Position numbers and translations under genes: made by a program. Below are positions 1 to 64,000 of a stretch of DNA of 64,000 nucleotides, in pieces. Each line of letters begins with the position of its first letter. Position 1 is the first letter of the stretch. A model generated the notes under the pieces. It saw only the letters and a list, made by a program, of their open reading frames with translations, did no database searches and was not told the DNA's origin. This stretch comes from Actinomycetota bacterium. Lineage in GTDB: Bacteria; Actinomycetota; Acidimicrobiia; Acidimicrobiales; CADCSY01. The DNA is taken from positions 1 through 64,000 of the forward strand of contig SIRW01000022.1 of the NCBI GenBank assembly GCA_004366205.1. Direction: 5' to 3'.

Positions 1-221
1 TCGTCCCCGGTGAAGTGGGCGGCGTAGGTGCAGCACCCGTGGACGAGTTCGGGCGCGGGCTCGGTGAGCACCCCCGGGCAGCCCTGGCCGTAGATGCACC
101 GGTAGCTACTCGTGAGGAACGTCACGTCGAAGACCCACGTGCGCTCCTCCTCCGGGTCCTCGAACGACAGGTACTCGTGCAGGTCCTCGGGATCGGGGCG
201 AGGGGCAAAACGGTGGGCCAC
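1..221 (-). CDS. Conserved hypothetical protein, Cys-rich, 3' end truncated by window edge
   Basis: Minus-strand frame from GTG at 221 is open to the edge: VAHRFAPRPDPEDLHEYLSFEDPEEERTWVFDVTFLTSSYRCIYGQGCPGVLTEPAPELVHGCCTYAAHFTGD. Not in the ORF track because it has no stop in the window. Confidence 0.65.
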   Translation of the reverse strand, partial: MAHRFAPRPDPEDLHEYLSFEDPEEERTWVFDVTFLTSSYRCIYGQGCPGVLTEPAPELVHGCCTYAAHFTGD

Positions 222-383
222 GGCGCAACAGGCTACGGGACGCACGGGACTCGGAACCCCCGAGGCCCAGCGGACCGCGCTCCGGCACGCCAGGTCTCGA
301 GTACAGGCGGGGGACGGCGGTACCCCGTGCCCGAGGCTCAGCGCGCCCGATGCCGGGCCCGGGCACCTCGGGTTCGGTGGCTG

Positions 384-1862
384 ATGGCGCAGCGCTACCG
401 TGAGCCCGTGACGCCTCCCGGGCCGAGCACCGCCGCCGCCGATCCGCTCGTGGCCGACCTGCGGCGGGCGCTGGCGCCGGACCGGGTCCGCACCGAAGAC
501 CTCGAGCTCGCCCTGTACGGGCGGGACGCATCGGGCATCGACGCCGGGGGGCGGGCGGCGGTGGTGTGCCTGCCCGAGACCACCGAGGAGGTGGCGGCGT
601 GCGTGCGGGCCGCCCGGGCCCACGGCCGGCCGTTCGTGGCCCGCGGCGCGGGGACCGGGCTGGCCGGGGGTGCGGTGCCCGTCGGTGAACCTGTCGTGAT
701 CGTGACCACCCGCATGACCCGGATCCTCGAGGTCGATCCCGACGAGCGGGTCGCGTGGGTGCAGCCGGGCGTGCTGAACCTCGACCTGACCCGGCACCTG
801 GCGACGTGGGACCTGCACTTCGCCCCCGACCCCTCGAGCCAGCAGGCCTGCACGATCGGCGGGAACGTCGCCAACAACTCGGGCGGGCCGCACTGCCTGC
901 GCGACGGCGTCACCAGCGCCCACGTCGTGGCCCTCGAGGTCGTGCTCCCCGACGGGTCGGTCACCGTGCTCGGCGCGCTCGACCCCGAACCCGGCGGCTA
1001 CGACCTGCGGGGCGCGTTCGTCGGCAGCGAGGGGTGCCTGGGCATCGCCACGCGGGTTGCGGTGCGGCTCACCCCGAACCCGCCGGCGGTGCGCACCCTG
1101 CTGGCCGACTTCGCCAGCGTGGAGGACGCGGCGGCCACGGTCAGCGCCGTCATCGCAGCCGGGATCGTGCCCGCGGCGCTGGAGATGATGGACGCCCGCA
1201 TCACCGCGGCGGTGGAGGACTACGTGGGCGCCGGCTACCCCCGGGACGCGGCGGCGGTGCTGCTGGTCGAGCTCGACGGCCTGCCCGCCGGCGTCGAGGC
1301 CCACGCCGCCGAGGTCGTCCGCCTCGCCACCGCCCACGGCGCCCGCGCCGTGCGGGTCGCAGCCGACGACGCCGAGCGGGCGCTGCTGTGGAAGGGCCGC
1401 AAGTCGGCGTTCGGGGCCGTGGCGCGCATCCTGCCCGACTACTACCTGCACGACACGGTCGTGCCCCGGACCCGGCTCGTCGAGGTGCTGCGCCGGGTGT
1501 ACCAGATCGCCGAGCGCCACGACCTGGTCGTCGTCAACGTGTTCCACGCCGGCGACGGCAACCTCCACCCGTTGCTCCTGTTCGACCGGCGGGTGCCCGG
1601 GGTCATGGACCGGGTGCACGCCGCGGGGGAGGAGATCGTGGCCGCGTCGCTGGAGGCCGGCGGGGTCCTGTCGGGGGAGCACGGCATCGGCCTGGAGAAG
1701 AAGGCCTACATGGACCGGCTGTTCGGGCCCGACGACCTCGACGCCCAGGCCCGGTTGCGGGAGGCGTTCGACCCCGACGGCGCCGCCAACCCCGACAAGG
1801 TGCTGCCAGCCGGCGCCCGCTGCGGCGACCTCCAGCGCGCCCCCGAGGGGGCGTGGATCTGA
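384..1862 (+). CDS. glcD: FAD-linked oxidase, glycolate oxidase subunit GlcD-like
   Basis: Motifs RGAGTGLAGGAVP, GGNVANNSGGPHC, VFHAGDGNLHP, GEHGIGLEKK. Start MAQRYREP at 384 preferred over 15, since 1-221 is occupied by a minus-strand CDS. Confidence 0.9.
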   Translation: MAQRYREPVTPPGPSTAAADPLVADLRRALAPDRVRTEDLELALYGRDASGIDAGGRAAVVCLPETTEEVAACVRAARAHGRPFVARGAGTGLAGGAVPVGEPVVIVTTRMTRILEVDPDERVAWVQPGVLNLDLTRHLATWDLHFAPDPSSQQACTIGGNVANNSGGPHCLRDGVTSAHVVALEVVLPDGSVTVLGALDPEPGGYDLRGAFVGSEGCLGIATRVAVRLTPNPPAVRTLLADFASVEDAAATVSAVIAAGIVPAALEMMDARITAAVEDYVGAGYPRDAAAVLLVELDGLPAGVEAHAAEVVRLATAHGARAVRVAADDAERALLWKGRKSAFGAVARILPDYYLHDTVVPRTRLVEVLRRVYQIAERHDLVVVNVFHAGDGNLHPLLLFDRRVPGVMDRVHAAGEEIVAASLEAGGVLSGEHGIGLEKKAYMDRLFGPDDLDAQARLREAFDPDGAANPDKVLPAGARCGDLQRAPEGAWI

Positions 1863-1914
1863 TGGAGGCGCTCGAGGCTCCGGCCCCGGCGCGTGGGCCC
1901 GGCGGGGGCCGGAC

Positions 1915-2844
1915 GTGACGGGGACGCTCGACGGCTTCGCCGCCGAGGTGGGGCCCGCGGAGCCGGTCACGGTGGTCGGCGGGCGGACGCAGTGGTCGGT
2001 CGGCGGGGCGCCGGCCGAGGACGTGCGGGAGGTGCGGGCCCCGGCGGGCATCGTCGCCCACGAACCGGCGGAGCTGACCGTGCGGGTGCGGGCGGGTACG
2101 ACCGTCGCCGAGCTCGACGCCGCCCTGGCCGAGCACGGCCAGATGGTGCCGCTCGACCCGCCCGACCCCGAGCGGGCCACCGTCGGCGGGGTGCTCGCCG
2201 TGGGCCGCAGCGGGATCCGCCGCCTGGGCCGCGGTCCCGTCCGGGACTGCCTGCTCGAGGCCCGCTACGTGTCCGCCGAGGGCCGGGTCGTCAAGGCGGG
2301 GGGCCCGACGGTGAAGAACGTGAGCGGCTTCGACCTGTGCCGGCTGCTCGTCGGGTCCCTCGGCACGCTCGGCCTGCTCGCCGAGGTCGTGGTGCGCGTA
2401 TCGCCCCGTCCGGCGGCGAGCCGCTGGCTTCAGGCGGCGGGCGCCGACCCCTTCGCGCTCCGCCGCCGGCTGCTCGGCGCCTCGTCGATCCTCTGGGACG
2501 GCGCGACCACCTGGGTGCTGCTCGAGGGCCACCCCGCCGACGTGGACGCCGAGTCCGCCGTGGTCACGTCGGTTGCTGGCGGGGCGGCGGCGGTCGCCGA
2601 GGTGGCGGGCCCGCCGCCGCTGCCCGCCGGCGGTCGCCTGTCCGCGCGGCCCTCGGCGCTGCGGGACCTCCGCACCGGTGACCACGCCGGGTTCGTGGCC
2701 GAGGTCGGCGTCGGCGTCGTCCACACGACCGCCCCGGTCCCGCCGCCCCCGCTCGCCGGCCCGCGGGAGCTGCACCGGCGGATCAAGGCCGTGTTCGACC
2801 CCACCGGCCGGCTCAACCCCGGCCGCTCCGTGGTGACCGCATGA
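1915..2844 (+). CDS. glcE: FAD-binding protein, glycolate oxidase subunit GlcE-like
   Basis: ATVGGVLAVGRSGIRRLGRGPVRDCLLEARYVSAEGRVVKAGGPTVKNVSGFDLCRLLVGSLGTLG; lies between glcD and glcF. Confidence 0.88.
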   Translation: MTGTLDGFAAEVGPAEPVTVVGGRTQWSVGGAPAEDVREVRAPAGIVAHEPAELTVRVRAGTTVAELDAALAEHGQMVPLDPPDPERATVGGVLAVGRSGIRRLGRGPVRDCLLEARYVSAEGRVVKAGGPTVKNVSGFDLCRLLVGSLGTLGLLAEVVVRVSPRPAASRWLQAAGADPFALRRRLLGASSILWDGATTWVLLEGHPADVDAESAVVTSVAGGAAAVAEVAGPPPLPAGGRLSARPSALRDLRTGDHAGFVAEVGVGVVHTTAPVPPPPLAGPRELHRRIKAVFDPTGRLNPGRSVVTA

Positions 2845-2905
2845 CGGACAGCGCGGGCGGAGCCCGCTCACGTGGCGCGACCCCTCTGCTCGGCGGGCCG
2901 GCGGG

Positions 2906-4186
2906 ATGAGCGGGCGGGCCGACGAGCGGGAGGCGGTGCCCCCGGAGACGGCGGCCGGCGCCGAGCCCGCGCCGGCGCCGGGGCGGGCGCCGCTGGCGGT
3001 CGCGCCCGGACCGCTGCGGGTGGACGACGCCGAGCTGGCGGCGTGCGTGTCGTGCGGGCTGTGCCTGCCGCACTGCCCCACGTGGCGGGTGACCGGGGCC
3101 GAGCTGCTGTCACCCCGGGGCCGGATCGCCGCCATGCGGGCGGTGCAGTGGGGAGGGGCAGAGCTCGACGGCACGTTCGTGCGCGCCATGGACACCTGCG
3201 TGCAGTGCCGGGGCTGCGAACCGGCGTGCCCGTCGGGGGTGCCGTTCGGCCGGCTCATGGAGGGCACCCGCGAGGCCCTCGCCTTCGGCGCCGGCCGCGG
3301 CCGCGGGGCCTACCAGCCCTGGTGGCGGCGGCTGGGCTACGAGGTGCTGGGCCGGCACCGCCTGCTGCTCGCCGGGTCCACGGCGCTCGCCGTCGCCCAG
3401 CGGCTGCGGCTGGTGCCCGAGCGGGTCGACCGCAGCCTGCCCCGGCTGTCGCTGCGCCGGCCCCGCCTCCGCCGGTCGAACGTCACCGGGGAGCCCGTGT
3501 GGCTCTTCACCGGCTGCGTGATGGACGCCTGGCAGCGCGACGTGCACGTCGCCACCATCGCCGTCCTCGAGGCCGCGGGCGCCCGGGTCCGCCTCCCCGG
3601 CGACCCGGGGTGCTGCGGGGCGCTGCACGCCCACGCCGGCCTGCGCGCCGGGGCCGAGCGCCTCGCCCGCCGGGTGATCGCCGCGCTCCCCGGCGACGAC
3701 CCCGTGCTCGTGAGCTCGGCCGGCTGCGGGGCGGCGCTGAAGGACTACGGCCACCTGCTCGGCACCCCCGAGGCCGAGCGCTTCGCCCGGCGGGTGCTCG
3801 ACGTGCACGAGTGGCTCGCGGCGCGCGCCGACCGGCTGCCGCCGCCGGTACGGCCGCTCGCCGGGCCCGTCGCGGTGCAGGACCCGTGCCACCTGCGCCA
3901 CGTCCAGCGCGCCCACCCGTCCGTGCGGGCCGTCCTCGCCCCGTACGCCACCCTCGTCGAGCTGGACGACGAGGGCCTGTGCTGCGGGGCGGGCGGCACC
4001 TACAGCGCCCTGCAGCCCGACCTCGCCGCGGGCATCCGGGCCCGCAAGCTCGAGGCGATCGGCCGCACCGGCGCCGCCGTCGTCGCCAGCGCCAACCCCG
4101 GGTGCGCCCTGCACCTGGCTGCCGCCGGCGTCGACGCCCGCCACCCGATGACCCTGGTGGCCGAGGCCGCCGGTCTGCCAGGCTGA
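2906..4186 (+). CDS. glcF: Glycolate oxidase iron-sulfur subunit GlcF-like
   Basis: 4Fe-4S motifs CVSCGLCLPHCP and CVQCRGCEPACPSG; CCG domains with FTGCVMD, GCCGALHAHAG, DPCHLRHVQ, CCGAGGTYS. Confidence 0.9.
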   Translation: MSGRADEREAVPPETAAGAEPAPAPGRAPLAVAPGPLRVDDAELAACVSCGLCLPHCPTWRVTGAELLSPRGRIAAMRAVQWGGAELDGTFVRAMDTCVQCRGCEPACPSGVPFGRLMEGTREALAFGAGRGRGAYQPWWRRLGYEVLGRHRLLLAGSTALAVAQRLRLVPERVDRSLPRLSLRRPRLRRSNVTGEPVWLFTGCVMDAWQRDVHVATIAVLEAAGARVRLPGDPGCCGALHAHAGLRAGAERLARRVIAALPGDDPVLVSSAGCGAALKDYGHLLGTPEAERFARRVLDVHEWLAARADRLPPPVRPLAGPVAVQDPCHLRHVQRAHPSVRAVLAPYATLVELDDEGLCCGAGGTYSALQPDLAAGIRARKLEAIGRTGAAVVASANPGCALHLAAAGVDARHPMTLVAEAAGLPG

Positions 4187-4192
4187 ACGGCC

Positions 4193-4393
4193 GTGGCCGG
4201 CGAGTTCGACGAGATCAAGGGCAGGCTCGAGGCGATCGCCGAGGAGCTCGCCGACCTCGCCATCGCCCGGCTCCGGGACTCCATCGACGCGGGTGGGCAC
4301 GAGCTGCCCGTCGACGAGAAGCGCCTCACCCGGGCCCGGCGCGCCGTCGAGAAGGCCATCCACCTCCTCGACGAACCCGACGACACCCACTGA
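4193..4393 (+). CDS. Small conserved hypothetical protein (66 aa)
   Basis: GTG-start ORF 6 bp after glcF: EFDEIKGRLEAIAEELADLAIARLRDSIDAGG..., predicted helical. Confidence 0.6.
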   Translation: MAGEFDEIKGRLEAIAEELADLAIARLRDSIDAGGHELPVDEKRLTRARRAVEKAIHLLDEPDDTH

Positions 4394-4499
4394 CCCGGGA
4401 CCCCGGCGGGGCCCGGCGAGGCGGCTGTCACGAGAGCGCCGGCGGCGCGGTTCTTCCTCGGGGCGGTGGGCCGTTCGACCTATACCGGGCTAGTCCCCA

Positions 4500-4523
4500 C
4501 GTTCACGCCAAATGACGCGAACG
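4500..4523. promoter_or_regulatory. Operator-like imperfect palindrome
   Basis: CGTTCACGCCAAATGACGCGAACG; 18 of 24 positions agree with the reverse complement; intergenic, upstream of the CDS at 4585. Confidence 0.35.
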
Positions 4524-4584
4524 GGCGATGGGCGCAGGCCCCGCTGTTCCGTACGGTGGAGCCAGACAGGGCAGGAGGCGCGAC

Positions 4585-4848
4585 ATGGCAGATCGCCACC
4601 ACCAGGCGGCGGGGTTCGCGAAGGCGCAGGCGGCGCCGTGCGAGCATCCGTGGTGGGCCCGCAGCTTCGCCCGCGCCGGGTGCGTGTGCAGCCGGTGCCG
4701 GCGCCGCCTCCTGCCCGGCGAGCTGGTCCTGGTGGAGGAAGACGGCGGGCTGCGCTGCGAGCTGTGCGGCCACCAGGCCTGGGCCCGCTACCTGGCCGAC
4801 CGGGCCCCGGCGGCAGCGGCGACGGCGCCGTCCCTGCCCGCCGTCTGA
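4585..4848 (+). CDS. Small zinc-ribbon-like protein
   Basis: MADRHHQAAGFAKAQAAPCEHPWWARSFARAGCVCSRCRRRLLPGELVLVEEDGGLRCELCGHQ; CxC..CxxC...CxxC pattern; GGCAGGAGG ribosome-binding site just upstream of the ATG. Confidence 0.7.
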   Translation: MADRHHQAAGFAKAQAAPCEHPWWARSFARAGCVCSRCRRRLLPGELVLVEEDGGLRCELCGHQAWARYLADRAPAAAATAPSLPAV

Positions 4849-4894
4849 CACCGGGGCCGGCGCCGCGCCCCCTTGGCGGGAGGTCGGGGCGGTG

Positions 4895-5980
4895 CTACTC
4901 CTCGGCGAGCTCGCTCACCAACGGCGGTTCGCTGCCGCCGGGAGCGCTCGGGAGGGCGTTGATGGCGTCGATCAGCTGGCGCAGCGTGCCGTAGCGGTGC
5001 GTGTCGAAGCGCAGCACGAGCCGGCACAGCTCGACGTGGTCGCCCGTGCGCACCTCGGCGGGCAGCGGCCCGCTGCGCACGATGCCGGAGGTCGACAGGT
5101 CCCCGAACCGCTCGTTCAGCGAGGCGAGCTCGTCGTCGGTGGGCTCGGCCCGGAGCCGCAGCACCAGCCGGTCGCCCACCCAGCGCATCGAGTGGTAGTT
5201 GCGGTAGAAGCCGAGGATCACCGCCGCCGCCTCCTCGATGTCGTCGGTGACCCGAACGAGCGACAGGTCGGCCTCGGCGATCATGCCGTTGGCGGCCAGC
5301 TGCTGCTCGGCGAAGGTCATGAACGCCTTCCAGTAGCTGCCGTGGGGGGTGTCGAGCAGCACGATCGGCACCTGGGGTGACTTGCCCGTCTGGGTGAGGG
5401 TCAGCAGCTCGAAGGTCTCGTCGAGGGTGCCGAACCCGCCGGGCAGGCACACGAAGCCCTGCGACTCCTTCACCAGCATGAGCTTGCGGGTGAAGAAGTA
5501 GCGCATCTCGATGAGCTTCTCGTCGCCGGCGATCACCTCGTTGGCGCCACCCTCGAACGGCAGGCGGATGAGCACGCCGAAGGACCGGTCGCGGCCGGCG
5601 CCCTCCATGCCGGCCGCCATGATCCCCGGACCGGCGCCGGTGACCACCATCCAGCCCTCGGCGGCGATGCGGCGGGCGAACTCCACGGTCTGGCTGTAGA
5701 GCGGGTCGTCGGGCCGGGTGCGGGCCGAGCCGAAGATCGTCACCTTGGGCTGGTGCCGGTACGGGGCGAACATGTTGAACGCGTCGCGCATCTCCCGCAG
5801 GGCCGCGTTGGTGATCTTCAGGTCGAGCCGGTCGGCCTGGTCACCGGCGAGCAGGACCGCCGAGGCGACGATCTCGAACAGGAGGTCGCGGTCGTGGCCG
5901 GCCCCGGCCGCGTCGAGCAGCTCGTCGATGCGCCGGTCGAGCTCGGGGTCGCCCGTGCGGTGGCGGGGCCCCCGGCTCAC
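4895..5980 (-). CDS. LOG/TIGR00730-family Rossmann-fold protein (lysine-decarboxylase-like fold)
   Basis: VTIFGSARTRPDDPLY, MVVTGAGPGIMAAGMEGAG, FVCLPGGFGTLDETFELLTLTQTGK. Confidence 0.85.
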   Translation of the reverse strand: MSRGPRHRTGDPELDRRIDELLDAAGAGHDRDLLFEIVASAVLLAGDQADRLDLKITNAALREMRDAFNMFAPYRHQPKVTIFGSARTRPDDPLYSQTVEFARRIAAEGWMVVTGAGPGIMAAGMEGAGRDRSFGVLIRLPFEGGANEVIAGDEKLIEMRYFFTRKLMLVKESQGFVCLPGGFGTLDETFELLTLTQTGKSPQVPIVLLDTPHGSYWKAFMTFAEQQLAANGMIAEADLSLVRVTDDIEEAAAVILGFYRNYHSMRWVGDRLVLRLRAEPTDDELASLNERFGDLSTSGIVRSGPLPAEVRTGDHVELCRLVLRFDTHRYGTLRQLIDAINALPSAPGGSEPPLVSELAEE

Positions 5981-6068
5981 GCGCCCGCCACCTCCGGGCG
6001 GGCGCCCGCCCAGGGCCCGGGGCGGGGGAGCGGTCGGGTCAGGCGAGCGATCGGCACTGCGCCCGAGC

Positions 6069-6854
6069 CTACGGCCCGGCGCCGGTGACGAGCGCGACGA
6101 TGCGCTCGGCGAGCTCGGGGCGGCAGATCAGGAGGTCCCCCACGTAGGGACGAGGCTGGTTGAAGCGCAGCGGCGCCCCGTCGAGGCGGGAGACGTGCAG
6201 CCCGGCGGCGGCGGCGACGGCGGCGGGTGCGGCCGCGTCCCACTCGTGCAGGCCGCCGGCGTGCACGTACGCGTCGGCGTCACCCCGGACGACGGCGGCG
6301 GCCTTCGCGCCGGCCGAGCCGATCCGCACCAGCTCGGCGTCGAGGGCCCGGGCGACCCGGACGGCGGGCGACACGGCCCGCGTGCGTGACAGCGCCACCC
6401 GCACGGGTGCCCCGGACGACCGCGGGCGGGGGCCGGCGGCGGCGTGCGGGCCCGTCCCGTGGCACTCGCCCAGGTCGGGCACGGCCACGGCGCCGGCCAC
6501 GGGCTCGCCGGCGACCGTGAGGCAGACGTGGACGGCCCAGTCGGGCCGGCCGGGGATCGTGTACTCGTTGGTGCCGTCGAGCGGGTCGACGATCCATACC
6601 CGCGCGGCGTCGAGGCGCCGGCGGTCGTCGTGGCCCTCCTCGGAGAGCAGGGCGTCGCCGGGGCGGTGCCGGGCGAGCTCCCCGGCGATGAAGCGGTGGG
6701 CGGCCAGGTCGGCCTCCTCGCCGCCGAAGGGCCCGAAGCAGCCGGGTCGCATGTCGCGCAGCAGCGCGCCCGCGGCCCGGGCCACGGCCCACGCGAGGGC
6801 GTGGTCATCGGGACCCCCGGTGGCGCCGGCGTCGCCGGACGGCCGCTCGCTCAC
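6069..6854 (-). CDS. Inositol monophosphatase / CysQ-like phosphatase
   Basis: LLSEEGHDD, WIVDPLDGTNEYTIPGRPDWAVHVCLTVAGEPVAGAV, WDAAAPAAVAAAAGLHV; GTG start (MSERPSGDAG) overlaps the fbiC stop. Confidence 0.82.
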   Translation of the reverse strand: MSERPSGDAGATGGPDDHALAWAVARAAGALLRDMRPGCFGPFGGEEADLAAHRFIAGELARHRPGDALLSEEGHDDRRRLDAARVWIVDPLDGTNEYTIPGRPDWAVHVCLTVAGEPVAGAVAVPDLGECHGTGPHAAAGPRPRSSGAPVRVALSRTRAVSPAVRVARALDAELVRIGSAGAKAAAVVRGDADAYVHAGGLHEWDAAAPAAVAAAAGLHVSRLDGAPLRFNQPRPYVGDLLICRPELAERIVALVTGAGP

Positions 6855-9166
6855 ACGGGCTCGGCCACGCGCCCGTAGGTCGTGGTGCGCTGGACGAGGG
6901 GCCGGTCCAGGCCGGCGATCCACTCGGCGAAGGTGGCCTCGGTCATGCGCTGGCCGTGGGCGGCACCGGCGGCCCGGGAGATGTTCTCGTCCATGAGCGT
7001 GCCGCCGAGGTCGTTCACGCCCGCCTGCAGGGCCTGGCGCACGCCGAGGCGGCCCATCTTCACCCACGACACCTGGATGTTGGGCACGAGCTCGGCGTAG
7101 GCGATGCGGGCGACGGCGTGCATCAGCAGCGCCTCGCGGAACGTGGGCCCGGGCCGGGCACGGCGCTGCAGGTAGATCGGCGCGGCCATGTGCACGAACG
7201 GCAGCGGCACGAACTCGGTGAACCCGCCGGTCTCGCGCTGCAGCGCCCGGGTGCGCACGATGTGTCGGGCCCAGTGGCGGGGGCGCTCGACCGACCCGAA
7301 CATGATCGTGATGTTCGAGCGCAGGCCGACCGAGTGCGCCGTGCGGTGGGCGTCGAGCCACTCGTCGGTCGTGATCTTGTCGGGACAGAGCACGGCGCGC
7401 ACCTCGTCGTCGAGGATCTCCGCGGCGGTGCCCGGCAGGGTCTTCAGGCCGACGGCCATCAGCCGGCGCAGGTAGTCCGCCAGCGGCTCACCCAGGCGCC
7501 TGGCGCCCTCGGTGACCTCGAGCGCGGTGAACCCGTGGACGTGGATGCCGGGCACGGCGTCGGTGACCGCCCGGCACACGTCGACGTAGTAGTCGCCGTC
7601 GAAGTCCGGGTGGATGCCGCCTTGCAGGCAGACCTCGGTGGCGCCCTCCTCGGCGGCCTCCACCACGCGGCGCTGGATCTCGTCGAGGCCGAGCAGGTAG
7701 GGGTCACCACGCAGGTTGAGCGACAGGGGGCCCTTCGAGAAGGCGCAGAACCGGCACTTGAACGTGCAGATGTTCGTGTAGTTGATGTTGCGGTTGGCGA
7801 CCCAGGTGACCGTGTCGCCGGCGATGCGCCGGCGCATGTCGTCGGCGACCTCGGCCACGGCCGCGACCTCGGGCCCGCGGGCGCCGAAGAGGGTGACGAG
7901 CTCGTCCTCGCCCGGCTCCTGGCCGGCGGCGACGCCAGCGAGCACCTCGGCGACCGCCGAGCCCGCACGCGGCGCCGGCCCGGCGGGCGGGGGGCCGGGC
8001 GCCGCCGGCGGCGGGGCCGGGCGGGGGTGGGGGAGGATCGTGGGCGGGGCGATCCCGTGGCCGGCGGCCCAGGGGTGGTCGCGGGCGAGGCCCTCGGCGT
8101 CGGAGCGGTCGAGGACGGGGAAGCGCAGGCGCTCGTCGAGCCAGCGCTCGGGCGCGGCGGCGAGCTCCGGGTAGATCGTGAGGCGGGGGGCGAGGGTACG
8201 GCCCCGGGCCTCGGTGGCGGCGCGGAGGCGCTGGATCTCGGGCCACGGCCGCTCGGGGTTCACGTGGTCGGGCGTGAGCGGCGACACGCCGCCCCAGTCG
8301 TCGATGCCGGCGTCGAGGAGGCGGCCGAAGTCGTCGGAGAGGTTCGGCGGGGCCTGGAGGTGCACCTCGGCCGGCAGGACGAGCCGGGCCACCGCGATCG
8401 ACCACAGGTACTCCTCGGGAGGGCACGCCGGCCACAGGTGCATCCCGGTGCCGGGCTTGGGCAGGAAGTTCTGGACGATCACCTCCTGCACGTGGCCGTG
8501 GCGCTCGTGGGCGGCGGCGATGGCGGCGAGGGCGTCGATGCGGTCGCCCCGGCTCTCGCCGATCCCCACGAGGATGCCGGTGGTGAACGGGATGGCGAGC
8601 CGCCCGGCCGCCTCGAGCGTGGCGAGGCGGCGCTCGGGGGTCTTGTCGGGCGCCCCCCGGTGGGCGCCGAGCCCGGGGTTGAGCGACTCGAGCATCATCC
8701 CCTGGCTGGCGCTGACCGGCCGCAGACGGGCGAGCTCGTCGTCGTGGAGGGCGCCGGCGTTGGCGTGCGGCAGCAGGCCGGTCTCGGCCAGGACGAGCTC
8801 GCACATGGCCGCCAGGTAGTCCACGGTGCTGGCGTGGCCGTGGGCGGCGAGCCATCGGGCGGCGGCGGGGTAGCGCAGCTCGGGCCGTTCCCCGAGCGTG
8901 AACAGGGCCTCGTGGCAGCCGGCCGCGGCGCCGGCCCGGGCGATCGCCAGCACCTCGTCGGGGGTGAGGAAGGGCGCGTCGAGCCGGGCGGGGGGCTGGG
9001 CGAACGTGCAGTAGCCGCACCTGTCCCGGCAAAGCTGGGTGAGGGGGATGAAGACCTTCGGCGAGTAGGTGACCCGGGTGCCGTGGGCGGCGTCGCGCAC
9101 GGCGGCGGCCGCCGCCAGCAGCTCGTCGAGGGGCGTGGCGAGCAGGTCGGCAGCGGAGCGTCGCAT
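6851..9166 (-). CDS. fbiC: FO synthase, bifunctional CofG/CofH (FbiC), coenzyme F420 biosynthesis
   Basis: Two radical-SAM clusters, CRDRCGYCTFAQ and CTFKCRFCAFSK, in one 771-aa protein; QGGIHPDFDGDYY; GVNDLGGTLMDENISRAAGA. Confidence 0.95.
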   Translation of the reverse strand: MRRSAADLLATPLDELLAAAAAVRDAAHGTRVTYSPKVFIPLTQLCRDRCGYCTFAQPPARLDAPFLTPDEVLAIARAGAAAGCHEALFTLGERPELRYPAAARWLAAHGHASTVDYLAAMCELVLAETGLLPHANAGALHDDELARLRPVSASQGMMLESLNPGLGAHRGAPDKTPERRLATLEAAGRLAIPFTTGILVGIGESRGDRIDALAAIAAAHERHGHVQEVIVQNFLPKPGTGMHLWPACPPEEYLWSIAVARLVLPAEVHLQAPPNLSDDFGRLLDAGIDDWGGVSPLTPDHVNPERPWPEIQRLRAATEARGRTLAPRLTIYPELAAAPERWLDERLRFPVLDRSDAEGLARDHPWAAGHGIAPPTILPHPRPAPPPAAPGPPPAGPAPRAGSAVAEVLAGVAAGQEPGEDELVTLFGARGPEVAAVAEVADDMRRRIAGDTVTWVANRNINYTNICTFKCRFCAFSKGPLSLNLRGDPYLLGLDEIQRRVVEAAEEGATEVCLQGGIHPDFDGDYYVDVCRAVTDAVPGIHVHGFTALEVTEGARRLGEPLADYLRRLMAVGLKTLPGTAAEILDDEVRAVLCPDKITTDEWLDAHRTAHSVGLRSNITIMFGSVERPRHWARHIVRTRALQRETGGFTEFVPLPFVHMAAPIYLQRRARPGPTFREALLMHAVARIAYAELVPNIQVSWVKMGRLGVRQALQAGVNDLGGTLMDENISRAAGAAHGQRMTEATFAEWIAGLDRPLVQRTTTYGRVAEPV

Positions 9167-9212
9167 CGCGGGAGAGGTTAGGGCGTGGCGGCGCCGGGGT
9201 CGCGCGGGTCCG

Positions 9213-10538
9213 TCACGGGCGCGCGGGCACGGCGCCGCGAGGCGGCTGCCCGGCGGCGGCCCGGTCGACGGGCCCGGCGGCGGTGAGGACGGCCACGGCG
9301 GCGACCGAGGCGCCGGCGGCGGTGAGCAGGGCGAGGCGGTAGCCGCCGGTGGCGTCGTGGATGACCCCGAGCAGGGCCGGACCGATGGCCACCCCGACCG
9401 TCATCACCAGGTTGCTGGTCGAGAAGATGCGGCTGTAGTCGAGCACCCCGAAGGCCTCGGCGAGCAGGAGCGGGTGCAGCATCAGCAGGTTCCCGACGGT
9501 GAGGCCGAACAGGACCGAGCCGAGCAGCAGGCCGGAGCGGGCGTCGCTGACGGCGAGCACGACGAGAGCGCCGCCCTGGCCGGCGGCGAGCACGAGCGTG
9601 ACCGCCCGCATCGACACCACCGTCACGATCCACCCGCCCACGAGGCGGGCCACGACGCTCGTCGCCGCCAGCAGAGCCACGGCGCCGGCGGCGGTGCCCT
9701 CGTCGACCCGCTCGCTCACCAGGTTGAAGTGGTGGGCCATGCCGCCCACCTGGGCGACCATCACCAGCACGTACGCGGCGGTCAGGCACAGGAAGAACCG
9801 GGAGGCCAGCGCGTCGCGGAACGCCACGCTGGGCCCGGCCGGCTCGGCGACCCCGGCGGCGCCGGCGGCGGTCGCCCGGTCGCGCTGAGCGTGCGGGGCG
9901 GGGGCCCGTTCGGGAGCCGGACCGGGCAGGGGATCGCCGTCGGGGGCGAGGCCGAGCACGGCGGGGTCGGGCCGGATCACGGCCGCGGTCACCGGGATCA
10001 CCCCCACGACGAAGGCCAGGCCGAGCCACGGCGCCACGGCCGGCAGCCCGTGGTTGGTGATCAGCGACGCCGAGAGCGGGGTGACCACGATGCCCCCGAC
10101 GGACAGGCCGGTCGAGGCGACCGACAGCGCGACCGACCGCCGGCGAGAGAACCAGCGGGTGACGACGGTGGTGCCGGGCACGAGGGCGCTGGCCGAGAAG
10201 CCTGCCCCGAACAGCGTGTAGACGGCGAACAGCTGCCACAGCTCGGTCACCCGCCCCAACAGGGCGAGGGACGCGCCGGCCGCCACGGCGCCCCCCGCGA
10301 TCGTCCACCGCACGTCGTGGCGGTTGATGAGCGACGCCACCGGCAGGCCGACCACGCCGCTCACGAGCATGAACACCGCGGTGGCGGCGGACACGGCGCC
10401 GACCGAGAACCCCTGCTCGGTGCTGAGCGCCCGCAGGTAGACGGTGAGGTTGTAGAAGCCCAGGCCGGCAGCCATCGTCAGCATGACGAAGACGGCGGCG
10501 ACGACCCGCCACCCGTAGAAGACCCGCGCCCGTGCCAC
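9213..10538 (-). CDS. MFS transporter
   Basis: About 12 hydrophobic segments from VARARVFYGWRVVAAVFVMLTMAAGLGFYNLTVYL; start trimmed from the ORF track. Confidence 0.85.
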   Translation of the reverse strand: MARARVFYGWRVVAAVFVMLTMAAGLGFYNLTVYLRALSTEQGFSVGAVSAATAVFMLVSGVVGLPVASLINRHDVRWTIAGGAVAAGASLALLGRVTELWQLFAVYTLFGAGFSASALVPGTTVVTRWFSRRRSVALSVASTGLSVGGIVVTPLSASLITNHGLPAVAPWLGLAFVVGVIPVTAAVIRPDPAVLGLAPDGDPLPGPAPERAPAPHAQRDRATAAGAAGVAEPAGPSVAFRDALASRFFLCLTAAYVLVMVAQVGGMAHHFNLVSERVDEGTAAGAVALLAATSVVARLVGGWIVTVVSMRAVTLVLAAGQGGALVVLAVSDARSGLLLGSVLFGLTVGNLLMLHPLLLAEAFGVLDYSRIFSTSNLVMTVGVAIGPALLGVIHDATGGYRLALLTAAGASVAAVAVLTAAGPVDRAAAGQPPRGAVPARP

Positions 10539-10563
10539 GACGACCGACGGTACCGTCGCCGCC

Positions 10564-11490
10564 GTGCTGCGCGTGCACGAGGTCGCCGACAAGGGGTCCT
10601 TCCGGCGCTTCGTCGACCTGCCGGTCGCGCTGCACCGGCACGAGCCGCGCTGGGGCCCGACCCTGCCCACGCTCGAGCGCCGGCGGCTCGACCCCGCCCG
10701 GCACCCGTTCTTCACCGACGGCGACGCCGCCTACCTGCTCGCATGGGACGGCGGCCGGACCCTCGCCCGGTGCACGGCGCACGTGGACGGCGCGGGGGAG
10801 GGCTGGTTCGGGTTCCTGGAGGCGCCGGCGGGCGGCGCCGGGCCCGAGGCCGTGGCCCGGCTGCTCGACCGGGCGCGGGCGTGGCTGGCCGGGCGGGGCT
10901 GCACGCGGATGCGGGGGCCGGCCTCGTTCACCGTCGAGGAGGAGGCCGGCGTGCGCGTCGCCGGCCACGACGTGCCGGCGATCACCGGCTGGCCGTGGCA
11001 CCCCCCCGGCCTCGACGGCGTCCTCCGAGCCTGGGGGCTCGAACCCTGCGGGGAGCGCCCGGCCTGGCGGCTGACCCCCGCCGAGGGGGTTCCGGCACGT
11101 GACGGAACGGCGGCAGCGGCCCGCCCGTCCGAGGCTGCGAGGCGTGGCGACGGCGAGCGCGGCCCGGGAGCCGAGGTGCCCCTGGTGGGGCCCTACGCCG
11201 ACCCCCGCCTCCTGCTCCGCGCGCCGGCGGGACGGGTGGTGGCGGTGCCGGACCTCGCGGGCGGGATGCGGGGCCGGCGGTTCGGGGCGGCCTGGTCGCT
11301 GGCCCGCCGGGCCCGCACCCGGTCGTGGGAGGGCGCCGCCGTCCTCTCGCTCGAGGGGGACCCGGCCGCGCTCGTGCCCTCCCTCCTGCAGGCGGCGGGC
11401 GCCGCGGGCTACGGCTGGCTGCTCGCCCCCTGGGCGCCCGACGGCCGCCCGCCCACCGTCGTGCACCGCCTCTACGCCGCCGAATTGTGA
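10564..11490 (+). CDS. Conserved hypothetical, GNAT/YghO-like fold suspected
   Basis: VLRVHEVADKGSFRRFVDLPVALHRHEPRWGPTLPTLERRRLDPARHPFFTDGDAAYLLAWDGGRTLAR, the typical N-terminus of this acetyltransferase-like family. Confidence 0.6.
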   Translation: MLRVHEVADKGSFRRFVDLPVALHRHEPRWGPTLPTLERRRLDPARHPFFTDGDAAYLLAWDGGRTLARCTAHVDGAGEGWFGFLEAPAGGAGPEAVARLLDRARAWLAGRGCTRMRGPASFTVEEEAGVRVAGHDVPAITGWPWHPPGLDGVLRAWGLEPCGERPAWRLTPAEGVPARDGTAAAARPSEAARRGDGERGPGAEVPLVGPYADPRLLLRAPAGRVVAVPDLAGGMRGRRFGAAWSLARRARTRSWEGAAVLSLEGDPAALVPSLLQAAGAAGYGWLLAPWAPDGRPPTVVHRLYAAEL

Positions 11491-11532
11491 GGGTTGTCTG
11501 ACCCAGGAGGGCAGCGTTCCCTCACAGTTCGG
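11480..11532. repeat. Inverted repeat/hairpin (TGTGAGG type), probable bidirectional terminator
   Basis: CCGAATTGTGAGGG at 11480-11493 pairs with CCCTCACAGTTCGG at 11519-11532 (13/14 Watson-Crick plus one G-T). Overlaps the 10564 CDS stop; convergent with tal. Confidence 0.75.
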
Positions 11533-11555
11533 ACGAGGCGGGGGCGAGCCAGCCT

Positions 11556-12647
11556 TCAGGTGAGGTCGGCGGCCTTCTGCTCGAGGGTGTCGAGCAGCTC
11601 GTCGAAGCTCTTGGCGAACGCGGCGACGCCCTCGTCCTCGAGCTGGCGGGCGACGTCGTCGAGGTCGACACCCACCTCGGCGACCCGGTCGAGGTGGGCC
11701 CGGGCCTCGTCGAGGCCCGCGTCGACCGTGCGGGCGAGGGTGCCGTGGTCGTCGAAGGCCTCGAGCGTGCCCTCGGGCATGGTGTTCACCGTGTCGGGAC
11801 CGATCAGCGTGTCCACGTACAGCAGGTCGGGGTAGTCGGGGTTCTTGGTCGACGTGGACGCCCACAGCGGCCGCTGCACGGCGGCGCCCCGGGCGACCAG
11901 CGCGTCCCACCGCTCGCCGGCGAAGCGCTCCCGGAACAGGGCGTAGGCGAGCTTGGCCTGGGCGACGGCCGCCTTGCCCCGCAAGGCGAGGGCCTCGCTG
12001 GTGCCGATGGCCTCGAGCCGGCGGTCGACCTCGGTGTCGACCCGGGACAGGAAGAACGACGCCACGCTGTGGATGCCGTGCAGGTCGCCCTCGGCGGCCT
12101 CGAGGCCGTCGAGGTAGGCGTCGATCACCTCGCCGTAGCGCTCGACCGAGAACAGCAGCGTGATGTTGATGCTGTGGCCAGCGGCGATGCTGTCGCGGAT
12201 GGCCGGGACGCCCTCGGCCGTGCCCGGGATCTTCACGAGCAGGTTGGGCCGGGCGATGCGCTCGTGGAAGGCGGCGGCTGCTTCCCGCGACCCGTCGGTG
12301 TCCCGGGCGAGGTCGGGGGCGAGCTCGAGCGACACGTAGCCGTCCTCGCCGTCGCTGGCGTCGTGCAGGGGCCGCAGCAGGTCGAGGGCGGCGGTGACGT
12401 CGTCGACCACCAGCTCCCAGTAGGCCTCGAGGGGCTCCTTGCCGCTGCGGACGAGGTCGGCGAACTGCTCGTCGTAGCTGCCGGTGCCGCCGATCGCCTT
12501 CTGGAAGATCGTGGGGTTCGACGTCACGCCCCGCACGCCGCGCTCGACCCAGCGGGCCAGCTCGCCGTCCTCCAGCCAGTCGCGGCGCAGGTTGTCGAGC
12601 CACGGGCTCTGGCCGTGCTCGGCGAACAGGCGCTGCAGTCGTCCCAT
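11556..12647 (-). CDS. tal: Transaldolase
   Basis: GVTSNPTIFQKAI, LVKIPGTAEGVPAI, NITLLFSVERY, RPLWASTSTKNPDYPDLLYVDTLIGPDTVNTMP. Confidence 0.95.
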   Translation of the reverse strand: MGRLQRLFAEHGQSPWLDNLRRDWLEDGELARWVERGVRGVTSNPTIFQKAIGGTGSYDEQFADLVRSGKEPLEAYWELVVDDVTAALDLLRPLHDASDGEDGYVSLELAPDLARDTDGSREAAAAFHERIARPNLLVKIPGTAEGVPAIRDSIAAGHSINITLLFSVERYGEVIDAYLDGLEAAEGDLHGIHSVASFFLSRVDTEVDRRLEAIGTSEALALRGKAAVAQAKLAYALFRERFAGERWDALVARGAAVQRPLWASTSTKNPDYPDLLYVDTLIGPDTVNTMPEGTLEAFDDHGTLARTVDAGLDEARAHLDRVAEVGVDLDDVARQLEDEGVAAFAKSFDELLDTLEQKAADLT

Positions 12648-12676
12648 CGTGGTCCTCCTCGGGCTCGTCGAAATCC

Positions 12677-14521
12677 TCAGCTCGCGCCGGCCAGGCGCTG
12701 GACCGCGGCGCGGATGGCGGCGGCGTCGATGCCCGCCTCGGCCAGCAGCTCGGCGGGCTTGCCCGAGCCCGGCATCGAGCGCACCGCCAGCACCTCGGCC
12801 TGCACGGCGACACCCGCGGTCGCGAGCGCCGCCAGCACGGCCTCGCCCAGGCCGCCCTCGGGCCAGTGGTCCTCGACGGTGACCAGGCGACCGCCGGTGG
12901 CCCGCACGGCCTCGGCGATGCCGGCCGCGTCCAGCGGCTTCACCGAGTAGGCGTCGACGACCCGCACGGCCAGCCCCTCGGCCGCCAGCTCGCCGGCGGC
13001 CCGCAGCGCCTCGTGCACGGTGATGCCCGCGGTCACCACGGTGACGGCGTCGCGGTCGGAGGACCGCAGGACCCGGCTGCCCCCGGGCTCGAACGTCTCG
13101 CCGGCGTCGTAGATGACCGGCGTGGCGGACCGGGTGGTGCGCAGGTAGCCGATGCCCTCGAGGTCGGCCATGGCGGCGACGAGGCGGGCGGTCTGGTTGG
13201 CGTCGCAGGGGTACAGCACGGTGCTGCCGTGCACGGCGCGGAACGCCGCGAGGTCCTCGAGCCCCATCTGGGAGGGGCCGTCCTCGCCGATCGACACGCC
13301 GGCGTGGCTGCCGCACAGGTTGAGGCGGGCCCGGCTGACGGCGGCCATCCGCACGAAGTCGTACGCCCGGGAGAGGAAGGCGGCGAAGCTCGAGGCGAAC
13401 GGGACCCAGCCCCGCACCTGCATGCCGACGGCGGCGGCGACCATCTGCTGCTCGGCGATGTACATCTCGAAGAACCGCTCGGGCAGGGCGTCCCGGAAGA
13501 TCTCGGCGTGCGTGGAGTTGCCGACCTCGCCGTCGAGCGCCACCACGTCGCCCCGGGCCCGGCCCAGCGCCGTGAGCGCCTCGCCGTAGGCCTTGCGGGT
13601 GGCGACCTCCTCCCCGAGCGCGTAGCGGGGCAGATCGAGCGACCCGGCGGTGTCGAACCCGTGCGGCTTGTCAGCCGACCGGGGCGGGGTGGTGGTGATC
13701 CGAACGCCCCGGTCGCCGCCCAGCTCGGCCACGGCGCCGTCCGTGTCGGGCACGGGCTTGCCGTGGGCGTCGTCGGCGTCCTCGACCGCCGTCACGCCCC
13801 GGCCCTTGGCCGTGCGGGCGATCAGGGCGGTGGGGCGCTCGGGGTCGGTGGTGAGCTCGACGAGGGCGGTGTCGATGGCGCCCACGTCGTGGCCGTCGAC
13901 CGTGCGGCACGTCCAGCCGAACGCCTCGAACCGGCGCACGTAGGCGTCGAGGTCCCAGCCGTGCATGGTCTCGCCCCGCTGACCGAGGCGGTTCACGTCG
14001 ACGATGGCGGTGAGGTTGTCGAGCCCGGCGTGGCTGGCGTGCTCGATGGCCTCCCACATGGAGCCTTCCGCCATCTCGCTGTCGCCGCAGAGCGCCCACA
14101 CCCGGAACGGCAGGCGGTCGAGGCGCTTGCCGGCCAGGGCGAGGCCCACCGCGATCGGCAGGCCCTGGCCGAGCGACCCGGTGGCGACGTCGACCCACGG
14201 CAGCACCGGGGTGGGGTGGCCCTCGAAGCGGCTGCCCAGGCGCCGGAAGCTCAGCAGGTCCTCGTCGGAGATGGCGCCCACGGCCTTGTAGAGCGCGTAC
14301 AGCAGCGGCGAGGCGTGCCCCTTGGAGAAGATCAGGTGGTCGTTGTTGGGGTTGTCGGGGTCGTCGAAGTCGTAGCGGAGGTGGTTGGCCGCCAGCACGG
14401 CGACGAGATCGGCGGCCGACAGCGACGAGGTCGGATGGCCCGACGACGCCGCGCCCGCCGCCCGCACCGAGTCGACGCGCAGCTGTTGGGCCAGCGCCCG
14501 CAGGTCATCGTTGTCGGCCAT
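12677..14521 (-). CDS. tkt: Transketolase
   Basis: SGHPTSSLSAADLVAVL, SKGHASPLLYALYKAVGA, GSLGQGLPIAVGLAL, GDSEMAEGSMWEA, GEDGPSQMGLEDLAAFR; start MADNDDLRALAQ. Confidence 0.94.
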   Translation of the reverse strand: MADNDDLRALAQQLRVDSVRAAGAASSGHPTSSLSAADLVAVLAANHLRYDFDDPDNPNNDHLIFSKGHASPLLYALYKAVGAISDEDLLSFRRLGSRFEGHPTPVLPWVDVATGSLGQGLPIAVGLALAGKRLDRLPFRVWALCGDSEMAEGSMWEAIEHASHAGLDNLTAIVDVNRLGQRGETMHGWDLDAYVRRFEAFGWTCRTVDGHDVGAIDTALVELTTDPERPTALIARTAKGRGVTAVEDADDAHGKPVPDTDGAVAELGGDRGVRITTTPPRSADKPHGFDTAGSLDLPRYALGEEVATRKAYGEALTALGRARGDVVALDGEVGNSTHAEIFRDALPERFFEMYIAEQQMVAAAVGMQVRGWVPFASSFAAFLSRAYDFVRMAAVSRARLNLCGSHAGVSIGEDGPSQMGLEDLAAFRAVHGSTVLYPCDANQTARLVAAMADLEGIGYLRTTRSATPVIYDAGETFEPGGSRVLRSSDRDAVTVVTAGITVHEALRAAGELAAEGLAVRVVDAYSVKPLDAAGIAEAVRATGGRLVTVEDHWPEGGLGEAVLAALATAGVAVQAEVLAVRSMPGSGKPAELLAEAGIDAAAIRAAVQRLAGAS

Positions 14522-14605
14522 CACGCCCCTCTCCGGTGTCGGGTGCCCGCCCGGGCTCACCCTACCCACCCGTCGCGGGTTCCCGGGTCACCGCCCGCGG
14601 GCGCG

Positions 14606-15757
14606 TCAACGGTCGCGGAACAGCGCGACCGACGCGGTGAAGCCGTGCAGGAAGCTGCGGCCGCCGACGGGGCCGATCTCGCCCGCGCAGAACATGCCGG
14701 CCGCCGCGGGGTGGTCGAGCAGCTCGGCGACCGTGCCGGCGTCGTGGTCGGGCAGGCCGAACAGGTTCGTGCCGCGCCCGTTGCAGGTGAACACGAGCGC
14801 GCCGTCGGCGCGCCGGCCGGCCAGCAGGGTGCGCAGCTCCTCGTCGGCGGCTGCCGCGTCCCGGGCCTGGAACTGCACGACCGCTCCGAGGGGCACCTCG
14901 TCGCCGACGGCGATGGCGCCGGCGTCGCGGTCGGCGCCGAGCACGTTGCGGATGAGGAAGTCGCCCCGCCCGAAGCGCTCCTGCTGCTCGTCGACGACGA
15001 TGCCCAGGTGCAGGCCCCGCTGCAACAGGGCGCGCTCGGCGGGGGCGAGCGTCGCCGCCAGCGCCTCGAGGTGCTGCAACGCCGGCGCTCCGGCGAGCTC
15101 GTGGACGATGCGCCCCTCGGCGCGCGTGACCGCGACGGGGTCGCCGACGGGCCGGCAGCCCTGCGACACGACGGTCTCGACGCTGACCTCGGGACCGAGG
15201 AGCACCCCGACGGCGCCGTCGGGGTGGACGGCGCCGTCGAGGAGGAGCCGGTTGGCGCCCGGCCGGGTCGCGGCCGCGACCATGCCCCCGACCACGGGCA
15301 CCGGCACGGGGAGCTGCTCGTGCAGGCCGGTGAGGAACTCATCGGTCGGGAACGTGAAGGGGTCGGCGAGCAGCAGCAGCGTGGCGCCGGCGGCGGCGAC
15401 GGCGGGCAGGCCGGTGACAGCGACGCCCGCGGCGGTCGCTTCGACGGTGAGGCGCACGGGCGACACCGCCCGGGGGCCACCCGGCAGCCGAGCCGCCCAC
15501 AACACCACCGCGGGCTGCTCCTCGACCTCGCGGTCGCCCCCGATGAGGCTGGCGGTGAGCGCGCCGATCATCGTGTGGGGGCGGACGAGCCCGCGGACGG
15601 TGGCGACGATGTCGTCGAGGGCGCCCGCGTGGGGCACGGTCACGAAGAGGCACGCCAGGTCGGGCTCGGGCCCGATGGCCTCGAGCACCGCTCCCACGAC
15701 CTCGCCGGCGGCGTGGGTCGGCAGCGGGTGCTCGGAGAGGGCGCTGGCGAAGGGCAC
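14606..15757 (-). CDS. FIST N/C-domain protein
   Basis: MIGALTASLIGGDREVEEQPAVVLWAARLPGG, VVGGMVAAATRPGANRLLLDG, LFGLPDHDAGTVAELLDHPAAAGMFCAGEIGPVGGRSFLHGFTAS. Confidence 0.8.
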   Translation of the reverse strand: MPFASALSEHPLPTHAAGEVVGAVLEAIGPEPDLACLFVTVPHAGALDDIVATVRGLVRPHTMIGALTASLIGGDREVEEQPAVVLWAARLPGGPRAVSPVRLTVEATAAGVAVTGLPAVAAAGATLLLLADPFTFPTDEFLTGLHEQLPVPVPVVGGMVAAATRPGANRLLLDGAVHPDGAVGVLLGPEVSVETVVSQGCRPVGDPVAVTRAEGRIVHELAGAPALQHLEALAATLAPAERALLQRGLHLGIVVDEQQERFGRGDFLIRNVLGADRDAGAIAVGDEVPLGAVVQFQARDAAAADEELRTLLAGRRADGALVFTCNGRGTNLFGLPDHDAGTVAELLDHPAAAGMFCAGEIGPVGGRSFLHGFTASVALFRDR

Positions 15758-15772
15758 CGGGTCCGCGCCTTC

Positions 15773-16165
15773 TCAGGTCGGGACCGGGAGCACGGTGAGC
15801 GGGACGACCGTCACGTGCCCCCGGTCGAGGGCGCAGTGGGCCTCGATCGTGCCGGGCTCGTCGAAGGTGAGCTCGGCCTTCACCAGGCGGTAGCCGAAGC
15901 GGCCGGGGTCGACCTGCACGGGCTGGACGTTGCGGGCGACCTGCTCGCCGTCGCCCGCCCGCAGGAAGCGCACCTCGAGCACGCCGTTGCCGCTCTCGCC
16001 GGCGGGGCAGCGGATGAGCACCACGAGGTGGGGCTCGAGGGTGGTGGGGAATGGCGTCGGGGGCACCGTCGAGAAGTAGACGCCGCGCAGGTCGATCCGG
16101 GTGGAGGGACCCGCCACCTGGCGCAGGTCGAAGCCCTCGGTGAACACGGCCGCCACGATCTCCAT
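15773..16165 (-). CDS. Conserved hypothetical (beta-rich, about 130 aa)
   Basis: MEIVAAVFTEGFDLRQVAGPSTRIDLRGVYFSTVPPTPFPTTLEPHLVVLIRCPAGESGNGVLEVRFLR... Confidence 0.6.
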   Translation of the reverse strand: MEIVAAVFTEGFDLRQVAGPSTRIDLRGVYFSTVPPTPFPTTLEPHLVVLIRCPAGESGNGVLEVRFLRAGDGEQVARNVQPVQVDPGRFGYRLVKAELTFDEPGTIEAHCALDRGHVTVVPLTVLPVPT

Positions 16166-16200
16166 GGGCCCCACCCTACGGGCGAGCCGGCGGGCCGTGG

Positions 16201-17295
16201 TCAGCGGGCCCAGGCGGGCTCGCCCGCGACCCAGGTCTGCTCGACGCGCAGGTCGGCGTCGAGGACGGCGAGGTCGGCGCGCCGGCCCGGCGCGATGGCG
16301 CCCCGGTCGTCGAGGCCGAGCACCCGGGCGGGTGTGGTGGCCGCGGCCGTCACCGCGCCGGCGAGGTCGGTGCAGCCGGCTGCCACCACGTTGCGGACGG
16401 CCTGGTCCATGGTGAGGGCGCTGCCCGCCAGGGTGCCGTCGCGCAGCCGGGGGGCGCCGTCGTGGTGCTGCACCCGCACCGGCCCCGCGGTCGCCGCCCG
16501 CCACGCCACGGCGTCGGTGACGAGGGCCACGCCGGCGGGTCCCTTCGCCCGGAACGCCAGCGTGAGGGCGGTGGGGTGGACGTGCACGAGGTCGGCGATG
16601 ACCGAGGCCACGACCCGGTCGTCGGTGAGGGCGGCGCCCACGACGCCCGGCTCGCGGTGGTGCAGGGGCGTCATGGCGTTGAACAGGTGGGTGACCAGGC
16701 GGGCGCCGGCGTCGACGAGGGCCCGCAGCTCGTCGTGGGTGGCGAGGGTGTGGCCCGCCGCCACCGTGACGCCCCGCGCCGCCAGCGCGGCGGTGGCGGC
16801 CAGGGCGCCGGCGATCTCGGCGCCCAGCGTGACGATGCGCACGACGGGGGGGAGGGCGTCGAGCCACGCCCGGTCGATCGGCCGCACCAGCTGCGGCGGG
16901 TGGGCGCCGGGCAGGCCGCCCAGGAACGGCCCCTCGAGGTGGGCGCCGGCGATGGTGGGCCGGGCGCCCTCCCGTCGGGCCGCGGTGGCGATGCGCTCGA
17001 GGCGGGCGGCGTAGCTGTCGAGGGGCGCGGTGACGAGCGTGGGGCACCAGGTGGTGACGCCCTGGGCGAGGAGCAGCTCGTCGAGGCGGTCCCAGTCCGC
17101 GCCCGTGGCCCGGGCGACGTCGACGTCGTCGTGGCCGTTGACCTGCAGGTCGACGAAGCCGGGGGCGATGACCCGGTCCGGGACCGGGCCCTGGGCGGGT
17201 GCGACCGAGACGATCGTCGGTCCGTCGAGCTCGACGGCACCGGGCGAGCAGACCCCGTCGGGGGTGAGCACGATCCGGGCGGCGAGCGTGGGCAT
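16201..17295 (-). CDS. nagA: N-acetylglucosamine-6-phosphate deacetylase
   Basis: VIAPGFVDLQVNGHDDVDV, GAHLEGPFLGGLPGAHPPQLVRP, VTVAAGHTLAT, THLFNAMTPLHHREPGVVGAAL, LVTDAV. Confidence 0.93.
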   Translation of the reverse strand: MPTLAARIVLTPDGVCSPGAVELDGPTIVSVAPAQGPVPDRVIAPGFVDLQVNGHDDVDVARATGADWDRLDELLLAQGVTTWCPTLVTAPLDSYAARLERIATAARREGARPTIAGAHLEGPFLGGLPGAHPPQLVRPIDRAWLDALPPVVRIVTLGAEIAGALAATAALAARGVTVAAGHTLATHDELRALVDAGARLVTHLFNAMTPLHHREPGVVGAALTDDRVVASVIADLVHVHPTALTLAFRAKGPAGVALVTDAVAWRAATAGPVRVQHHDGAPRLRDGTLAGSALTMDQAVRNVVAAGCTDLAGAVTAAATTPARVLGLDDRGAIAPGRRADLAVLDADLRVEQTWVAGEPAWAR

Positions 17296-17345
17296 CGACG
17301 GCGACCGTACGCCATCGGCGCCGGCGGAGGCGGCCCGGCGCGGGA

Positions 17346-17363
17346 GGTCGGGCATGCCTGACC
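17346..17363. promoter_or_regulatory. Operator-like palindrome in the divergent nagA/TetR intergenic region
   Basis: GGTCGGGCATGCCTGACC; 16 of 18 positions match the reverse complement. Confidence 0.55.
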
Positions 17364-17393
17364 CGTGGGGGCCGCTCTGGGTAGCCTTGCCGG

Positions 17394-18008
17394 GTGGCGA
17401 CGGCTGAGCCTGCAACCCCGTCGACCCGCGACGCGATCCTCACGGCGGCCCGGCAGGCCTTCGCCGAGCACGGCTACCAGGCCACCTCCCTCAACGAGAT
17501 CGCCGACCTGGTCGGGATCCGGCGACCCAGCATCTTCCACCACTTCCCGTCCAAGCAGGCGCTCTACCAGGAGGTGTTCGCCCGGGCGCTGACCGACTGG
17601 CGGGACCGGGTCGAGGAGGCCGTCGCCGAGAACCGGGAGGGGTGGCAGCAGCTCGACCACGTGCTGACCGCGGGGTTCCGGTTCTTCATGGAGAACCCCG
17701 ACTTCGTGCGCATCGCCCGGCGGGAGGCGATCGAGGGCGGCGAGAACCTGGGCATGGACCTGGGCGAGGCGCTGCGCCCGCTGTTCCAGCGCGCCGTCGG
17801 CTTCTTCGAGCGGGAGATGGACGAGGGCCGCATGCGCCCCCACGACCCCGAGCAGCTCCTGCTCACCGGCTACGGGGCGCTGCTCAGCTACTTCAGCGAC
17901 GTGCCCTTCCTGGAGGGCCTGCTCGGCCAGGACCCCATGGCGCCCGAGGCGCTCGAGCGCCGGCTCGAGCACGTGCGCGCCTTCTTCCGCGCCGCCCTCG
18001 AACCCTGA
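17394..18008 (+). CDS. TetR/AcrR family transcriptional regulator
   Basis: N-terminal [54 protein letters not shown]. Confidence 0.92.
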
Positions 18009-18019
18009 GCGCGGGCGCC

Positions 18020-19333
18020 TCAGGCGAGGGCGGCGGCCTCGGCGAGGGCGAGCCGGCACAGGACGTCGAGGGCGTTCTGGTCCTCCTGGAGGGCCTCGGG
18101 GAGGAGGCGCCAGGCGCCGTCGGCCCGCTGGGCGAGCGCCGGCCGGAACGCCCAGCGGGGGCCGAGGACGGTGACGTCGCCCTTGCGGGCCGCCTGCCAG
18201 GCCACGGCGACGCCGAAGGCGGCGGCGAGCACCCGGTCGGGGTCGGGCTCGTCGCCCCACACCCGGCGCAGGAGCCGGCACGCGGCCACGCCCACCGCCG
18301 CCTCCGTGCGGATCTGGGTGACCCAGGCGTCGGCTTCGCCCTCGAGGCCGGGCGCCTCGCAGCCGGCAGCCGCGTCGAACCACGCCCGGACCGCCGCCAG
18401 CGCCTCGGCCCGGTCCGCCCCTCGAGGGTCGCCGACGGCGGCGGTGAGGGCGGCGACGAGGCGGCGGGGCTCGGCGCCGTCGCAGGCCTCGGCGAAGGTG
18501 CGCAGGGCGCCGGCTTCGGCGGCCCACGCCGCCTCGGGGTCCTCGCCCCGGAGCCACGCGGCCACCGACGCCAGCGGCAGCAGCGAGCAGCGGGGCTGGA
18601 CCATGGGGTTGGCGAGGTAGCCGCTGCACGCCTCGAACAGGCCCGGCTCCCGCCCCCGGAGCGGGCCGGTGAAGAGGCGATCGGCCATCACGGCGTCGTT
18701 GACCGGGTAGTTGTCCCACAGCAGCGGCGCCCGCCCGCCGAGCGCGCCCGCCCGACGCCGGGCCTCGGCCACGGTGATGGCGTCGTTCACCACGGACATC
18801 CCCGTCCAGGCGATGGGGACGTCGCCGGGCACGCCCGCCGCCAGGGCGTCGAGGTAGTCGCTGGCCTCGCAACCGACGTAGTCGGTCGGGACGAGCACCA
18901 ACAGCGCCCGGTCGCCGACGTGGTCCCGCAGCCAGGTGGTGACCTCGGCGTGCGCCTCGCCCAGGCCCGGGCGCCGGGGGATGTCGTCGAGCGCCAGGCA
19001 CACGAACCCCACCCCCACGGCGAGCAGGGCGTCGAGCTTGGCGGCCAGCGCCTGCCGGTCCTCGGGCGAGCCGTAGTCCATGGACAGCCCGGGCGAGACG
19101 GCGAACCCGACCGTGACCGGCGCCTCGGCGACCAGGCGCTCGAAGCCCGCCAGCTCGTCACGGTCGTAGGGCACGCGCCACTCGGCCCGGTGCTTGGGAT
19201 CGTCCTTGGGGGCGTAGAGGTAGTGGGTCATGCCCCGCTCGGCGACGTGGCGGCAGACGAGCAGGCGCTCGTCCCACGACCAGGGCCGTCCGTAGAACCC
19301 CTCGATCACCCCGGCCACCGGCGCACCACCCAT
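18020..19333 (-). CDS. GH84-type beta-N-acetylglucosaminidase (NAGidase/O-GlcNAcase-like)
   Basis: GVIEGFYGRPWSWDERLLVCRHVAERGMTHYLYAPKDDPKHRAEWR, LALDDIP, VPTDYVGCEASDYLDALAAGVPGDVPIAWTGMSVV, LLWDNYPVND. Confidence 0.85.
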   Translation of the reverse strand: MGGAPVAGVIEGFYGRPWSWDERLLVCRHVAERGMTHYLYAPKDDPKHRAEWRVPYDRDELAGFERLVAEAPVTVGFAVSPGLSMDYGSPEDRQALAAKLDALLAVGVGFVCLALDDIPRRPGLGEAHAEVTTWLRDHVGDRALLVLVPTDYVGCEASDYLDALAAGVPGDVPIAWTGMSVVNDAITVAEARRRAGALGGRAPLLWDNYPVNDAVMADRLFTGPLRGREPGLFEACSGYLANPMVQPRCSLLPLASVAAWLRGEDPEAAWAAEAGALRTFAEACDGAEPRRLVAALTAAVGDPRGADRAEALAAVRAWFDAAAGCEAPGLEGEADAWVTQIRTEAAVGVAACRLLRRVWGDEPDPDRVLAAAFGVAVAWQAARKGDVTVLGPRWAFRPALAQRADGAWRLLPEALQEDQNALDVLCRLALAEAAALA

Positions 19334-19355
19334 CGGGGGGTAGGGTACGCCCCCG

Positions 19356-20000
19356 ATGCCGACCCTCTCGGAGGCCGAGTCCAAGGCCCGCCTCGCCGCC
19401 CACGGCGTGCCCGTGCTCGACGAGCGGGTGGCCGGCACCGCCGACGAGGCCGTCGGCGCCGCCCACGAGCTGGGCTTCCCGGTCGTCGCCAAGCTGTGCG
19501 GCGACGCCATCGCCCACAAGACCGAGCGGGGCCTGGTGCGCCTCAACCTCGGCGACGGCGAGGCGGTGCGCTCCGCGGCGACCGACCTGCTCGCCGCCGC
19601 CCGCCCCGAGGACGGCGCCGTCGGCGTGCTCGTCGCGCCGCAGGTGCGGGCCACCCGGGAGCTGATCGCCGGCCTCAACCTCGACCCGCAGTTCGGGTTG
19701 ACCGTGATGCTCGGCATCGGCGGGGTGCTCGCCGAGGCGCTGGGCGACGTGGCGTTCCGGCTGGTGCCGCTGACGCGCACCGACGCCGAGGAGATGCTCG
19801 ACGACCTCGCCACCCAGGCCCTGCTCGGCGCCTTCCGGGGTGAACCTCCAGTCGACCGTGAGGCCGTGGTCGACGTGCTGCTGGGTCTCGCCGGCCTGGC
19901 CGAGGCGGACCCGAGCGTGCGGTCGGTCGACCTCAACCCGCTGATGATCGTCGAGGGGCGGCCCGTCGCCGTCGACGCCCTCGTCGAGGTGGCGCCGTGA
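19356..20000 (+). CDS. ATP-grasp subunit, ADP-forming acetyl/acyl-CoA synthetase (beta-like)
   Basis: LSEAESKARLAAHGVPV, GFPVVAKLCGDAIAHKTERGLVRLNLGD, SVDLNPLMIVEGRPVAVDALVEV. Confidence 0.88.
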   Translation: MPTLSEAESKARLAAHGVPVLDERVAGTADEAVGAAHELGFPVVAKLCGDAIAHKTERGLVRLNLGDGEAVRSAATDLLAAARPEDGAVGVLVAPQVRATRELIAGLNLDPQFGLTVMLGIGGVLAEALGDVAFRLVPLTRTDAEEMLDDLATQALLGAFRGEPPVDREAVVDVLLGLAGLAEADPSVRSVDLNPLMIVEGRPVAVDALVEVAP

Positions 20001-21469
20001 CGGTGCCCGACCGGTCCGGCTTCGAGGCGCTGTTCGCCCCCCGGGGGGTGATCGTGGCCGGCGCCTCGACGCATCCGGGCAAGTTCGGGTTCGTGGCGCT
20101 CCACAACATCCTGCGCAACGGCTACCCCGGCAAGGTGTTCGCCACGAACCGCGAGGGCGGCGAGGTGCTCGGCGTGCCGTGCGCCACCTCGATCGACGAC
20201 CTGCCCGACGGCGAGGCCGACCTCGTCTTCGTGTGCACGCCCGCGGGCGCGAACCCCGACCTGCTGCGCGCCTGCGCGAAGAAGGGCGTGCGAGCCGCCT
20301 TCGTCACCTCGGCCGGCTACGGCGAGGCGGGCGAGGAGGGCAGGCGGGCCGAGGCCGACCTGGTCGCCCTCGCCGGTGAGCTGGGGATGCTGCTCGCCGG
20401 GCCCAACGGTCAGGGCGTCGTGTCGACGCCGGCGTCGCTGTGCGCCCAGATCGTGGCGCCGTACCCGCCGGCGGGGCGCATCGGCATCGCCAGCCAGTCG
20501 GGCAACTTCGTGTCCAGCTTCATGAACTACGCCGTGCAGACCGGCGTGGGGGTGAGCCGGGCCGTGTCGGCGGGCAACGCCGCGGCCACGACCGTGCCGG
20601 ACTACCTCGACTTCTACGCCGAGGACCCCGAGACCGCCGTCGGGCTCGCCTACGTGGAGAGCATCCCCGACGGGCGGGCCTTCTACGAGCGGGTGAAGGG
20701 CGTCGTCGAGCGCAAGCCGCTCGTGGTGCTGAAGGGGGGCGCCACGGCCGGCGGGCAGCAGGCGGCGGCGTCGCACACGGGGGCGCTGGCCACCGACGAC
20801 CGCCTGTTCGACGGGATGTGCCGGCAGGCCGGCGTCACCCGCGCCGCGACGGTGGAGGAGGCCTTCGAGGCCGCGGCCACGTTCGCGACCCAGCCGCTCC
20901 CCAAGGGGCCGAGGACCGTGGTCGTCACGACGGCCGGGGGCTGGGGCGTCGTCACCGCGGACGCCATCACCCGCAGCTCGCTCGAGCTGGCGCCCCTGCC
21001 GGACGACCTGCGGGCCGCGATCGACCAGAAGCTGCCGCCCCGGTGGAGCCGCAACAACCCCATCGATCTCGCCGGCGGCGAGACCCGGGACACGATCCCC
21101 GAGGTCCTCGAGCTCGTCGCGAGCCACCCCGACGTCGACGCTGTGATCTACCTGGGGCTCGGCATCCAGTCGAACCAGGCCCGCACGATGCGCACCGGCC
21201 CCTACTACCCGGATCACGGCCTCGAGCGGATCGTCGACTTCCACGAGCGCCAGGACCGGCGCTACGCCGAAGCGGCGGCCGCCGTGTCCGAGGCGACGGG
21301 CAAGCCTGTGCTCACCGCCACCGAGCTGGCCGTGGCCATGCCCGACAACCCCGGGCCCGCCGCCGTCCGGGAGAGCGGGCGGCTCTGCTACGCCGCCTCC
21401 AACCGGGCCGTCACGGCCCTCGATCACCTGTGGCGGCACGCCCGCTGGCGCCAGCGTCGCGGCCTCTGA
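19997..21469 (+). CDS. CoA-binding/ligase subunit, ADP-forming acetyl/acyl-CoA synthetase (alpha-like)
   Basis: FAPRGVIVAGASTHPGKFGFVALHNIL, LLAGPNGQGVVSTPASLCAQI, SHTGALATDDRLFDGMCRQAGV; 4-bp overlap with the upstream gene. Confidence 0.88.
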   Translation: MTVPDRSGFEALFAPRGVIVAGASTHPGKFGFVALHNILRNGYPGKVFATNREGGEVLGVPCATSIDDLPDGEADLVFVCTPAGANPDLLRACAKKGVRAAFVTSAGYGEAGEEGRRAEADLVALAGELGMLLAGPNGQGVVSTPASLCAQIVAPYPPAGRIGIASQSGNFVSSFMNYAVQTGVGVSRAVSAGNAAATTVPDYLDFYAEDPETAVGLAYVESIPDGRAFYERVKGVVERKPLVVLKGGATAGGQQAAASHTGALATDDRLFDGMCRQAGVTRAATVEEAFEAAATFATQPLPKGPRTVVVTTAGGWGVVTADAITRSSLELAPLPDDLRAAIDQKLPPRWSRNNPIDLAGGETRDTIPEVLELVASHPDVDAVIYLGLGIQSNQARTMRTGPYYPDHGLERIVDFHERQDRRYAEAAAAVSEATGKPVLTATELAVAMPDNPGPAAVRESGRLCYAASNRAVTALDHLWRHARWRQRRGL

Positions 21470-21560
21470 CCGCCACGCCGGGGCCGGCACCCGCCCCGCC
21501 GCCTCCCCGTGCGCGCCCCGCCCACCCCGACCCATCAGCCCCGCTCACCCACCCGTCCGG

Positions 21561-21613
21561 TTCTGGGTGGGCACCGGTCCAGCATCGCGAGACCACAGCC
21601 CCCCAGAACGGGG
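21561..21613. repeat. Solo hairpin element related to the 28856-29094 array unit
   Basis: TTCTGGGTGGGCACCGGTCCAGCATCGCGAGACCACAGCCCCCCAGAACGGGG: 53 nt, same length as the array unit, sharing TTCTGGGT..., a central CATCG at the same offset, and ...CCAGAACGGGG. Confidence 0.6.
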
Positions 21614-22497
21614 TGGTGCTGCGGGCGGTGGCGGCGGTCGCGCTGGCCGTGGCGATGGTCGCGGCGGGTGCGCCGGGGGCGGCCGGCCAGGGAGCCGGGG
21701 CGACCGGCGGGGCGGGCGTGCCCCGGCCCGACGCGCCCGTGCTGACGGCGCGCCGGCTACCGGGCGCCCTGGTGGCGCCGATGGCGGAGTCCCGGCTGGT
21801 CGAGTCGCTCTCGCAGGTGCTCGCCACCGGCCCGCCCGCCACCTGCCTCATCGTGGGGTCGGGACGGGACCGGATCGTCGAGCACCGGGCGCACGAGGCC
21901 CTCGTCCCCGCCTCGGCCATCAAGCTCGTGACCGCCTTCGCAGCCCTGCGCCGGGCCGGCGGCGAGTCCGACCCGGCGGTGGCCGCCGACGTCCGGCGCG
22001 CCCTCGCCGACAGCGGCAACGACGCCGCGACCCGCCTCCTCGCCGCGGCCGGCGGAGGCGACGCCGCGGTGGCGGCCCTCGCCGAGGCCGGGCTCCCCGC
22101 CGCCGGCGTCGTGGTGACCGACGGCACCGGCCTCGACCGCGGGAACCGGGCGACGTGCGCGGCCATCCAGGCGATCCTCGAGGCCGGGCGGGGCGGCGCC
22201 CTCGACGAAGGCCTCGCCGTGGCCGGCGAGACCGGGACGCTGCGGACCCGGTTCGTCGGGACACCCGTCGAGGGGCGCCTGCGCGCCAAGACGGGCTCGA
22301 TCCGGGGCGTGGTCGCCCTCGCCGGGCACGCCGGGACGCGCACCGGGGGCCGCCTCACGTTCACCCTGCTCGCCAACGGGATCCCCGACCTCGCCGCCGG
22401 GGAGCGCCTCCAGGAGCGCCTCGCCACCGTCCTCGTCGCCCACCCGGACCTGCCCGACCTCGACCTGATCGGCCCGCGGGGCTACCGATGGCGATGA
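21613..22497 (+). CDS. Compact D-alanyl-D-alanine carboxypeptidase/PBP4-like (S13) serine hydrolase, secreted
   Basis: Signal-like VLRAVAAVALAVAMVAAGAPGAAG; catalytic motifs SAIK (SxxK), SGN (SxN) and KTG in LRAKTGSIRGVVALAGH. Confidence 0.8.
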   Translation: MVLRAVAAVALAVAMVAAGAPGAAGQGAGATGGAGVPRPDAPVLTARRLPGALVAPMAESRLVESLSQVLATGPPATCLIVGSGRDRIVEHRAHEALVPASAIKLVTAFAALRRAGGESDPAVAADVRRALADSGNDAATRLLAAAGGGDAAVAALAEAGLPAAGVVVTDGTGLDRGNRATCAAIQAILEAGRGGALDEGLAVAGETGTLRTRFVGTPVEGRLRAKTGSIRGVVALAGHAGTRTGGRLTFTLLANGIPDLAAGERLQERLATVLVAHPDLPDLDLIGPRGYRWR

Positions 22498-23138
22498 CCG
22501 GGAGCGCCCTGGACCCCGACGCCCGGCCCCAGGCCCTTCCCATGTTCCCGCTCGGGACGGTGCTCCTGCCCGGCGCCACCCTGCCCCTGCACGTGTTCGA
22601 GCCCCGCTACCGGGCCCTCGTGCAGGACTGCCTCGCCGGCGACCGGTCGTTCGGGGTCGTGCTGATCGAGCGGGGGAGCGAGGTCGGCGGTGGCGACGTG
22701 CGCAGCGGCGTGGGGTGCCGGGCGGTCATCCTGGCCGCCGACGAGCTCCCCGACGGCCGGTGGGTGCTCGCCGCCCTTGGGACCGACCGCATCCGGGTGA
22801 CCCGCTGGCTGCCCGACGACCCCTACCCCCGGGCCGAGGTCGAGCCGTGGCCCGACGACGTCGACCCGCCGCCGCTCACGGTCGGGGACGTGGCGGCCCG
22901 CCTCACCCGCGTGCTGGCCCTGACGGCCGAGCTGGGCCACGACGTGCCCGAGGTGCCGGACCTCGGCGCCGCCGACGACGTCACGGCCTCCTACGTGCTC
23001 GCCGCCCTCGCCCCGCTTGGGCCCCTCGACCGCCAGCACCTGCTGGCCGCCGCCGGTCCGGCGGCCCGCCTCGGGCGGCTCGCCGAGCTCCTCGACGACG
23101 AGGCCGCCTTCCTTGCACGGCGACTGGCCCAAGGGTAG
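22488..23138 (+). CDS. LON peptidase substrate-binding-domain protein
   Basis: LPMFPLGTVLLPGATLPLHVFEPRYRALVQDCLAGDRSFGVVLIERGSEVGGGD. Confidence 0.9.
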   Translation: MAMTGSALDPDARPQALPMFPLGTVLLPGATLPLHVFEPRYRALVQDCLAGDRSFGVVLIERGSEVGGGDVRSGVGCRAVILAADELPDGRWVLAALGTDRIRVTRWLPDDPYPRAEVEPWPDDVDPPPLTVGDVAARLTRVLALTAELGHDVPEVPDLGAADDVTASYVLAALAPLGPLDRQHLLAAAGPAARLGRLAELLDDEAAFLARRLAQG

Positions 23139-23193
23139 GAAGTGGCGCCACCGGGTAGCCACCGCCCGACCGTTCCGCCATCCGGGAGCCGCC

Positions 23194-23520
23194 GTGCCCG
23201 AACCCCGCCAGGACGCCGCCAGCCTGCCCGAGCTCGTCACCGAGCTGTGGGAGCTCGTCGTCGCCTACGCCAAGCAGGAGACGATCGAGCCGATCAAGGG
23301 CCTGGGACGCTTCGTGGCGTTCGGGGTGGCGGGCTCGCTCCTGCTCGGCATCGGCCTGGTCATCCTCCTGATCGCCGTGCTGCGCGCCCTGCAGACCGAG
23401 ACGGGCACGACGTTCGAGGGCAACTGGTCGTGGGCGCCGTACCTCATCACCGTCGCCGTGGGCCTGCTGCTCGTCGCCTTCGCCATGGCCGGCACCCGCA
23501 GCAAGGGAGGATCTTCGTGA
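23194..23520 (+). CDS. Membrane protein, phage-holin-family/DUF1469-like
   Basis: Two hydrophobic helices, FGVAGSLLLGIGLVILLIAVLRAL and APYLITVAVGLLLVAFAMAG; GTG start. Confidence 0.7.
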   Translation: MPEPRQDAASLPELVTELWELVVAYAKQETIEPIKGLGRFVAFGVAGSLLLGIGLVILLIAVLRALQTETGTTFEGNWSWAPYLITVAVGLLLVAFAMAGTRSKGGSS

Positions 23521-23735
23521 GCACGGCCGAGCGCACCGAACCCGTCACCCGCGACCAGATCGAGGCCAAGCTGCGCCAGATCCAGGGCAGCGCCGAGTCC
23601 ACCGGCGAGAGCGTGAAGGGCATCGCCGTGGCCGCCGGCGCCACCGTCGTGGTCGGCGTCGTCGTGCTCGCCTACTTCCTCGGCCGGCGCAAGGGGCGGC
23701 GCCGGTCCACCGTCGTCGAGATCCGCCGGGTCTGA
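23517..23735 (+). CDS. Small single-pass membrane protein with basic C-terminus
   Basis: VSTAERTEPVTRDQIEAKLRQIQGSAESTGESVKGIAVAAGATVVVGVVVLAYFLGRRKGRRRSTVVEIRRV; overlaps the upstream stop. Confidence 0.7.
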   Translation: MSTAERTEPVTRDQIEAKLRQIQGSAESTGESVKGIAVAAGATVVVGVVVLAYFLGRRKGRRRSTVVEIRRV

Positions 23736-23756
23736 CGCCCGCCGCCGCGACCGACG

Positions 23757-23972
23757 ATGGCCGGAGGATCGATGCTCAAGAAGCTGACGACGACCGGGGT
23801 CCGCAAAGGCCTGCTCGGCGGCAGCCGGGCGTGGACCGTGGTCGCGGTCGTCGCCGTCGGCGTGCGCCTCCTGGGCCGCCTCGCCCGTTCCGAGCCCGAG
23901 GTCGTCTACTGCGAGGAGCTCGAGCCCGGGCAGTCGCTCCTCATCCGCCACGACGCCGTGAGCGGCGGCTGA
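23757..23972 (+). CDS. Small hypothetical membrane-associated protein
   Basis: MAGGSMLKKLTTTGVRKGLLGGSRAWTVVAVVAVGVRLLGRLARSEPEVVYCEELEPGQSLLIRHDAVSGG. Confidence 0.6.
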   Translation: MAGGSMLKKLTTTGVRKGLLGGSRAWTVVAVVAVGVRLLGRLARSEPEVVYCEELEPGQSLLIRHDAVSGG

Positions 23973-24032
23973 CGCCCGACGCCCGGGCGGAACCGGCGCC
24001 CGGCTGCCCGGATCGGTGCGCGGAGCGCCAAG

Positions 24033-24242
24033 ATGGAGGCGATGAGGGTCACGCTGCGCAACCCCCGCAGGGAGATCGAGCTGCCCGGGCCGATGCGGGT
24101 CCAGCAGCTGCTCGACACGCTCGAGCTGAACCGCGAGTCGGTGCTGGTGATCGACGGCGGCACCCTCGTGCCCGGCGACGCCCTGCTGGCCGACGACGCC
24201 GACGTGGAGATCCGGCCCGTGATCTCGGGGGGCGCAGCGTGA
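24033..24242 (+). CDS. Ubiquitin-like sulfur carrier (MoaD/ThiS/TtuB-like)
   Basis: [66 protein letters not shown]; ThiS/TtuB-like pattern with near-terminal GG; 4-bp overlap with a TtuA-like gene. Confidence 0.82.
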
Positions 24243-25144
24243 AGTGCCGGGTCTGCCGGGAGCCGGCCGTCATCGACATCCGCCGCCACAACGCCAACTT
24301 CTGCGCCGAGCACTTCCTGCGCCACTGCCGCGACCAGGTGCAGAAGGCGATCGAGGGCCACGGCATGCTGACCGAGGGCGACCGCGTGCTCGTGGCGGTC
24401 TCCGGCGGCAAGGACTCGCTCGCCCTCTGGGACTTGCTGCTCGACCTCGGCTACGACGCCGACGGGCTCTACATCGGGCTCGGCATCGGCGAGTACAGCG
24501 ACGAGTCCGGCCGCTGCACCCGGGCCTTCGCCGAGCGCCGGGGCGCCAGGCTCGTCGAGGTCGACCTGCGCACCGAGTACGGCTTCGACATCCCCTCGGG
24601 CAGCCGGGCGGCGCGCCGGGCGCCCTGCTCGGCGTGCGGGCTGTCGAAGCGCCACGTGTTCGACCGGGCCGCCCTCGACGGCGGCTACGACGCCGTGGCC
24701 ACCGGCCACAACCTCGACGACGAGGCCGCCGTGCTGCTCGGCAACGTGCTGCGCTGGCAGACCGAGTACCTGGGCCGGCAGCAGCCCGTGCTCGAGGCCC
24801 GGCCCGGGTTCCCCAGGAAGGTGAAGCCCCTCGTGCGCCTCGGCGAGCGGGAGATGGCGGCCTACTGCGTGCTCCGGGGGATCGACTACATCGTCGAGGA
24901 GTGCCCCATGGCGGCCGGCAACCGCCACATCGGCTACAAGGAGGCGCTCAACGCCATCGAGGAGCGCTCGCCCGGGAGCAAGCACGCGTTCTACTTCGGG
25001 TTCCTCGAGCGGGCCGCGGACCGCTTCACCGCCGAGGCCGAGCAGGACCGCGACGAGCTGCGGCCCTGCGCCACGTGCGGCGCACCCACACCCGGTGAGG
25101 AGTGCGCCTTCTGCCGGCTCGTCGCCCGAGCCACGAGGGACTGA
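24239..25144 (+). CDS. ttuA: TtuA/Ncs6-family tRNA 2-thiolation enzyme
   Basis: N-terminal zinc finger [29 protein letters not shown]-loop [33 protein letters not shown]-terminal zinc finger [16 protein letters not shown]. Confidence 0.87.
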
Positions 25145-25953
25145 TGGGGCGGCCGCTCGAGCCGGGGGAGCGGGTGCTCCTCGTCGACAGCCGCGGTCGG
25201 CGCTACCTCGTCGAGCTCGCCCCGGGTGGCGAGTTCCACTCGCACACCGGCGTCGTCGACCACGGCGCCCTGATCGGGGTGGAGGAGGGCACGACCGTGC
25301 GTTCCTCCACCGGGGCCCGCTACACGGTGCTGCGACCGAGCCTCGCCGACTTCGTGCTGCGCATGCCCCGTGGCGCCCAGGTCGTCTATCCCAAGGACCT
25401 GGCGCCGATGCTCCTGCTCGCCGACGTGCACCCGGGCTCCCGGGTGCTCGAGGCCGGGGTGGGGTCGGGCGCCCTGTCGCTCGCCCTCCTGCGGGCCGGC
25501 GCCCACGTCGTCGGCTACGAGGTGCGCGACGACTTCGCCGGTCGGGCCCGGGCCAACGTGGCCGCCTTCCTGGGGGAGGCCGCGCTCGACCGGTACCGGG
25601 TCGAGGTGCGGGACGTCTACGAGGGCATCGACGAGCACGACCTCGACGCCGTGCTCCTCGACCTCCCCGAGCCGTGGCAGGTCGTCAAGCACGCCGAGCG
25701 GGCGCTGCGGCGCGGGGGCACGCTCGTGGCCTACACGCCCTCGATCGCCCAGGTGATGGCGCTGCGCGAGGCGCTGGCCGGCAGCGACTTCGAGATGATC
25801 GGCACCCAGGAGCACCTCCTGCGCACCTGGCACGTCGAGGGCCAGGCCGTCCGCCCCGACCACCGCATGGTCGCCCACACCGCCTTCCTCACCCACGCCC
25901 GCCTGCTGGGCCCCGTCCCCGGGGGGCTCAAGGCCCAGGCCCCCCTGCCGTAG
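25144..25953 (+). CDS. trmI: tRNA (adenine-58-N1)-methyltransferase TrmI family
   Basis: GRRYLVELAPGGEFHSHTGVVDHGALIGVEEGTTVRSSTGARYTVLRPSLADFVLRMPRGAQVVYPKDLAPML, VLEAGVGSGALSLAL. Confidence 0.92.
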   Translation: MGRPLEPGERVLLVDSRGRRYLVELAPGGEFHSHTGVVDHGALIGVEEGTTVRSSTGARYTVLRPSLADFVLRMPRGAQVVYPKDLAPMLLLADVHPGSRVLEAGVGSGALSLALLRAGAHVVGYEVRDDFAGRARANVAAFLGEAALDRYRVEVRDVYEGIDEHDLDAVLLDLPEPWQVVKHAERALRRGGTLVAYTPSIAQVMALREALAGSDFEMIGTQEHLLRTWHVEGQAVRPDHRMVAHTAFLTHARLLGPVPGGLKAQAPLP

Positions 25954-25960
25954 GCGCGCC

Positions 25961-27121
25961 GTGAACCTGCTCGACCTGCTCGTCGTCTCGATGCTCCTCG
26001 CCGCCGCCCTCGGCGGCTGGCGCCTCGGGTTCTTCGCCCGCGTGGCGTCGTGGGTCGGCATGGCCGCCGGCCTGCTGGTCATGGCCCGGCTCCTGCCCGC
26101 CGTCCTCGAGGCGCTGCAGGGCGCCGACCCGGCCTCCCGCATGATCCTCGCCGTGGGCCTGCTGCTCGGCGCCGCCTTCGCCGGGCAGGCCCTCGGCCTG
26201 GTGATCGGGGCGAAGCTGCACCTGGCGATCCCCGGACCGGGCCGCTCCCTGGACCGGGCGGGGGGCGCGGTCGCCGGGGTCGTCGGCGTGCTGGTCGCCG
26301 TGTGGTTCCTGCTGCCGGCGATGGCCGACGTGCCCGGGACCATGGCCCGCCAGGCCCGCACGTCGACCGTGGCCGGCCTGATCGATCAGCTCGCCCCCCC
26401 GCCCCCCGACACCCTCCAGGCGCTGCGCCGCCTCGTCGGCGAGGCCGACTTCCCACAGGTGTTCCGGGGCTTCCAGGCCGCGCCCGACGTGGGTCCGCCG
26501 CCCGAGGACACCGGCCTGCCGCCGGACGTGATCGAGCGGGTGACGGCGTCGACGATGAAGGTCGAGGGCCGGGCGTGCAACCGGATCCAGGAGGGCAGCG
26601 GGTTCCTGGCGGGGCCGGGCGTGGTGGTCACCAACGCCCACGTCGTGGCCGGCCACGAGCGCACCGAGATCATCCGCCCCGACGGTCAGCGCGTGCAGGG
26701 GGTCGTGACCGTGTTCGACCCCGACCGCGACCTCGCGGTCGTGCGGGTGCCCGAGGGCCTGGCGCCGCCGCTGCCGCTGGGCGAGGGCGCCGTGGGCGTG
26801 GCGGGCGCGGTGTTCGGCTACCCCGGCGGGGGACCGCTGCGGATCGCCCCGTTCGAGATCCGCCAGGAGATCGACGCCGTCGGCCGCGACATCTACGACC
26901 GCAGCGACACCCGGCGGCGGGTGTTCGTGCTGGCGTCCGCGCTGCGACCCGGCGACTCGGGCGCCGCGCTGGTGAACCAGGCGGGTGTGGTGGTGGGCGT
27001 GGCCTTCGCCATCGCACCCGACCGGCCGGGGGTGAGCTACGCCGTGACCCACACCGAGCTCGGCGCCGTGCTCGCCGGCGACCTGAACACGCCCGCCGAC
27101 ACCGGCCCCTGCCTCCGCTGA
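25961..27121 (+). CDS. MarP-like membrane serine protease (CvpA-like domain + trypsin-like domain)
   Basis: N-terminal multi-TM segment; catalytic triad contexts VVVTNAHVVAG, DPDRDLAVVRV, LRPGDSGAALVNQ. Confidence 0.87.
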   Translation: MNLLDLLVVSMLLAAALGGWRLGFFARVASWVGMAAGLLVMARLLPAVLEALQGADPASRMILAVGLLLGAAFAGQALGLVIGAKLHLAIPGPGRSLDRAGGAVAGVVGVLVAVWFLLPAMADVPGTMARQARTSTVAGLIDQLAPPPPDTLQALRRLVGEADFPQVFRGFQAAPDVGPPPEDTGLPPDVIERVTASTMKVEGRACNRIQEGSGFLAGPGVVVTNAHVVAGHERTEIIRPDGQRVQGVVTVFDPDRDLAVVRVPEGLAPPLPLGEGAVGVAGAVFGYPGGGPLRIAPFEIRQEIDAVGRDIYDRSDTRRRVFVLASALRPGDSGAALVNQAGVVVGVAFAIAPDRPGVSYAVTHTELGAVLAGDLNTPADTGPCLR

Positions 27122-27203
27122 GCATCGCCCGTTCCCGGGGCGGCCCCGTCACCTGATCGTCACTTGACGTTCCGTCCGCTGGTGCGGACAGTGCACCGCG
27201 ACG

Positions 27204-28835
27204 GTGGTGGGCGGCGGGCGGGAGGTGGCGATGGCAGGCGGGCGGTGGATGGCGGGGCGCCCGCACGACCCCGGCGGGGTCGGGCCCGGGCGAGGCAGGT
27301 GGGCGCGACGGGGGACCCGGGACGGCACGGGGGCTGGATCGCGCCTCGCCCGGCGGCGGGCGGCGCTCGCGGCGGTGGCCGCCGCCGCCGCGCTCGTGGT
27401 GCCGGCAGGCGACGGGGCCGGCGCCGCCTTCCGGCCGACCGGCGTGGGCGACCTGCCGGGGCCCCACCAGGGCACGACCCAGGCCGTCGTCGCCCTCACC
27501 TTCGACGACGGGCCCCACCCGGTCTGGACGCCGGCGGTGCTCGACGTGCTCGACCGCTACGGCGTGCCCGCCACGTTCTTCCCGATCGGCAGCCTCGCCG
27601 AGCGCCACCCCGACATCGTGCGCCGGGTCGTGGCCGAGGGCCACGCCCTGGGCAACCACACCTGGAGCCACCGGGACCTGACCCGGCTGCCGGCGGGCGC
27701 GTGGCCGGGCGAGGTCGACCGCGCCACCCGGCACCTGGCGGCGCTCGCCGGCCAGCCCGTGACCTGCCTGCGCCCGCCGTTCGGGGCGACGAGCGCCGGC
27801 GTGCGCTCCCAGCTCGCCGCCCGCGGGCTGACCGAGGCGCTCTGGACCCACGACACCCGGGACTTCCGTCGGCCCGGGGTGGACGTCATCGTCACGGAAG
27901 CCCTGCGCGACCTGCGGCCGGGTTCGGTGATCCTGTTCCACGACGGTCCCGGGGACCGCAGCCAGACCGTGGCGGCACTACCGCGCGTCATCGAGGGCAT
28001 CCGGGCCCGCGGGTTCCGGATCGTGCCGGTCTGCGGGACCGCCGCCCGGGGCCCGGAGCGCCCGGCGGTCGCGCCGTTCGGCCCGGTGGGCGTGGGCGAC
28101 CGCAGCGCGGGGGTGGTGTCGGCCGGCCGGCTGGTGGGGATGGCGGCGTCACCGTCGGGCCGGGGGTACTGGCTGGCGGCCGCCGACGGCGGCGTGTTCA
28201 CCTACGGGGACGCCGCCTTCCACGGCTCCGCCGGCGGCCTCCGCCTCGCCGCCCCCGTCGTGGGCATCGCCGCCACCCCCACCGGGCGCGGGTACCGGCT
28301 GGCGGCCGCCGACGGCGGGGTGTTCACCTACGGCGACGCCGCCTACCGGGGTGGCCTCGGGCACGTGCAGCTGAACGCCCCGATCGTGGGCATCGCCTCC
28401 ACGCCGGGCGGCGGGGGCTACTGGCTCGTGGGGGCCGACGGCGGCGTGTTCACCTACGGGGACGCCACCTTCCACGGCAGCCTCGGCCACGTCCGCCTCG
28501 CCGCACCCATCGTCGGCGTCGCCACCACACCGACCGGCCGCGGCTACTGGCTGGCGGCTGCGGACGGCGGGGTCTTCACCTTCGGGGACGCTCGCTTCCA
28601 CGGCAGCCTCGGCCACGTCCGCCTCGCCGCACCCATCGTGGGCATCGCCGCCACACCTCCTGGGTGGCGGGAGGGGTCGGGCGGGGGGTACTGGCTGGCC
28701 GGCGCCGACGGCGGCGTCTTCACCTTCGGGGATGCGCCGTTCCAGGGCTCCCGTGCCGGCTCCGGGGTGAGCCATCGCGCCATCATCCCCTCACCCCAGG
28801 GCGGCTACTGGCTCCTCGGCGCCCGCCCCGCCTGA
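27204..28835 (+). CDS. Polysaccharide deacetylase (NodB-type) with C-terminal [14 protein letters not shown] repeats
   Basis: [50 protein letters not shown]; five C-terminal repeats of the form [39 protein letters not shown]. Confidence 0.85.
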
Positions 28836-28855
28836 CCGGCGCACCACCTCGACCG

Positions 28856-29094
28856 TTCTGGGTACGCCAGGTTTCGCCATCGTGGAACCGGCGCGTACCA
28901 GAACGGGGAACGCGGCGTTCTGGGTACGCCAGGTTTCGCCATCGTGGAACCGGCGCGTACCAGAACGGGGAACGCGGCGTTCTGGGTACGCCAGGTCTCG
29001 CCATCGTGGAACCGGCGCGTACCAGAACCGGGAACGCGGCGTTCTGGGTACGCCAGGTTTCGCCATCGTGGAACCGGCGCGTACCAGAACGGGG
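28856..29094. repeat. Tandem array of four 53-nt hairpin units with 9-nt spacers (62-bp period)
   Basis: TTCTGGGTACGCCAGGTTTCGCCATCGTGGAACCGGCGCGTACCAGAACGGGG starts at 28856, 28918, 28980 and 29042; spacer aacgcggcg. Unit 3 differs at two positions (gTCtcg, aaCcggg). Each unit is an imperfect palindrome. Confidence 0.97.
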
Positions 29095-29152
29095 AGGGGA
29101 GGACGCGGGGCGCGGCGAGCGGCGGACGAGCGCGACGGGGGCCGGACGCGCA

Positions 29153-29178
29153 GGAACCCCCGGCGGAGCGGGGGTTCC
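29153..29178. terminator. GC-rich perfect hairpin between convergent genes
   Basis: GGAACCCCCG-GCGGAG-CGGGGGTTCC: 10-bp perfect stem, 6-nt loop, no U tract; lies between the 27204 CDS (+) and the ferredoxin (-). Confidence 0.6.
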
Positions 29179-29230
29179 CGGCGCGCAGCCGGCCCGAGGG
29201 GGGAGCGGGCGCTGCGGGTCGAGTGGCCGG

Positions 29231-29473
29231 TCAGTCGACCTCGATGAAGATGCACTCGCCGGGGCACTCCTCGGCGGACTCGATGACCGCCTCCTCCTGC
29301 CCGGCGGGCACGTTGGCGAGGCCCTCGGCGCCGCCGGGGTCGCTGAAGACCTTGTCACCCTCCTTGACGTAGGCCAAGCCGTCGTCGAGGAGCGTGAACA
29401 CGTCAGGAGCGATCTCCTCGCACAGGCCGTCACCCGTGCAGAGATCCTGGTCGATCCAGACCTTCATGCCCAT
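29231..29473 (-). CDS. Ferredoxin
   Basis: [39 protein letters not shown]...[14 protein letters not shown]; CxxxxxC...CxxxC spacing of actinobacterial single-cluster ferredoxins. Confidence 0.88.
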
Positions 29474-29680
29474 GCGGCTGCACCCTTCCTTCGTGCTCGG
29501 TTCCCGGTGGCTCCGGGGTGGTCGATCTCGCTCTTTCAATTTACCCGGTACCGACGGGGGAAACCCAACTTTGCCGTGAGACGTCCGGCACGTCCCCCGG
29601 CACGTCGCAGGCACGGCTCCGCCCGCTCGGTGGGACACCGGTGTATCGTCGCCGATGAGGGCGACCAGGAGGTGGCCTCG

Positions 29681-31447
29681 GTGGCAGATGCGGAGACCGA
29701 ACGACGACTCGCCGAGCAGGAGAGCGAGCTGGCCGAGCTGCGCCAGCACGCCAAGGTGCTCGAGGAGGAGGTCGTCTCGCTGCGCCGGCGGCTCCAGGAG
29801 GCGCCCAAGCGGGTGCGCACCCTCGAGGAGCGCCTGCTCGAGACGAAGGGCCAGCTCGCCCAGGCCGTCTCGCAGAACGAGAAGCTGACCTACACGCTGC
29901 GTGAGGCCCGCGAGCACATCGCCGCGCTGCGCGAGGAGGTCGAGAAGCTCACCCAGCCGCCCGCCGCCTACGGCACCCTCATCGGCCACAACGACGACGG
30001 CTCGGTCGACGTGTTCTCCGGCGGCCGCAAGATGCGGGTGGCCGTGCACCCCGACCTCACCGAGGCCGACCTGCCCCGGGGGGCCGAGGTCGTGCTGAAC
30101 GAGTCGCTCAACGTCGTGCTCGCCCGGTCCGCCGAGCGAGCCGGCGAGGTCGTGGTCCTCAAGGAGGTCATGAACGGCCAGAACCGGGCGATCATCGTGG
30201 GACGGGCCGACGAGGAGCGCGTCGTCGAGCTCAGCGACGCGCTCGTCGGCACGCCCCTGCGCGCCGGCGACCACGTGCTGATGGACCCCCGGTCGGGGCT
30301 GCTGCTCGAGCGCCTGCCCCGGCCCGAGGTCGAAGAGCTCGTGCTCGAGGAGGTCCCCGACATCGCCTACGCCGACGTGGGCGGCCTCGACGACCAGATC
30401 GAGCAGATCATCGACGCCGTCGAGCTGCCCTTCGTGCACCAGGCGCTCTTCGCCGAGTACCGGCTGCCCGCGCCCAAGGGCATCCTGCTGTACGGCCCGC
30501 CCGGCTGCGGCAAGACGCTCATCGCCAAGGCCGTGGCCAACTCCCTGGCCAAGAAGGTGGCCGAGGTGTCGGGCGACGCCAACGCCCGCAGCTTCTTCCT
30601 CAACATCAAGGGCCCCGAGCTGCTCAACAAGTACGTGGGGGAGACCGAGCGCCAGATCCGCCTGGTCTTCCAGCGGGCCCGGGAGAAGTCCGAGGAAGGC
30701 TGGCCCGTCATCGTGTTCTTCGACGAGATGGACTCGCTGTTCCGCACCCGGGGCACGGGCATCAGCTCCGACATGGAGTCCACCATCGTCCCGCAGCTCC
30801 TCGCCGAGATCGATGGCGTCGAGGCGCTGAAGAACGTCATCGTCATCGGCGCGTCCAACCGTGAGGACCTGATCGACCCCGCCATCCTGCGACCGGGCCG
30901 GCTCGACGTGAAGATCAAGATCGAGCGGCCCGACGAGGAGGCCGCCGCCCAGATCTTCGCCCGCTACCTCACCCCCGACCTGCCCATCGACGCCGGCGAG
31001 GTGGCCACGCTCGGCGGCGGCGACCCGGGCAAGGCGGTGCAGGCGATGATCGAGCAGACCGTCGCCGAGATGTACAAGACCGACGACCGGAACCGGTTCC
31101 TCGAGGTCACCTACCAGAACGGCGACAAGGAGGTCCTGTTCTTCAAGGACTTCTCCTCGGGCGCCATGATCGAGAACATCGTGCGCCGCGCGAAGAAGCT
31201 CGCCATCAAGCGCCAGATCGCGGGCGGGGCCGTCGGCATCCGCACCGACGACCTCGTCGCCTCGATCCACCAGGAGTACAAGGAGCACGAGGACCTGCCC
31301 AACACGACCAACCCGGACGACTGGGCGAAGATCTCGGGGAAGAAGGGCGAGCGGATCGTCTACGTGCGCACCCTCATCACCAGCGGCGAGGAGGAGGCCC
31401 ACGGCGGCCGGTCCATCGAACGGGTGGCGACCGGCCAGTACCTGTGA
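29681..31447 (+). CDS. mpa: Proteasome-associated AAA ATPase (Mpa/ARC)
   Basis: Coiled-coil N-terminus, AAA Walker [54 protein letters not shown]-terminal GQYL (Tyr-containing tail). AGGAGG precedes GTG 29681. Confidence 0.95.
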
Positions 31448-31465
31448 GCCTGTAGCGTCGCGAGC

Positions 31466-32980
31466 GTGGCGATCCGCAAGGTCCTGGGCATCGAGACGGA
31501 GTACGGGATCGTGCTGCGCGGCGCCGGCGAGTCGAACCCGATCGCCGCGTCGTCGCTCCTGATCAACGCCTACGTGTCCGCGTCCGGGCAGTCGGGCGCC
31601 CGCGAGCCCGAGGCGAAGGTGGGCTGGGACTTCGAGGACGAGACCCCCGGCAAGGACGCCCGCGGCTTCGCTGCCGAGGGCGCGCTCGCGCCCGAGGTCG
31701 AGACGCACCTGGTGAACGTCGTGCTCACCAACGGCGCCCGCTACTACGTCGATCACGCCCACCCCGAGCTGTCGGTGCCCGAGTGCGCCACCGTGGACGA
31801 GGCCGTCACCTACGACCGGGCGGGCGAGGAGATCCTCGTCCGCTCCATGGCAGCGGCCCGCAGCCTGCTCGCCCCCGACCAGGAGATCGTGGTCTACAAG
31901 AACAACTCCGACGGCAAGGGCAACTCCTACGGCTGCCACGAGAACTACCTCGTCGACCGGGCGGTGCCGTTCTCTCGCATCGTCACCCACGTGCTGCCGC
32001 ACTTCGTCACCCGCCAGATCTTCACGGGGTCCGGGAAGGTGGGCTCCGAGGCGACCGGCGCGACCAACGACGAGGTGCCCTACCAGCTCACGCAGCGGGC
32101 CGACTTCTTCGAGGAGGAGGTCGGGCTCGAGACCACGCTGAAGCGCCCCATCGTCAACACCCGCGACGAACCCCACGCGGACGCCCAGAAGTACCGGCGC
32201 CTGCACGTCATCGTGGGCGACGCCAACATGGCCGAGGTCGCCACGTTCCTGAAGCTCGGGACCACCGCGATCGTCCTGGCGATGATCGAGGACGACGAGC
32301 TGCCCCGTGAGCTCACGCCCGCCGCCCCGGTGGCGGCGATCCGCGCCGTGTCCCACGACCTGACCCTGCGCCGGCCCATCGAGCTGGCCGACGGAAGCAC
32401 CATGACCGCGCTCGAGATCCAGTGGGAGTACTACGACCGGGCCCGCAAGTACGCCGAGGCCCACGGCCTCGAGGACGCCGTGGGCGAAGCGGTCGGCGCC
32501 GAGGTCCTCCGCCGCTGGGAGGAGGTGCTGACCGGCCTCGAGTCCGACCCGGCGAGCGTGGCCGGCCAGGTCGACTGGGTGGCCAAGCACCGCCTGCTCG
32601 ACGCCTACGCCGCCCGCCACGGGCTCGACTGGGGCGACGCCCGGCTCGCGGCCATGGCGCTGCAGTACCACGACCTGCGGCCCGAGCGCTGCCTGGCCCG
32701 CCGGGTCGGGCTCGAGCGGATCACCACCGACGCGGCTGTCGAGACGGCCGTCAGCGAACCGCCACCCTCGACCCGGGCCTACTTCCGGGGCAAGTGCCTG
32801 CAGCGGTGGGCGAGCAGCATCGTGGCCGCCAACTGGGACTCGCTGGTGTTCGACATCGGCGGCGACCCGCTCCGGCGGGTCCCGATGATGGAACCCCTGC
32901 GGGGAACCGCCGCGCATGTCGATACGTTGTTGGAGGAGTGCGCGACGCCCGCCGAGCTGCTGGAACGGCTGGGCTCGTAG
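31466..32980 (+). CDS. dop: Pup deamidase/depupylase Dop
   Basis: [57 protein letters not shown]; Dop-specific insertion region near the N-terminus. Confidence 0.95.
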   Translation: MAIRKVLGIETEYGIVLRGAGESNPIAASSLLINAYVSASGQSGAREPEAKVGWDFEDETPGKDARGFAAEGALAPEVETHLVNVVLTNGARYYVDHAHPELSVPECATVDEAVTYDRAGEEILVRSMAAARSLLAPDQEIVVYKNNSDGKGNSYGCHENYLVDRAVPFSRIVTHVLPHFVTRQIFTGSGKVGSEATGATNDEVPYQLTQRADFFEEEVGLETTLKRPIVNTRDEPHADAQKYRRLHVIVGDANMAEVATFLKLGTTAIVLAMIEDDELPRELTPAAPVAAIRAVSHDLTLRRPIELADGSTMTALEIQWEYYDRARKYAEAHGLEDAVGEAVGAEVLRRWEEVLTGLESDPASVAGQVDWVAKHRLLDAYAARHGLDWGDARLAAMALQYHDLRPERCLARRVGLERITTDAAVETAVSEPPPSTRAYFRGKCLQRWASSIVAANWDSLVFDIGGDPLRRVPMMEPLRGTAAHVDTLLEECATPAELLERLGS

Positions 32981-33012
32981 CAGGTACGCGAGCGACGAGG
33001 TGATGCAGCACC

Positions 33013-33207
33013 ATGGCCGAACGAGAGCAGAAGAAGAAGCAAGCCCCCGCCCGCCAGGACGAGGTCGTCGAGGACGCCCCCGTCAAGTCCGAGCAGGGCG
33101 AGAAGATCAAGGCCGAGATCGACGATCTCCTGGACGAGATCGACGACGTGCTCGAGACCAACGCCGAGGACTTCGTGCGCTCATACGTGCAGAAGGGCGG
33201 ACAGTAG
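33013..33207 (+). CDS. pup: Prokaryotic ubiquitin-like protein Pup
   Basis: [17 protein letters not shown]...[36 protein letters not shown]-terminal GGQ. Confidence 0.98.
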
Positions 33208-33307
33208 GGTCCGCTGGCCGCCCCGCTCCCCGCAACCCCCCGCCGGCAGGCGGCGTTGTCGAACCGCCGGGACTGAGCGCCGGGACGGGCGGCTAGCCTC
33301 GCCGGCG

Positions 33308-34180
33308 ATGGCTTTCCCGTTCTTCACCCCGGGCGACGACCCCGGTCCGAGCTTCGCCGAGCTCCTCCGGCGCACCGGTGCGGCCCCCCCCGACCCCGCC
33401 GGCGGGTCCCGGCCGACCACCCACGCCCACGGTACCTCGCCGTTGCCGCTCACCCACGGCACCACGGTGGTCGCGGTCCGCTACGCCGACGGCGTGGTGA
33501 TGGCCGGCGACCGCCGGGCGACCTCGGGCCACCTGATCGCCCACCGCACGATGGAGAAGGTGTTCCCCGCCGACGCCCACTCGGGCGTCGCCATCGCCGG
33601 GGCGGCCGGGCCCGCGGTCGAGATGGTGCGCCTGTTCCAGCTGCAGCTCGAGCACTACGAGAAGGTCGAGGGGACGGCGCTCAGCCTGGAGGGCAAGGCC
33701 AACCAGCTCTCCCAGATGATGCGCAGCCACCTGCCCGCCGCCCTGCAGGGCTTCGTGGTCATACCCCTGTTCGCCGGCTACGACCTGCGCCGGGGCCAGG
33801 GGCGCCTGTTCCAGTACGACGTCACCGGCGGCCGCTACGAGGAGCAGAACTTCGCCACCACCGGCTCGGGCAGCCTGCACGCCGGCACGGTCATCAAGCT
33901 GGGCTGGCGCGCCGACCTGTCCCGCGACGACGCCATCGACCTGTTGATCAAGGCGTTGTTCCAGGCCGCCGACGAGGACTCCGCCACCGGTGGCCCCGAC
34001 CTGGTGCGGGGCATCTACCCCACGATGGCGACGATCACGGAGCGGGGCTTCGAGCACCTCGAGGAGTCCGAGGTGGCCGCTCGCTTCCGGGCGCTGGTCG
34101 ACGACCTGTCGACGCCGGAGAGCCCCACGGCGCACGGCGCGACCCCGACGATGGGCCTCGGCCCCCACGGCGAGGGCTGA
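33308..34180 (+). CDS. prcB: 20S proteasome subunit beta
   Basis: Propeptide then GTTVVAVRYADGVVMAGDRRATSGHLIAHRTMEKVFPADAHSGVAIAGAAG. Confidence 0.96.
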   Translation: MAFPFFTPGDDPGPSFAELLRRTGAAPPDPAGGSRPTTHAHGTSPLPLTHGTTVVAVRYADGVVMAGDRRATSGHLIAHRTMEKVFPADAHSGVAIAGAAGPAVEMVRLFQLQLEHYEKVEGTALSLEGKANQLSQMMRSHLPAALQGFVVIPLFAGYDLRRGQGRLFQYDVTGGRYEEQNFATTGSGSLHAGTVIKLGWRADLSRDDAIDLLIKALFQAADEDSATGGPDLVRGIYPTMATITERGFEHLEESEVAARFRALVDDLSTPESPTAHGATPTMGLGPHGEG

Positions 34181-34183
34181 CCG

Positions 34184-34897
34184 ATGGCCATGCCCTTCTA
34201 CGTCGCACCCGAGCAGGTGATGAAGGACCGGGCCGACTACGCCCGCAAGGGCATCGCCCGGGGCCGCAGCCTGGCCGCGCTCATCTACGCCGACGGCGTG
34301 CTGATCTGCGCCGAGAACACCTCCAGCACGCTGCGGAAGGTGAGCGAGATCTACGACCGCATCGCCTTCGCCGGGGTCGGCAAGTACAACGAGTTCGACC
34401 AGCTGCGGATCGCCGGGGTGCGCGCCGCGGATCTCAAGGGCTACACGTTCAGCCGCGAGGACGTCGACGCCCGCAGCCTCGCCAACCAGTACGCCCAGAT
34501 CCTCGGCCAGGTCTTCACCCACGAGATGAAGCCCATGGAGGTCGAGATCCTCGTGGCCGAGGTCGGCGTCGACGGGGCGCCCGACCAGCTGTTCCACATC
34601 CTCTACGACGGCACCGTCGTGGACGAGGCCGACTTCACCGTGCTCGGGGGCGAGGCCGAGACCATCGCCGAGCGCCTCCAGGGAGCGTGGCAGGCGGGCA
34701 TGGCCCGCGACGACGCGCTGCGGGCGGCGGTCAGCGCCCTCGCGGGCCCCGACCGGACCCTGACCAGCGCCGAGCTCGAGGTCGCCGTGCTCGACCGGGG
34801 CAACGGCCGCCGGGCCTTCCGGCGCCTCACCGACGCCGAGATCGACGCCGCCCTCGGTGCCCCTGCCGGCGCCGGCGGCGCCAGCGGCGACGGCTGA
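34184..34897 (+). CDS. prcA: 20S proteasome subunit alpha
   Basis: MPFYVAPEQVMKDRADYARKGIARGRSLAALIYADGVLICAENTSSTLRKVSEIYDRIAFAGVGKYNEFDQLR. Confidence 0.96.
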   Translation: MAMPFYVAPEQVMKDRADYARKGIARGRSLAALIYADGVLICAENTSSTLRKVSEIYDRIAFAGVGKYNEFDQLRIAGVRAADLKGYTFSREDVDARSLANQYAQILGQVFTHEMKPMEVEILVAEVGVDGAPDQLFHILYDGTVVDEADFTVLGGEAETIAERLQGAWQAGMARDDALRAAVSALAGPDRTLTSAELEVAVLDRGNGRRAFRRLTDAEIDAALGAPAGAGGASGDG

Positions 34898-34930
34898 CCC
34901 AAAGACGTTCGCGCCCTCGGCGCGACCCGG

Positions 34931-35380
34931 TCAGGGCAGGAGCTGGCCGGCGGCGGCGCGCACGACGTCGGACAGGCTCGCTGCGAACGGCAGCAGCATG
35001 AAGGTGAGCACGACGACGGCGACGGCGACCTGCCAGCGGGGCCGGCGCGGCTCCCAGCCGGCGTCGTCGCGCGCGAGCTCGACCTCGACGGCGGCAACGG
35101 CGTCGTCGGCTGGCTCGCCGGCCGCGGCGGCGTCGAGGGCCGCCTCGTCGATGGCGAGGGCCTCGAACACGGCGTCGACCTCGTCGGCGAGCAGCACCTC
35201 CGACGCCGCCGCCAGCTGCGGCTCGGGCACCAGCACGGCCACCTCGCCGAGCGGGTAGGGGCCGTCGACCGCTCCCTGGAGCCGGCTGGCGATGCCTTCG
35301 GACTCGAGCCGGGCGGCCAGCACGCGGGCCTGGAACAGATCGGTCACACGGACGAGGGGGACGAGGCGGGCGCGCGACAC
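34931..35380 (-). CDS. Membrane protein with DUF2007-like N-terminal domain
   Basis: VSRARLVPLVRVTDLFQARVLAARLESEGIASRLQGAVDGPYPLGEVAVLVPEPQLAAASEVLLADE then a TM segment. Confidence 0.65.
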   Translation of the reverse strand: MSRARLVPLVRVTDLFQARVLAARLESEGIASRLQGAVDGPYPLGEVAVLVPEPQLAAASEVLLADEVDAVFEALAIDEAALDAAAAGEPADDAVAAVEVELARDDAGWEPRRPRWQVAVAVVVLTFMLLPFAASLSDVVRAAAGQLLP

Positions 35381-35458
35381 CGCCCCCACGCTACCGCCGG
35401 GAGCGGCGGCCGGCCCGGCGCGGCGCCGTCGCGCCGGTACCGTGGCCGGGGAGGGACG

Positions 35459-36061
35459 ATGGTGCCGACGGCCAGCGGACGGAGGGCGGCGGGCGCGCCC
35501 GGCGCCCCGCGGTCCCGGCTCGCGGCCGGCGGCGTCGCCGGACTGGTGGCCCTCGCCCTCGGCCTGGTCCTCGCCGTCCTGGTGCGCGACGCCGGCGAAC
35601 GTGGGGGGTCGCCGCCGGCCGGCGAGGCCCGCGACCGCCTGCGGGTGCCGCCCCGCGGTGAGGCCGTCGCCGAGGTGCTCGACGACGGCACACCCGTGTT
35701 CGTCGTGCACGCCCGGGCCGGGGACGTGTACGTGGTGGTCGCCGGGCTCGGCGCGGCCGGTGCCGGGCCCCGCAGCATCGACGAGGCGACGGTCGGGTGG
35801 TGCCCCCGGGCCCGGACCTTCGAGGACCCCGCCGCCGGCCACCTCTTCGACGCCCGGGGCCGGCCGCTCGGGGGCCATCCACCGGGTGGTCTGCCCCAGC
35901 TCCCTGTCGAGCGGCTCGACGAGCGCACCATCGCCGTGGGGCCGGGACCGGCCGTGCCCGCGGACGCCCGGCGGCCGGGCCAGCCGACCGGCCGGCCGTG
36001 CCTCGACGAGCCTCACCTGCTGGTCGTGCACGACGAGCTCGTCGTGCGCGCCTCGGGCTGA
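35459..36061 (+). CDS. Membrane-anchored protein with degenerate Rieske-like domain (tentative)
   Basis: N-terminal TM; FVVHARAGDVYVVVAG...WCPRARTFEDPAAGHLFDARGRPLGGHPPGGLPQLPVERLDERTIAVG resembles the FD..G..L.GPAP.PLP..PV Rieske tail but lacks the CxH/CxxH pair. Confidence 0.5.
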   Translation: MVPTASGRRAAGAPGAPRSRLAAGGVAGLVALALGLVLAVLVRDAGERGGSPPAGEARDRLRVPPRGEAVAEVLDDGTPVFVVHARAGDVYVVVAGLGAAGAGPRSIDEATVGWCPRARTFEDPAAGHLFDARGRPLGGHPPGGLPQLPVERLDERTIAVGPGPAVPADARRPGQPTGRPCLDEPHLLVVHDELVVRASG

Positions 36062-36127
36062 GCGGGCGTGGGGGGAGGGCCGGCGGTGGCTCCTGCTCGG
36101 ACCGGGGACCGGTACCGTGGTGGCGGC

Positions 36128-37486
36128 ATGGACCGGCGCATCTACGGGCTCGAGAACGAGTACGGGGTGACCTGCACCCTGCGCGGCCAGCGCCGGCTGA
36201 GCCCCGACGAGGTCGCCCGGTACCTGTTCCGCCGGGTCGTGTCCTGGGGGCGCAGCAGCAACGTGTTCCTCGCCAACGGCGCCCGGCTCTACCTCGACGT
36301 GGGCTCGCACCCCGAGTACGCCACCCCCGAGTGCGACTCGGTCTACGACCTGGTCGCCCACGACAAGGCGGGGGAGCGGTGGCTCGAGGCGCTGCTCCGC
36401 CAGGCCGAGCAGCGACTGCGGGAGGAGGGCATCCGGGGCGTCATCTACCTGTTCAAGAACAACACCGACTCGGCCGGGAACTCCTACGGCTGCCACGAGA
36501 ACTACCTGACGAGCCGCCGGGACGACTTCGCCCACTACTCCGAGCACCTGATCCCGTTCCTCGTCAGCCGGCAGATCTACGCCGGTGCCGGCAAGGTGCT
36601 GCAGACCGCCCGGGGGGCCATGTACTGCATCAGCCAGCGGGCCGAGCACATCTGGGAGGGCGTCTCGTCGGCCACGACCCGCTCCCGGCCGATCATCAAC
36701 ACCCGCGACGAGCCCCACGCCGACGCCGAGCGGTACCGCCGCCTGCACGTCATCGTGGGCGACTCGAACATGAGCGAGTACGCCACGTTCCTCAAGGTCG
36801 GCGCCGTCGGGATCCTCCTGCGGATGCTGGAGGAGCAGTCGGTCGTGCTGCGCGACATGACGCTCGAGAACCCCATCCGGGCCATCCGCGAGATCAGCCA
36901 CGACATGACCTGCCGGCGCCGGGTCCGGCTCGCCAACGGCCGCGAGCTGTCGGCCCTCGACATCCAGAGCGAGTACCTGAACCGGGCGCTGCGCTACGCC
37001 GAGACCCGGGGCCTCAGCCCCCTCGAGGAGCAGGCCCTCGGCATGTGGGAGCACTGCGTGACCGGGCTCGAGAAGGACCCCCTGTCGCTGTCCCGCGAGT
37101 GCGACTGGGTCGCCAAGTACCACCTGATCGAGGCGTACCGCGAGCGTCACGACCTGCCGCTCAGCCACCCCCGGATCGCCCTCATGGACCTGCAGTACCA
37201 CGACGTGAACCGCGACCGGGGGCTGTTCTACCGGCTCCAGGACCGGGGGATGGTCGACCGGGTCTGCACCGACGAGGCCATCGACGACGCCGTCGAGAAC
37301 CCGCCCCAGACCACCCGGGCCCGCCTGCGGGGCGAGTTCATCAAGCGGGCCAAGGAGCGCAAGCGGGACTACACCGTCGACTGGGTGCACCTGAAGCTCA
37401 ACGACCAGGCCCAGAAGACCGTGCTCTGCAAGGACCCGTTCCGGGCGCGCGACGAGCGGGTCGAGCGCCTCATCGCCTCGCTGTAG
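36128..37486 (+). CDS. pafA: Pup--protein ligase PafA
   Basis: [70 protein letters not shown]; paralogous to Dop. Confidence 0.96.
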
Positions 37487-37509
37487 GGCGCGGGGCCAGG
37501 GACGCCGGC

Positions 37510-38568
37510 GTGCCCGTGTTCCGCAGCGGGACGGTGGTGGCGGAGCTCTCCGCCCGTCCCGGGCTCCAGCGGGTCACCGTCGAGCTGGGCGACGGCCCCG
37601 AGCGGGCCTACGTGCTCACCGAGCTCACCGGGCCCGTCGAGGTGGGCGACCCCGTCGTGGTGAACACCACGGCCGTCGAGCTCGGACTGGGCTCGGGAGG
37701 CTGGCACGTCGTGCACTGGAACCTCGCCCGTCGCGAGTGGCGGCAACCGGGGCCCGGCCACATCATAAAGCTGCGCTACACCAGCCTGCAGGTCGACACG
37801 GGCGCCGCCGAGGAGCTGCGGGCCGAGGTGCTCGTCGACGCCGACGACCTCGACGGCATGCCGGTGGTGGCCTGCGGCCTGCACAGCCAGGTGGCCCCCG
37901 TGGCCGCCGCCTTCGCCGAGGAGAGCGGCGGGCGCCGGCTCGCCTACGTCATGACCGACGGCGCCGCCCTGCCCCTCGCCCTGTCCGACGCCGTCGCCGA
38001 CCTGCGCACGGCGGGCCTCCTGGCCGGGACGGTCACCGCCGGCCACGCCTTCGGGGGCGACCACGAGGCCGTCACCCTCCCCTCCGCTCTGCTCGTCGCC
38101 CGCCACGTGCTCGCGGCCGACGCCGCCGTCGTCGCCATGGGCCCCGGCGTGGTCGGCACCGCCACCCGCTTCGGGTTCACCGCGACCGAGGTGGGCGCCG
38201 CCCTCGACGCCACCGACCTGCTCGGCGGCGTCCCGGTCGCCGCCCTGCGCGTCTCCACCGCCGACCCCCGGCTCCGCCACCAGGGCGTGAGCCACCACAC
38301 TCGCACGACGCTGAGCGCCCTGACGCGGGCTCGGGCGCTGCTCGCCATGCCCGACGGCCCCTTCGCCGACCGCATCCGGAGCGATCTCGAGGCCGACGGC
38401 CTCACCGACCGCCACCAGCTGCACCGGGTGCCGGTGCCCGACGTGCCCGCCCTGCTCGCCGGGCACGGCATCGAGATCAGCTCGATGGGCCGCAGCGCCG
38501 ACGACGACCCCGTGTTCTGGATGGCCGCGGCCGCCGCCGGCGTCCTGGCCGCCCGCCGCCTCCGTTGA
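37510..38568 (+). CDS. DUF3866-like conserved protein
   Basis: VGDPVVVNTTAVELGLGSGGWHVVHWNLARREWRQPGPGHIIKLRYTSLQVDTGAAEELR; follows pafA. Confidence 0.75.
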   Translation: MPVFRSGTVVAELSARPGLQRVTVELGDGPERAYVLTELTGPVEVGDPVVVNTTAVELGLGSGGWHVVHWNLARREWRQPGPGHIIKLRYTSLQVDTGAAEELRAEVLVDADDLDGMPVVACGLHSQVAPVAAAFAEESGGRRLAYVMTDGAALPLALSDAVADLRTAGLLAGTVTAGHAFGGDHEAVTLPSALLVARHVLAADAAVVAMGPGVVGTATRFGFTATEVGAALDATDLLGGVPVAALRVSTADPRLRHQGVSHHTRTTLSALTRARALLAMPDGPFADRIRSDLEADGLTDRHQLHRVPVPDVPALLAGHGIEISSMGRSADDDPVFWMAAAAAGVLAARRLR

Positions 38569-38614
38569 CCGCCGGCGCGGAAGCGGCCGGACCAGGCGAT
38601 ACCCTCGCAGCACC

Positions 38615-39250
38615 GTGGACGAGCCCCGCACCAGCCCGCCCCCCGCCGCGGCGGCCGAGGAACGCCCCGCCTGGGAGGACCTGCCCTACGCCGACGAGTC
38701 CGTCGACGGCGGTGACGGCTCACCGGGCTCGGGTCTGCGCTCGCTCGTCGAGTGGGCGGCGATCATCGTCGGCGCCTTCGCCGTCGCCCTCGTCGTCAAG
38801 GCGTTCCTCCTCCAGGCGTTCTTCATCCCGTCACCGTCCATGGAGCCGACCCTGGCGGTGGGCGACCGGGTGCTGGTGAACAAGCTCGCCTACCGGATCG
38901 GCGACATCGGGCGGGGCGACCTCGTCGTGTTCGAGCGCCCGCCCAGCGAACCCGAGAGCGACGTCAACGACCTCATCAAGCGGGTCATCGCCTTCGGCGG
39001 CGAGACCATCGAGGCGCGCGACGGGCGGGTGCTCGTCGACGGCCGGCCGTTGCGCGAGCCCTACCTGCCCCCCGGCACCGTCACCGGCGACCTCCCCGCC
39101 CAGACCGTCCCCGAGGGGCACCTGTTCGTGCTGGGCGACAACCGGGGCGACTCCCGCGACAGCCGCCGCTTCGGCCCCATCGACGAGGATCTCGTGGTCG
39201 GCCGCGCCTTCGTGCGCATCTGGCCGCCCGGCAGCATCGGCCGCCTCTGA
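38615..39250 (+). CDS. lepB: Signal peptidase I
   Basis: QAFFIPSPSMEPTLAVGDRVLVNKLAYRIGDIGRGDLVVFERP, DLIKRVIAFGGETIE, VLGDNRGDSRDSRRFGPI. Confidence 0.94.
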   Translation: MDEPRTSPPPAAAAEERPAWEDLPYADESVDGGDGSPGSGLRSLVEWAAIIVGAFAVALVVKAFLLQAFFIPSPSMEPTLAVGDRVLVNKLAYRIGDIGRGDLVVFERPPSEPESDVNDLIKRVIAFGGETIEARDGRVLVDGRPLREPYLPPGTVTGDLPAQTVPEGHLFVLGDNRGDSRDSRRFGPIDEDLVVGRAFVRIWPPGSIGRL

Positions 39251-39265
39251 CCGCCCGCAGGTCGA

Positions 39266-40000
39266 TCAGCCGCCGCTCGACGCCCCGGCGATGCGGTGGA
39301 TGACGGCCATCATGCGGTCGACGTGGTCGCTGAACACCCCGTCGCAGCCGATCCAGACGAGCTCCAGCACCTGCCGGTCGTACTGCGCGTCCCAGCCGAG
39401 CGCGTAGCGGTCGAACCGGTGGAAGAGCGACGTGAGCCCGCCGGTCCAGTCGGTCCAGTGGAGGTTCACGGCGTCGATCCCCGCGTCGCGCAGGGTGGCG
39501 GCCCGGCGCTCGGGCCCCTCCCGGATGCGCCGCAGCCGGGTCGAGTCGACCAGGCGCACGTCGTCGGACAGGCCCCGCCACCGGGCGACCTGCTCCCACT
39601 CGGGGTGGCACAGCCACAGGTTCCCCAGCGCGTCGCCCCCCGCGGACCGGGCCGTGGCCACCACCGCCTCGGCCGCCGCGGGGTCCTTCACGTCGAGCGA
39701 GACCGCCAGCGCGGTGCCGCAGGCGTCGTAGAGCTCGGCGAGGGCTGGGATGTGGTCGGGCAGGGCGGCACGGTCGAGCTCGGCGATCGGGCGCTTCCGC
39801 AGGCCGGCGCGCACCACGCCGTCGTGGTCGAGGACGGGCTCACCGTCGGCGGTGAGCCACACGTCGCTCTCCAGGCCGGTCGCCCCCAGGCGCACGGCCA
39901 GCCGGAACGCCTCGAGCGTGTTCTCCGGGGCATGCGCCCGCGCGCCCCGGTGGGCGAAGCCGATGGGCGGGTCGATCAGCGACGGGAGCCGGACGGGCAC
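39266..40000 (-). CDS. Glycerophosphodiester phosphodiesterase
   Basis: IGFAHRGARAHAPENTLEAFRLAVRLGATGLESDVWLTADGEPVLDHDGVV. Confidence 0.92.
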   Translation of the reverse strand: MPVRLPSLIDPPIGFAHRGARAHAPENTLEAFRLAVRLGATGLESDVWLTADGEPVLDHDGVVRAGLRKRPIAELDRAALPDHIPALAELYDACGTALAVSLDVKDPAAAEAVVATARSAGGDALGNLWLCHPEWEQVARWRGLSDDVRLVDSTRLRRIREGPERRAATLRDAGIDAVNLHWTDWTGGLTSLFHRFDRYALGWDAQYDRQVLELVWIGCDGVFSDHVDRMMAVIHRIAGASSGG

Positions 40001-40022
40001 CCCGCCATCATGGTGCAGCCGC

Positions 40023-41957
40023 TCACGCCGCCGGGGCGTCCTTGGGGAGGCTGAAGGCGAAGCGGCTGCCCACGCCCAGGCGGCTCTCGCACCAGATGCG
40101 CCCGCCGTGCGCCTCGATGATGCGCCGGGCGATGTACAGACCCAGACCCGTGCCGCCCTGGGCCCGGGTGCCGGACCCGTCGAGCTGGCGGAACCGCTCG
40201 AACAGGCGGGGGATGTCGCCCGAGAAGATGCCGGGGCCGCTGTCGGTGACGGCGACCTCGACCTCGCCCTCGCGCTCGATGACGTCGATGAACACCTGCT
40301 CCTCGGAGTACTTGAGGGCGTTGTCGACCAGGTGGAACAGCACGTGGCCGATCTTGGCGGCGTCGAACGCCGCGGCCAGCGGGCGGCGTGGCCGGCGCAC
40401 CACGATGCGGTCGCCGGCGAGGAGGGCGACGAGCTCGCCGATGTCGTCCTGCTCGATCCGCAGCGACGCCTGCCCCCGCTCCACGGCGGCGACGAACAGC
40501 AGGTCCTCGATGAGCCGCTCGAGGCGGTCGACGTTGCGACCAAGGGCGTCGACGGCGCGGGCCCGGGCCGGCTCCTCGATGGCCGCACCCCGCCGTTCCA
40601 GGGTCCGCACCGCGCCCCGGACGATCGTGAGCGGGGTCCGCAGCTCGTGGCCGATGACGGCGAGGAAGTCCTCCTTGATCTGCTCGATCTCGCGCTGGCG
40701 GGTCAGGTCGTCGAGCACGAGGACGCGACCGAGGCTGCGGCCCTCGGCCCCCCTCACGGTGCGGGCGACCGCCCGGTAGACGCGCAGCCCGTCGGTGCCC
40801 AGCGCCACCTCGAGGCTGCCGTGGCGCTCGCCGGTGAGCAGCTCCTCGAGCGGGACGTTGCCGAGGCGGCCCCGCACGGGCTGGCCGACCTCGAACGTCT
40901 CGGAGAGGTGGAACAGCTCGGCCGCCGCGCTGTTCACCAGGGCGAAGTCGCCGCGCTCGTCGGCCACGAGCACAGGGGAGAGCATCGACTGCACGACGGT
41001 TGCGACCTGGTCCCGGCTGGCGCGCAGCTCCCGCCGCAGCCAGGCGGTGTGCAGGAGCGCGCCGGCATGGCGGGCGAAGGCCTCCAGCATCGCCCGGCGC
41101 GCGGCGTCGGGCGACTCGCCGAGCAGCAGGACCAGGCACCCCGCGGAGGAGCCGCCGGCCCGCAGCGGCAGGGCGACCACGGTCTCCAGGCCGCCGGCGA
41201 GGGCGGCGGCGACGGCGCTGTCGGGCCGCTCCACCTGGAGCACCGGCGCCGCGAGCAGGGCGCGCACCTCGGCGCGGCCCACGGCCCGGGCGAGGCGCCC
41301 CCGGTCGATCCGCCGGGCGAACAGGATCCGGGCGGTGGAGCCCTCGACGGTGGCGGCGAAGCCCGCCTGGGCCGCGAACAGGGCCTCGGCGGCCTCGAAG
41401 AGGCGCTCGAGCACCGAGGCGTGGTCCTGCTCCAGCGCGGCGCGGCTGAGGGCGTCGAGCAGCTCGGCGGCGCCTACGGTGGGGGTGACGGCACGCCGGG
41501 AGAGCACGATCGACGCGCAGTCGGCGAACAGGGCGAGCCCGCCGGGCTCGAGCTGGCGGAGCTCGCCGCTCACGGCGAGCGCCCCGACCACGCGGGTTCC
41601 GGCCCGGATGGGTTCGGCGACGGCGGACGCCCGCTCGCCGTTGCTGCGCCGGGCCAGGCGACCGGTCGTCACCGCCGCGTCGGCCGCGGCCACGGCGCTG
41701 GCGGGGACGTCAGGCGTGGCCGCCAGCGGGAGGCTCGTGCCGTCCACGACCCCCACGAGCACGCCGTGCCGGCCGCGCCCGGCGTCCACCGCCCCCACGA
41801 CCACCTGGTGCAGCAGCCGGCCGGGGTCGGCCCCCGACGCGATGCCCCGCAGCACCCGCTGCAGGTGGACGTCGGCCGAGCGGGCGCGCCCGTTCAGCTC
41901 CGGGGACGGGCGCGCGTTGGCCAGCACGAGAGGTCTATCGGCTGTCCGCTCCGTCAC
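40023..41957 (-). CDS. Sensor histidine kinase (GAF-like/PAS-like sensing regions, HisKA, HATPase_c)
   Basis: IKEDFLAVIGHELRTPLTIVRGAVRTLERRG (H box), HLVDNALKYSEEQVFIDV (N box), VTDSGPGIFSGDIPRLFERF, GTGLGLYIARRIIEAHGGRIWCES. Confidence 0.92.
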   Translation of the reverse strand: MTERTADRPLVLANARPSPELNGRARSADVHLQRVLRGIASGADPGRLLHQVVVGAVDAGRGRHGVLVGVVDGTSLPLAATPDVPASAVAAADAAVTTGRLARRSNGERASAVAEPIRAGTRVVGALAVSGELRQLEPGGLALFADCASIVLSRRAVTPTVGAAELLDALSRAALEQDHASVLERLFEAAEALFAAQAGFAATVEGSTARILFARRIDRGRLARAVGRAEVRALLAAPVLQVERPDSAVAAALAGGLETVVALPLRAGGSSAGCLVLLLGESPDAARRAMLEAFARHAGALLHTAWLRRELRASRDQVATVVQSMLSPVLVADERGDFALVNSAAAELFHLSETFEVGQPVRGRLGNVPLEELLTGERHGSLEVALGTDGLRVYRAVARTVRGAEGRSLGRVLVLDDLTRQREIEQIKEDFLAVIGHELRTPLTIVRGAVRTLERRGAAIEEPARARAVDALGRNVDRLERLIEDLLFVAAVERGQASLRIEQDDIGELVALLAGDRIVVRRPRRPLAAAFDAAKIGHVLFHLVDNALKYSEEQVFIDVIEREGEVEVAVTDSGPGIFSGDIPRLFERFRQLDGSGTRAQGGTGLGLYIARRIIEAHGGRIWCESRLGVGSRFAFSLPKDAPAA

Positions 41958-41958
41958 A

Positions 41959-41999
41959 CTTGAGGCACCCGGACGTCAGAGGGGAAACCGATCCTCAAG
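41959..41999. promoter_or_regulatory. Inverted repeat in the divergent intergenic region
   Basis: CTTGAGG at 41959-41965 and CCTCAAG at 41993-41999, perfect 7-bp arms, between divergent CDSs 40023 and 42050. Confidence 0.3.
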
Positions 42000-42049
42000 C
42001 CCCGCCCACCCCCCGCCGATGGAACTGCTGGAGGGAAGGAGGACCCCCG

Positions 42050-42385
42050 ATGGCAACGATCCGTGCGAGCTGCCCTGACTGCGGCGACGTCGAGCTCACG
42101 ACGGCCGATGTCCAGGTGCGCGTGTGCGCCGACGACAACCAGGGCTCGTACGTGTTCCGCTGCCCGGAGTGCACCATGGCGGTCATCAAGGACGCCGAGC
42201 AGCGCATCGTCGACCTGCTGGTCTCCTCGGGCGTGCGCCTCTCGGTCTGGCGGCTCCCCGCCGAGCTGCAGGAGCGCCCCACCTCGCTCCCGGACCTCAC
42301 CCACGACGACCTGCTCGACTTCCACGAGCTGCTGCACCGCAACGACGCCTGGTTCGCCCGGCTCGCCGCCATGGTCACCCGCTGA
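42050..42385 (+). CDS. Small zinc-ribbon protein
   Basis: MATIRASCPDCGDVELTTADVQVRVCADDNQGSYVFRCPECTMAVIKDAEQRIVDLLVSSGVRLSVW; CxxC...CxxC; GGAAGGAGG upstream. Confidence 0.75.
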   Translation: MATIRASCPDCGDVELTTADVQVRVCADDNQGSYVFRCPECTMAVIKDAEQRIVDLLVSSGVRLSVWRLPAELQERPTSLPDLTHDDLLDFHELLHRNDAWFARLAAMVTR

Positions 42386-42397
42386 CCGGCCGGTAGG

Positions 42398-42613
42398 GTG
42401 ACCGGCGTGGAGCTGGTCTGGACGATCCCCGCGCTGGCGGCCGTCGCCGGCGTGGCCGTCCTGCTGGTCCTGGGACGGCGGCTCGGCGCCGACGTCGACG
42501 GCCTGCGCGACGCCCTGGAGCGGGTCGGTGACGTGCGGACCGCCGCCGTCGAGGTGCGGCGCGAGGTCGACGAGACCCGCGCTGCCCTGGCGGCGCTGCG
42601 CCACCGCTCCTAG
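42398..42613 (+). CDS. Small membrane/coiled-coil hypothetical protein
   Basis: VELVWTIPALAAVAGVAVLLVLGRRLGADVDGLRDALERVGDVRTAAVEVRREVDETRAALAALRHRS. Confidence 0.6.
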   Translation: MTGVELVWTIPALAAVAGVAVLLVLGRRLGADVDGLRDALERVGDVRTAAVEVRREVDETRAALAALRHRS

Positions 42614-42635
42614 GGCCCACCGGTAGGCTGGGGGG

Positions 42636-42977
42636 ATGCCCGCCGCGCCCGAGCTGCTGGTGATCCTCTTCGTCGCGCTCATCGTGCTGGGGCCCAAGAA
42701 GCTCCCCGAGGTGGCGCGCCAGGTCGGGCGCGTGATGGGCGAGCTCCGGCGCATGAACGCCAGCTTCCAGGCCGAGCTGCGCGACGCCCTGAAGGAGCCC
42801 GTCGACGGCACCCCCGCAAGGGGCCCCACCGCCGCCGGCGGGGACACCGCCGGCCGCACCACCAGGCCGCCGCTGGCCTCGGCGCCCGACGCCGCCGCCG
42901 AAGCCGCCCGGCACGCCGAGCCGCCGGCGGGCAACGGGCGCGGCGGCAGAGACGGCCAGGGGTCGTCGCCCTCCTGA
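42636..42977 (+). CDS. tatA: Twin-arginine translocase subunit TatA/TatB
   Basis: PELLVILFVALIVLGPKKLPEVARQVGRVMGELRRMNASFQAELRDALKEP. Confidence 0.9.
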   Translation: MPAAPELLVILFVALIVLGPKKLPEVARQVGRVMGELRRMNASFQAELRDALKEPVDGTPARGPTAAGGDTAGRTTRPPLASAPDAAAEAARHAEPPAGNGRGGRDGQGSSPS

Positions 42978-43789
42978 TGGCGATCCGCGACCACGACAGC
43001 CACGCGCACACCGTGGGCGACGGCTCCGGGGACCCGCTCGAGGGCGGCCGGATGACGCTCATCGAGCACCTCACCGAGCTGCGCAACCGGGTGGTCATCG
43101 CCGTCGTCGCCGTGGCGATCGGCGGCGTCGCCGGCTTCGTGCTCTACAACCCGGTGCTGAGCGTGCTGATCGACCCCTACTGCGACATCCTGCCGCCCGA
43201 CCGGGCCTGCCGGCTCATCATCACCGACCCGCTCGAGGCGTTCTCGATCCGCATCAAGATGGCGGCCTACGTCGGGCTCGTCCTGGCCTCGCCCGTCGTG
43301 CTGTGGCAGATCTGGCGGTTCGTCACGCCGGGCCTGTACCCGAACGAGAAGCGCTACGCCGTGCCGTTCGTGGCCAGCGCCGTGGTGCTGTTCCTGCTCG
43401 GCGCGGTGCTGGCGTTCCTCACGTTCCCCCGGGCGCTCGACTTCCTCGTCGCCATGGGCGGCCAGCAGCTCGAGACCTTCTACACGCCCGGCCGCTACAT
43501 CGGGCTGATCACGTTCATGATGCTGGCGTTCGGGGTCGCGTTCCAGTTCCCGATCCTGCTGATCTTCCTGCAGCTGGCGGGCATCCTGCGGCCCGAGCAG
43601 CTCGCCGGCTTCCGGCGCTACGCCATCGTGCTGATCTTCATCGCCACCGCCATCCTGACCCCGAGCGGCGACCCGTTCACCCTCACGGCGCTGGCCATCC
43701 CGCTGTGCCTCTTCTACGAAGGCACGATCCTCATCGGCAAGCTGCGACTCCGCCGTCAGCGCCGCCGCCAGCGCGCCGCCGCCCGGTGA
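42977..43789 (+). CDS. tatC: Twin-arginine translocase subunit TatC
   Basis: MTLIEHLTELRNRVVIAVVAVAIG, FSIRIKMAAYVGLVLASPVVLWQIWRFVTPGLYPNEKRYAVPFV, GVAFQFPIL. Confidence 0.96.
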   Translation: MAIRDHDSHAHTVGDGSGDPLEGGRMTLIEHLTELRNRVVIAVVAVAIGGVAGFVLYNPVLSVLIDPYCDILPPDRACRLIITDPLEAFSIRIKMAAYVGLVLASPVVLWQIWRFVTPGLYPNEKRYAVPFVASAVVLFLLGAVLAFLTFPRALDFLVAMGGQQLETFYTPGRYIGLITFMMLAFGVAFQFPILLIFLQLAGILRPEQLAGFRRYAIVLIFIATAILTPSGDPFTLTALAIPLCLFYEGTILIGKLRLRRQRRRQRAAAR

Positions 43790-46419
43790 CGCCCGCGGCC
43801 CCCCGGGCGCCAGCCGGCCCGCCCGAGTACCCGTTCGCGCTCGACGACTTCCAGCGCCGGGCCATCGCCGGCATCGACGCCGGCCAGTCGGTGCTCGTGG
43901 CCGCCCCCACGGGCTCGGGCAAGACCGTGGCCGCCGAGCACGCCGTGGCCACCGCCCTCGCCGCCGGGCAGAAGGCCTTCTACACCACGCCGATCAAGGC
44001 CCTGTCGAACCAGAAGTTCGGCGACCTGGTGCGCCGCCACGGCGCCGCCAACGTGGGCCTGCTCACCGGCGACAACGTGATCAACGGCGAGGCGCCCGTG
44101 GTGGTGATGACCACCGAGGTGCTGCGCAACATGATCTACGCGGGGTCGCCCACGCTGCGGGGGCTGCGCTGGGTGGTGCTCGACGAGGTGCACTACCTCC
44201 AGGACGCCTACCGGGGCCCGGTGTGGGAGGAGGTCATCATCCACGCCGCACCGGAGGTGCGCCTGGTGTGCCTCTCGGCCACCGTGTCCAACGCCGAGGA
44301 GCTGGCCGAGTGGATCACGACGGTGCGGGGACCCACAACCGTGGTCATCGAGGAGCGGCGGCCGGTCGAGCTGCAGCACCTGTTCCTGGTGGGGGACCGG
44401 GCCGCCGAGCGGCTGCACCTGCTGCCGACGTTCGTCGACGGCCGCCCGAACCCCGAGGCGATCCGCCTCGACGAGGCCGGCCGGGGCCCCCGGCTGCGGG
44501 GCCAGCGCCGCAGCCGGCTCTACACCCCGCGGCGGTGGGAGGTCATCGAGCACCTCGACGAGCAGGGCATGCTGCCCGCGATCTACTTCATCTTCAGCCG
44601 GGCGGCGTGCTCCGACGCCGTGCGCCAGTGCCAGGAGGCGGGCCTGCGGCTCACCTCGCGCGACGAGCGTGACCGCATCCGGGCCCTGGTCGAGCCGCAC
44701 CTGCGGGGGCTGAGCGACGCCGACCTCGACGCCCTCGGCTACGGGTCGTGGATCAGTGGCCTGGAGGCGGGCTTCGCCGCCCACCACGCGGGCATGGTCC
44801 CCCCGTTCAAGGAGGCGGTCGAGACGTGCTTCGCGGCCGGGCTGGTGAAGGCGGTGTTCGCCACCGAGACCCTGGCGCTCGGCATCAACATGCCCGCCCG
44901 GGCGGTCGTCATCGAGAAGCTCACCAAGTTCGGGGGTGAGCGCCACGACCTCCTGACCCCCGGCGAGTACACGCAGCTGACGGGTCGCGCCGGCCGGCGC
45001 GGCATCGACGAGGTCGGCCACGCCGTCGTCCTGTGGTCGCCGTTCGTGACGTTCGAACAGGTGGCGGGGCTGGCCTCCACCCGCACCTACCACCTGCGCT
45101 CGGCGTTCCGCCCGACCTACAACATGGCAGCGAACCTGGTGCGCCGGTACCGCGCGGCCGACGCCCACCACCTGCTCAACCTCTCGTTCGCCCAGTACCA
45201 GGCCGACGCCGAGATCGTGCGCCTCGAGACCCGCGCCGAGCGCTCGGCCGCCGCCCTCGAGCGCGCCCGGGCCGAGGCCACCTGCGAGCTCGGCGACGTG
45301 GCCGACTACGCCGCCCTCCAGACCGAGCTGCGGGCCGCCCAGCGCACCCGGCCCGCCCCCGCCGACGCCGTCAACACCGCCCTGGCCCGGCTGCGGCCCG
45401 GCCAGGTGGTGGTCGTGGAGGGCGGCAAGTCGGCGGGCCCGGCGGCCGTGATCGGGGTCGGGCAGCGGCGGGGCGGAGCGGTGCGCCTGCGCGTCGTGAA
45501 CGCCCGCCGCCGGGTCGCCAACCTCACGGCCGGCGACTTCGACCGGCCCCCCCGGCCGGTCGGCGCGATCGACCTGCCCGAGCCGTACCAGCCGTCGAGC
45601 CACGCCTGGCAGCGGGAGGTCGCCGCGGCCGTGCGCGCCCTGCGCGTGGACGGGGAGACCAGCGACCCGGTGCCCGGCGACGAGCAGGTCGCAGGGCTCG
45701 AGGCCCGGCTCGCCGCCCACCCGGTCTCGCGCTGCCCCGATCTGAGCCGGCACCTGCGGGCGCTGCGCCAGATCGAGCGGCTCGAGCGCGAGCGCGAGGC
45801 CGCCGTCCACGCCGTGCGGCGGCACAGCGAGTCGCTGGCCCGCCAGTTCGACCGGGTGCTGCAGATCCTCGAAGGCCGGGGGTACCTGGACGGCTGGGCG
45901 CTCACGGCGGCGGGGGAGCGGCTCGCTCGCATCTACCACGAGTGCGACCTGCTCGTCGCCGAGGCCCTCGGCGCCGGGCTCTTCGACGGTCTCGACCCCG
46001 CCGATCTCGCCGGCCTCGTCTCGTGCTTCACCTACGAGGCGCGAGGTCCCGGCGACGGGCCGGCGCCGTGGTTCCCGAGCCACCAGGTGCGGGAGCGCTG
46101 GTCGGCGGTCGTCGAGCTGCACAGCGGCCTCGTCGCCGAAGAGGGCGCCCTGAGCCTGCCGCCGACGCGGGACCTCGATCCCGGCTTCGTCGCCCTCGCC
46201 CACGGATGGGCGTCGGGGGGCGACCTCGACGAGGTGCTGGGCGAGGAGGAGATCACCGGCGGCGACTTCGTGCGGAACGTGAAGCAGCTCATCGACCTGC
46301 TCCGCCAGCTCGCGGGCGTGGCGCCGAACCGGGCCACGGCCGATGCCGCCGGTGCGGCCGCCGACCGCCTCTTCCGCGGCGTGATCGCCGTGTCCTCCGC
46401 CGTCGGGGGTGCGGGCTGA
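43786..46419 (+). CDS. helY: Ski2/Mtr4-like DEAD/DEAH helicase HelY
   Basis: VLVAAPTGSGKTVAAEHAVA, DEVHYL, LSATVSNAEELAEWI, GRAGRRGIDEVGHAVVLW, C-terminal DSHCT-like region. Confidence 0.93.
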   Translation: MTPAAPRAPAGPPEYPFALDDFQRRAIAGIDAGQSVLVAAPTGSGKTVAAEHAVATALAAGQKAFYTTPIKALSNQKFGDLVRRHGAANVGLLTGDNVINGEAPVVVMTTEVLRNMIYAGSPTLRGLRWVVLDEVHYLQDAYRGPVWEEVIIHAAPEVRLVCLSATVSNAEELAEWITTVRGPTTVVIEERRPVELQHLFLVGDRAAERLHLLPTFVDGRPNPEAIRLDEAGRGPRLRGQRRSRLYTPRRWEVIEHLDEQGMLPAIYFIFSRAACSDAVRQCQEAGLRLTSRDERDRIRALVEPHLRGLSDADLDALGYGSWISGLEAGFAAHHAGMVPPFKEAVETCFAAGLVKAVFATETLALGINMPARAVVIEKLTKFGGERHDLLTPGEYTQLTGRAGRRGIDEVGHAVVLWSPFVTFEQVAGLASTRTYHLRSAFRPTYNMAANLVRRYRAADAHHLLNLSFAQYQADAEIVRLETRAERSAAALERARAEATCELGDVADYAALQTELRAAQRTRPAPADAVNTALARLRPGQVVVVEGGKSAGPAAVIGVGQRRGGAVRLRVVNARRRVANLTAGDFDRPPRPVGAIDLPEPYQPSSHAWQREVAAAVRALRVDGETSDPVPGDEQVAGLEARLAAHPVSRCPDLSRHLRALRQIERLEREREAAVHAVRRHSESLARQFDRVLQILEGRGYLDGWALTAAGERLARIYHECDLLVAEALGAGLFDGLDPADLAGLVSCFTYEARGPGDGPAPWFPSHQVRERWSAVVELHSGLVAEEGALSLPPTRDLDPGFVALAHGWASGGDLDEVLGEEEITGGDFVRNVKQLIDLLRQLAGVAPNRATADAAGAAADRLFRGVIAVSSAVGGAG

Positions 46420-46474
46420 CGGCCCGGACCGGTACCGGTGCGGCCGGGTGCCGCGGGCCCGTCGGGCGCGCGCG

Positions 46475-47089
46475 GTGACGATCCGCAAGGGCGAGGACTG
46501 GGGCACGCCGGGCGCCCTGCCCGACGGCGGCGTGCTGGCCCGAAGCGACGCCGAGGTCCGCCGCCTGCTGGAGCTCGCCCGCCGGGAGGGCCGGCCCGTC
46601 CCCGCCGTGGGCCTGCTGGGCGGCGACCTGTGCCGCACGGTCGGGGGCCGGGGCGACGAGGGTCGCATCCGCTCCGACTCGGCCGTGCGCCTGCCCGTCG
46701 ACGTGGGCGAGGCCCTGCTCGACGGCGAGCTCCGCCGGTTCTGCGCGCACCTGGTGGCCCGCCGGGGCTGGTGGCGCGGGCGGGCGTGGCTCGCCATGAA
46801 CGCCCAGTGGCTCGGCGCGTGGAACGCGGCCCCCCGGGCCCACCCCGGCGACGGCCTCCTGGAGGTACTCGACGCCCGGGTGCCCCTGAACGACCGGCTG
46901 AAGGTCAGGTCCCGGCTGCGCCTCGGCGAGCACCTGCCCCACCCGGCCATCGCCACCCGGCGGGTGCCGGCGGCCCAGGTCGCCCTCGACCCGCCGCTCG
47001 ACGTGTGGCTCGACGGCGAGCGCGTCGCCCGCGGGGTGCGGTCCATCTCGGTCCGGCTGGACCCCGGCGCCCTCACCGTCGTCGTCTGA
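46475..47089 (+). CDS. Protein resembling the C-terminal domain of diacylglycerol/YegS-like lipid kinases (tentative)
   Basis: AWLAMNAQWLGAWNAAPRAHPGDGLLEVLDARVPLNDRLKVRSRLRLGEHLPHPAIATRRVPAAQVALDPPLDVWLDGE; no N-terminal kinase domain. Confidence 0.5.
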   Translation: MTIRKGEDWGTPGALPDGGVLARSDAEVRRLLELARREGRPVPAVGLLGGDLCRTVGGRGDEGRIRSDSAVRLPVDVGEALLDGELRRFCAHLVARRGWWRGRAWLAMNAQWLGAWNAAPRAHPGDGLLEVLDARVPLNDRLKVRSRLRLGEHLPHPAIATRRVPAAQVALDPPLDVWLDGERVARGVRSISVRLDPGALTVVV

Positions 47090-47150
47090 TCGCGCCGCAC
47101 CGGCACGCCCGGTTGGACCGGGGTGGTCCCGCCGTGGTCGTCTGAAGGCC

Positions 47151-48131
47151 GTGGACGCCTGGATCCTCGACGAGTCGCCCGGCACCTACCGGTGGGGGGC
47201 GCTGCCCGACCCCGAGCCCGGCCCCGGCGACGTGCGGGTCCGGCCGGTCGCCAGCGCCCTCAACCACATGGACCTGTGGGTCACCCGGGGGTTGCCGAAG
47301 CCGCCGCTGCCCCACGTGCCCGGCTGCGACGTGGCCGGGGTGGTGGACGCCGTGGGGGAGGGGGTCGAGGGCGTTGCGCCCGGCGACGAGGTCGTCGTCA
47401 ACCCGGCGGTGTCGTGCCGGGCGTGCCGGGCGTGCCGGGCGGGCGAGTCGCCGTTGTGCCGGCGGTTCCAGATCGTCGGCGAGCACCGCGCCGGTGGGCA
47501 CGGCGGCCTCCTGGTCGTCCCCGCCGCCAACGTGTCGCCGCGACCCGCGGGGCGCTCCTGGGAGGAGTGCGCCGCCTTCCCGCTCACCACCCTCACGGCC
47601 TGGCGGATGCTGCGGCGGGGCCGGCTGCGGGCGGGGGAGACCGTGGTCGTCGTCGGGGTGGGCGGCGGGGTCTCGGCCGCGGCGCTCGTGCTGGCGGTGC
47701 GGGCCGGCGCCCACGTCGTCGCCACGTCCCGGGACGCCGCCAAGCGGGAGGCGGCCCTGGCCCTCGGGGCGCACGAGGCCTACGACAGCGACGAGGACTG
47801 GCCGGTGCGGGCCGACGTCGTGCTCGAGAGCGTGGGCCCGGCCACCTGGGAGCGCTCCGTGCGCGCCCTCGCCCCCGGCGGGCGGCTCGTGGTCTGCGGC
47901 GGCACGTCAGGTCCGATGGTCGAGCTCAACCTGCCCCGGCTGTTCTTCAAGCAGCACGAGCTGATCGGCTCGACCATGGGCAGCTACGAGGAGTGGGAGC
48001 AGGTCGTCGAGCTCGTCGGCCAGGGCCTTCCGGTGGTGGTGGACGAGGTGTTCGGCATCGCCGACTACCCGGCCGCCCTCGAGCGCCTCGAGTCCGGCCA
48101 GCAGCTCGGCAAGATCGTCCTCCGCCACTGA
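47151..48131 (+). CDS. Zinc-binding alcohol dehydrogenase / quinone oxidoreductase family
   Basis: PGCDVAGVVDAVGEGVEGVAPGDEVVVNPAVSCRACRACRAGESPLCRRF (structural Zn cysteines), VVVVGVGGGVSAAALVLAVRAGAHVVATSRD. Confidence 0.92.
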   Translation: MDAWILDESPGTYRWGALPDPEPGPGDVRVRPVASALNHMDLWVTRGLPKPPLPHVPGCDVAGVVDAVGEGVEGVAPGDEVVVNPAVSCRACRACRAGESPLCRRFQIVGEHRAGGHGGLLVVPAANVSPRPAGRSWEECAAFPLTTLTAWRMLRRGRLRAGETVVVVGVGGGVSAAALVLAVRAGAHVVATSRDAAKREAALALGAHEAYDSDEDWPVRADVVLESVGPATWERSVRALAPGGRLVVCGGTSGPMVELNLPRLFFKQHELIGSTMGSYEEWEQVVELVGQGLPVVVDEVFGIADYPAALERLESGQQLGKIVLRH

Positions 48132-48141
48132 GCACGTCGCC

Positions 48142-48448
48142 GGTCACCGGGGTCGGGGGGGCGGTTGCGGTTGTCGAACCCGCAGGCGGGGCGGCCGTTG
48201 GCCTGGGTGGTGGGGCCGCTCGCGCCCGAGGCGTTCGGTCGCCTCGGCCCAGTCCGCCTGGAACAACTGTTGCTCCAACCGGGCGAGCTCGCCTGCCACG
48301 ATCACCCCCGAGATCGGATCGAGGAGCAGATCCCCGGCCCACATGTCCTCGAGGGTCCGGGACAGCTGCACCCGCCGCCGCGCCCGCTGCACCTCGGCGT
48401 CGCCGTCGGCCCGGTCGGGATCGGCGGCCTGGCACCAGTAGGCCACCG
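48142..48448 (-). pseudogene. Internally deleted, frameshifted 13E12/DUF222-HNH endonuclease remnant
   Basis: Minus strand: RRAVAYWCQAADPDRADGDAEVQRARRRVQLSRTLEDMWAGDLLLDPISGVIVAGELARLEQQLFQADWAEATERLGRE, then in another frame GPTTQANGRPACGFDNRNRPPDPGD (HNH C-terminal motif). Confidence 0.75.
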
Positions 48449-48588
48449 CCCGCCTCGCCCCGCTGCTCGAGGACGCCGTGAAGTTCGCCGACTTCTTCGA
48501 GTTCGAGCACGTCCCGGTCGTGGACATGATGGAGGCGGGGCCGATCTTCTTCTCCGCCGTGGAGTGGCGGGAGTCGCTCAGCCAGTGA
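48442..48588 (+). pseudogene. Decapitated 3' end of an unidentified gene
   Basis: Open plus frame after TAG at 48439: ATARLAPLLEDAVKFADFFEFEHVPVVDMMEAGPIFFSAVEWRESLSQ*, protein-like, no upstream start. Confidence 0.45.
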
Positions 48589-48661
48589 TCGGCGGCACCT
48601 GAGAGGCCGTCGTCGGGCCCCTGGTCATTCGCCGGGGCGGCCCCCGGTACGCTCGGGCCGC

Positions 48662-49867
48662 GTGGACGACGACGCCCGGGCGCAGCTGAAGCACGAGGTC
48701 TGCGAGCGCGTCGACGAGCTGGCGGGCGACCTCGTCGACGCGTCCCACCGCCTGCACGCCCACCCCGAGCTGTGCTTCGAGGAGCGGCACGCCCACGACC
48801 TGCTCACCGGCATCCTGGAGCGCCACGGCCTGGCGGTCGAGCGCCACGCCTGGGGCCTCGAGACCGCCTTCGACGCCCGGGCCGGCACCGAGGGGCCCGT
48901 GGTCGGCATCTGCTGCGAGTACGACGCCCTGCCCGGGGTGGGCCACGCCTGCGGCCACAACATCATCGGCGCCGCCGGCGTCGGCGCCGGTCTGGCCGCG
49001 GCCGCCGTGGCCGAGGCCGCCGGAGGTCGCGTCGCCATCCTCGGCACCCCCGCCGAGGAGGGCGGGGGCGGCAAGGTGCTGATGGCGCGCGCCGGTGCGT
49101 TCGCCGGCGTCGACGTGGCGCTCATGGTGCACCCCGCCGACCACGACCTGACCGCCATGCACGCCATCGGCGTGCGCCGGCTGGCCGTCACCTACCAGGG
49201 CGTGGCCGCGCACGCCGCCGCCTTCCCGGAGGCCGGCCGCAACGCCCTCGATGCCGCCGTGCTCGGCTACGTCAACGTCATGGCCCTGCGCCAGCACATC
49301 CGCGACGACGAGCGGCTGCACGGCATCCTCACCGAAACCGGCGAGCAGCCCAACATCGTCCCCGAGCGGGCGGGCGCGCTGTGGTACGTCCGCTCGCCCC
49401 GCCTCGACCTGCTCGACGCCCTCACCGAACGGGTGGTGGCGTGCCTCGAGGCGGGCGCCACCGCCGCCGGCTGCGGCATCGACTGCGAACCGCTCGATCC
49501 CACCTACGCCGAGATGGTCGACAACGAGCCGCTCGTCGTCGCCTACCGGGCCAACGCCCGGGCCCTCGGCCGGGTGGTCCAGGACCCCGGCCCCGACCGC
49601 CAGGTGGTCGGCAGCACCGACATGGGCAACATCAGCCAGCTGGTGCCCTCGATCCACCCGATGATCAAGGTGGCGCCGGCGGGGGTGGCGATCCACTCCC
49701 ACGAGTTCGCCCGGTGGGCCGCCGCCCCCGAGGGCGACGCCGCGGTGCTCGACGGCGCCAAGGCCATGGCCATGACCGCCATCGACGTGTGGACCGACGC
49801 CGCCCTGCTGGCCGACGCCCGCCGGGCGTTCACCCAGGTCCGCGCCGGCGGCGCCCTGGCGCCGTAG
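48662..49867 (+). CDS. M20-family amidohydrolase/peptidase
   Basis: LHAHPELCFEERHAHDLL, VGICCEYDALPGVGHACGHNIIGAAGVGAG, AILGTPAEEGGGGKVLMARAGAF, STDMGNISQLVPSIHPM. Confidence 0.92.
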   Translation: MDDDARAQLKHEVCERVDELAGDLVDASHRLHAHPELCFEERHAHDLLTGILERHGLAVERHAWGLETAFDARAGTEGPVVGICCEYDALPGVGHACGHNIIGAAGVGAGLAAAAVAEAAGGRVAILGTPAEEGGGGKVLMARAGAFAGVDVALMVHPADHDLTAMHAIGVRRLAVTYQGVAAHAAAFPEAGRNALDAAVLGYVNVMALRQHIRDDERLHGILTETGEQPNIVPERAGALWYVRSPRLDLLDALTERVVACLEAGATAAGCGIDCEPLDPTYAEMVDNEPLVVAYRANARALGRVVQDPGPDRQVVGSTDMGNISQLVPSIHPMIKVAPAGVAIHSHEFARWAAAPEGDAAVLDGAKAMAMTAIDVWTDAALLADARRAFTQVRAGGALAP

Positions 49868-49878
49868 CATCGCAGCCT

Positions 49879-51489
49879 GTGTCCGCGTACGTCGGCGAGG
49901 AGTTCACGGCCGAGGAGGCCGACGTGCTGCGGCGGTACGTCACGAACCTCGACCGGCCGGTCTTCGCCCTCGTCAACCTGCCCGAGGTCGTCAAGGGCGC
50001 CCTCTTCGCCCGCTACTCCCGGACCCACAAGAGCCTGCGCCGCCTCTTCCTCGACGAGTTCGTCGGTGAGCTCGACATCGAGGGCGACGCCAGCATCGAC
50101 GCCACCGTCGGCCTGGCCCGCGCCGAGGAGCTCTACGACCGGGTGTTCCTCGAGTACGGCGACGACTCCGTCGCCCAGCTCGGGGGCGTGCACCTGGCGT
50201 GCGAGCAGGCATCCAACCTGCTCACCAAGATCCTCGAGTGGGGCCGGCTCATGTCCTACCTCGAGCAGTCGACCCGCTACATCCCCTACGACGCCCGCCT
50301 CGGCGGCCGCTACCGCTACTACCGCGACCCCGGGATCCTGTCGTCGCCCCTCGGCACCCGCTACGTCGGCGACATGGACCGCATCTTCGACATCTACGCC
50401 GAGCTGCTCCCGGCGCTGCAGGACCACCTGCGCGAGCGCCACCCCAAGGACCCGGGCGACTCGGACTTCGTCTACCGAAGCTCGATCCGGGCCAAGGCGC
50501 TCGACGCCCTGCGGGGCATCCTTCCGGCCGCGGCCCTGTCGAACGTGGGCATCTACGGCACGGGCCAGGGCTACGAGGCCCTGCTGCTGCGGATGCGGGC
50601 CCACCCGCTGCCCGAGGCCCGTCAGTACGCCGAGCTCATGCTCACCGAGCTGCGCAAGGTCATCCCCTCGTTCCTCAAGCGCGTCGACCTGCCCGACCGG
50701 GGCGGCGCCTGGATCGACTACCTCGCCGGCACCCGGGGCGCCACCGCCGAGGTCGCCGAGCGGCTCTTCGCCGGGGTGGAACCCGAGCCCGCCGCCGAGG
50801 TGACCCTGCTCGACTGGGACCCCGAGGGTGAGGACAAGCTGCTCGCCGCCATGCTCTACCCCCACACCGACCTGCCCGAGGACCAGGTGCGCCGCCGGGT
50901 GGCCGAGCTGGGGCCCGACGAGCGCGATGCCGTCGTGGCCGCCTACGTGGGCCAGCGGGGCAACCGCCGGCACAAGCCCGGCCGGGCCCTCGAGCGCATC
51001 TTCTACCGGTTCGACGTGTGCTCCGACTACGGCGCGTTCCGTGACCTGCAGCGGCACCGCATGCTCACCATCGAGTGGCAGGCCCTCAGCCCCCGGCACG
51101 GCTACGACGTGCCCGCACCCGTCGTGGACGCCGGGTGCGCCGGCCGCTACGACGAGGCCATGGGCATCTCGGCCGGCCTCTACGACGCCCTGGCCGGCCA
51201 CGCCCCCCACCAGGCCGCCTATGCCGTGGCCCTCGCCTACCGGGTCCGCTACGTCATCCAGCTCAACGCCCGCGAGGCCATGCACCTGCTCGAGCTGCGC
51301 ACGACGCCCCAGGGCCACCCCTCGTACCGGCGGGTCGCCCAGGAGATGCACCGCCTCATCGCCGAGCAGGCCGGCCACCGGGCCGTCGCCGCCATGATGC
51401 GCTTCGTGGACCACAGCGACGACGCCGAGCTCGAGCGCCTCGAAGCCGAGCGCCGCGCCGAGGCCCGCCGTCTCCGCCAGCAGGCCTGA
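49879..51489 (+). CDS. ThyX-like FAD-dependent thymidylate synthase family protein with two ThyX-like halves
   Basis: N-half: GDDSVAQLGGVHLACEQASNLLTKILEWGRLMSYLEQSTRYIPYD; C-half: FDVCSDYGAFRDLQRHRMLTIEWQALSPRHGYDVP ... LNAREAMHLLELRTTPQGHPSYRRVAQEMHRLI. Confidence 0.8.
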   Translation: MSAYVGEEFTAEEADVLRRYVTNLDRPVFALVNLPEVVKGALFARYSRTHKSLRRLFLDEFVGELDIEGDASIDATVGLARAEELYDRVFLEYGDDSVAQLGGVHLACEQASNLLTKILEWGRLMSYLEQSTRYIPYDARLGGRYRYYRDPGILSSPLGTRYVGDMDRIFDIYAELLPALQDHLRERHPKDPGDSDFVYRSSIRAKALDALRGILPAAALSNVGIYGTGQGYEALLLRMRAHPLPEARQYAELMLTELRKVIPSFLKRVDLPDRGGAWIDYLAGTRGATAEVAERLFAGVEPEPAAEVTLLDWDPEGEDKLLAAMLYPHTDLPEDQVRRRVAELGPDERDAVVAAYVGQRGNRRHKPGRALERIFYRFDVCSDYGAFRDLQRHRMLTIEWQALSPRHGYDVPAPVVDAGCAGRYDEAMGISAGLYDALAGHAPHQAAYAVALAYRVRYVIQLNAREAMHLLELRTTPQGHPSYRRVAQEMHRLIAEQAGHRAVAAMMRFVDHSDDAELERLEAERRAEARRLRQQA

Positions 51490-51526
51490 GCTTCCGCCCC
51501 CTTCCGCCCCCCGGCAGGCTGGCGCG

Positions 51527-51573
51527 TTCTGTGAGGATTTTCTGGGTCATAGCAGCAGAAAATCCTCACAGAA
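51527..51573. repeat. Perfect 18-bp inverted repeat (TGTGAGG type), 11-nt loop
   Basis: TTCTGTGAGGATTTTCTG-GGTCATAGCAG-CAGAAAATCCTCACAGAA. Confidence 0.95.
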
Positions 51574-51616
51574 GGGCGCGGGCCAGCGACGGCTGGGGGT
51601 GATGTTGAGGTTGGGG

Positions 51617-51646
51617 TTGATGTTGCTGGTGTTGCGTGCGTAGCAT
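51617..51646 (+). promoter_or_regulatory. Candidate sigma70-type promoter upstream of the LysM/M23 gene
   Basis: TTGATG - 18 nt - TAGCAT, then AAAGGAG before GTG 51675. Confidence 0.4.
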
Positions 51647-51674
51647 GTCCGGCCGGGGCTGAAAGGAGTGATTC

Positions 51675-52616
51675 GTGCGCGGGCCCACGTGTCCCCGAGC
51701 AGCGGCAGCCGTGGCGGCCATGACCGTGATCGGCCTGGTCGCCGGGGCCGGCACCGGGACCTACACGGTGCGGTCCGGTGACACGCTCTCGGGCATCGCC
51801 AGCCGGCTCGGCGCCACGGTCGCCGAGCTCGTCCGGGCCAACGGCATCGCCGACCCCGACCGCATCCGCGTGGGCCAGGTGCTGCAGGTCCCCGGCGCCC
51901 CCACGCCGGCGATCCACGTGGTGCGGCCGGGGGAGACCCTCGGCGGCATCGCCCGGCGCCACGGCGTCACGGTCGCCCAGCTGATGGCCGCCAACGGCAT
52001 CACCGACCCGAACCGCGTGTGGGCAGGCTCGCGCCTGCACCTCAGTGGTCCGGCGCCCGCACCGATCCAGCTGGTCAGCAGCACCAGCGGCAGCCACACC
52101 ATCGCCGCGGGCGAGACGCTCGGCGCCATCGCCCGCCGGTACGGCACCACGGTTGCTGCCCTCGCCCGGGCGAACGGCATCACCGACCCGAACCGGATCG
52201 TGGCCGGGCGCACCCTCACCGTGCCCGGCGCCTGGCGCTGCCCCGTCGCGGGGCCGTCCCGCTTCCTCGACGACTTCGGTGCGCCCCGCGCGGGCGGCCG
52301 GTTCCACGAGGGGATCGACCTGTTCGCCCCGCGGGGGACGCCCGTCGTCGCCCCCGTGAGCGGGGTCGTGACCCACAGCACGGGCTCCATCGGCGGGCTG
52401 CAGTTCCGCCTGCGGGGCGATGACGGCCACCACTACATCGGCACCCACCTCGACGCCTTCGGCGCGTCGGGCCGGGTCGCCGCCGGCGCCGTGGTCGGCT
52501 ACGTGGGGAGCACCGGGAACGCGGCGGGCACCGCGCCCCACCTGCACTTCGAGATCCACCCGAACGGCGGGCGGCCCGCCAACCCCTACCCGACCCTGGT
52601 GGCAGCGTGCGGCTGA
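51675..52616 (+). CDS. Secreted LysM (x3) + M23 peptidase
   Basis: Three LysM units (YTVRSGDTLSGIASRLGATVAELVRANGIADPDRIRVGQVLQVPG etc.); M23 motif GTAPHLHFEIHPNG. Confidence 0.93.
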   Translation: MRGPTCPRAAAAVAAMTVIGLVAGAGTGTYTVRSGDTLSGIASRLGATVAELVRANGIADPDRIRVGQVLQVPGAPTPAIHVVRPGETLGGIARRHGVTVAQLMAANGITDPNRVWAGSRLHLSGPAPAPIQLVSSTSGSHTIAAGETLGAIARRYGTTVAALARANGITDPNRIVAGRTLTVPGAWRCPVAGPSRFLDDFGAPRAGGRFHEGIDLFAPRGTPVVAPVSGVVTHSTGSIGGLQFRLRGDDGHHYIGTHLDAFGASGRVAAGAVVGYVGSTGNAAGTAPHLHFEIHPNGGRPANPYPTLVAACG

Positions 52617-52750
52617 CCCTCACCTCGAGGTCGACGTCGAGGCTGCCGTGCTCGACGGTCGATCTCCACCACAGGCTCAAGGCGGGCCGGCGGCACGCCG
52701 ATGCCTCTCCCACCTCGGGAGCGGGCGGGAGTGGCCACGGAGGGAGAACG

Positions 52751-53698
52751 ATGCGCGCCACGACCACCCGACCCCGCGCCAGCGCGGCGCCCCGGCGAGC
52801 CCAGCGGCGGGCGGCCACGGTCCTCGCCGGCCTGCTCGCCCTCGCCGTGGCGGCGCCGGCGTCGGTCGGCAGCTACACGATCCGGCCCGGTGACACGCTC
52901 GGCGCCATCGCCCGCCAGCACGGGACGACGATCTCGGCGCTGGCGGCCGCCAACGGGATCACCGACGTGAACCGGATCATCGCAGGCCGCACCCTTCAGC
53001 TCCCCGGAGCCGGCGGGGCACCGGCCGTCCCGCCACCGCCTGCGGCGGCCCCGGCCCCGGCGGGCGGCGGGCAGACCTACGTGATCGCCGCCGGGGACAC
53101 CCTGTCGGGCATCGCCCGGCGCTTCGCGGTGACCGTCCGGGCCCTCGCCGACGCCAACGGCATCACCGACGTGAACCGCATCCGGGCCGGGGTGCGCCTG
53201 ACGATCCCCGGCTCGGACCTGACCACCACGCCGACCCCGCCCGCGGCCCGCGCCGGCGTCGACGCCAGCCGGTTCCCCGAGCGGCTCCGCACCAGCCCCG
53301 AGCGCCTGGCCCTCGTCCCGCACTTCCAGCGTTGGGCGGGGGAGTACGGCGTGCCCGTCGACCTGCTGATGGCCATGACCTGGCTCGAGTCCGGCTGGCA
53401 GAACCAGGTCGTGTCCCACGTCGGCGCCCAGGGCATCGGCCAGCTCATGCCCGCCACCGTGGACTTCGTCTCCGACGTGCTGCTGCGGACCCGGCTCGAC
53501 CCCGCCGTGCCCGACCAGAACATCCGCATGAGCGCCCGCTACCTCGCCTGGCTCCTCGAACGGACGGGCGGGGACGAGCGCCTCGCCCTGGCCGGCTACT
53601 ACCAGGGCCTGGCCTCGGTGCGGGCCCGGGGGGTGTTCGCGGTGAGCGAGGCCTACGTGGCGAACGTGCAGACCCTGCGCGCCCGGCACTTCGCGTGA
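52751..53698 (+). CDS. Secreted LysM (x2) + lytic transglycosylase (SLT-like)
   Basis: SYTIRPGDTLGAIARQHGTTISALAAANGITDVNRII; MAMTWLESGWQNQVVSHVGAQGIGQLMPATVDFV. Confidence 0.92.
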   Translation: MRATTTRPRASAAPRRAQRRAATVLAGLLALAVAAPASVGSYTIRPGDTLGAIARQHGTTISALAAANGITDVNRIIAGRTLQLPGAGGAPAVPPPPAAAPAPAGGGQTYVIAAGDTLSGIARRFAVTVRALADANGITDVNRIRAGVRLTIPGSDLTTTPTPPAARAGVDASRFPERLRTSPERLALVPHFQRWAGEYGVPVDLLMAMTWLESGWQNQVVSHVGAQGIGQLMPATVDFVSDVLLRTRLDPAVPDQNIRMSARYLAWLLERTGGDERLALAGYYQGLASVRARGVFAVSEAYVANVQTLRARHFA

Positions 53699-53745
53699 AC
53701 CGCTGAGCGCCGCGCGCGACCCCCTGGAGCGTCCGGTACGGCTAC

Positions 53746-53774
53746 GCTGCCGCCGGCAGCGACACGAGCTGCCG
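53746..53774. promoter_or_regulatory. Triple half-site element upstream of the mce operon
   Basis: GCTGCCG-C-CGGCAGC-GACACGA-GCTGCCG: alternating inverted 7-mers about 60 bp upstream of the mlaF-like start. Confidence 0.4.
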
Positions 53775-53831
53775 CCAGGGCATCGCGCCGGGGCACCGCG
53801 ACGCACCACATGACGACGGAGCAGGGGGTCC

Positions 53832-54686
53832 ATGGCCGGGGACGCCATCATCTCGCTACGGGGGGTCACGAAGTCCTTCGGCAGCCACACCGTGCTCGAG
53901 GACATCAGCTTCGACGTGCCCCGCGGCCGGATCAGCGCCATCCTCGGCCCGTCCGGCACGGGCAAGTCGGTGCTGCTGAAGAACGTCATCGGCCTGTTGC
54001 GGCCCGAGCGGGGCGAGATCTGGGTCGACGGCGAGCAGATCGTGGGCATGGGCGAGCAGGACCTGTACCGGGTGCGCCGCAAGATGGGCGTGCTGTTCCA
54101 GGACGGCGCTCTGTTCGGGTCGATGACGATCTTCGACAACATCGCCTTCCCGCTGCGCGAGCACACCAAGAAGCCCGAGAGCGAGATCCGCGCCATCGTC
54201 GAGGAGAAGGCGGGCATGGTCGGCCTGCTCGACCACATGCGCAAGTACCCCGGCGAGGTTTCCGGCGGCATGAAGAAGCGGGCCGGCCTCGCCCGGGCGC
54301 TGGTGATGGAACCCGAGATCGTGCTGTTCGACGAGCCCGACTCAGGCCTCGACCCCGTGCGCGTCGCCTACCTCGACGAGCTCGTCCGCAAGGTCCAGGA
54401 AGAGACCGGCGCCACGTTCTTCATCATCACCCACAACATCCCGTCGGTGATGCGGACCGCGGACTACCTGGGGGTGCTGTTCCGCTCCCGCCTGGTGCAG
54501 TTCGCCAGCAAGGAGGAGATGCGAGCGTCCGACAACCCGATCATCCGCCAGTTCCTCGCCGGCCGGGCCCGCGGCCCCATCGGCATGGACGAGATGGCCG
54601 ACGACGAGACCGAGCTCGAGCAGGAGCTCGTCGCCCAGGAAGACGAGCTCTTCGGTGACGACGAGCCCGAGATCATGACGGTCTGA
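53832..54686 (+). CDS. MCE-system ABC transporter ATPase (MlaF/Mkl-like)
   Basis: ILGPSGTGKSVLLKNVIGLL, FQDGALFGSMTIFDNIAFPLREHT, VSGGMKKRAGLARALVMEPEIVLFDEPDSGLDP. Confidence 0.94.
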   Translation: MAGDAIISLRGVTKSFGSHTVLEDISFDVPRGRISAILGPSGTGKSVLLKNVIGLLRPERGEIWVDGEQIVGMGEQDLYRVRRKMGVLFQDGALFGSMTIFDNIAFPLREHTKKPESEIRAIVEEKAGMVGLLDHMRKYPGEVSGGMKKRAGLARALVMEPEIVLFDEPDSGLDPVRVAYLDELVRKVQEETGATFFIITHNIPSVMRTADYLGVLFRSRLVQFASKEEMRASDNPIIRQFLAGRARGPIGMDEMADDETELEQELVAQEDELFGDDEPEIMTV

Positions 54687-54694
54687 GGCCCGGC

Positions 54695-55465
54695 GTGATC
54701 GACAAGGCCCAGTTCGTCGTCCGGGAGACCGGCAACATGTTCGCCATCTCGCTGGAGGGCCTGCGGCGGACGTGGGACGTGCGGCACTGGTGGCGCGAGT
54801 ACCTCACGCAGTGCTGGTTCATCGCCAAGGTCACGAGCGTGCCCGTCATCCTCATCTCGATCCCGTTCGGGATGGTCATCGCCCTGCACGTGGGCACCTT
54901 CGCCCGCCAGCTCGGCGCCGAGTCGACCACGGGCGCCGCCATGGTGCTCGCCATCGTGCGGGAGGCGGCCCCCGTCGCCACGGCCCTGTTGATCGCCGGC
55001 GCCGGTGGCTCGGCCATGACCGCGGACCTGGGATCGCGCAAGATCCGCGACGAGATCGCGGCGATGGAGGTCATGGCGGTGAACCCCGTGCACCGCCTGG
55101 TCACGCCCCGCCTGTTCGCGGCCGCCACCGTCGGGGTGTTCCTCGTCTCGCTCGTGAGCCTGGCCGGCCTGGCCGGCGGGTACTTCTTCAACGTCGTCAT
55201 CCAGGACGTCACGCCCGGCGCCTACTTCCAGGGGTTCACCTCGCTCGTCCACCTGCCCGATCTGTACTCGGCGCTGGTGAAGGCGGCTGTGTTCGGGTTC
55301 ATCGCCGCCATGGTCGCCTGCTACAAGGGCCTCTACGCCAAGGGCGGCCCCAAGGGCGTGGGCGACGCCGTGAACCAGGCCGTGGTCATCACGTTCCTGT
55401 TGATCTTCTTCGCCAACTTCGTCATGACCAGCCTGTACTTCGCCCTCGTCCCCCCGAAGTTCTGA
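54695..55465 (+). CDS. YrbE/MlaE-family permease (first copy)
   Basis: IVREAAPVATALLIAGAGGSAMTADLGSRKIRDEIAAMEVMAVNPVHRLVTPRLFA. Confidence 0.94.
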   Translation: MIDKAQFVVRETGNMFAISLEGLRRTWDVRHWWREYLTQCWFIAKVTSVPVILISIPFGMVIALHVGTFARQLGAESTTGAAMVLAIVREAAPVATALLIAGAGGSAMTADLGSRKIRDEIAAMEVMAVNPVHRLVTPRLFAAATVGVFLVSLVSLAGLAGGYFFNVVIQDVTPGAYFQGFTSLVHLPDLYSALVKAAVFGFIAAMVACYKGLYAKGGPKGVGDAVNQAVVITFLLIFFANFVMTSLYFALVPPKF

Positions 55466-55472
55466 GCCGCCG

Positions 55473-56330
55473 TTGACCGCCACCGCCACCGCCCGCCGCA
55501 GCGCCCACCGGGCCGCCATCGCCGCCGGCAGCGCCCTCGAGGAGGTCGGCCGCCAGCTCGGGTTCTACGTGCGGATCCTCTACGAGACCGTCGTCCACCT
55601 CGTGATCCGCCTGCGCTACCGCAACGTCATCCTCAACCTCGTCAGCGACATCACGATCGGCGCCGGGGCCCTGATCGTCGGCGCCGGCATGGTCTTCGTG
55701 ATCTTCTCGATGTCGTTCTTCACCGGCACCCAGGTGGGCATGCAGGGGTTCCGGGGCCTCGAGCAGATCGGCGCCGAGGCGTTCATCGGGCTGGTCGGCG
55801 CCTACGCCAACACCCGGGAGATCACCCCGCTGATCGCGGGGGTCGCCTTCGCCGCCCAGGTCGGTGCCGGCTACACGGCCGAGCTCGGCGCCATGCGCAT
55901 CTCCGACGAGATCGACGCCCTCGAGGTCATGTCGGTGCCCACGTTCGTGTACCTGGTGTGCACCCGGGTCGTGGCGGCCGTGACCGCCATCATCCCGCTG
56001 TACCTGCTCTCGCTGTACGCCAGCTTCGTCGCCACCAAGCTCATCGCCGTGTGGTTCTTCGGGATGTCCGAGGGCATCTACGACTACTACTTCCGGCTCT
56101 ACCTGCCGCCGATCGACCTGCTCTACAGCCTGGCCAAGGCGGCGATCTTCGCCGTCGCCGTCGCCCTCATCCACTGCTACTACGGGTTCTACGCCTCCGG
56201 CGGGCCCGAGGGCGTGGGCGTGGCCACCGGCCGGGCGATCCGGCTCAGCATCACGACCGTCGTGGTGCTCAACCTGCTGCTGTCGCTGCTGTTCTGGGGT
56301 GGCGGCGACACGGTGAACCTGAGCGGGTGA
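55473..56330 (+). CDS. YrbE/MlaE-family permease (second copy)
   Basis: NTREITPLIAGVAFAAQVGAGYTAELGAMRISDEIDALEVMSVPTFVYLVCTRVVAA. Confidence 0.94.
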   Translation: MTATATARRSAHRAAIAAGSALEEVGRQLGFYVRILYETVVHLVIRLRYRNVILNLVSDITIGAGALIVGAGMVFVIFSMSFFTGTQVGMQGFRGLEQIGAEAFIGLVGAYANTREITPLIAGVAFAAQVGAGYTAELGAMRISDEIDALEVMSVPTFVYLVCTRVVAAVTAIIPLYLLSLYASFVATKLIAVWFFGMSEGIYDYYFRLYLPPIDLLYSLAKAAIFAVAVALIHCYYGFYASGGPEGVGVATGRAIRLSITTVVVLNLLLSLLFWGGGDTVNLSG

Positions 56331-56337
56331 GGGGACC

Positions 56338-57531
56338 GTGAGCGAGCACCAGCGCCAGGTCCTCGTCGGGCTGATCGCCCTCACCCTGTTCTTCGCGCTG
56401 GCCGCCATCGGCGTGAAGGCCGCCTTCGGCGCCTTCCGGCCCACCTACACCCTCGAGGCCCGCTTCGCCGCCGCCGGGCAGGGCCTCACCCCGGGCTCGG
56501 ACGTGCGCATCCGGGGGGTGAACGTGGGCGAGGTCCGACGCGTCGAGCTCGACCGCGGCCGAGCGCTGGTGACCCTGGCGATGAACCGTGACGAGCGGGT
56601 GCCCCACACGGTGCGGGCGGTGGTCCGCCCGAAGACCCTGTTCGGCGAGAAGTTCATCGACCTCGAGCCCGGCGACGCCGAGTCCACCGGCCCCTACCTC
56701 GCCGACGGCGACGAGATCGCCGACACGCTCGGCGGCTTCGAGCTCGAGCAGGTCCTCGTCGACGCCTACCCCGTGCTCGAGGCCATCGACCCGGTCGACC
56801 TCGCCGTCATCATCTCCTCGCTGGCCGAGGGCGCCGAGGGCATGGGCGAGCGGGTCAACCGCACGATCGTCAACTTCCAGCAGCTCACCGCCCTCCAGGT
56901 GCGCCGGGACGGCGAGCTGCGCCGGTTCCTGGCCGACTTCGCGGCGCTGAGCGACGAGCTGGCGAACCGGGCCGAGGACCTCGTCGCCGGCGCCCGCGAC
57001 CTCAGCGCCGCGCTGCCCGTGATCAACGAGCGGGGTGACGAGCTCGTCGCCCTGCTCGACCAGACCGCCCGCCTGAGCACCGACGTGGCGGACCTGCTCG
57101 ACGCCAACCGCCCGTTCCTGCGCCGCAGCATCGACGCCGGCAACAAGAGCCTCACCGTGCTCCACGAGGAGCGGGAGCAGATCGGGCCGCTCGTCCGGGG
57201 CCTCCGCCAGTTCACGCAGCTGTTGACCGAGGCGATCCGCATCGACGCCGGCGACGGCACGCTGCTGGCCGCCGTCAAGAGCATCCCGGGCGGCGACCCG
57301 TGCGGGTACGGCCAGGGGGTCGAGTGCCTGCTGGCGCCCGCCGAGGACCTCGTGCCCGCCGAGGACGGGGGGGTACCGCCGCCCGGACCCGTGCCGCCGC
57401 TGCCGCCCCTGCCCCTGCCCGAGGTGCCCCTCGACCCGCCGGTCGTCCCGGTGCCCGATCTCGGGGGCCCGCTGCGGTCGCGGTCGGGAGCGAGCGGCAT
57501 CGTGGCGCTGCTCGAGGACCTGCTGCGATGA
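56338..57531 (+). CDS. MCE family protein 1
   Basis: YTLEARFAAAGQGLTPGSDVRIRGVNVGEVRRVELDRGRALVTLAMNRDERVPHTVRAVVRPKTLFGEKFIDLEPG. Confidence 0.94.
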   Translation: MSEHQRQVLVGLIALTLFFALAAIGVKAAFGAFRPTYTLEARFAAAGQGLTPGSDVRIRGVNVGEVRRVELDRGRALVTLAMNRDERVPHTVRAVVRPKTLFGEKFIDLEPGDAESTGPYLADGDEIADTLGGFELEQVLVDAYPVLEAIDPVDLAVIISSLAEGAEGMGERVNRTIVNFQQLTALQVRRDGELRRFLADFAALSDELANRAEDLVAGARDLSAALPVINERGDELVALLDQTARLSTDVADLLDANRPFLRRSIDAGNKSLTVLHEEREQIGPLVRGLRQFTQLLTEAIRIDAGDGTLLAAVKSIPGGDPCGYGQGVECLLAPAEDLVPAEDGGVPPPGPVPPLPPLPLPEVPLDPPVVPVPDLGGPLRSRSGASGIVALLEDLLR

Positions 57532-58598
57532 CGCGCGTCGCCGTCAAGTTCGGCGTGTTCGCCGCCGTGTGCCTGGCCATCACCGCCTGGCTGGCGATGA
57601 CGATCGGCAACATCCGGCTCTTCGAGTCGACCTACGAGGTGCGGGCCACCTTCGACGACGTCACCGGCCTCATCGTCGACGACAACGTGAAGGTGGCCGG
57701 TGTCGTCGTCGGGAAGGTCACGAAGATCGAGATCGACCGGGGCCGGGCCGACGTCACGTTCACGGTGAACGACCACGTGCGGCTGCCGTCGGACTCGACG
57801 GCCGCCATCCGCTGGCGGAACCTCATCGGCCAGCGCTACCTCTACGTCTACCCGGGCACGGCGGCGACCGTGCTCGAGCCCGGCGCCCGGCTCGAGCGCA
57901 CGATCTCGGTGGTCGACCTGGGCGAGCTGTTCAACCGGCTGGGCCCGATCGTCGCCGCCATCGACCCGGCCCAGGTGAACGACTTCCTCGACACGGTGAC
58001 CCTCGCCCTCGAGGGCAACGAGGACCAGGTGCGGGCGACGCTCGCGGACCTCGCGACCCTGGCGTCCACGCTCGGCGAGCGCGACGCGGCCCTCGGCCGG
58101 CTCGTGGGCAACCTCGACACCGTCGCGGGCACCATCGCCCAGCGCGACCGGCAGATCCGCACCGTGCTCGACAACCTGGTCGAGATCACCTCGGCGTTCA
58201 GCGACAACACCGGCGTCGTGGAAGCCGCGCTCGACGAGCTCGGACCGTTCTCCGAGCGCCTCGCCACCCTCCTCGCCGGCAACCGCGGCGAGATCGACCG
58301 GTCGCTCCTGCACCTCGTGGCGGTGCTCGACGTCGTCGAGGGCCGGCTCGGGCCCCTCGAGCAGGCCGTGGCCGGGCTGGACACGGCCAGCGCCGCCGTC
58401 TTCCGGGCCGGTCGGCACGGCGAGTGGCTGAACCAGGTCATCCCGTGCTTCGAGCTCGGCCCGCCCGAGAGCGAGCCGCCCGCCTGCGCCTACGGCGAGG
58501 ACGGCGCCCCCGCCGGCGTGCCCCCCGCCGGCGTCCGCACGCAGGTCGACGCCGTGCGCCACCTCATGGGGCTGGACCTGCTCGGGGGGCGGCGGTGA
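57528..58598 (+). CDS. MCE family protein 2
   Basis: YEVRATFDDVTGLIVDDNVKVAGVVVGKVTKIEIDRGRADVTFTVNDHVRLPSDSTAAIRWRNLIGQRYLYVYPG; 4-bp overlap. Confidence 0.94.
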   Translation: MTRVAVKFGVFAAVCLAITAWLAMTIGNIRLFESTYEVRATFDDVTGLIVDDNVKVAGVVVGKVTKIEIDRGRADVTFTVNDHVRLPSDSTAAIRWRNLIGQRYLYVYPGTAATVLEPGARLERTISVVDLGELFNRLGPIVAAIDPAQVNDFLDTVTLALEGNEDQVRATLADLATLASTLGERDAALGRLVGNLDTVAGTIAQRDRQIRTVLDNLVEITSAFSDNTGVVEAALDELGPFSERLATLLAGNRGEIDRSLLHLVAVLDVVEGRLGPLEQAVAGLDTASAAVFRAGRHGEWLNQVIPCFELGPPESEPPACAYGEDGAPAGVPPAGVRTQVDAVRHLMGLDLLGGRR

Positions 58599-59635
58599 GG
58601 ACCCCCCGACTGCGGTCGTTCCGCGACCTCAACCCCTACGCCGTCGGGCTCGTGTCCGTGGCCGTCATCGGCCTCCTCGTCGCCCTCGCCATGGCCGTCG
58701 GGGTGCTGCACCTGTTCGAGCGCACCTACACCGTGCGGGCCGAGTTCGCCGACGTCGCCGGGCTGCGGGTGGGCGACGACGTCAAGGTGGCGGGCATCCA
58801 GGCGGGCCGGGTCGGCAGCATCGACGTCGACCGCCGGCGCGGCCTGGTCGTGGTCGACCTCGTCGTGCAGCGCCACGTCGACCTCGGGCCGGAGACGACC
58901 GCGGAGATCGCCCTCGAGACGCTCCTCGGCGCCAAGCACGTGCGCCTGGCCGGGCCGGTGGAGGCGCCGTTCCTCGCCGACCTCGACGACGGCAGCCGGG
59001 TCATCCCCCGGGACCGCACCCGCACGCCCTTCGACCTGTTCGAGCTGACCCGCATCGCCACCCGCAGCGTCGAGGCCACCGACACCGACCGGTTGAACCA
59101 GCTCATCAACCAGCTCGCCGACGTCACCGGCGGCCAGCGCGACACCGTGTCGGAGCTGGTCGTGGGCATCGACCGCATGGCCCGGGCCCTCACCCAGCGC
59201 GACGAGCAGCTGCGCAGCCTCCTCGACCACAGCGCCACCCTCACCCAGACGCTGGCCGAGAAGGACCGGACCCTCGTCGCCCTGATCGACGCCAGCCAGG
59301 AGATCCTACGCGTGATCGGCGAGCGCGAGGCCGACCTCGGTGCCGCCCTGCGCAGCGGCGCTCGCATGTCCGGCGAGCTCGCCCGCCTGCTCGCCGACAA
59401 CAAGGCCGAGCTCGACCGGATCCTCTCGGTGCTGCACCCCACCCTGGCCGTCGTCGAGCGCAACCAGGAGGCGCTCGACCGGACGCTGGCATGGCTCGGC
59501 CCCGCGTTCCTCGGCCAGTCCCGGGCCACCTCCCACGGGCCCTGGGCCGACATCTTCGTGCAGTCGCTCGGGCCCGACGCCGTCGGCGTGTTCGCCGACG
59601 TCATCGCCGGCGTGCTGGAGGGCGGCGACCAGTGA
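58595..59635 (+). CDS. MCE family protein 3
   Basis: YTVRAEFADVAGLRVGDDVKVAGIQAGRVGSIDVDRRRGLVVVDLVVQRHVDLGPETTAEIALETLLGAKHVRLAG. Confidence 0.94.
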   Translation: MRTPRLRSFRDLNPYAVGLVSVAVIGLLVALAMAVGVLHLFERTYTVRAEFADVAGLRVGDDVKVAGIQAGRVGSIDVDRRRGLVVVDLVVQRHVDLGPETTAEIALETLLGAKHVRLAGPVEAPFLADLDDGSRVIPRDRTRTPFDLFELTRIATRSVEATDTDRLNQLINQLADVTGGQRDTVSELVVGIDRMARALTQRDEQLRSLLDHSATLTQTLAEKDRTLVALIDASQEILRVIGEREADLGAALRSGARMSGELARLLADNKAELDRILSVLHPTLAVVERNQEALDRTLAWLGPAFLGQSRATSHGPWADIFVQSLGPDAVGVFADVIAGVLEGGDQ

Positions 59636-60882
59636 GCGCCCGCGCCCGGCTCGCCGGCCTGCTCCTGCTCCCCGCCGTGCTCGTCCTGGGCGGCTGCGGC
59701 CTGGTCGGGGGCGGCGACACCTACCGGGTCTCGGTCGTGTTCGACCGGGCGGTGTCGCTCTACCCGGAGTCGCAGGTGCTGGTCCTGGGGCTGCCGGTCG
59801 GCACGGTCCGCAGCGTCGAGCCCCACGGGCGGGAGGTCCACGTCGAGCTCGACATCGACGCCGGCATCCCCCTGCCGGCCGACGTCCACGCCAGCCTGCT
59901 GCCCCGGTCGCTGATCGGCGAGCGGACCGTGCAGCTCTTCCCGGCGTGGACCGAGGGCGACCCCCGCCTGCCCGAAGGGGGCAGCATCCCCGTGGAGCGC
60001 ACCGTCGTGCCCGTCGAGCCCGACGAGGCGCTCGAGGCCGCCCGCGACTTCCTGCAGTCCCTCGACCCCGACGGCGCCGGCCGGCTCGTCGAGAACCTGG
60101 CCGGGGACCTGGAGGGCACCGGCGCCGACCTGAACCGGGCCCTCGAGTCGCTCTCCGGGCTGGCCAGCACGTTCGCGGCCAAGAGCGGCGAGCTGGTCGC
60201 GATCGTCGAGAACCTCGACCGGCTCACCGCGACGCTCGTCACGCGCGAGGCCCAGCTCGGCCGCGTCCTCGACGACTTCGCCCAAGCCACCGCCGCCCTC
60301 GCCCGCGAGCGCCAGGCCATCGAGGAGCTGGTCGCCGGGCTCGCCCGGGTGTCCACCGACGGGCTCGACCTGGTGAGCGCCCACGCCGCCGAGCTCGACC
60401 GGGGCCTCGACGTCGTGGGTCGGACGCTGCGCTCCGCGGTCGCCAACCTCGACTCGGTGCGCGACCTCCTCGACGCCGGGCCGCTCCTGGCCACCGGCCT
60501 CGACGGCGCCTACAACCCCGAGTACCGGCGCCTCGACCTGCGCCCCAACCTCTCGCCCGTCGTCACCGACTCGCTGAACCGGGCGCTCGAGCCCCTGGGC
60601 ATCGACCTGAGCGAGCTGTGCGTCCCCGCCGACGTGGAGTGCCCCGACGCGGAGCTGCCCGTGCCGCTGGGCACCGGTGGGGCCCTGGGAGCGGCGCCCG
60701 ACGCCGCCGGCGCCGTCGGTGCGGGGGCCCGCGGCGCCGGCCCCGACGCCCGGGCGGTGCCGGCAGCCCTCACCGCTCGGCACGCGCCGGCGCCCGGTCG
60801 TCACTGGGCGCCCGATGCCGTGGCCGCCGCCGGCCGCTTCCTGCGCCGGGCGGCGGCCACGCTCCTCGGGGGTGCCGGGTGA
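59632..60882 (+). CDS. MCE family protein 4, probable lipoprotein
   Basis: Lipobox-like LLLLPAVLVLGGCG; YRVSVVFDRAVSLYPESQVLVLGLPVGTVRSVEPHGREVHVELDIDAGIPLP. Confidence 0.92.
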   Translation: MSARARLAGLLLLPAVLVLGGCGLVGGGDTYRVSVVFDRAVSLYPESQVLVLGLPVGTVRSVEPHGREVHVELDIDAGIPLPADVHASLLPRSLIGERTVQLFPAWTEGDPRLPEGGSIPVERTVVPVEPDEALEAARDFLQSLDPDGAGRLVENLAGDLEGTGADLNRALESLSGLASTFAAKSGELVAIVENLDRLTATLVTREAQLGRVLDDFAQATAALARERQAIEELVAGLARVSTDGLDLVSAHAAELDRGLDVVGRTLRSAVANLDSVRDLLDAGPLLATGLDGAYNPEYRRLDLRPNLSPVVTDSLNRALEPLGIDLSELCVPADVECPDAELPVPLGTGGALGAAPDAAGAVGAGARGAGPDARAVPAALTARHAPAPGRHWAPDAVAAAGRFLRRAAATLLGGAG

Positions 60883-61856
60883 GCCGCCTGCGCCGCGCCC
60901 TGGCGGCCGTGCTCGTCGGCGCGCTGGTCGCCACCGGGCTCACCGCCTGCGGGGGTGACGCCCCGATCCGGCTCACGGCCACGTTCGACGACGTGGGCGA
61001 CCTCGTCGTCGGCCACTCGGTGCAGATGGCCGACGTGCGCGTCGGGCGCATCACCCGCATCGAGCTCACCGAGGACTTCCGCGCCGAGGTCGGCTTCGAG
61101 ATCAGGGGCGACCTCGAGGTGCCGCGGGCGTCGAGCGCCGTGCTGCGCACCACGTCGCTGCTCGGCGAGAAGTTCATCGAGCTGCGCGCCCTCGGCGACC
61201 CCACCGAAGGCCCGTTCCTTGAAGACGGCGACGTCGTCGAACGGGCCTTCGAGGCGCCCGAGCTCGAGTTCGTGGCCGAGCAGGCCGTCAACGTGCTCGG
61301 CGCCGTGGTCGCCAACGACCTGCGCATCCTCGTCGAGACCGGCAGCGTGGGCTTCGGTGGGCGGGGGCCCGAGCTGCGGGCCCTGCTCGACGACCTCGCC
61401 GTGATCACCGACACGCTGGCCGAGCGCTCCGGCGACATCGGCCGGATCATCGACCGGCTGGACGCGGCGGCGGGCACCCTCGCCGGTGGCTCGGGTGACC
61501 TGGACGGCCTGCTGGTGGAGCTGGCCCGGACCACGCAGCTGCTCGCCGACAACCGGGACCGGGCGATCACCGCCGTCGAGGCCCTCACCCGCCTCGCCCG
61601 CATCCAGAACGAGGAGGTCCTCGGTCCGCACCTCTCCGACCTCGACCGCCAGCTCAGCCAGCTCGACGCCATCCTCGAGCGGGTGGCGGGCGCCACCGGC
61701 GAGGTGGCGTCGCTCGTCGACTGGCTCGTGCTGTTCGTCGAGCGGCTGCCCCTCGGCGTCCCCGGCGACTTCGCCCAGGTCTACGGCTGGAACGTCACCG
61801 ACGACGAGGAGGGCGAGGACCCCGTCGAGGTCCCCCTCGGAGGGGCGGGCCGATGA
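60879..61856 (+). CDS. MCE family protein 5, probable lipoprotein
   Basis: Lipobox-like LVATGLTACGG; LTATFDDVGDLVVGHSVQMADVRVGRITRIELTEDFRAEVGFEIRGDLEVP. Confidence 0.92.
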   Translation: MSRLRRALAAVLVGALVATGLTACGGDAPIRLTATFDDVGDLVVGHSVQMADVRVGRITRIELTEDFRAEVGFEIRGDLEVPRASSAVLRTTSLLGEKFIELRALGDPTEGPFLEDGDVVERAFEAPELEFVAEQAVNVLGAVVANDLRILVETGSVGFGGRGPELRALLDDLAVITDTLAERSGDIGRIIDRLDAAAGTLAGGSGDLDGLLVELARTTQLLADNRDRAITAVEALTRLARIQNEEVLGPHLSDLDRQLSQLDAILERVAGATGEVASLVDWLVLFVERLPLGVPGDFAQVYGWNVTDDEEGEDPVEVPLGGAGR

Positions 61857-63037
61857 ACCGGCGCGTCCTGATCAACCTGGCGTTCTTCGGCGCGGTCTTC
61901 GCCGTCATGCTCGTCTGGGCCGCCCGCAACCTGGTCACGGTCGAGGCCCTCGAGCGCCCCTACGACATCGCCGCCGAGTTCGACGCCGCCGTCGGCATCA
62001 TGCAGCGCTCCGAGGTCGCCTACCTGGGCGTGGGCTACGGCTACGTCGACCGGGTGGAGCGCATCGACCGGGGCGTGCGCATCCACATGAAGATCGACCG
62101 GGACCGGCGGATCCCCGCAGGGTCCACCGCCCACATCTTCCGCAAGTCCGCCATCGGCGAGCCCTTCATCGACTTCGCGCCACCAACCGACGGCGACCTG
62201 GCGGACGGCCCGTTCATCGAGCCCGGCGAGGTCGTGCCGCGCGAGCGCACCGCGATCCCGCTCGAGTTCTCCGAGCTGTTGCGGGCCGCGTCCGAGCTGC
62301 TCGGGAACGTCTCCCCGGAGGCGACCCGCACGCTCGTCACCGAGCTGGCCGCCGCCCTGGAGGGCCGGGGACCCGACCTGCGCCGCCTCACCGAGGCCGG
62401 CGACCACCTGAGCGCCACGTTCGCCGAGCGCACCGACGTGCTCGACCGCCTCGCCGTGAACTCCACGCGCCTCACGCGGGTCATGGCCGAGCACCGCGGC
62501 TCGTTCGGGCGCTCGGTCAGCGACCTGGCCGACCTGGCCGAGAGCCTGCGGCGCTCCGGCGACGACCTGGCGGTGGTGCTCGACCAGGGCAGCCGGCTGA
62601 TCACCGAGGCCGCCGACCTGGTCGGCGGGCAGAAGGCCAACCTCGACTGCATCCTGTCCGACCTCGAGGTCGTCCTCGGCGAGGCGACCACGCCCGAGCG
62701 CCTCGCCGGCCTGCGGACCCTGCTGCAGGTCGGGCCCCGCGCCTTCGGCAACGTGTTCCGCACCCTCGACGAGGAGCCCGACGGGCCGTGGGTCCGGGTC
62801 GGCATCATCCTGAACCCCGAGAACCCCTCCCAGCAGTACGTCCCGCCGAAGTCGCTGCCCGAGGTGCCACCCGTGCCGGCGTGCGACTCGCCCCTCCAGG
62901 CGGCGCCGGCCGGCGCCCGGCCCGCGTCGGCGCCGGCGGACCCGGCGCCGGCCGCCCCGCTCGTGCTGCTCGCCGGGCTGGGTCTGGGCGGCGGCGCCGT
63001 CGTGCTGCGGGTCACCCGCATCGAGGAGGCGCCGTGA
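61853..63037 (+). CDS. MCE family protein 6
   Basis: YDIAAEFDAAVGIMQRSEVAYLGVGYGYVDRVERIDRGVRIHMKIDRDRRIPAGSTAHIFRKSAIGEPFIDF; C-terminal TM. Confidence 0.92.
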   Translation: MNRRVLINLAFFGAVFAVMLVWAARNLVTVEALERPYDIAAEFDAAVGIMQRSEVAYLGVGYGYVDRVERIDRGVRIHMKIDRDRRIPAGSTAHIFRKSAIGEPFIDFAPPTDGDLADGPFIEPGEVVPRERTAIPLEFSELLRAASELLGNVSPEATRTLVTELAAALEGRGPDLRRLTEAGDHLSATFAERTDVLDRLAVNSTRLTRVMAEHRGSFGRSVSDLADLAESLRRSGDDLAVVLDQGSRLITEAADLVGGQKANLDCILSDLEVVLGEATTPERLAGLRTLLQVGPRAFGNVFRTLDEEPDGPWVRVGIILNPENPSQQYVPPKSLPEVPPVPACDSPLQAAPAGARPASAPADPAPAAPLVLLAGLGLGGGAVVLRVTRIEEAP

Positions 63038-63792
63038 CATCCCTCCCGGACGACCCCGGCCCCGACACCGACGCCGGGCCGCCGCCGGACGGCGACGCGG
63101 CCGGCGGCCGCGAGCTCGAGGCCCAGCGCGCCGGATCCCGGCCCGCTCCGCCTCCAGAACCCGACGCCGGGCCCGCGGACCGGCCGGCGGGCGGTCGCAG
63201 CGGCTGGACGATCCTCACCACGGCGCTCGCGGTCGTGTTCGCGGCCGTCGCCGTGCTGCTCGCCGTTGTCACCGTGCGCCTGCAGAGCGACCTCGAGGAG
63301 GTGCGGGGCGACCGGGCCGAGGTGGAGCGCGTCGCCGGGCAGTTCAGCGAGGCCCTGCTCACCTACGACCACCGCGACCTCGACGTGGCCCGCGACCGGG
63401 TCCTGGCGCTGTCGACGGGCCGCTTCCGGCGGGAGTACGAGGAGGCCTTCGAGGGCCTGGCCGCCCTCGTCGAGGGCTTCGAAGCCTCCTCGACCGCCAC
63501 GGTCAAGGCGATCTTCGTGGGGGACATCAGCGACGGGGCGGCGCAGGCCATCACCGTCGTCGACGCCCTCGTCGAGGGCACGGCCGGGCCCCGACCCCTG
63601 CTCGACTCCTACATCCGGCTCGACCTCGTCAAGGTCGACGGGGCGTGGCGGGTCGACTTCGTCACGAGCCTCACCTTCGCCGAGGACGATCCGCTGCCGA
63701 TCCCCACCGACGGCGACACCCCTAGTGGACCGCCGGGGGAGGAGCCGGGCGGTTCCGGCGGAGCGGGGGACCAGGAGGGCGGGTCCGGGTAG
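63034..63792 (+). CDS. Mce-associated membrane protein
   Basis: Single TM ILTTALAVVFAAVAVLLAVVTVRLQ then Mce-associated-like domain (AEVERVAGQFSEALLTYDHRDLDVARDRVLALSTGRFRREYEEAF). Confidence 0.82.
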   Translation: MTSLPDDPGPDTDAGPPPDGDAAGGRELEAQRAGSRPAPPPEPDAGPADRPAGGRSGWTILTTALAVVFAAVAVLLAVVTVRLQSDLEEVRGDRAEVERVAGQFSEALLTYDHRDLDVARDRVLALSTGRFRREYEEAFEGLAALVEGFEASSTATVKAIFVGDISDGAAQAITVVDALVEGTAGPRPLLDSYIRLDLVKVDGAWRVDFVTSLTFAEDDPLPIPTDGDTPSGPPGEEPGGSGGAGDQEGGSG

Positions 63793-63806
63793 GCACCCGG
63801 CTTGTC

Positions 63807-63812
63807 TATGAT
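63807..63812 (+). promoter_or_regulatory. Candidate -10 element upstream of the Asp-rich ORF
   Basis: TATGAT in a rare AT-rich spot (GGCTTGTCTATGATCC), 45 nt before ATG 63857. Confidence 0.35.
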
Positions 63813-63856
63813 CCGGCCGCGCCAGCGACCGACGAACCCCCCGCACAAGGACCCCG

Positions 63857-64000
63857 ATGGCCGACAAGCCCGACGACGTCGACGACCTCGACGAGGAGCT
63901 CGACGACGAAGAACCCGATCTCGACGACGACGACCTGGTCGACGACGACCTCGACGACGACGCGCTCGACGACGACGCGCTCGTCGACGACGACCTGGTC
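63857..64000 (+). CDS. Extremely Asp-rich protein, 3' truncated by window edge
   Basis: MADKPDDVDDLDEELDDEEPDLDDDDLVDDDLDDDALDDDALVDDDLV..., no stop before 64000. Confidence 0.6.
   Translation, partial: MADKPDDVDDLDEELDDEEPDLDDDDLVDDDLDDDALDDDALVDDDLV

Follow-up and report, generated by a model that had tools for sequence, protein, structure and literature searches.

Four nearly identical 62-bp repeats at positions 28856-29094 of an actinobacterial contig raise the question of whether they are a duplication confined to this locus or belong to something wider and, if so, what spreads them and what they do at the ends of genes. The window, the whole 64,000-nucleotide stretch of contig SIRW01000022.1 that we analyzed, was scanned with Tandem Repeats Finder, which reported a repeat at 28854-29095 with a period of 62, 3.9 copies, a 97% match, and a score of 470. 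The units start at 28856, 28918, 28980, and 29042, a step of exactly 62 bp. The initial annotation had described four 53-nt units with identical 9-nt spacers at a 62-bp period, units 1, 2, and 4 being identical and unit 3 carrying two substitutions, and in that framing the sequence and Tandem Repeats Finder bore it out. However, the natural cut of the unit is a 48-nt hairpin, TTCTGG-N36-CCAGAA, and a 14-nt spacer, rather than 53 nt and 9 nt. The two substitutions in unit 3 are a T>C in the hairpin and a G>C directly after CCAGAA. The features of the locus are as follows.

27375..28835, plus strand: polysaccharide deacetylase gene (PF01522), upstream of the array, its stop 20 bp before unit 1 and its start codon uncertain (27204 or 27375)
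28836..28855, no strand: C-rich 20-nt stretch from the deacetylase stop codon to unit 1
28856..28903, no strand: hairpin unit 1, TTCTGG...CCAGAA, 48 nt
28904..28917, no strand: 14-nt spacer CGGGGAACGCGGCG; second copy at 28966-28979, third (one substitution) at 29028-29041
28918..28965, no strand: hairpin unit 2, identical to unit 1
28980..29027, no strand: hairpin unit 3, with GGTTTCG>GGTCTCG within the 48 nt and another substitution just 3'
29042..29089, no strand: hairpin unit 4, identical to unit 1
29231..29473, minus strand: 4Fe-4S single-cluster ferredoxin gene (PF13459), downstream and convergent

The array unit folds as an imperfect hairpin on both strands, at -35.3 kcal/mol (z, -5.7) on the plus strand and -28.3 kcal/mol (z, -3.9) on the minus strand, in agreement with the imperfect palindrome with TTCTGG...CCAGAA ends that had been annotated. 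The placement of the array 3' of a polysaccharide deacetylase likewise held, and because the array starts 20 bp past the deacetylase stop and ends 141 bp short of the opposite-strand ferredoxin stop, it lies between converging genes. The C-terminal half of the deacetylase itself contains four 126-bp (42-aa) repeats, at 28150-28657 of the window. Although open reading frames (ORFs) of 121 to 216 aa are readable across the array, we accept the earlier view that it is not coding, because family copies elsewhere fall between genes; the intergenic position of copies in the own genome and in relatives also rules out a coding origin of the family. Copies were seen inside predicted ORFs at L055:1969-2016 (G000 C38:4568) and at eight loci of relatives, where either the gene caller overreached or the elements are intragenic. 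A known Rfam RNA was rejected, since no Rfam family matched in the window at gathering score (the best sub-threshold match was MIR1846, with 24.8 of 77.5 bits).

The unit is widely repeated in its own genome: with one-base tip variants admitted, about 52 copies occupy 38 places, and almost every copy is exactly 48 nt long. A blastn-type search found about 30 diverged relatives of the array unit elsewhere in this genome. The pattern TTCTGG-N{36,46}-CCAGAA matched 49 times (length exactly 48 nt in 48 cases) and its reversed control nowhere, and the widened pattern, N{20,50}, gave 52 matches against 3 in the control and added one 47-nt palindrome. The window itself holds a second place:

21561..21608, no strand: single diverged family copy, between a CoA-ligase-like gene (ends at 21469) and a peptidase S13 gene (starts at about 21613)

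Relative to genes, the copies of this genome point either way. When all are turned to one orientation, a common consensus emerges, with an imperfect middle and the inner half-sites GTYTCRC, which vary independently in the two arms. These half-sites (positions 16 to 33) resemble the parS half GTTTCAC, presumably by coincidence; they are split by 4 nt and are not common to relatives. At pair 21/28, G-C occurs in 0 of 47 units where about 3.6 are expected from column counts, a small asymmetry. The earlier reading had named a unit occurring nowhere else, with no conserved structure in relatives, as the mark of a local slippage duplication, and this outcome was looked for and did not occur. Given the many copies in the own genome and the same tips and conserved structure in relatives, the array is not an isolated product of slippage.

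The exact dyad was present in 23 of 59 genomes of the Acidimicrobiales, at up to 48 copies each, with control counts near zero. Across the order, the tips and a near-fixed length recur, and the interior palindrome differs by genome or subfamily; examples are GTCGATATCTGCACA (G035), CACCAGATCTGGTCGCC (G021), and CAGGGAAAACCGGACC (G001), and several interiors are found in G024 and in G016. A family member is a hairpin of 43 to 52 nt, most often 48 nt, with a stem of about 22 bp and a 4-nt loop; lengths of 46 nt were seen in G013, of 47 nt in part of G061, and of 43 to 49 nt in G007. The conserved 6-bp tips TTCTGG/CCAGAA extend to CCGTTCTGG/CCAGAACGG, with CCG...CGG outward, and the inverted tips measure 6 to 9 bp. 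Among the matches listed by a species-wide scan, most were from Acidimicrobiia, and in a phylum sample of 150 genomes more than one match occurred only in the own genome, in one other genome of the order, and in one further genome. Matches outside the Acidimicrobiia (Marinobacter, Schaalia, Enterobacter, and others) were set aside as mostly unpaired and at chance level. “Candidatus Obscuribacter” has one well-paired match, the sole one in its genome. One subtype of true 48-nt TTCTGG palindrome occurs several times in the Myxococcales metagenome-assembled genome (MAG) VK_bin-1538 (L101, L113, L151, and L178), possibly through horizontal transfer or mis-binning. In EGI L10123 and UBA9382 (L280 and L299), a base-for-base identical element adjoins what appear by eye to be tRNA genes (GGTTCGAACC-type motif). 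A literature search found no paper on a TTCTGG hairpin family, which is weak evidence of absence.

The interior of the element stays self-complementary while its sequence is replaced, by compensatory change between genomes. With one random unit taken from each of 30 genomes, the 16 interior pairs were 71% Watson-Crick, against 31% with shuffled partners, in a test that located units by their tips, excluded the tips from the count, and used shuffles that ignore relatedness. Compensatory cells numbered 179 against 62 after shuffling, and the observed pairing was reached by 0 of 1,000 shuffles. G024 alone gave 94% paired against 66% shuffled. The arms do not covary within the own genome alone (61% against 64% shuffled), so pairing there rests on the common consensus. 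The tips were the best paired part of the element, the middle and loop the least. In tandem-context units read in the sense orientation, mismatches comprised 51 G-T and 74 A-C, with no G-U bias; the pairing therefore seems not to be selected on the gene's own transcript and may work at the level of DNA or in both strands.

Copies lie mainly past the 3' ends of genes. In the own genome, gene calling put 18 of the 38 places between convergent genes, a number that rises to 19 once the ferredoxin overlooked by the simple, approximate caller is counted. A further 16 places were tandem and mostly closer to the end of the upstream gene, 2 were divergent, 1 fell in an ORF call, and 1 lay at the end of a contig. 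In relatives, the counts were 45 convergent, 60 tandem, 4 divergent, and 8 in ORF calls, compared with 49 convergent, 195 tandem, and 76 divergent for background intergenic regions of the same loci; the tandem cases lay at a median of 19 bp past the stop and 73 bp ahead of the next start. The 25 nt to the left of elements are C-rich (C,.49 to.51; G,.25 to.27) and the 25 nt to the right are G-rich (G,.47 to.48), in convergent, tandem, and divergent contexts (divergent, eight cases only), whereas the 3' flanks of other genes have C at.37 and G at.34. This skew reflects a preference for such target sites or else belongs to the functional unit itself. Extension of the stem by the flanks was rejected, as no pairing was found past 3 bp. 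No orientation bias relative to the flanking gene was consistent across genomes, and the raw flanking dinucleotide CG, found 100 times on the left and 64 times on the right of 132, left no consistent asymmetry once elements were oriented.

Where copies stand in tandem, their spacing follows the lineage. Copies of the own genome within 260 bp of each other start 61 to 62 bp apart in 15 of 16 adjacent cases, and units within one array share one orientation. Spacing is mostly 61 to 63 bp in G016 and 70 to 72 bp in 14 of 18 cases in G013, in which every examined locus is multicopy; G024 has no dimers. Since the 25-nt spacers of G013 are unrelated in sequence and its units differ, spacing is a lineage property and not the trace of one recent duplication. 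Other arrays, with periods of 94, 96, and 107 bp, resemble ordinary tandem duplications that include flank. The window array, with its near-identical spacers, looks like a recent duplication, yet it keeps the lineage-typical period; the recent expansion or conversion that had been proposed from near-identity fits the window's own four units.

Turnover is visible between two close genomes, the isolate EGI L10123 (G063) and the MAG UBA9382 (G064), whose flanks are about 95% identical. Of the sites with both flanks found, in a flank search that covered 4,615 of 5,940 query bases and so all but the last sites (UBA9382 into EGI L10123), 10 were occupied in both genomes and 5 were without the element in UBA9382. 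At L279 and L283, the orthologous site is occupied in both genomes but by differing interior subtypes, a replacement of the interior in place. None of the five absent sites showed a clean 48-bp difference or a target duplication; their flanks differ by several to tens of bases, and because of these extra differences gain is indistinguishable from deletion there. Positions common to genera exceeded expectation about threefold (2.8e-4 against 8.4e-5 gene pairs, with the expectation taken from more distant genes of the same loci), partly owing to this close pair, and the excess hints at function at the site or at an insertion preference. In G013 (L249, 907-2305), proB-like and PspA-like genes are separated by a DUF559/AbiEi-like gene, which has an element dimer to one side and more copies to the other; JPNG_maxbin.048 (L129) has the same gene pair with one element and without the inserted gene.

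What, then, disperses the copies? Local slippage alone would account for the near-identity of the window's four units and spacers, as recent tandem duplication gives, but recurrence in the own genome and in relatives, together with family-wide conservation of structure, refutes it as a full explanation and leaves it barely credible. A classical REP or REPIN moved by a Y1 (RAYT) transposase agrees with the extragenic, palindromic, multicopy elements and their tandem clusters. REP elements are marked at one end by GTAG or CGTC (PMC3733652) and usually exceed 100 copies, and BIMEs alternate in orientation (PMC2817692). Here, there was no GTAG or CGTC tag, the tips being symmetric (TTCTGG/CCAGAA, flanked by CCG/CGG), and about 52 copies in arrays of a single orientation fall below the usual REP number and are unlike alternating BIMEs. 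The Y1/RAYT transposase PF01797 was absent from 15 of 15 carrier genomes and detected in 5 of 14 controls. On these counts the family is REP-like in appearance and not a RAYT-linked REP; short of a loss of the transposase everywhere, movement by RAYT is ruled out in the genomes examined, and we regard it as very improbable. The initial annotation's "REP/MITE-like palindromic element" stands in the broad sense of a short, extragenic, dispersed, hairpin-forming, multicopy element, with the terminal inverted repeats of a MITE in its 6- to 9-bp tips, and falls in the strict sense of RAYT-linked REP membership.

The main rival is a host 3'-end element, a symmetric two-way Rho-type terminator or mRNA stabilizer kept by selection at particular gene ends, with gene conversion, not transposition, making copies alike within a genome. 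Copies mostly 10 to 50 bp past stop codons, favored between convergent genes and avoided between divergent ones, point that way, as do the persistence of most positions between two close species and some excess common to genera. The C-rich, G-poor upstream RNA of Rho-type sites is also present, with C-rich upstream and G-rich downstream flanks on both strands (C.50/G.26 against C.37/G.34), but tandem and divergent contexts show an identical skew, which is thus not tied to the gene's transcript. The tips read TT...AA, the reverse of an A-hairpin-T terminator; there is no T-tract, the hairpin being followed by CGG and G-rich sequence, and the 5 terminator-like sites that lie in 20000-34000 do not include the array. 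A terminator needs neither fixed tips nor fixed length, the sense orientation shows no G-U preference, and a genome of about 3.4 Mb has only 38 such places. The evidence thus speaks against a 3'-end role as the sole cause, which we consider unlikely, and such a role is compatible with spread in trans. The attenuator that had been suggested conflicts with copies that come after genes, are symmetric, and lack a G-U bias in the sense RNA. The same annotation's "protein-binding array" is conceivable: the element could be bound in double-stranded form by a dimer of a DNA-binding or nucleoid protein that reads the tips (42 bp between centers, about four helical turns), with arrays phasing the dimers, which suits the invariant tips, the half-sites of the own genome that vary independently by arm, and the constant array spacing. 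However, it fails to explain an interior palindrome kept through complete sequence replacement, as a dimer reading only the tips would not need pairing, and no common helical phase runs through the observed lengths (43, 46, 47, and 49 nt) and spacings (62 and 71 bp); we consider it improbable.

We favor, at a probability of roughly 60%, a reading in which the array arose by local expansion from a dispersed, order-specific palindromic family; a trans-acting factor that recognizes both tips and hairpin would move or convert its copies, which gene ends tolerate or use. Spread or conversion in trans is the most economical fit to the facts; Y1 is absent from the 15 carriers tested, and no transposase recurs beside copies. 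The copies would be nonautonomous and spread or converted by a protein, a putative mover that reads no fixed sequence but the tips plus folded or palindromic DNA. Copies newly gained, if gain is the direction of change, would be tolerated mainly after genes, where they could double as two-way transcript-end elements with a presumed role in termination; the near-identical units of the window would be a recent local amplification. Against this reading, no mobilizing protein was found and no transposase was recurrent in the neighborhoods examined, neither a clean 48-bp empty site nor a target duplication appeared at the five absent sites, the excess of common positions hints at site function or insertion preference, the arms do not covary within the own genome alone, and copy numbers (about 10 to 50) are low for a mobile repeat. 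More tentatively, the family may be a novel class of mobile or self-converting hairpin DNA, in which a non-Y1 enzyme reads tips and fold at near-fixed length, so that sequence drifts while shape is inherited across the order. In this repeat family, shape and tips are inherited through replacement of the sequence, and the tested carriers of the order are without the only enzyme known to move REPs. Two questions become testable, namely, what moves or converts the hairpins and whether hairpins of fixed shape set transcript ends in the Acidimicrobiales.

Several known systems resemble the family in part. Like REP, REPIN, and BIME elements (PMC3733652, PMC2817692, and PMC3116915), it consists of short intergenic hairpin repeats that often follow genes and stand alone or in regularly spaced clusters, with lineage-specific sequence and a short conserved motif. 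Unlike them, it has tips at both ends rather than a one-sided GTAG/CGTC tag, is 43 to 52 nt rather than 20 to 40 nt long, occurs in tens rather than hundreds of copies without a RAYT gene, swaps its whole interior palindrome while the tips persist across the order, and has flanks with opposite C/G skew. With MITEs it shares short, noncoding elements with inverted terminal ends, dispersed within one lineage; it differs in having no observed target-site duplication, no transposase recurrent beside copies, and interiors that are nonhomologous between genomes although ends and length are alike.

Inverted pairs of uptake sequences in Neisseria and Haemophilus act as terminators. These pairs and terminators, intrinsic or Rho dependent, share with the family an inverted pair of a short motif, a hairpin after genes, and a C-rich lead-in, whereas the family has no T-tract, is the same in all contexts, and has a near-fixed length. 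Integron attC sites are recognized by hairpin structure rather than sequence and have short conserved ends. The family differs from them in having GTT first and AAC last, the opposite order, and in showing no integrase or gene cassettes beside its copies; it resembles them in its short conserved ends and in the structure-based recognition that we propose for it.
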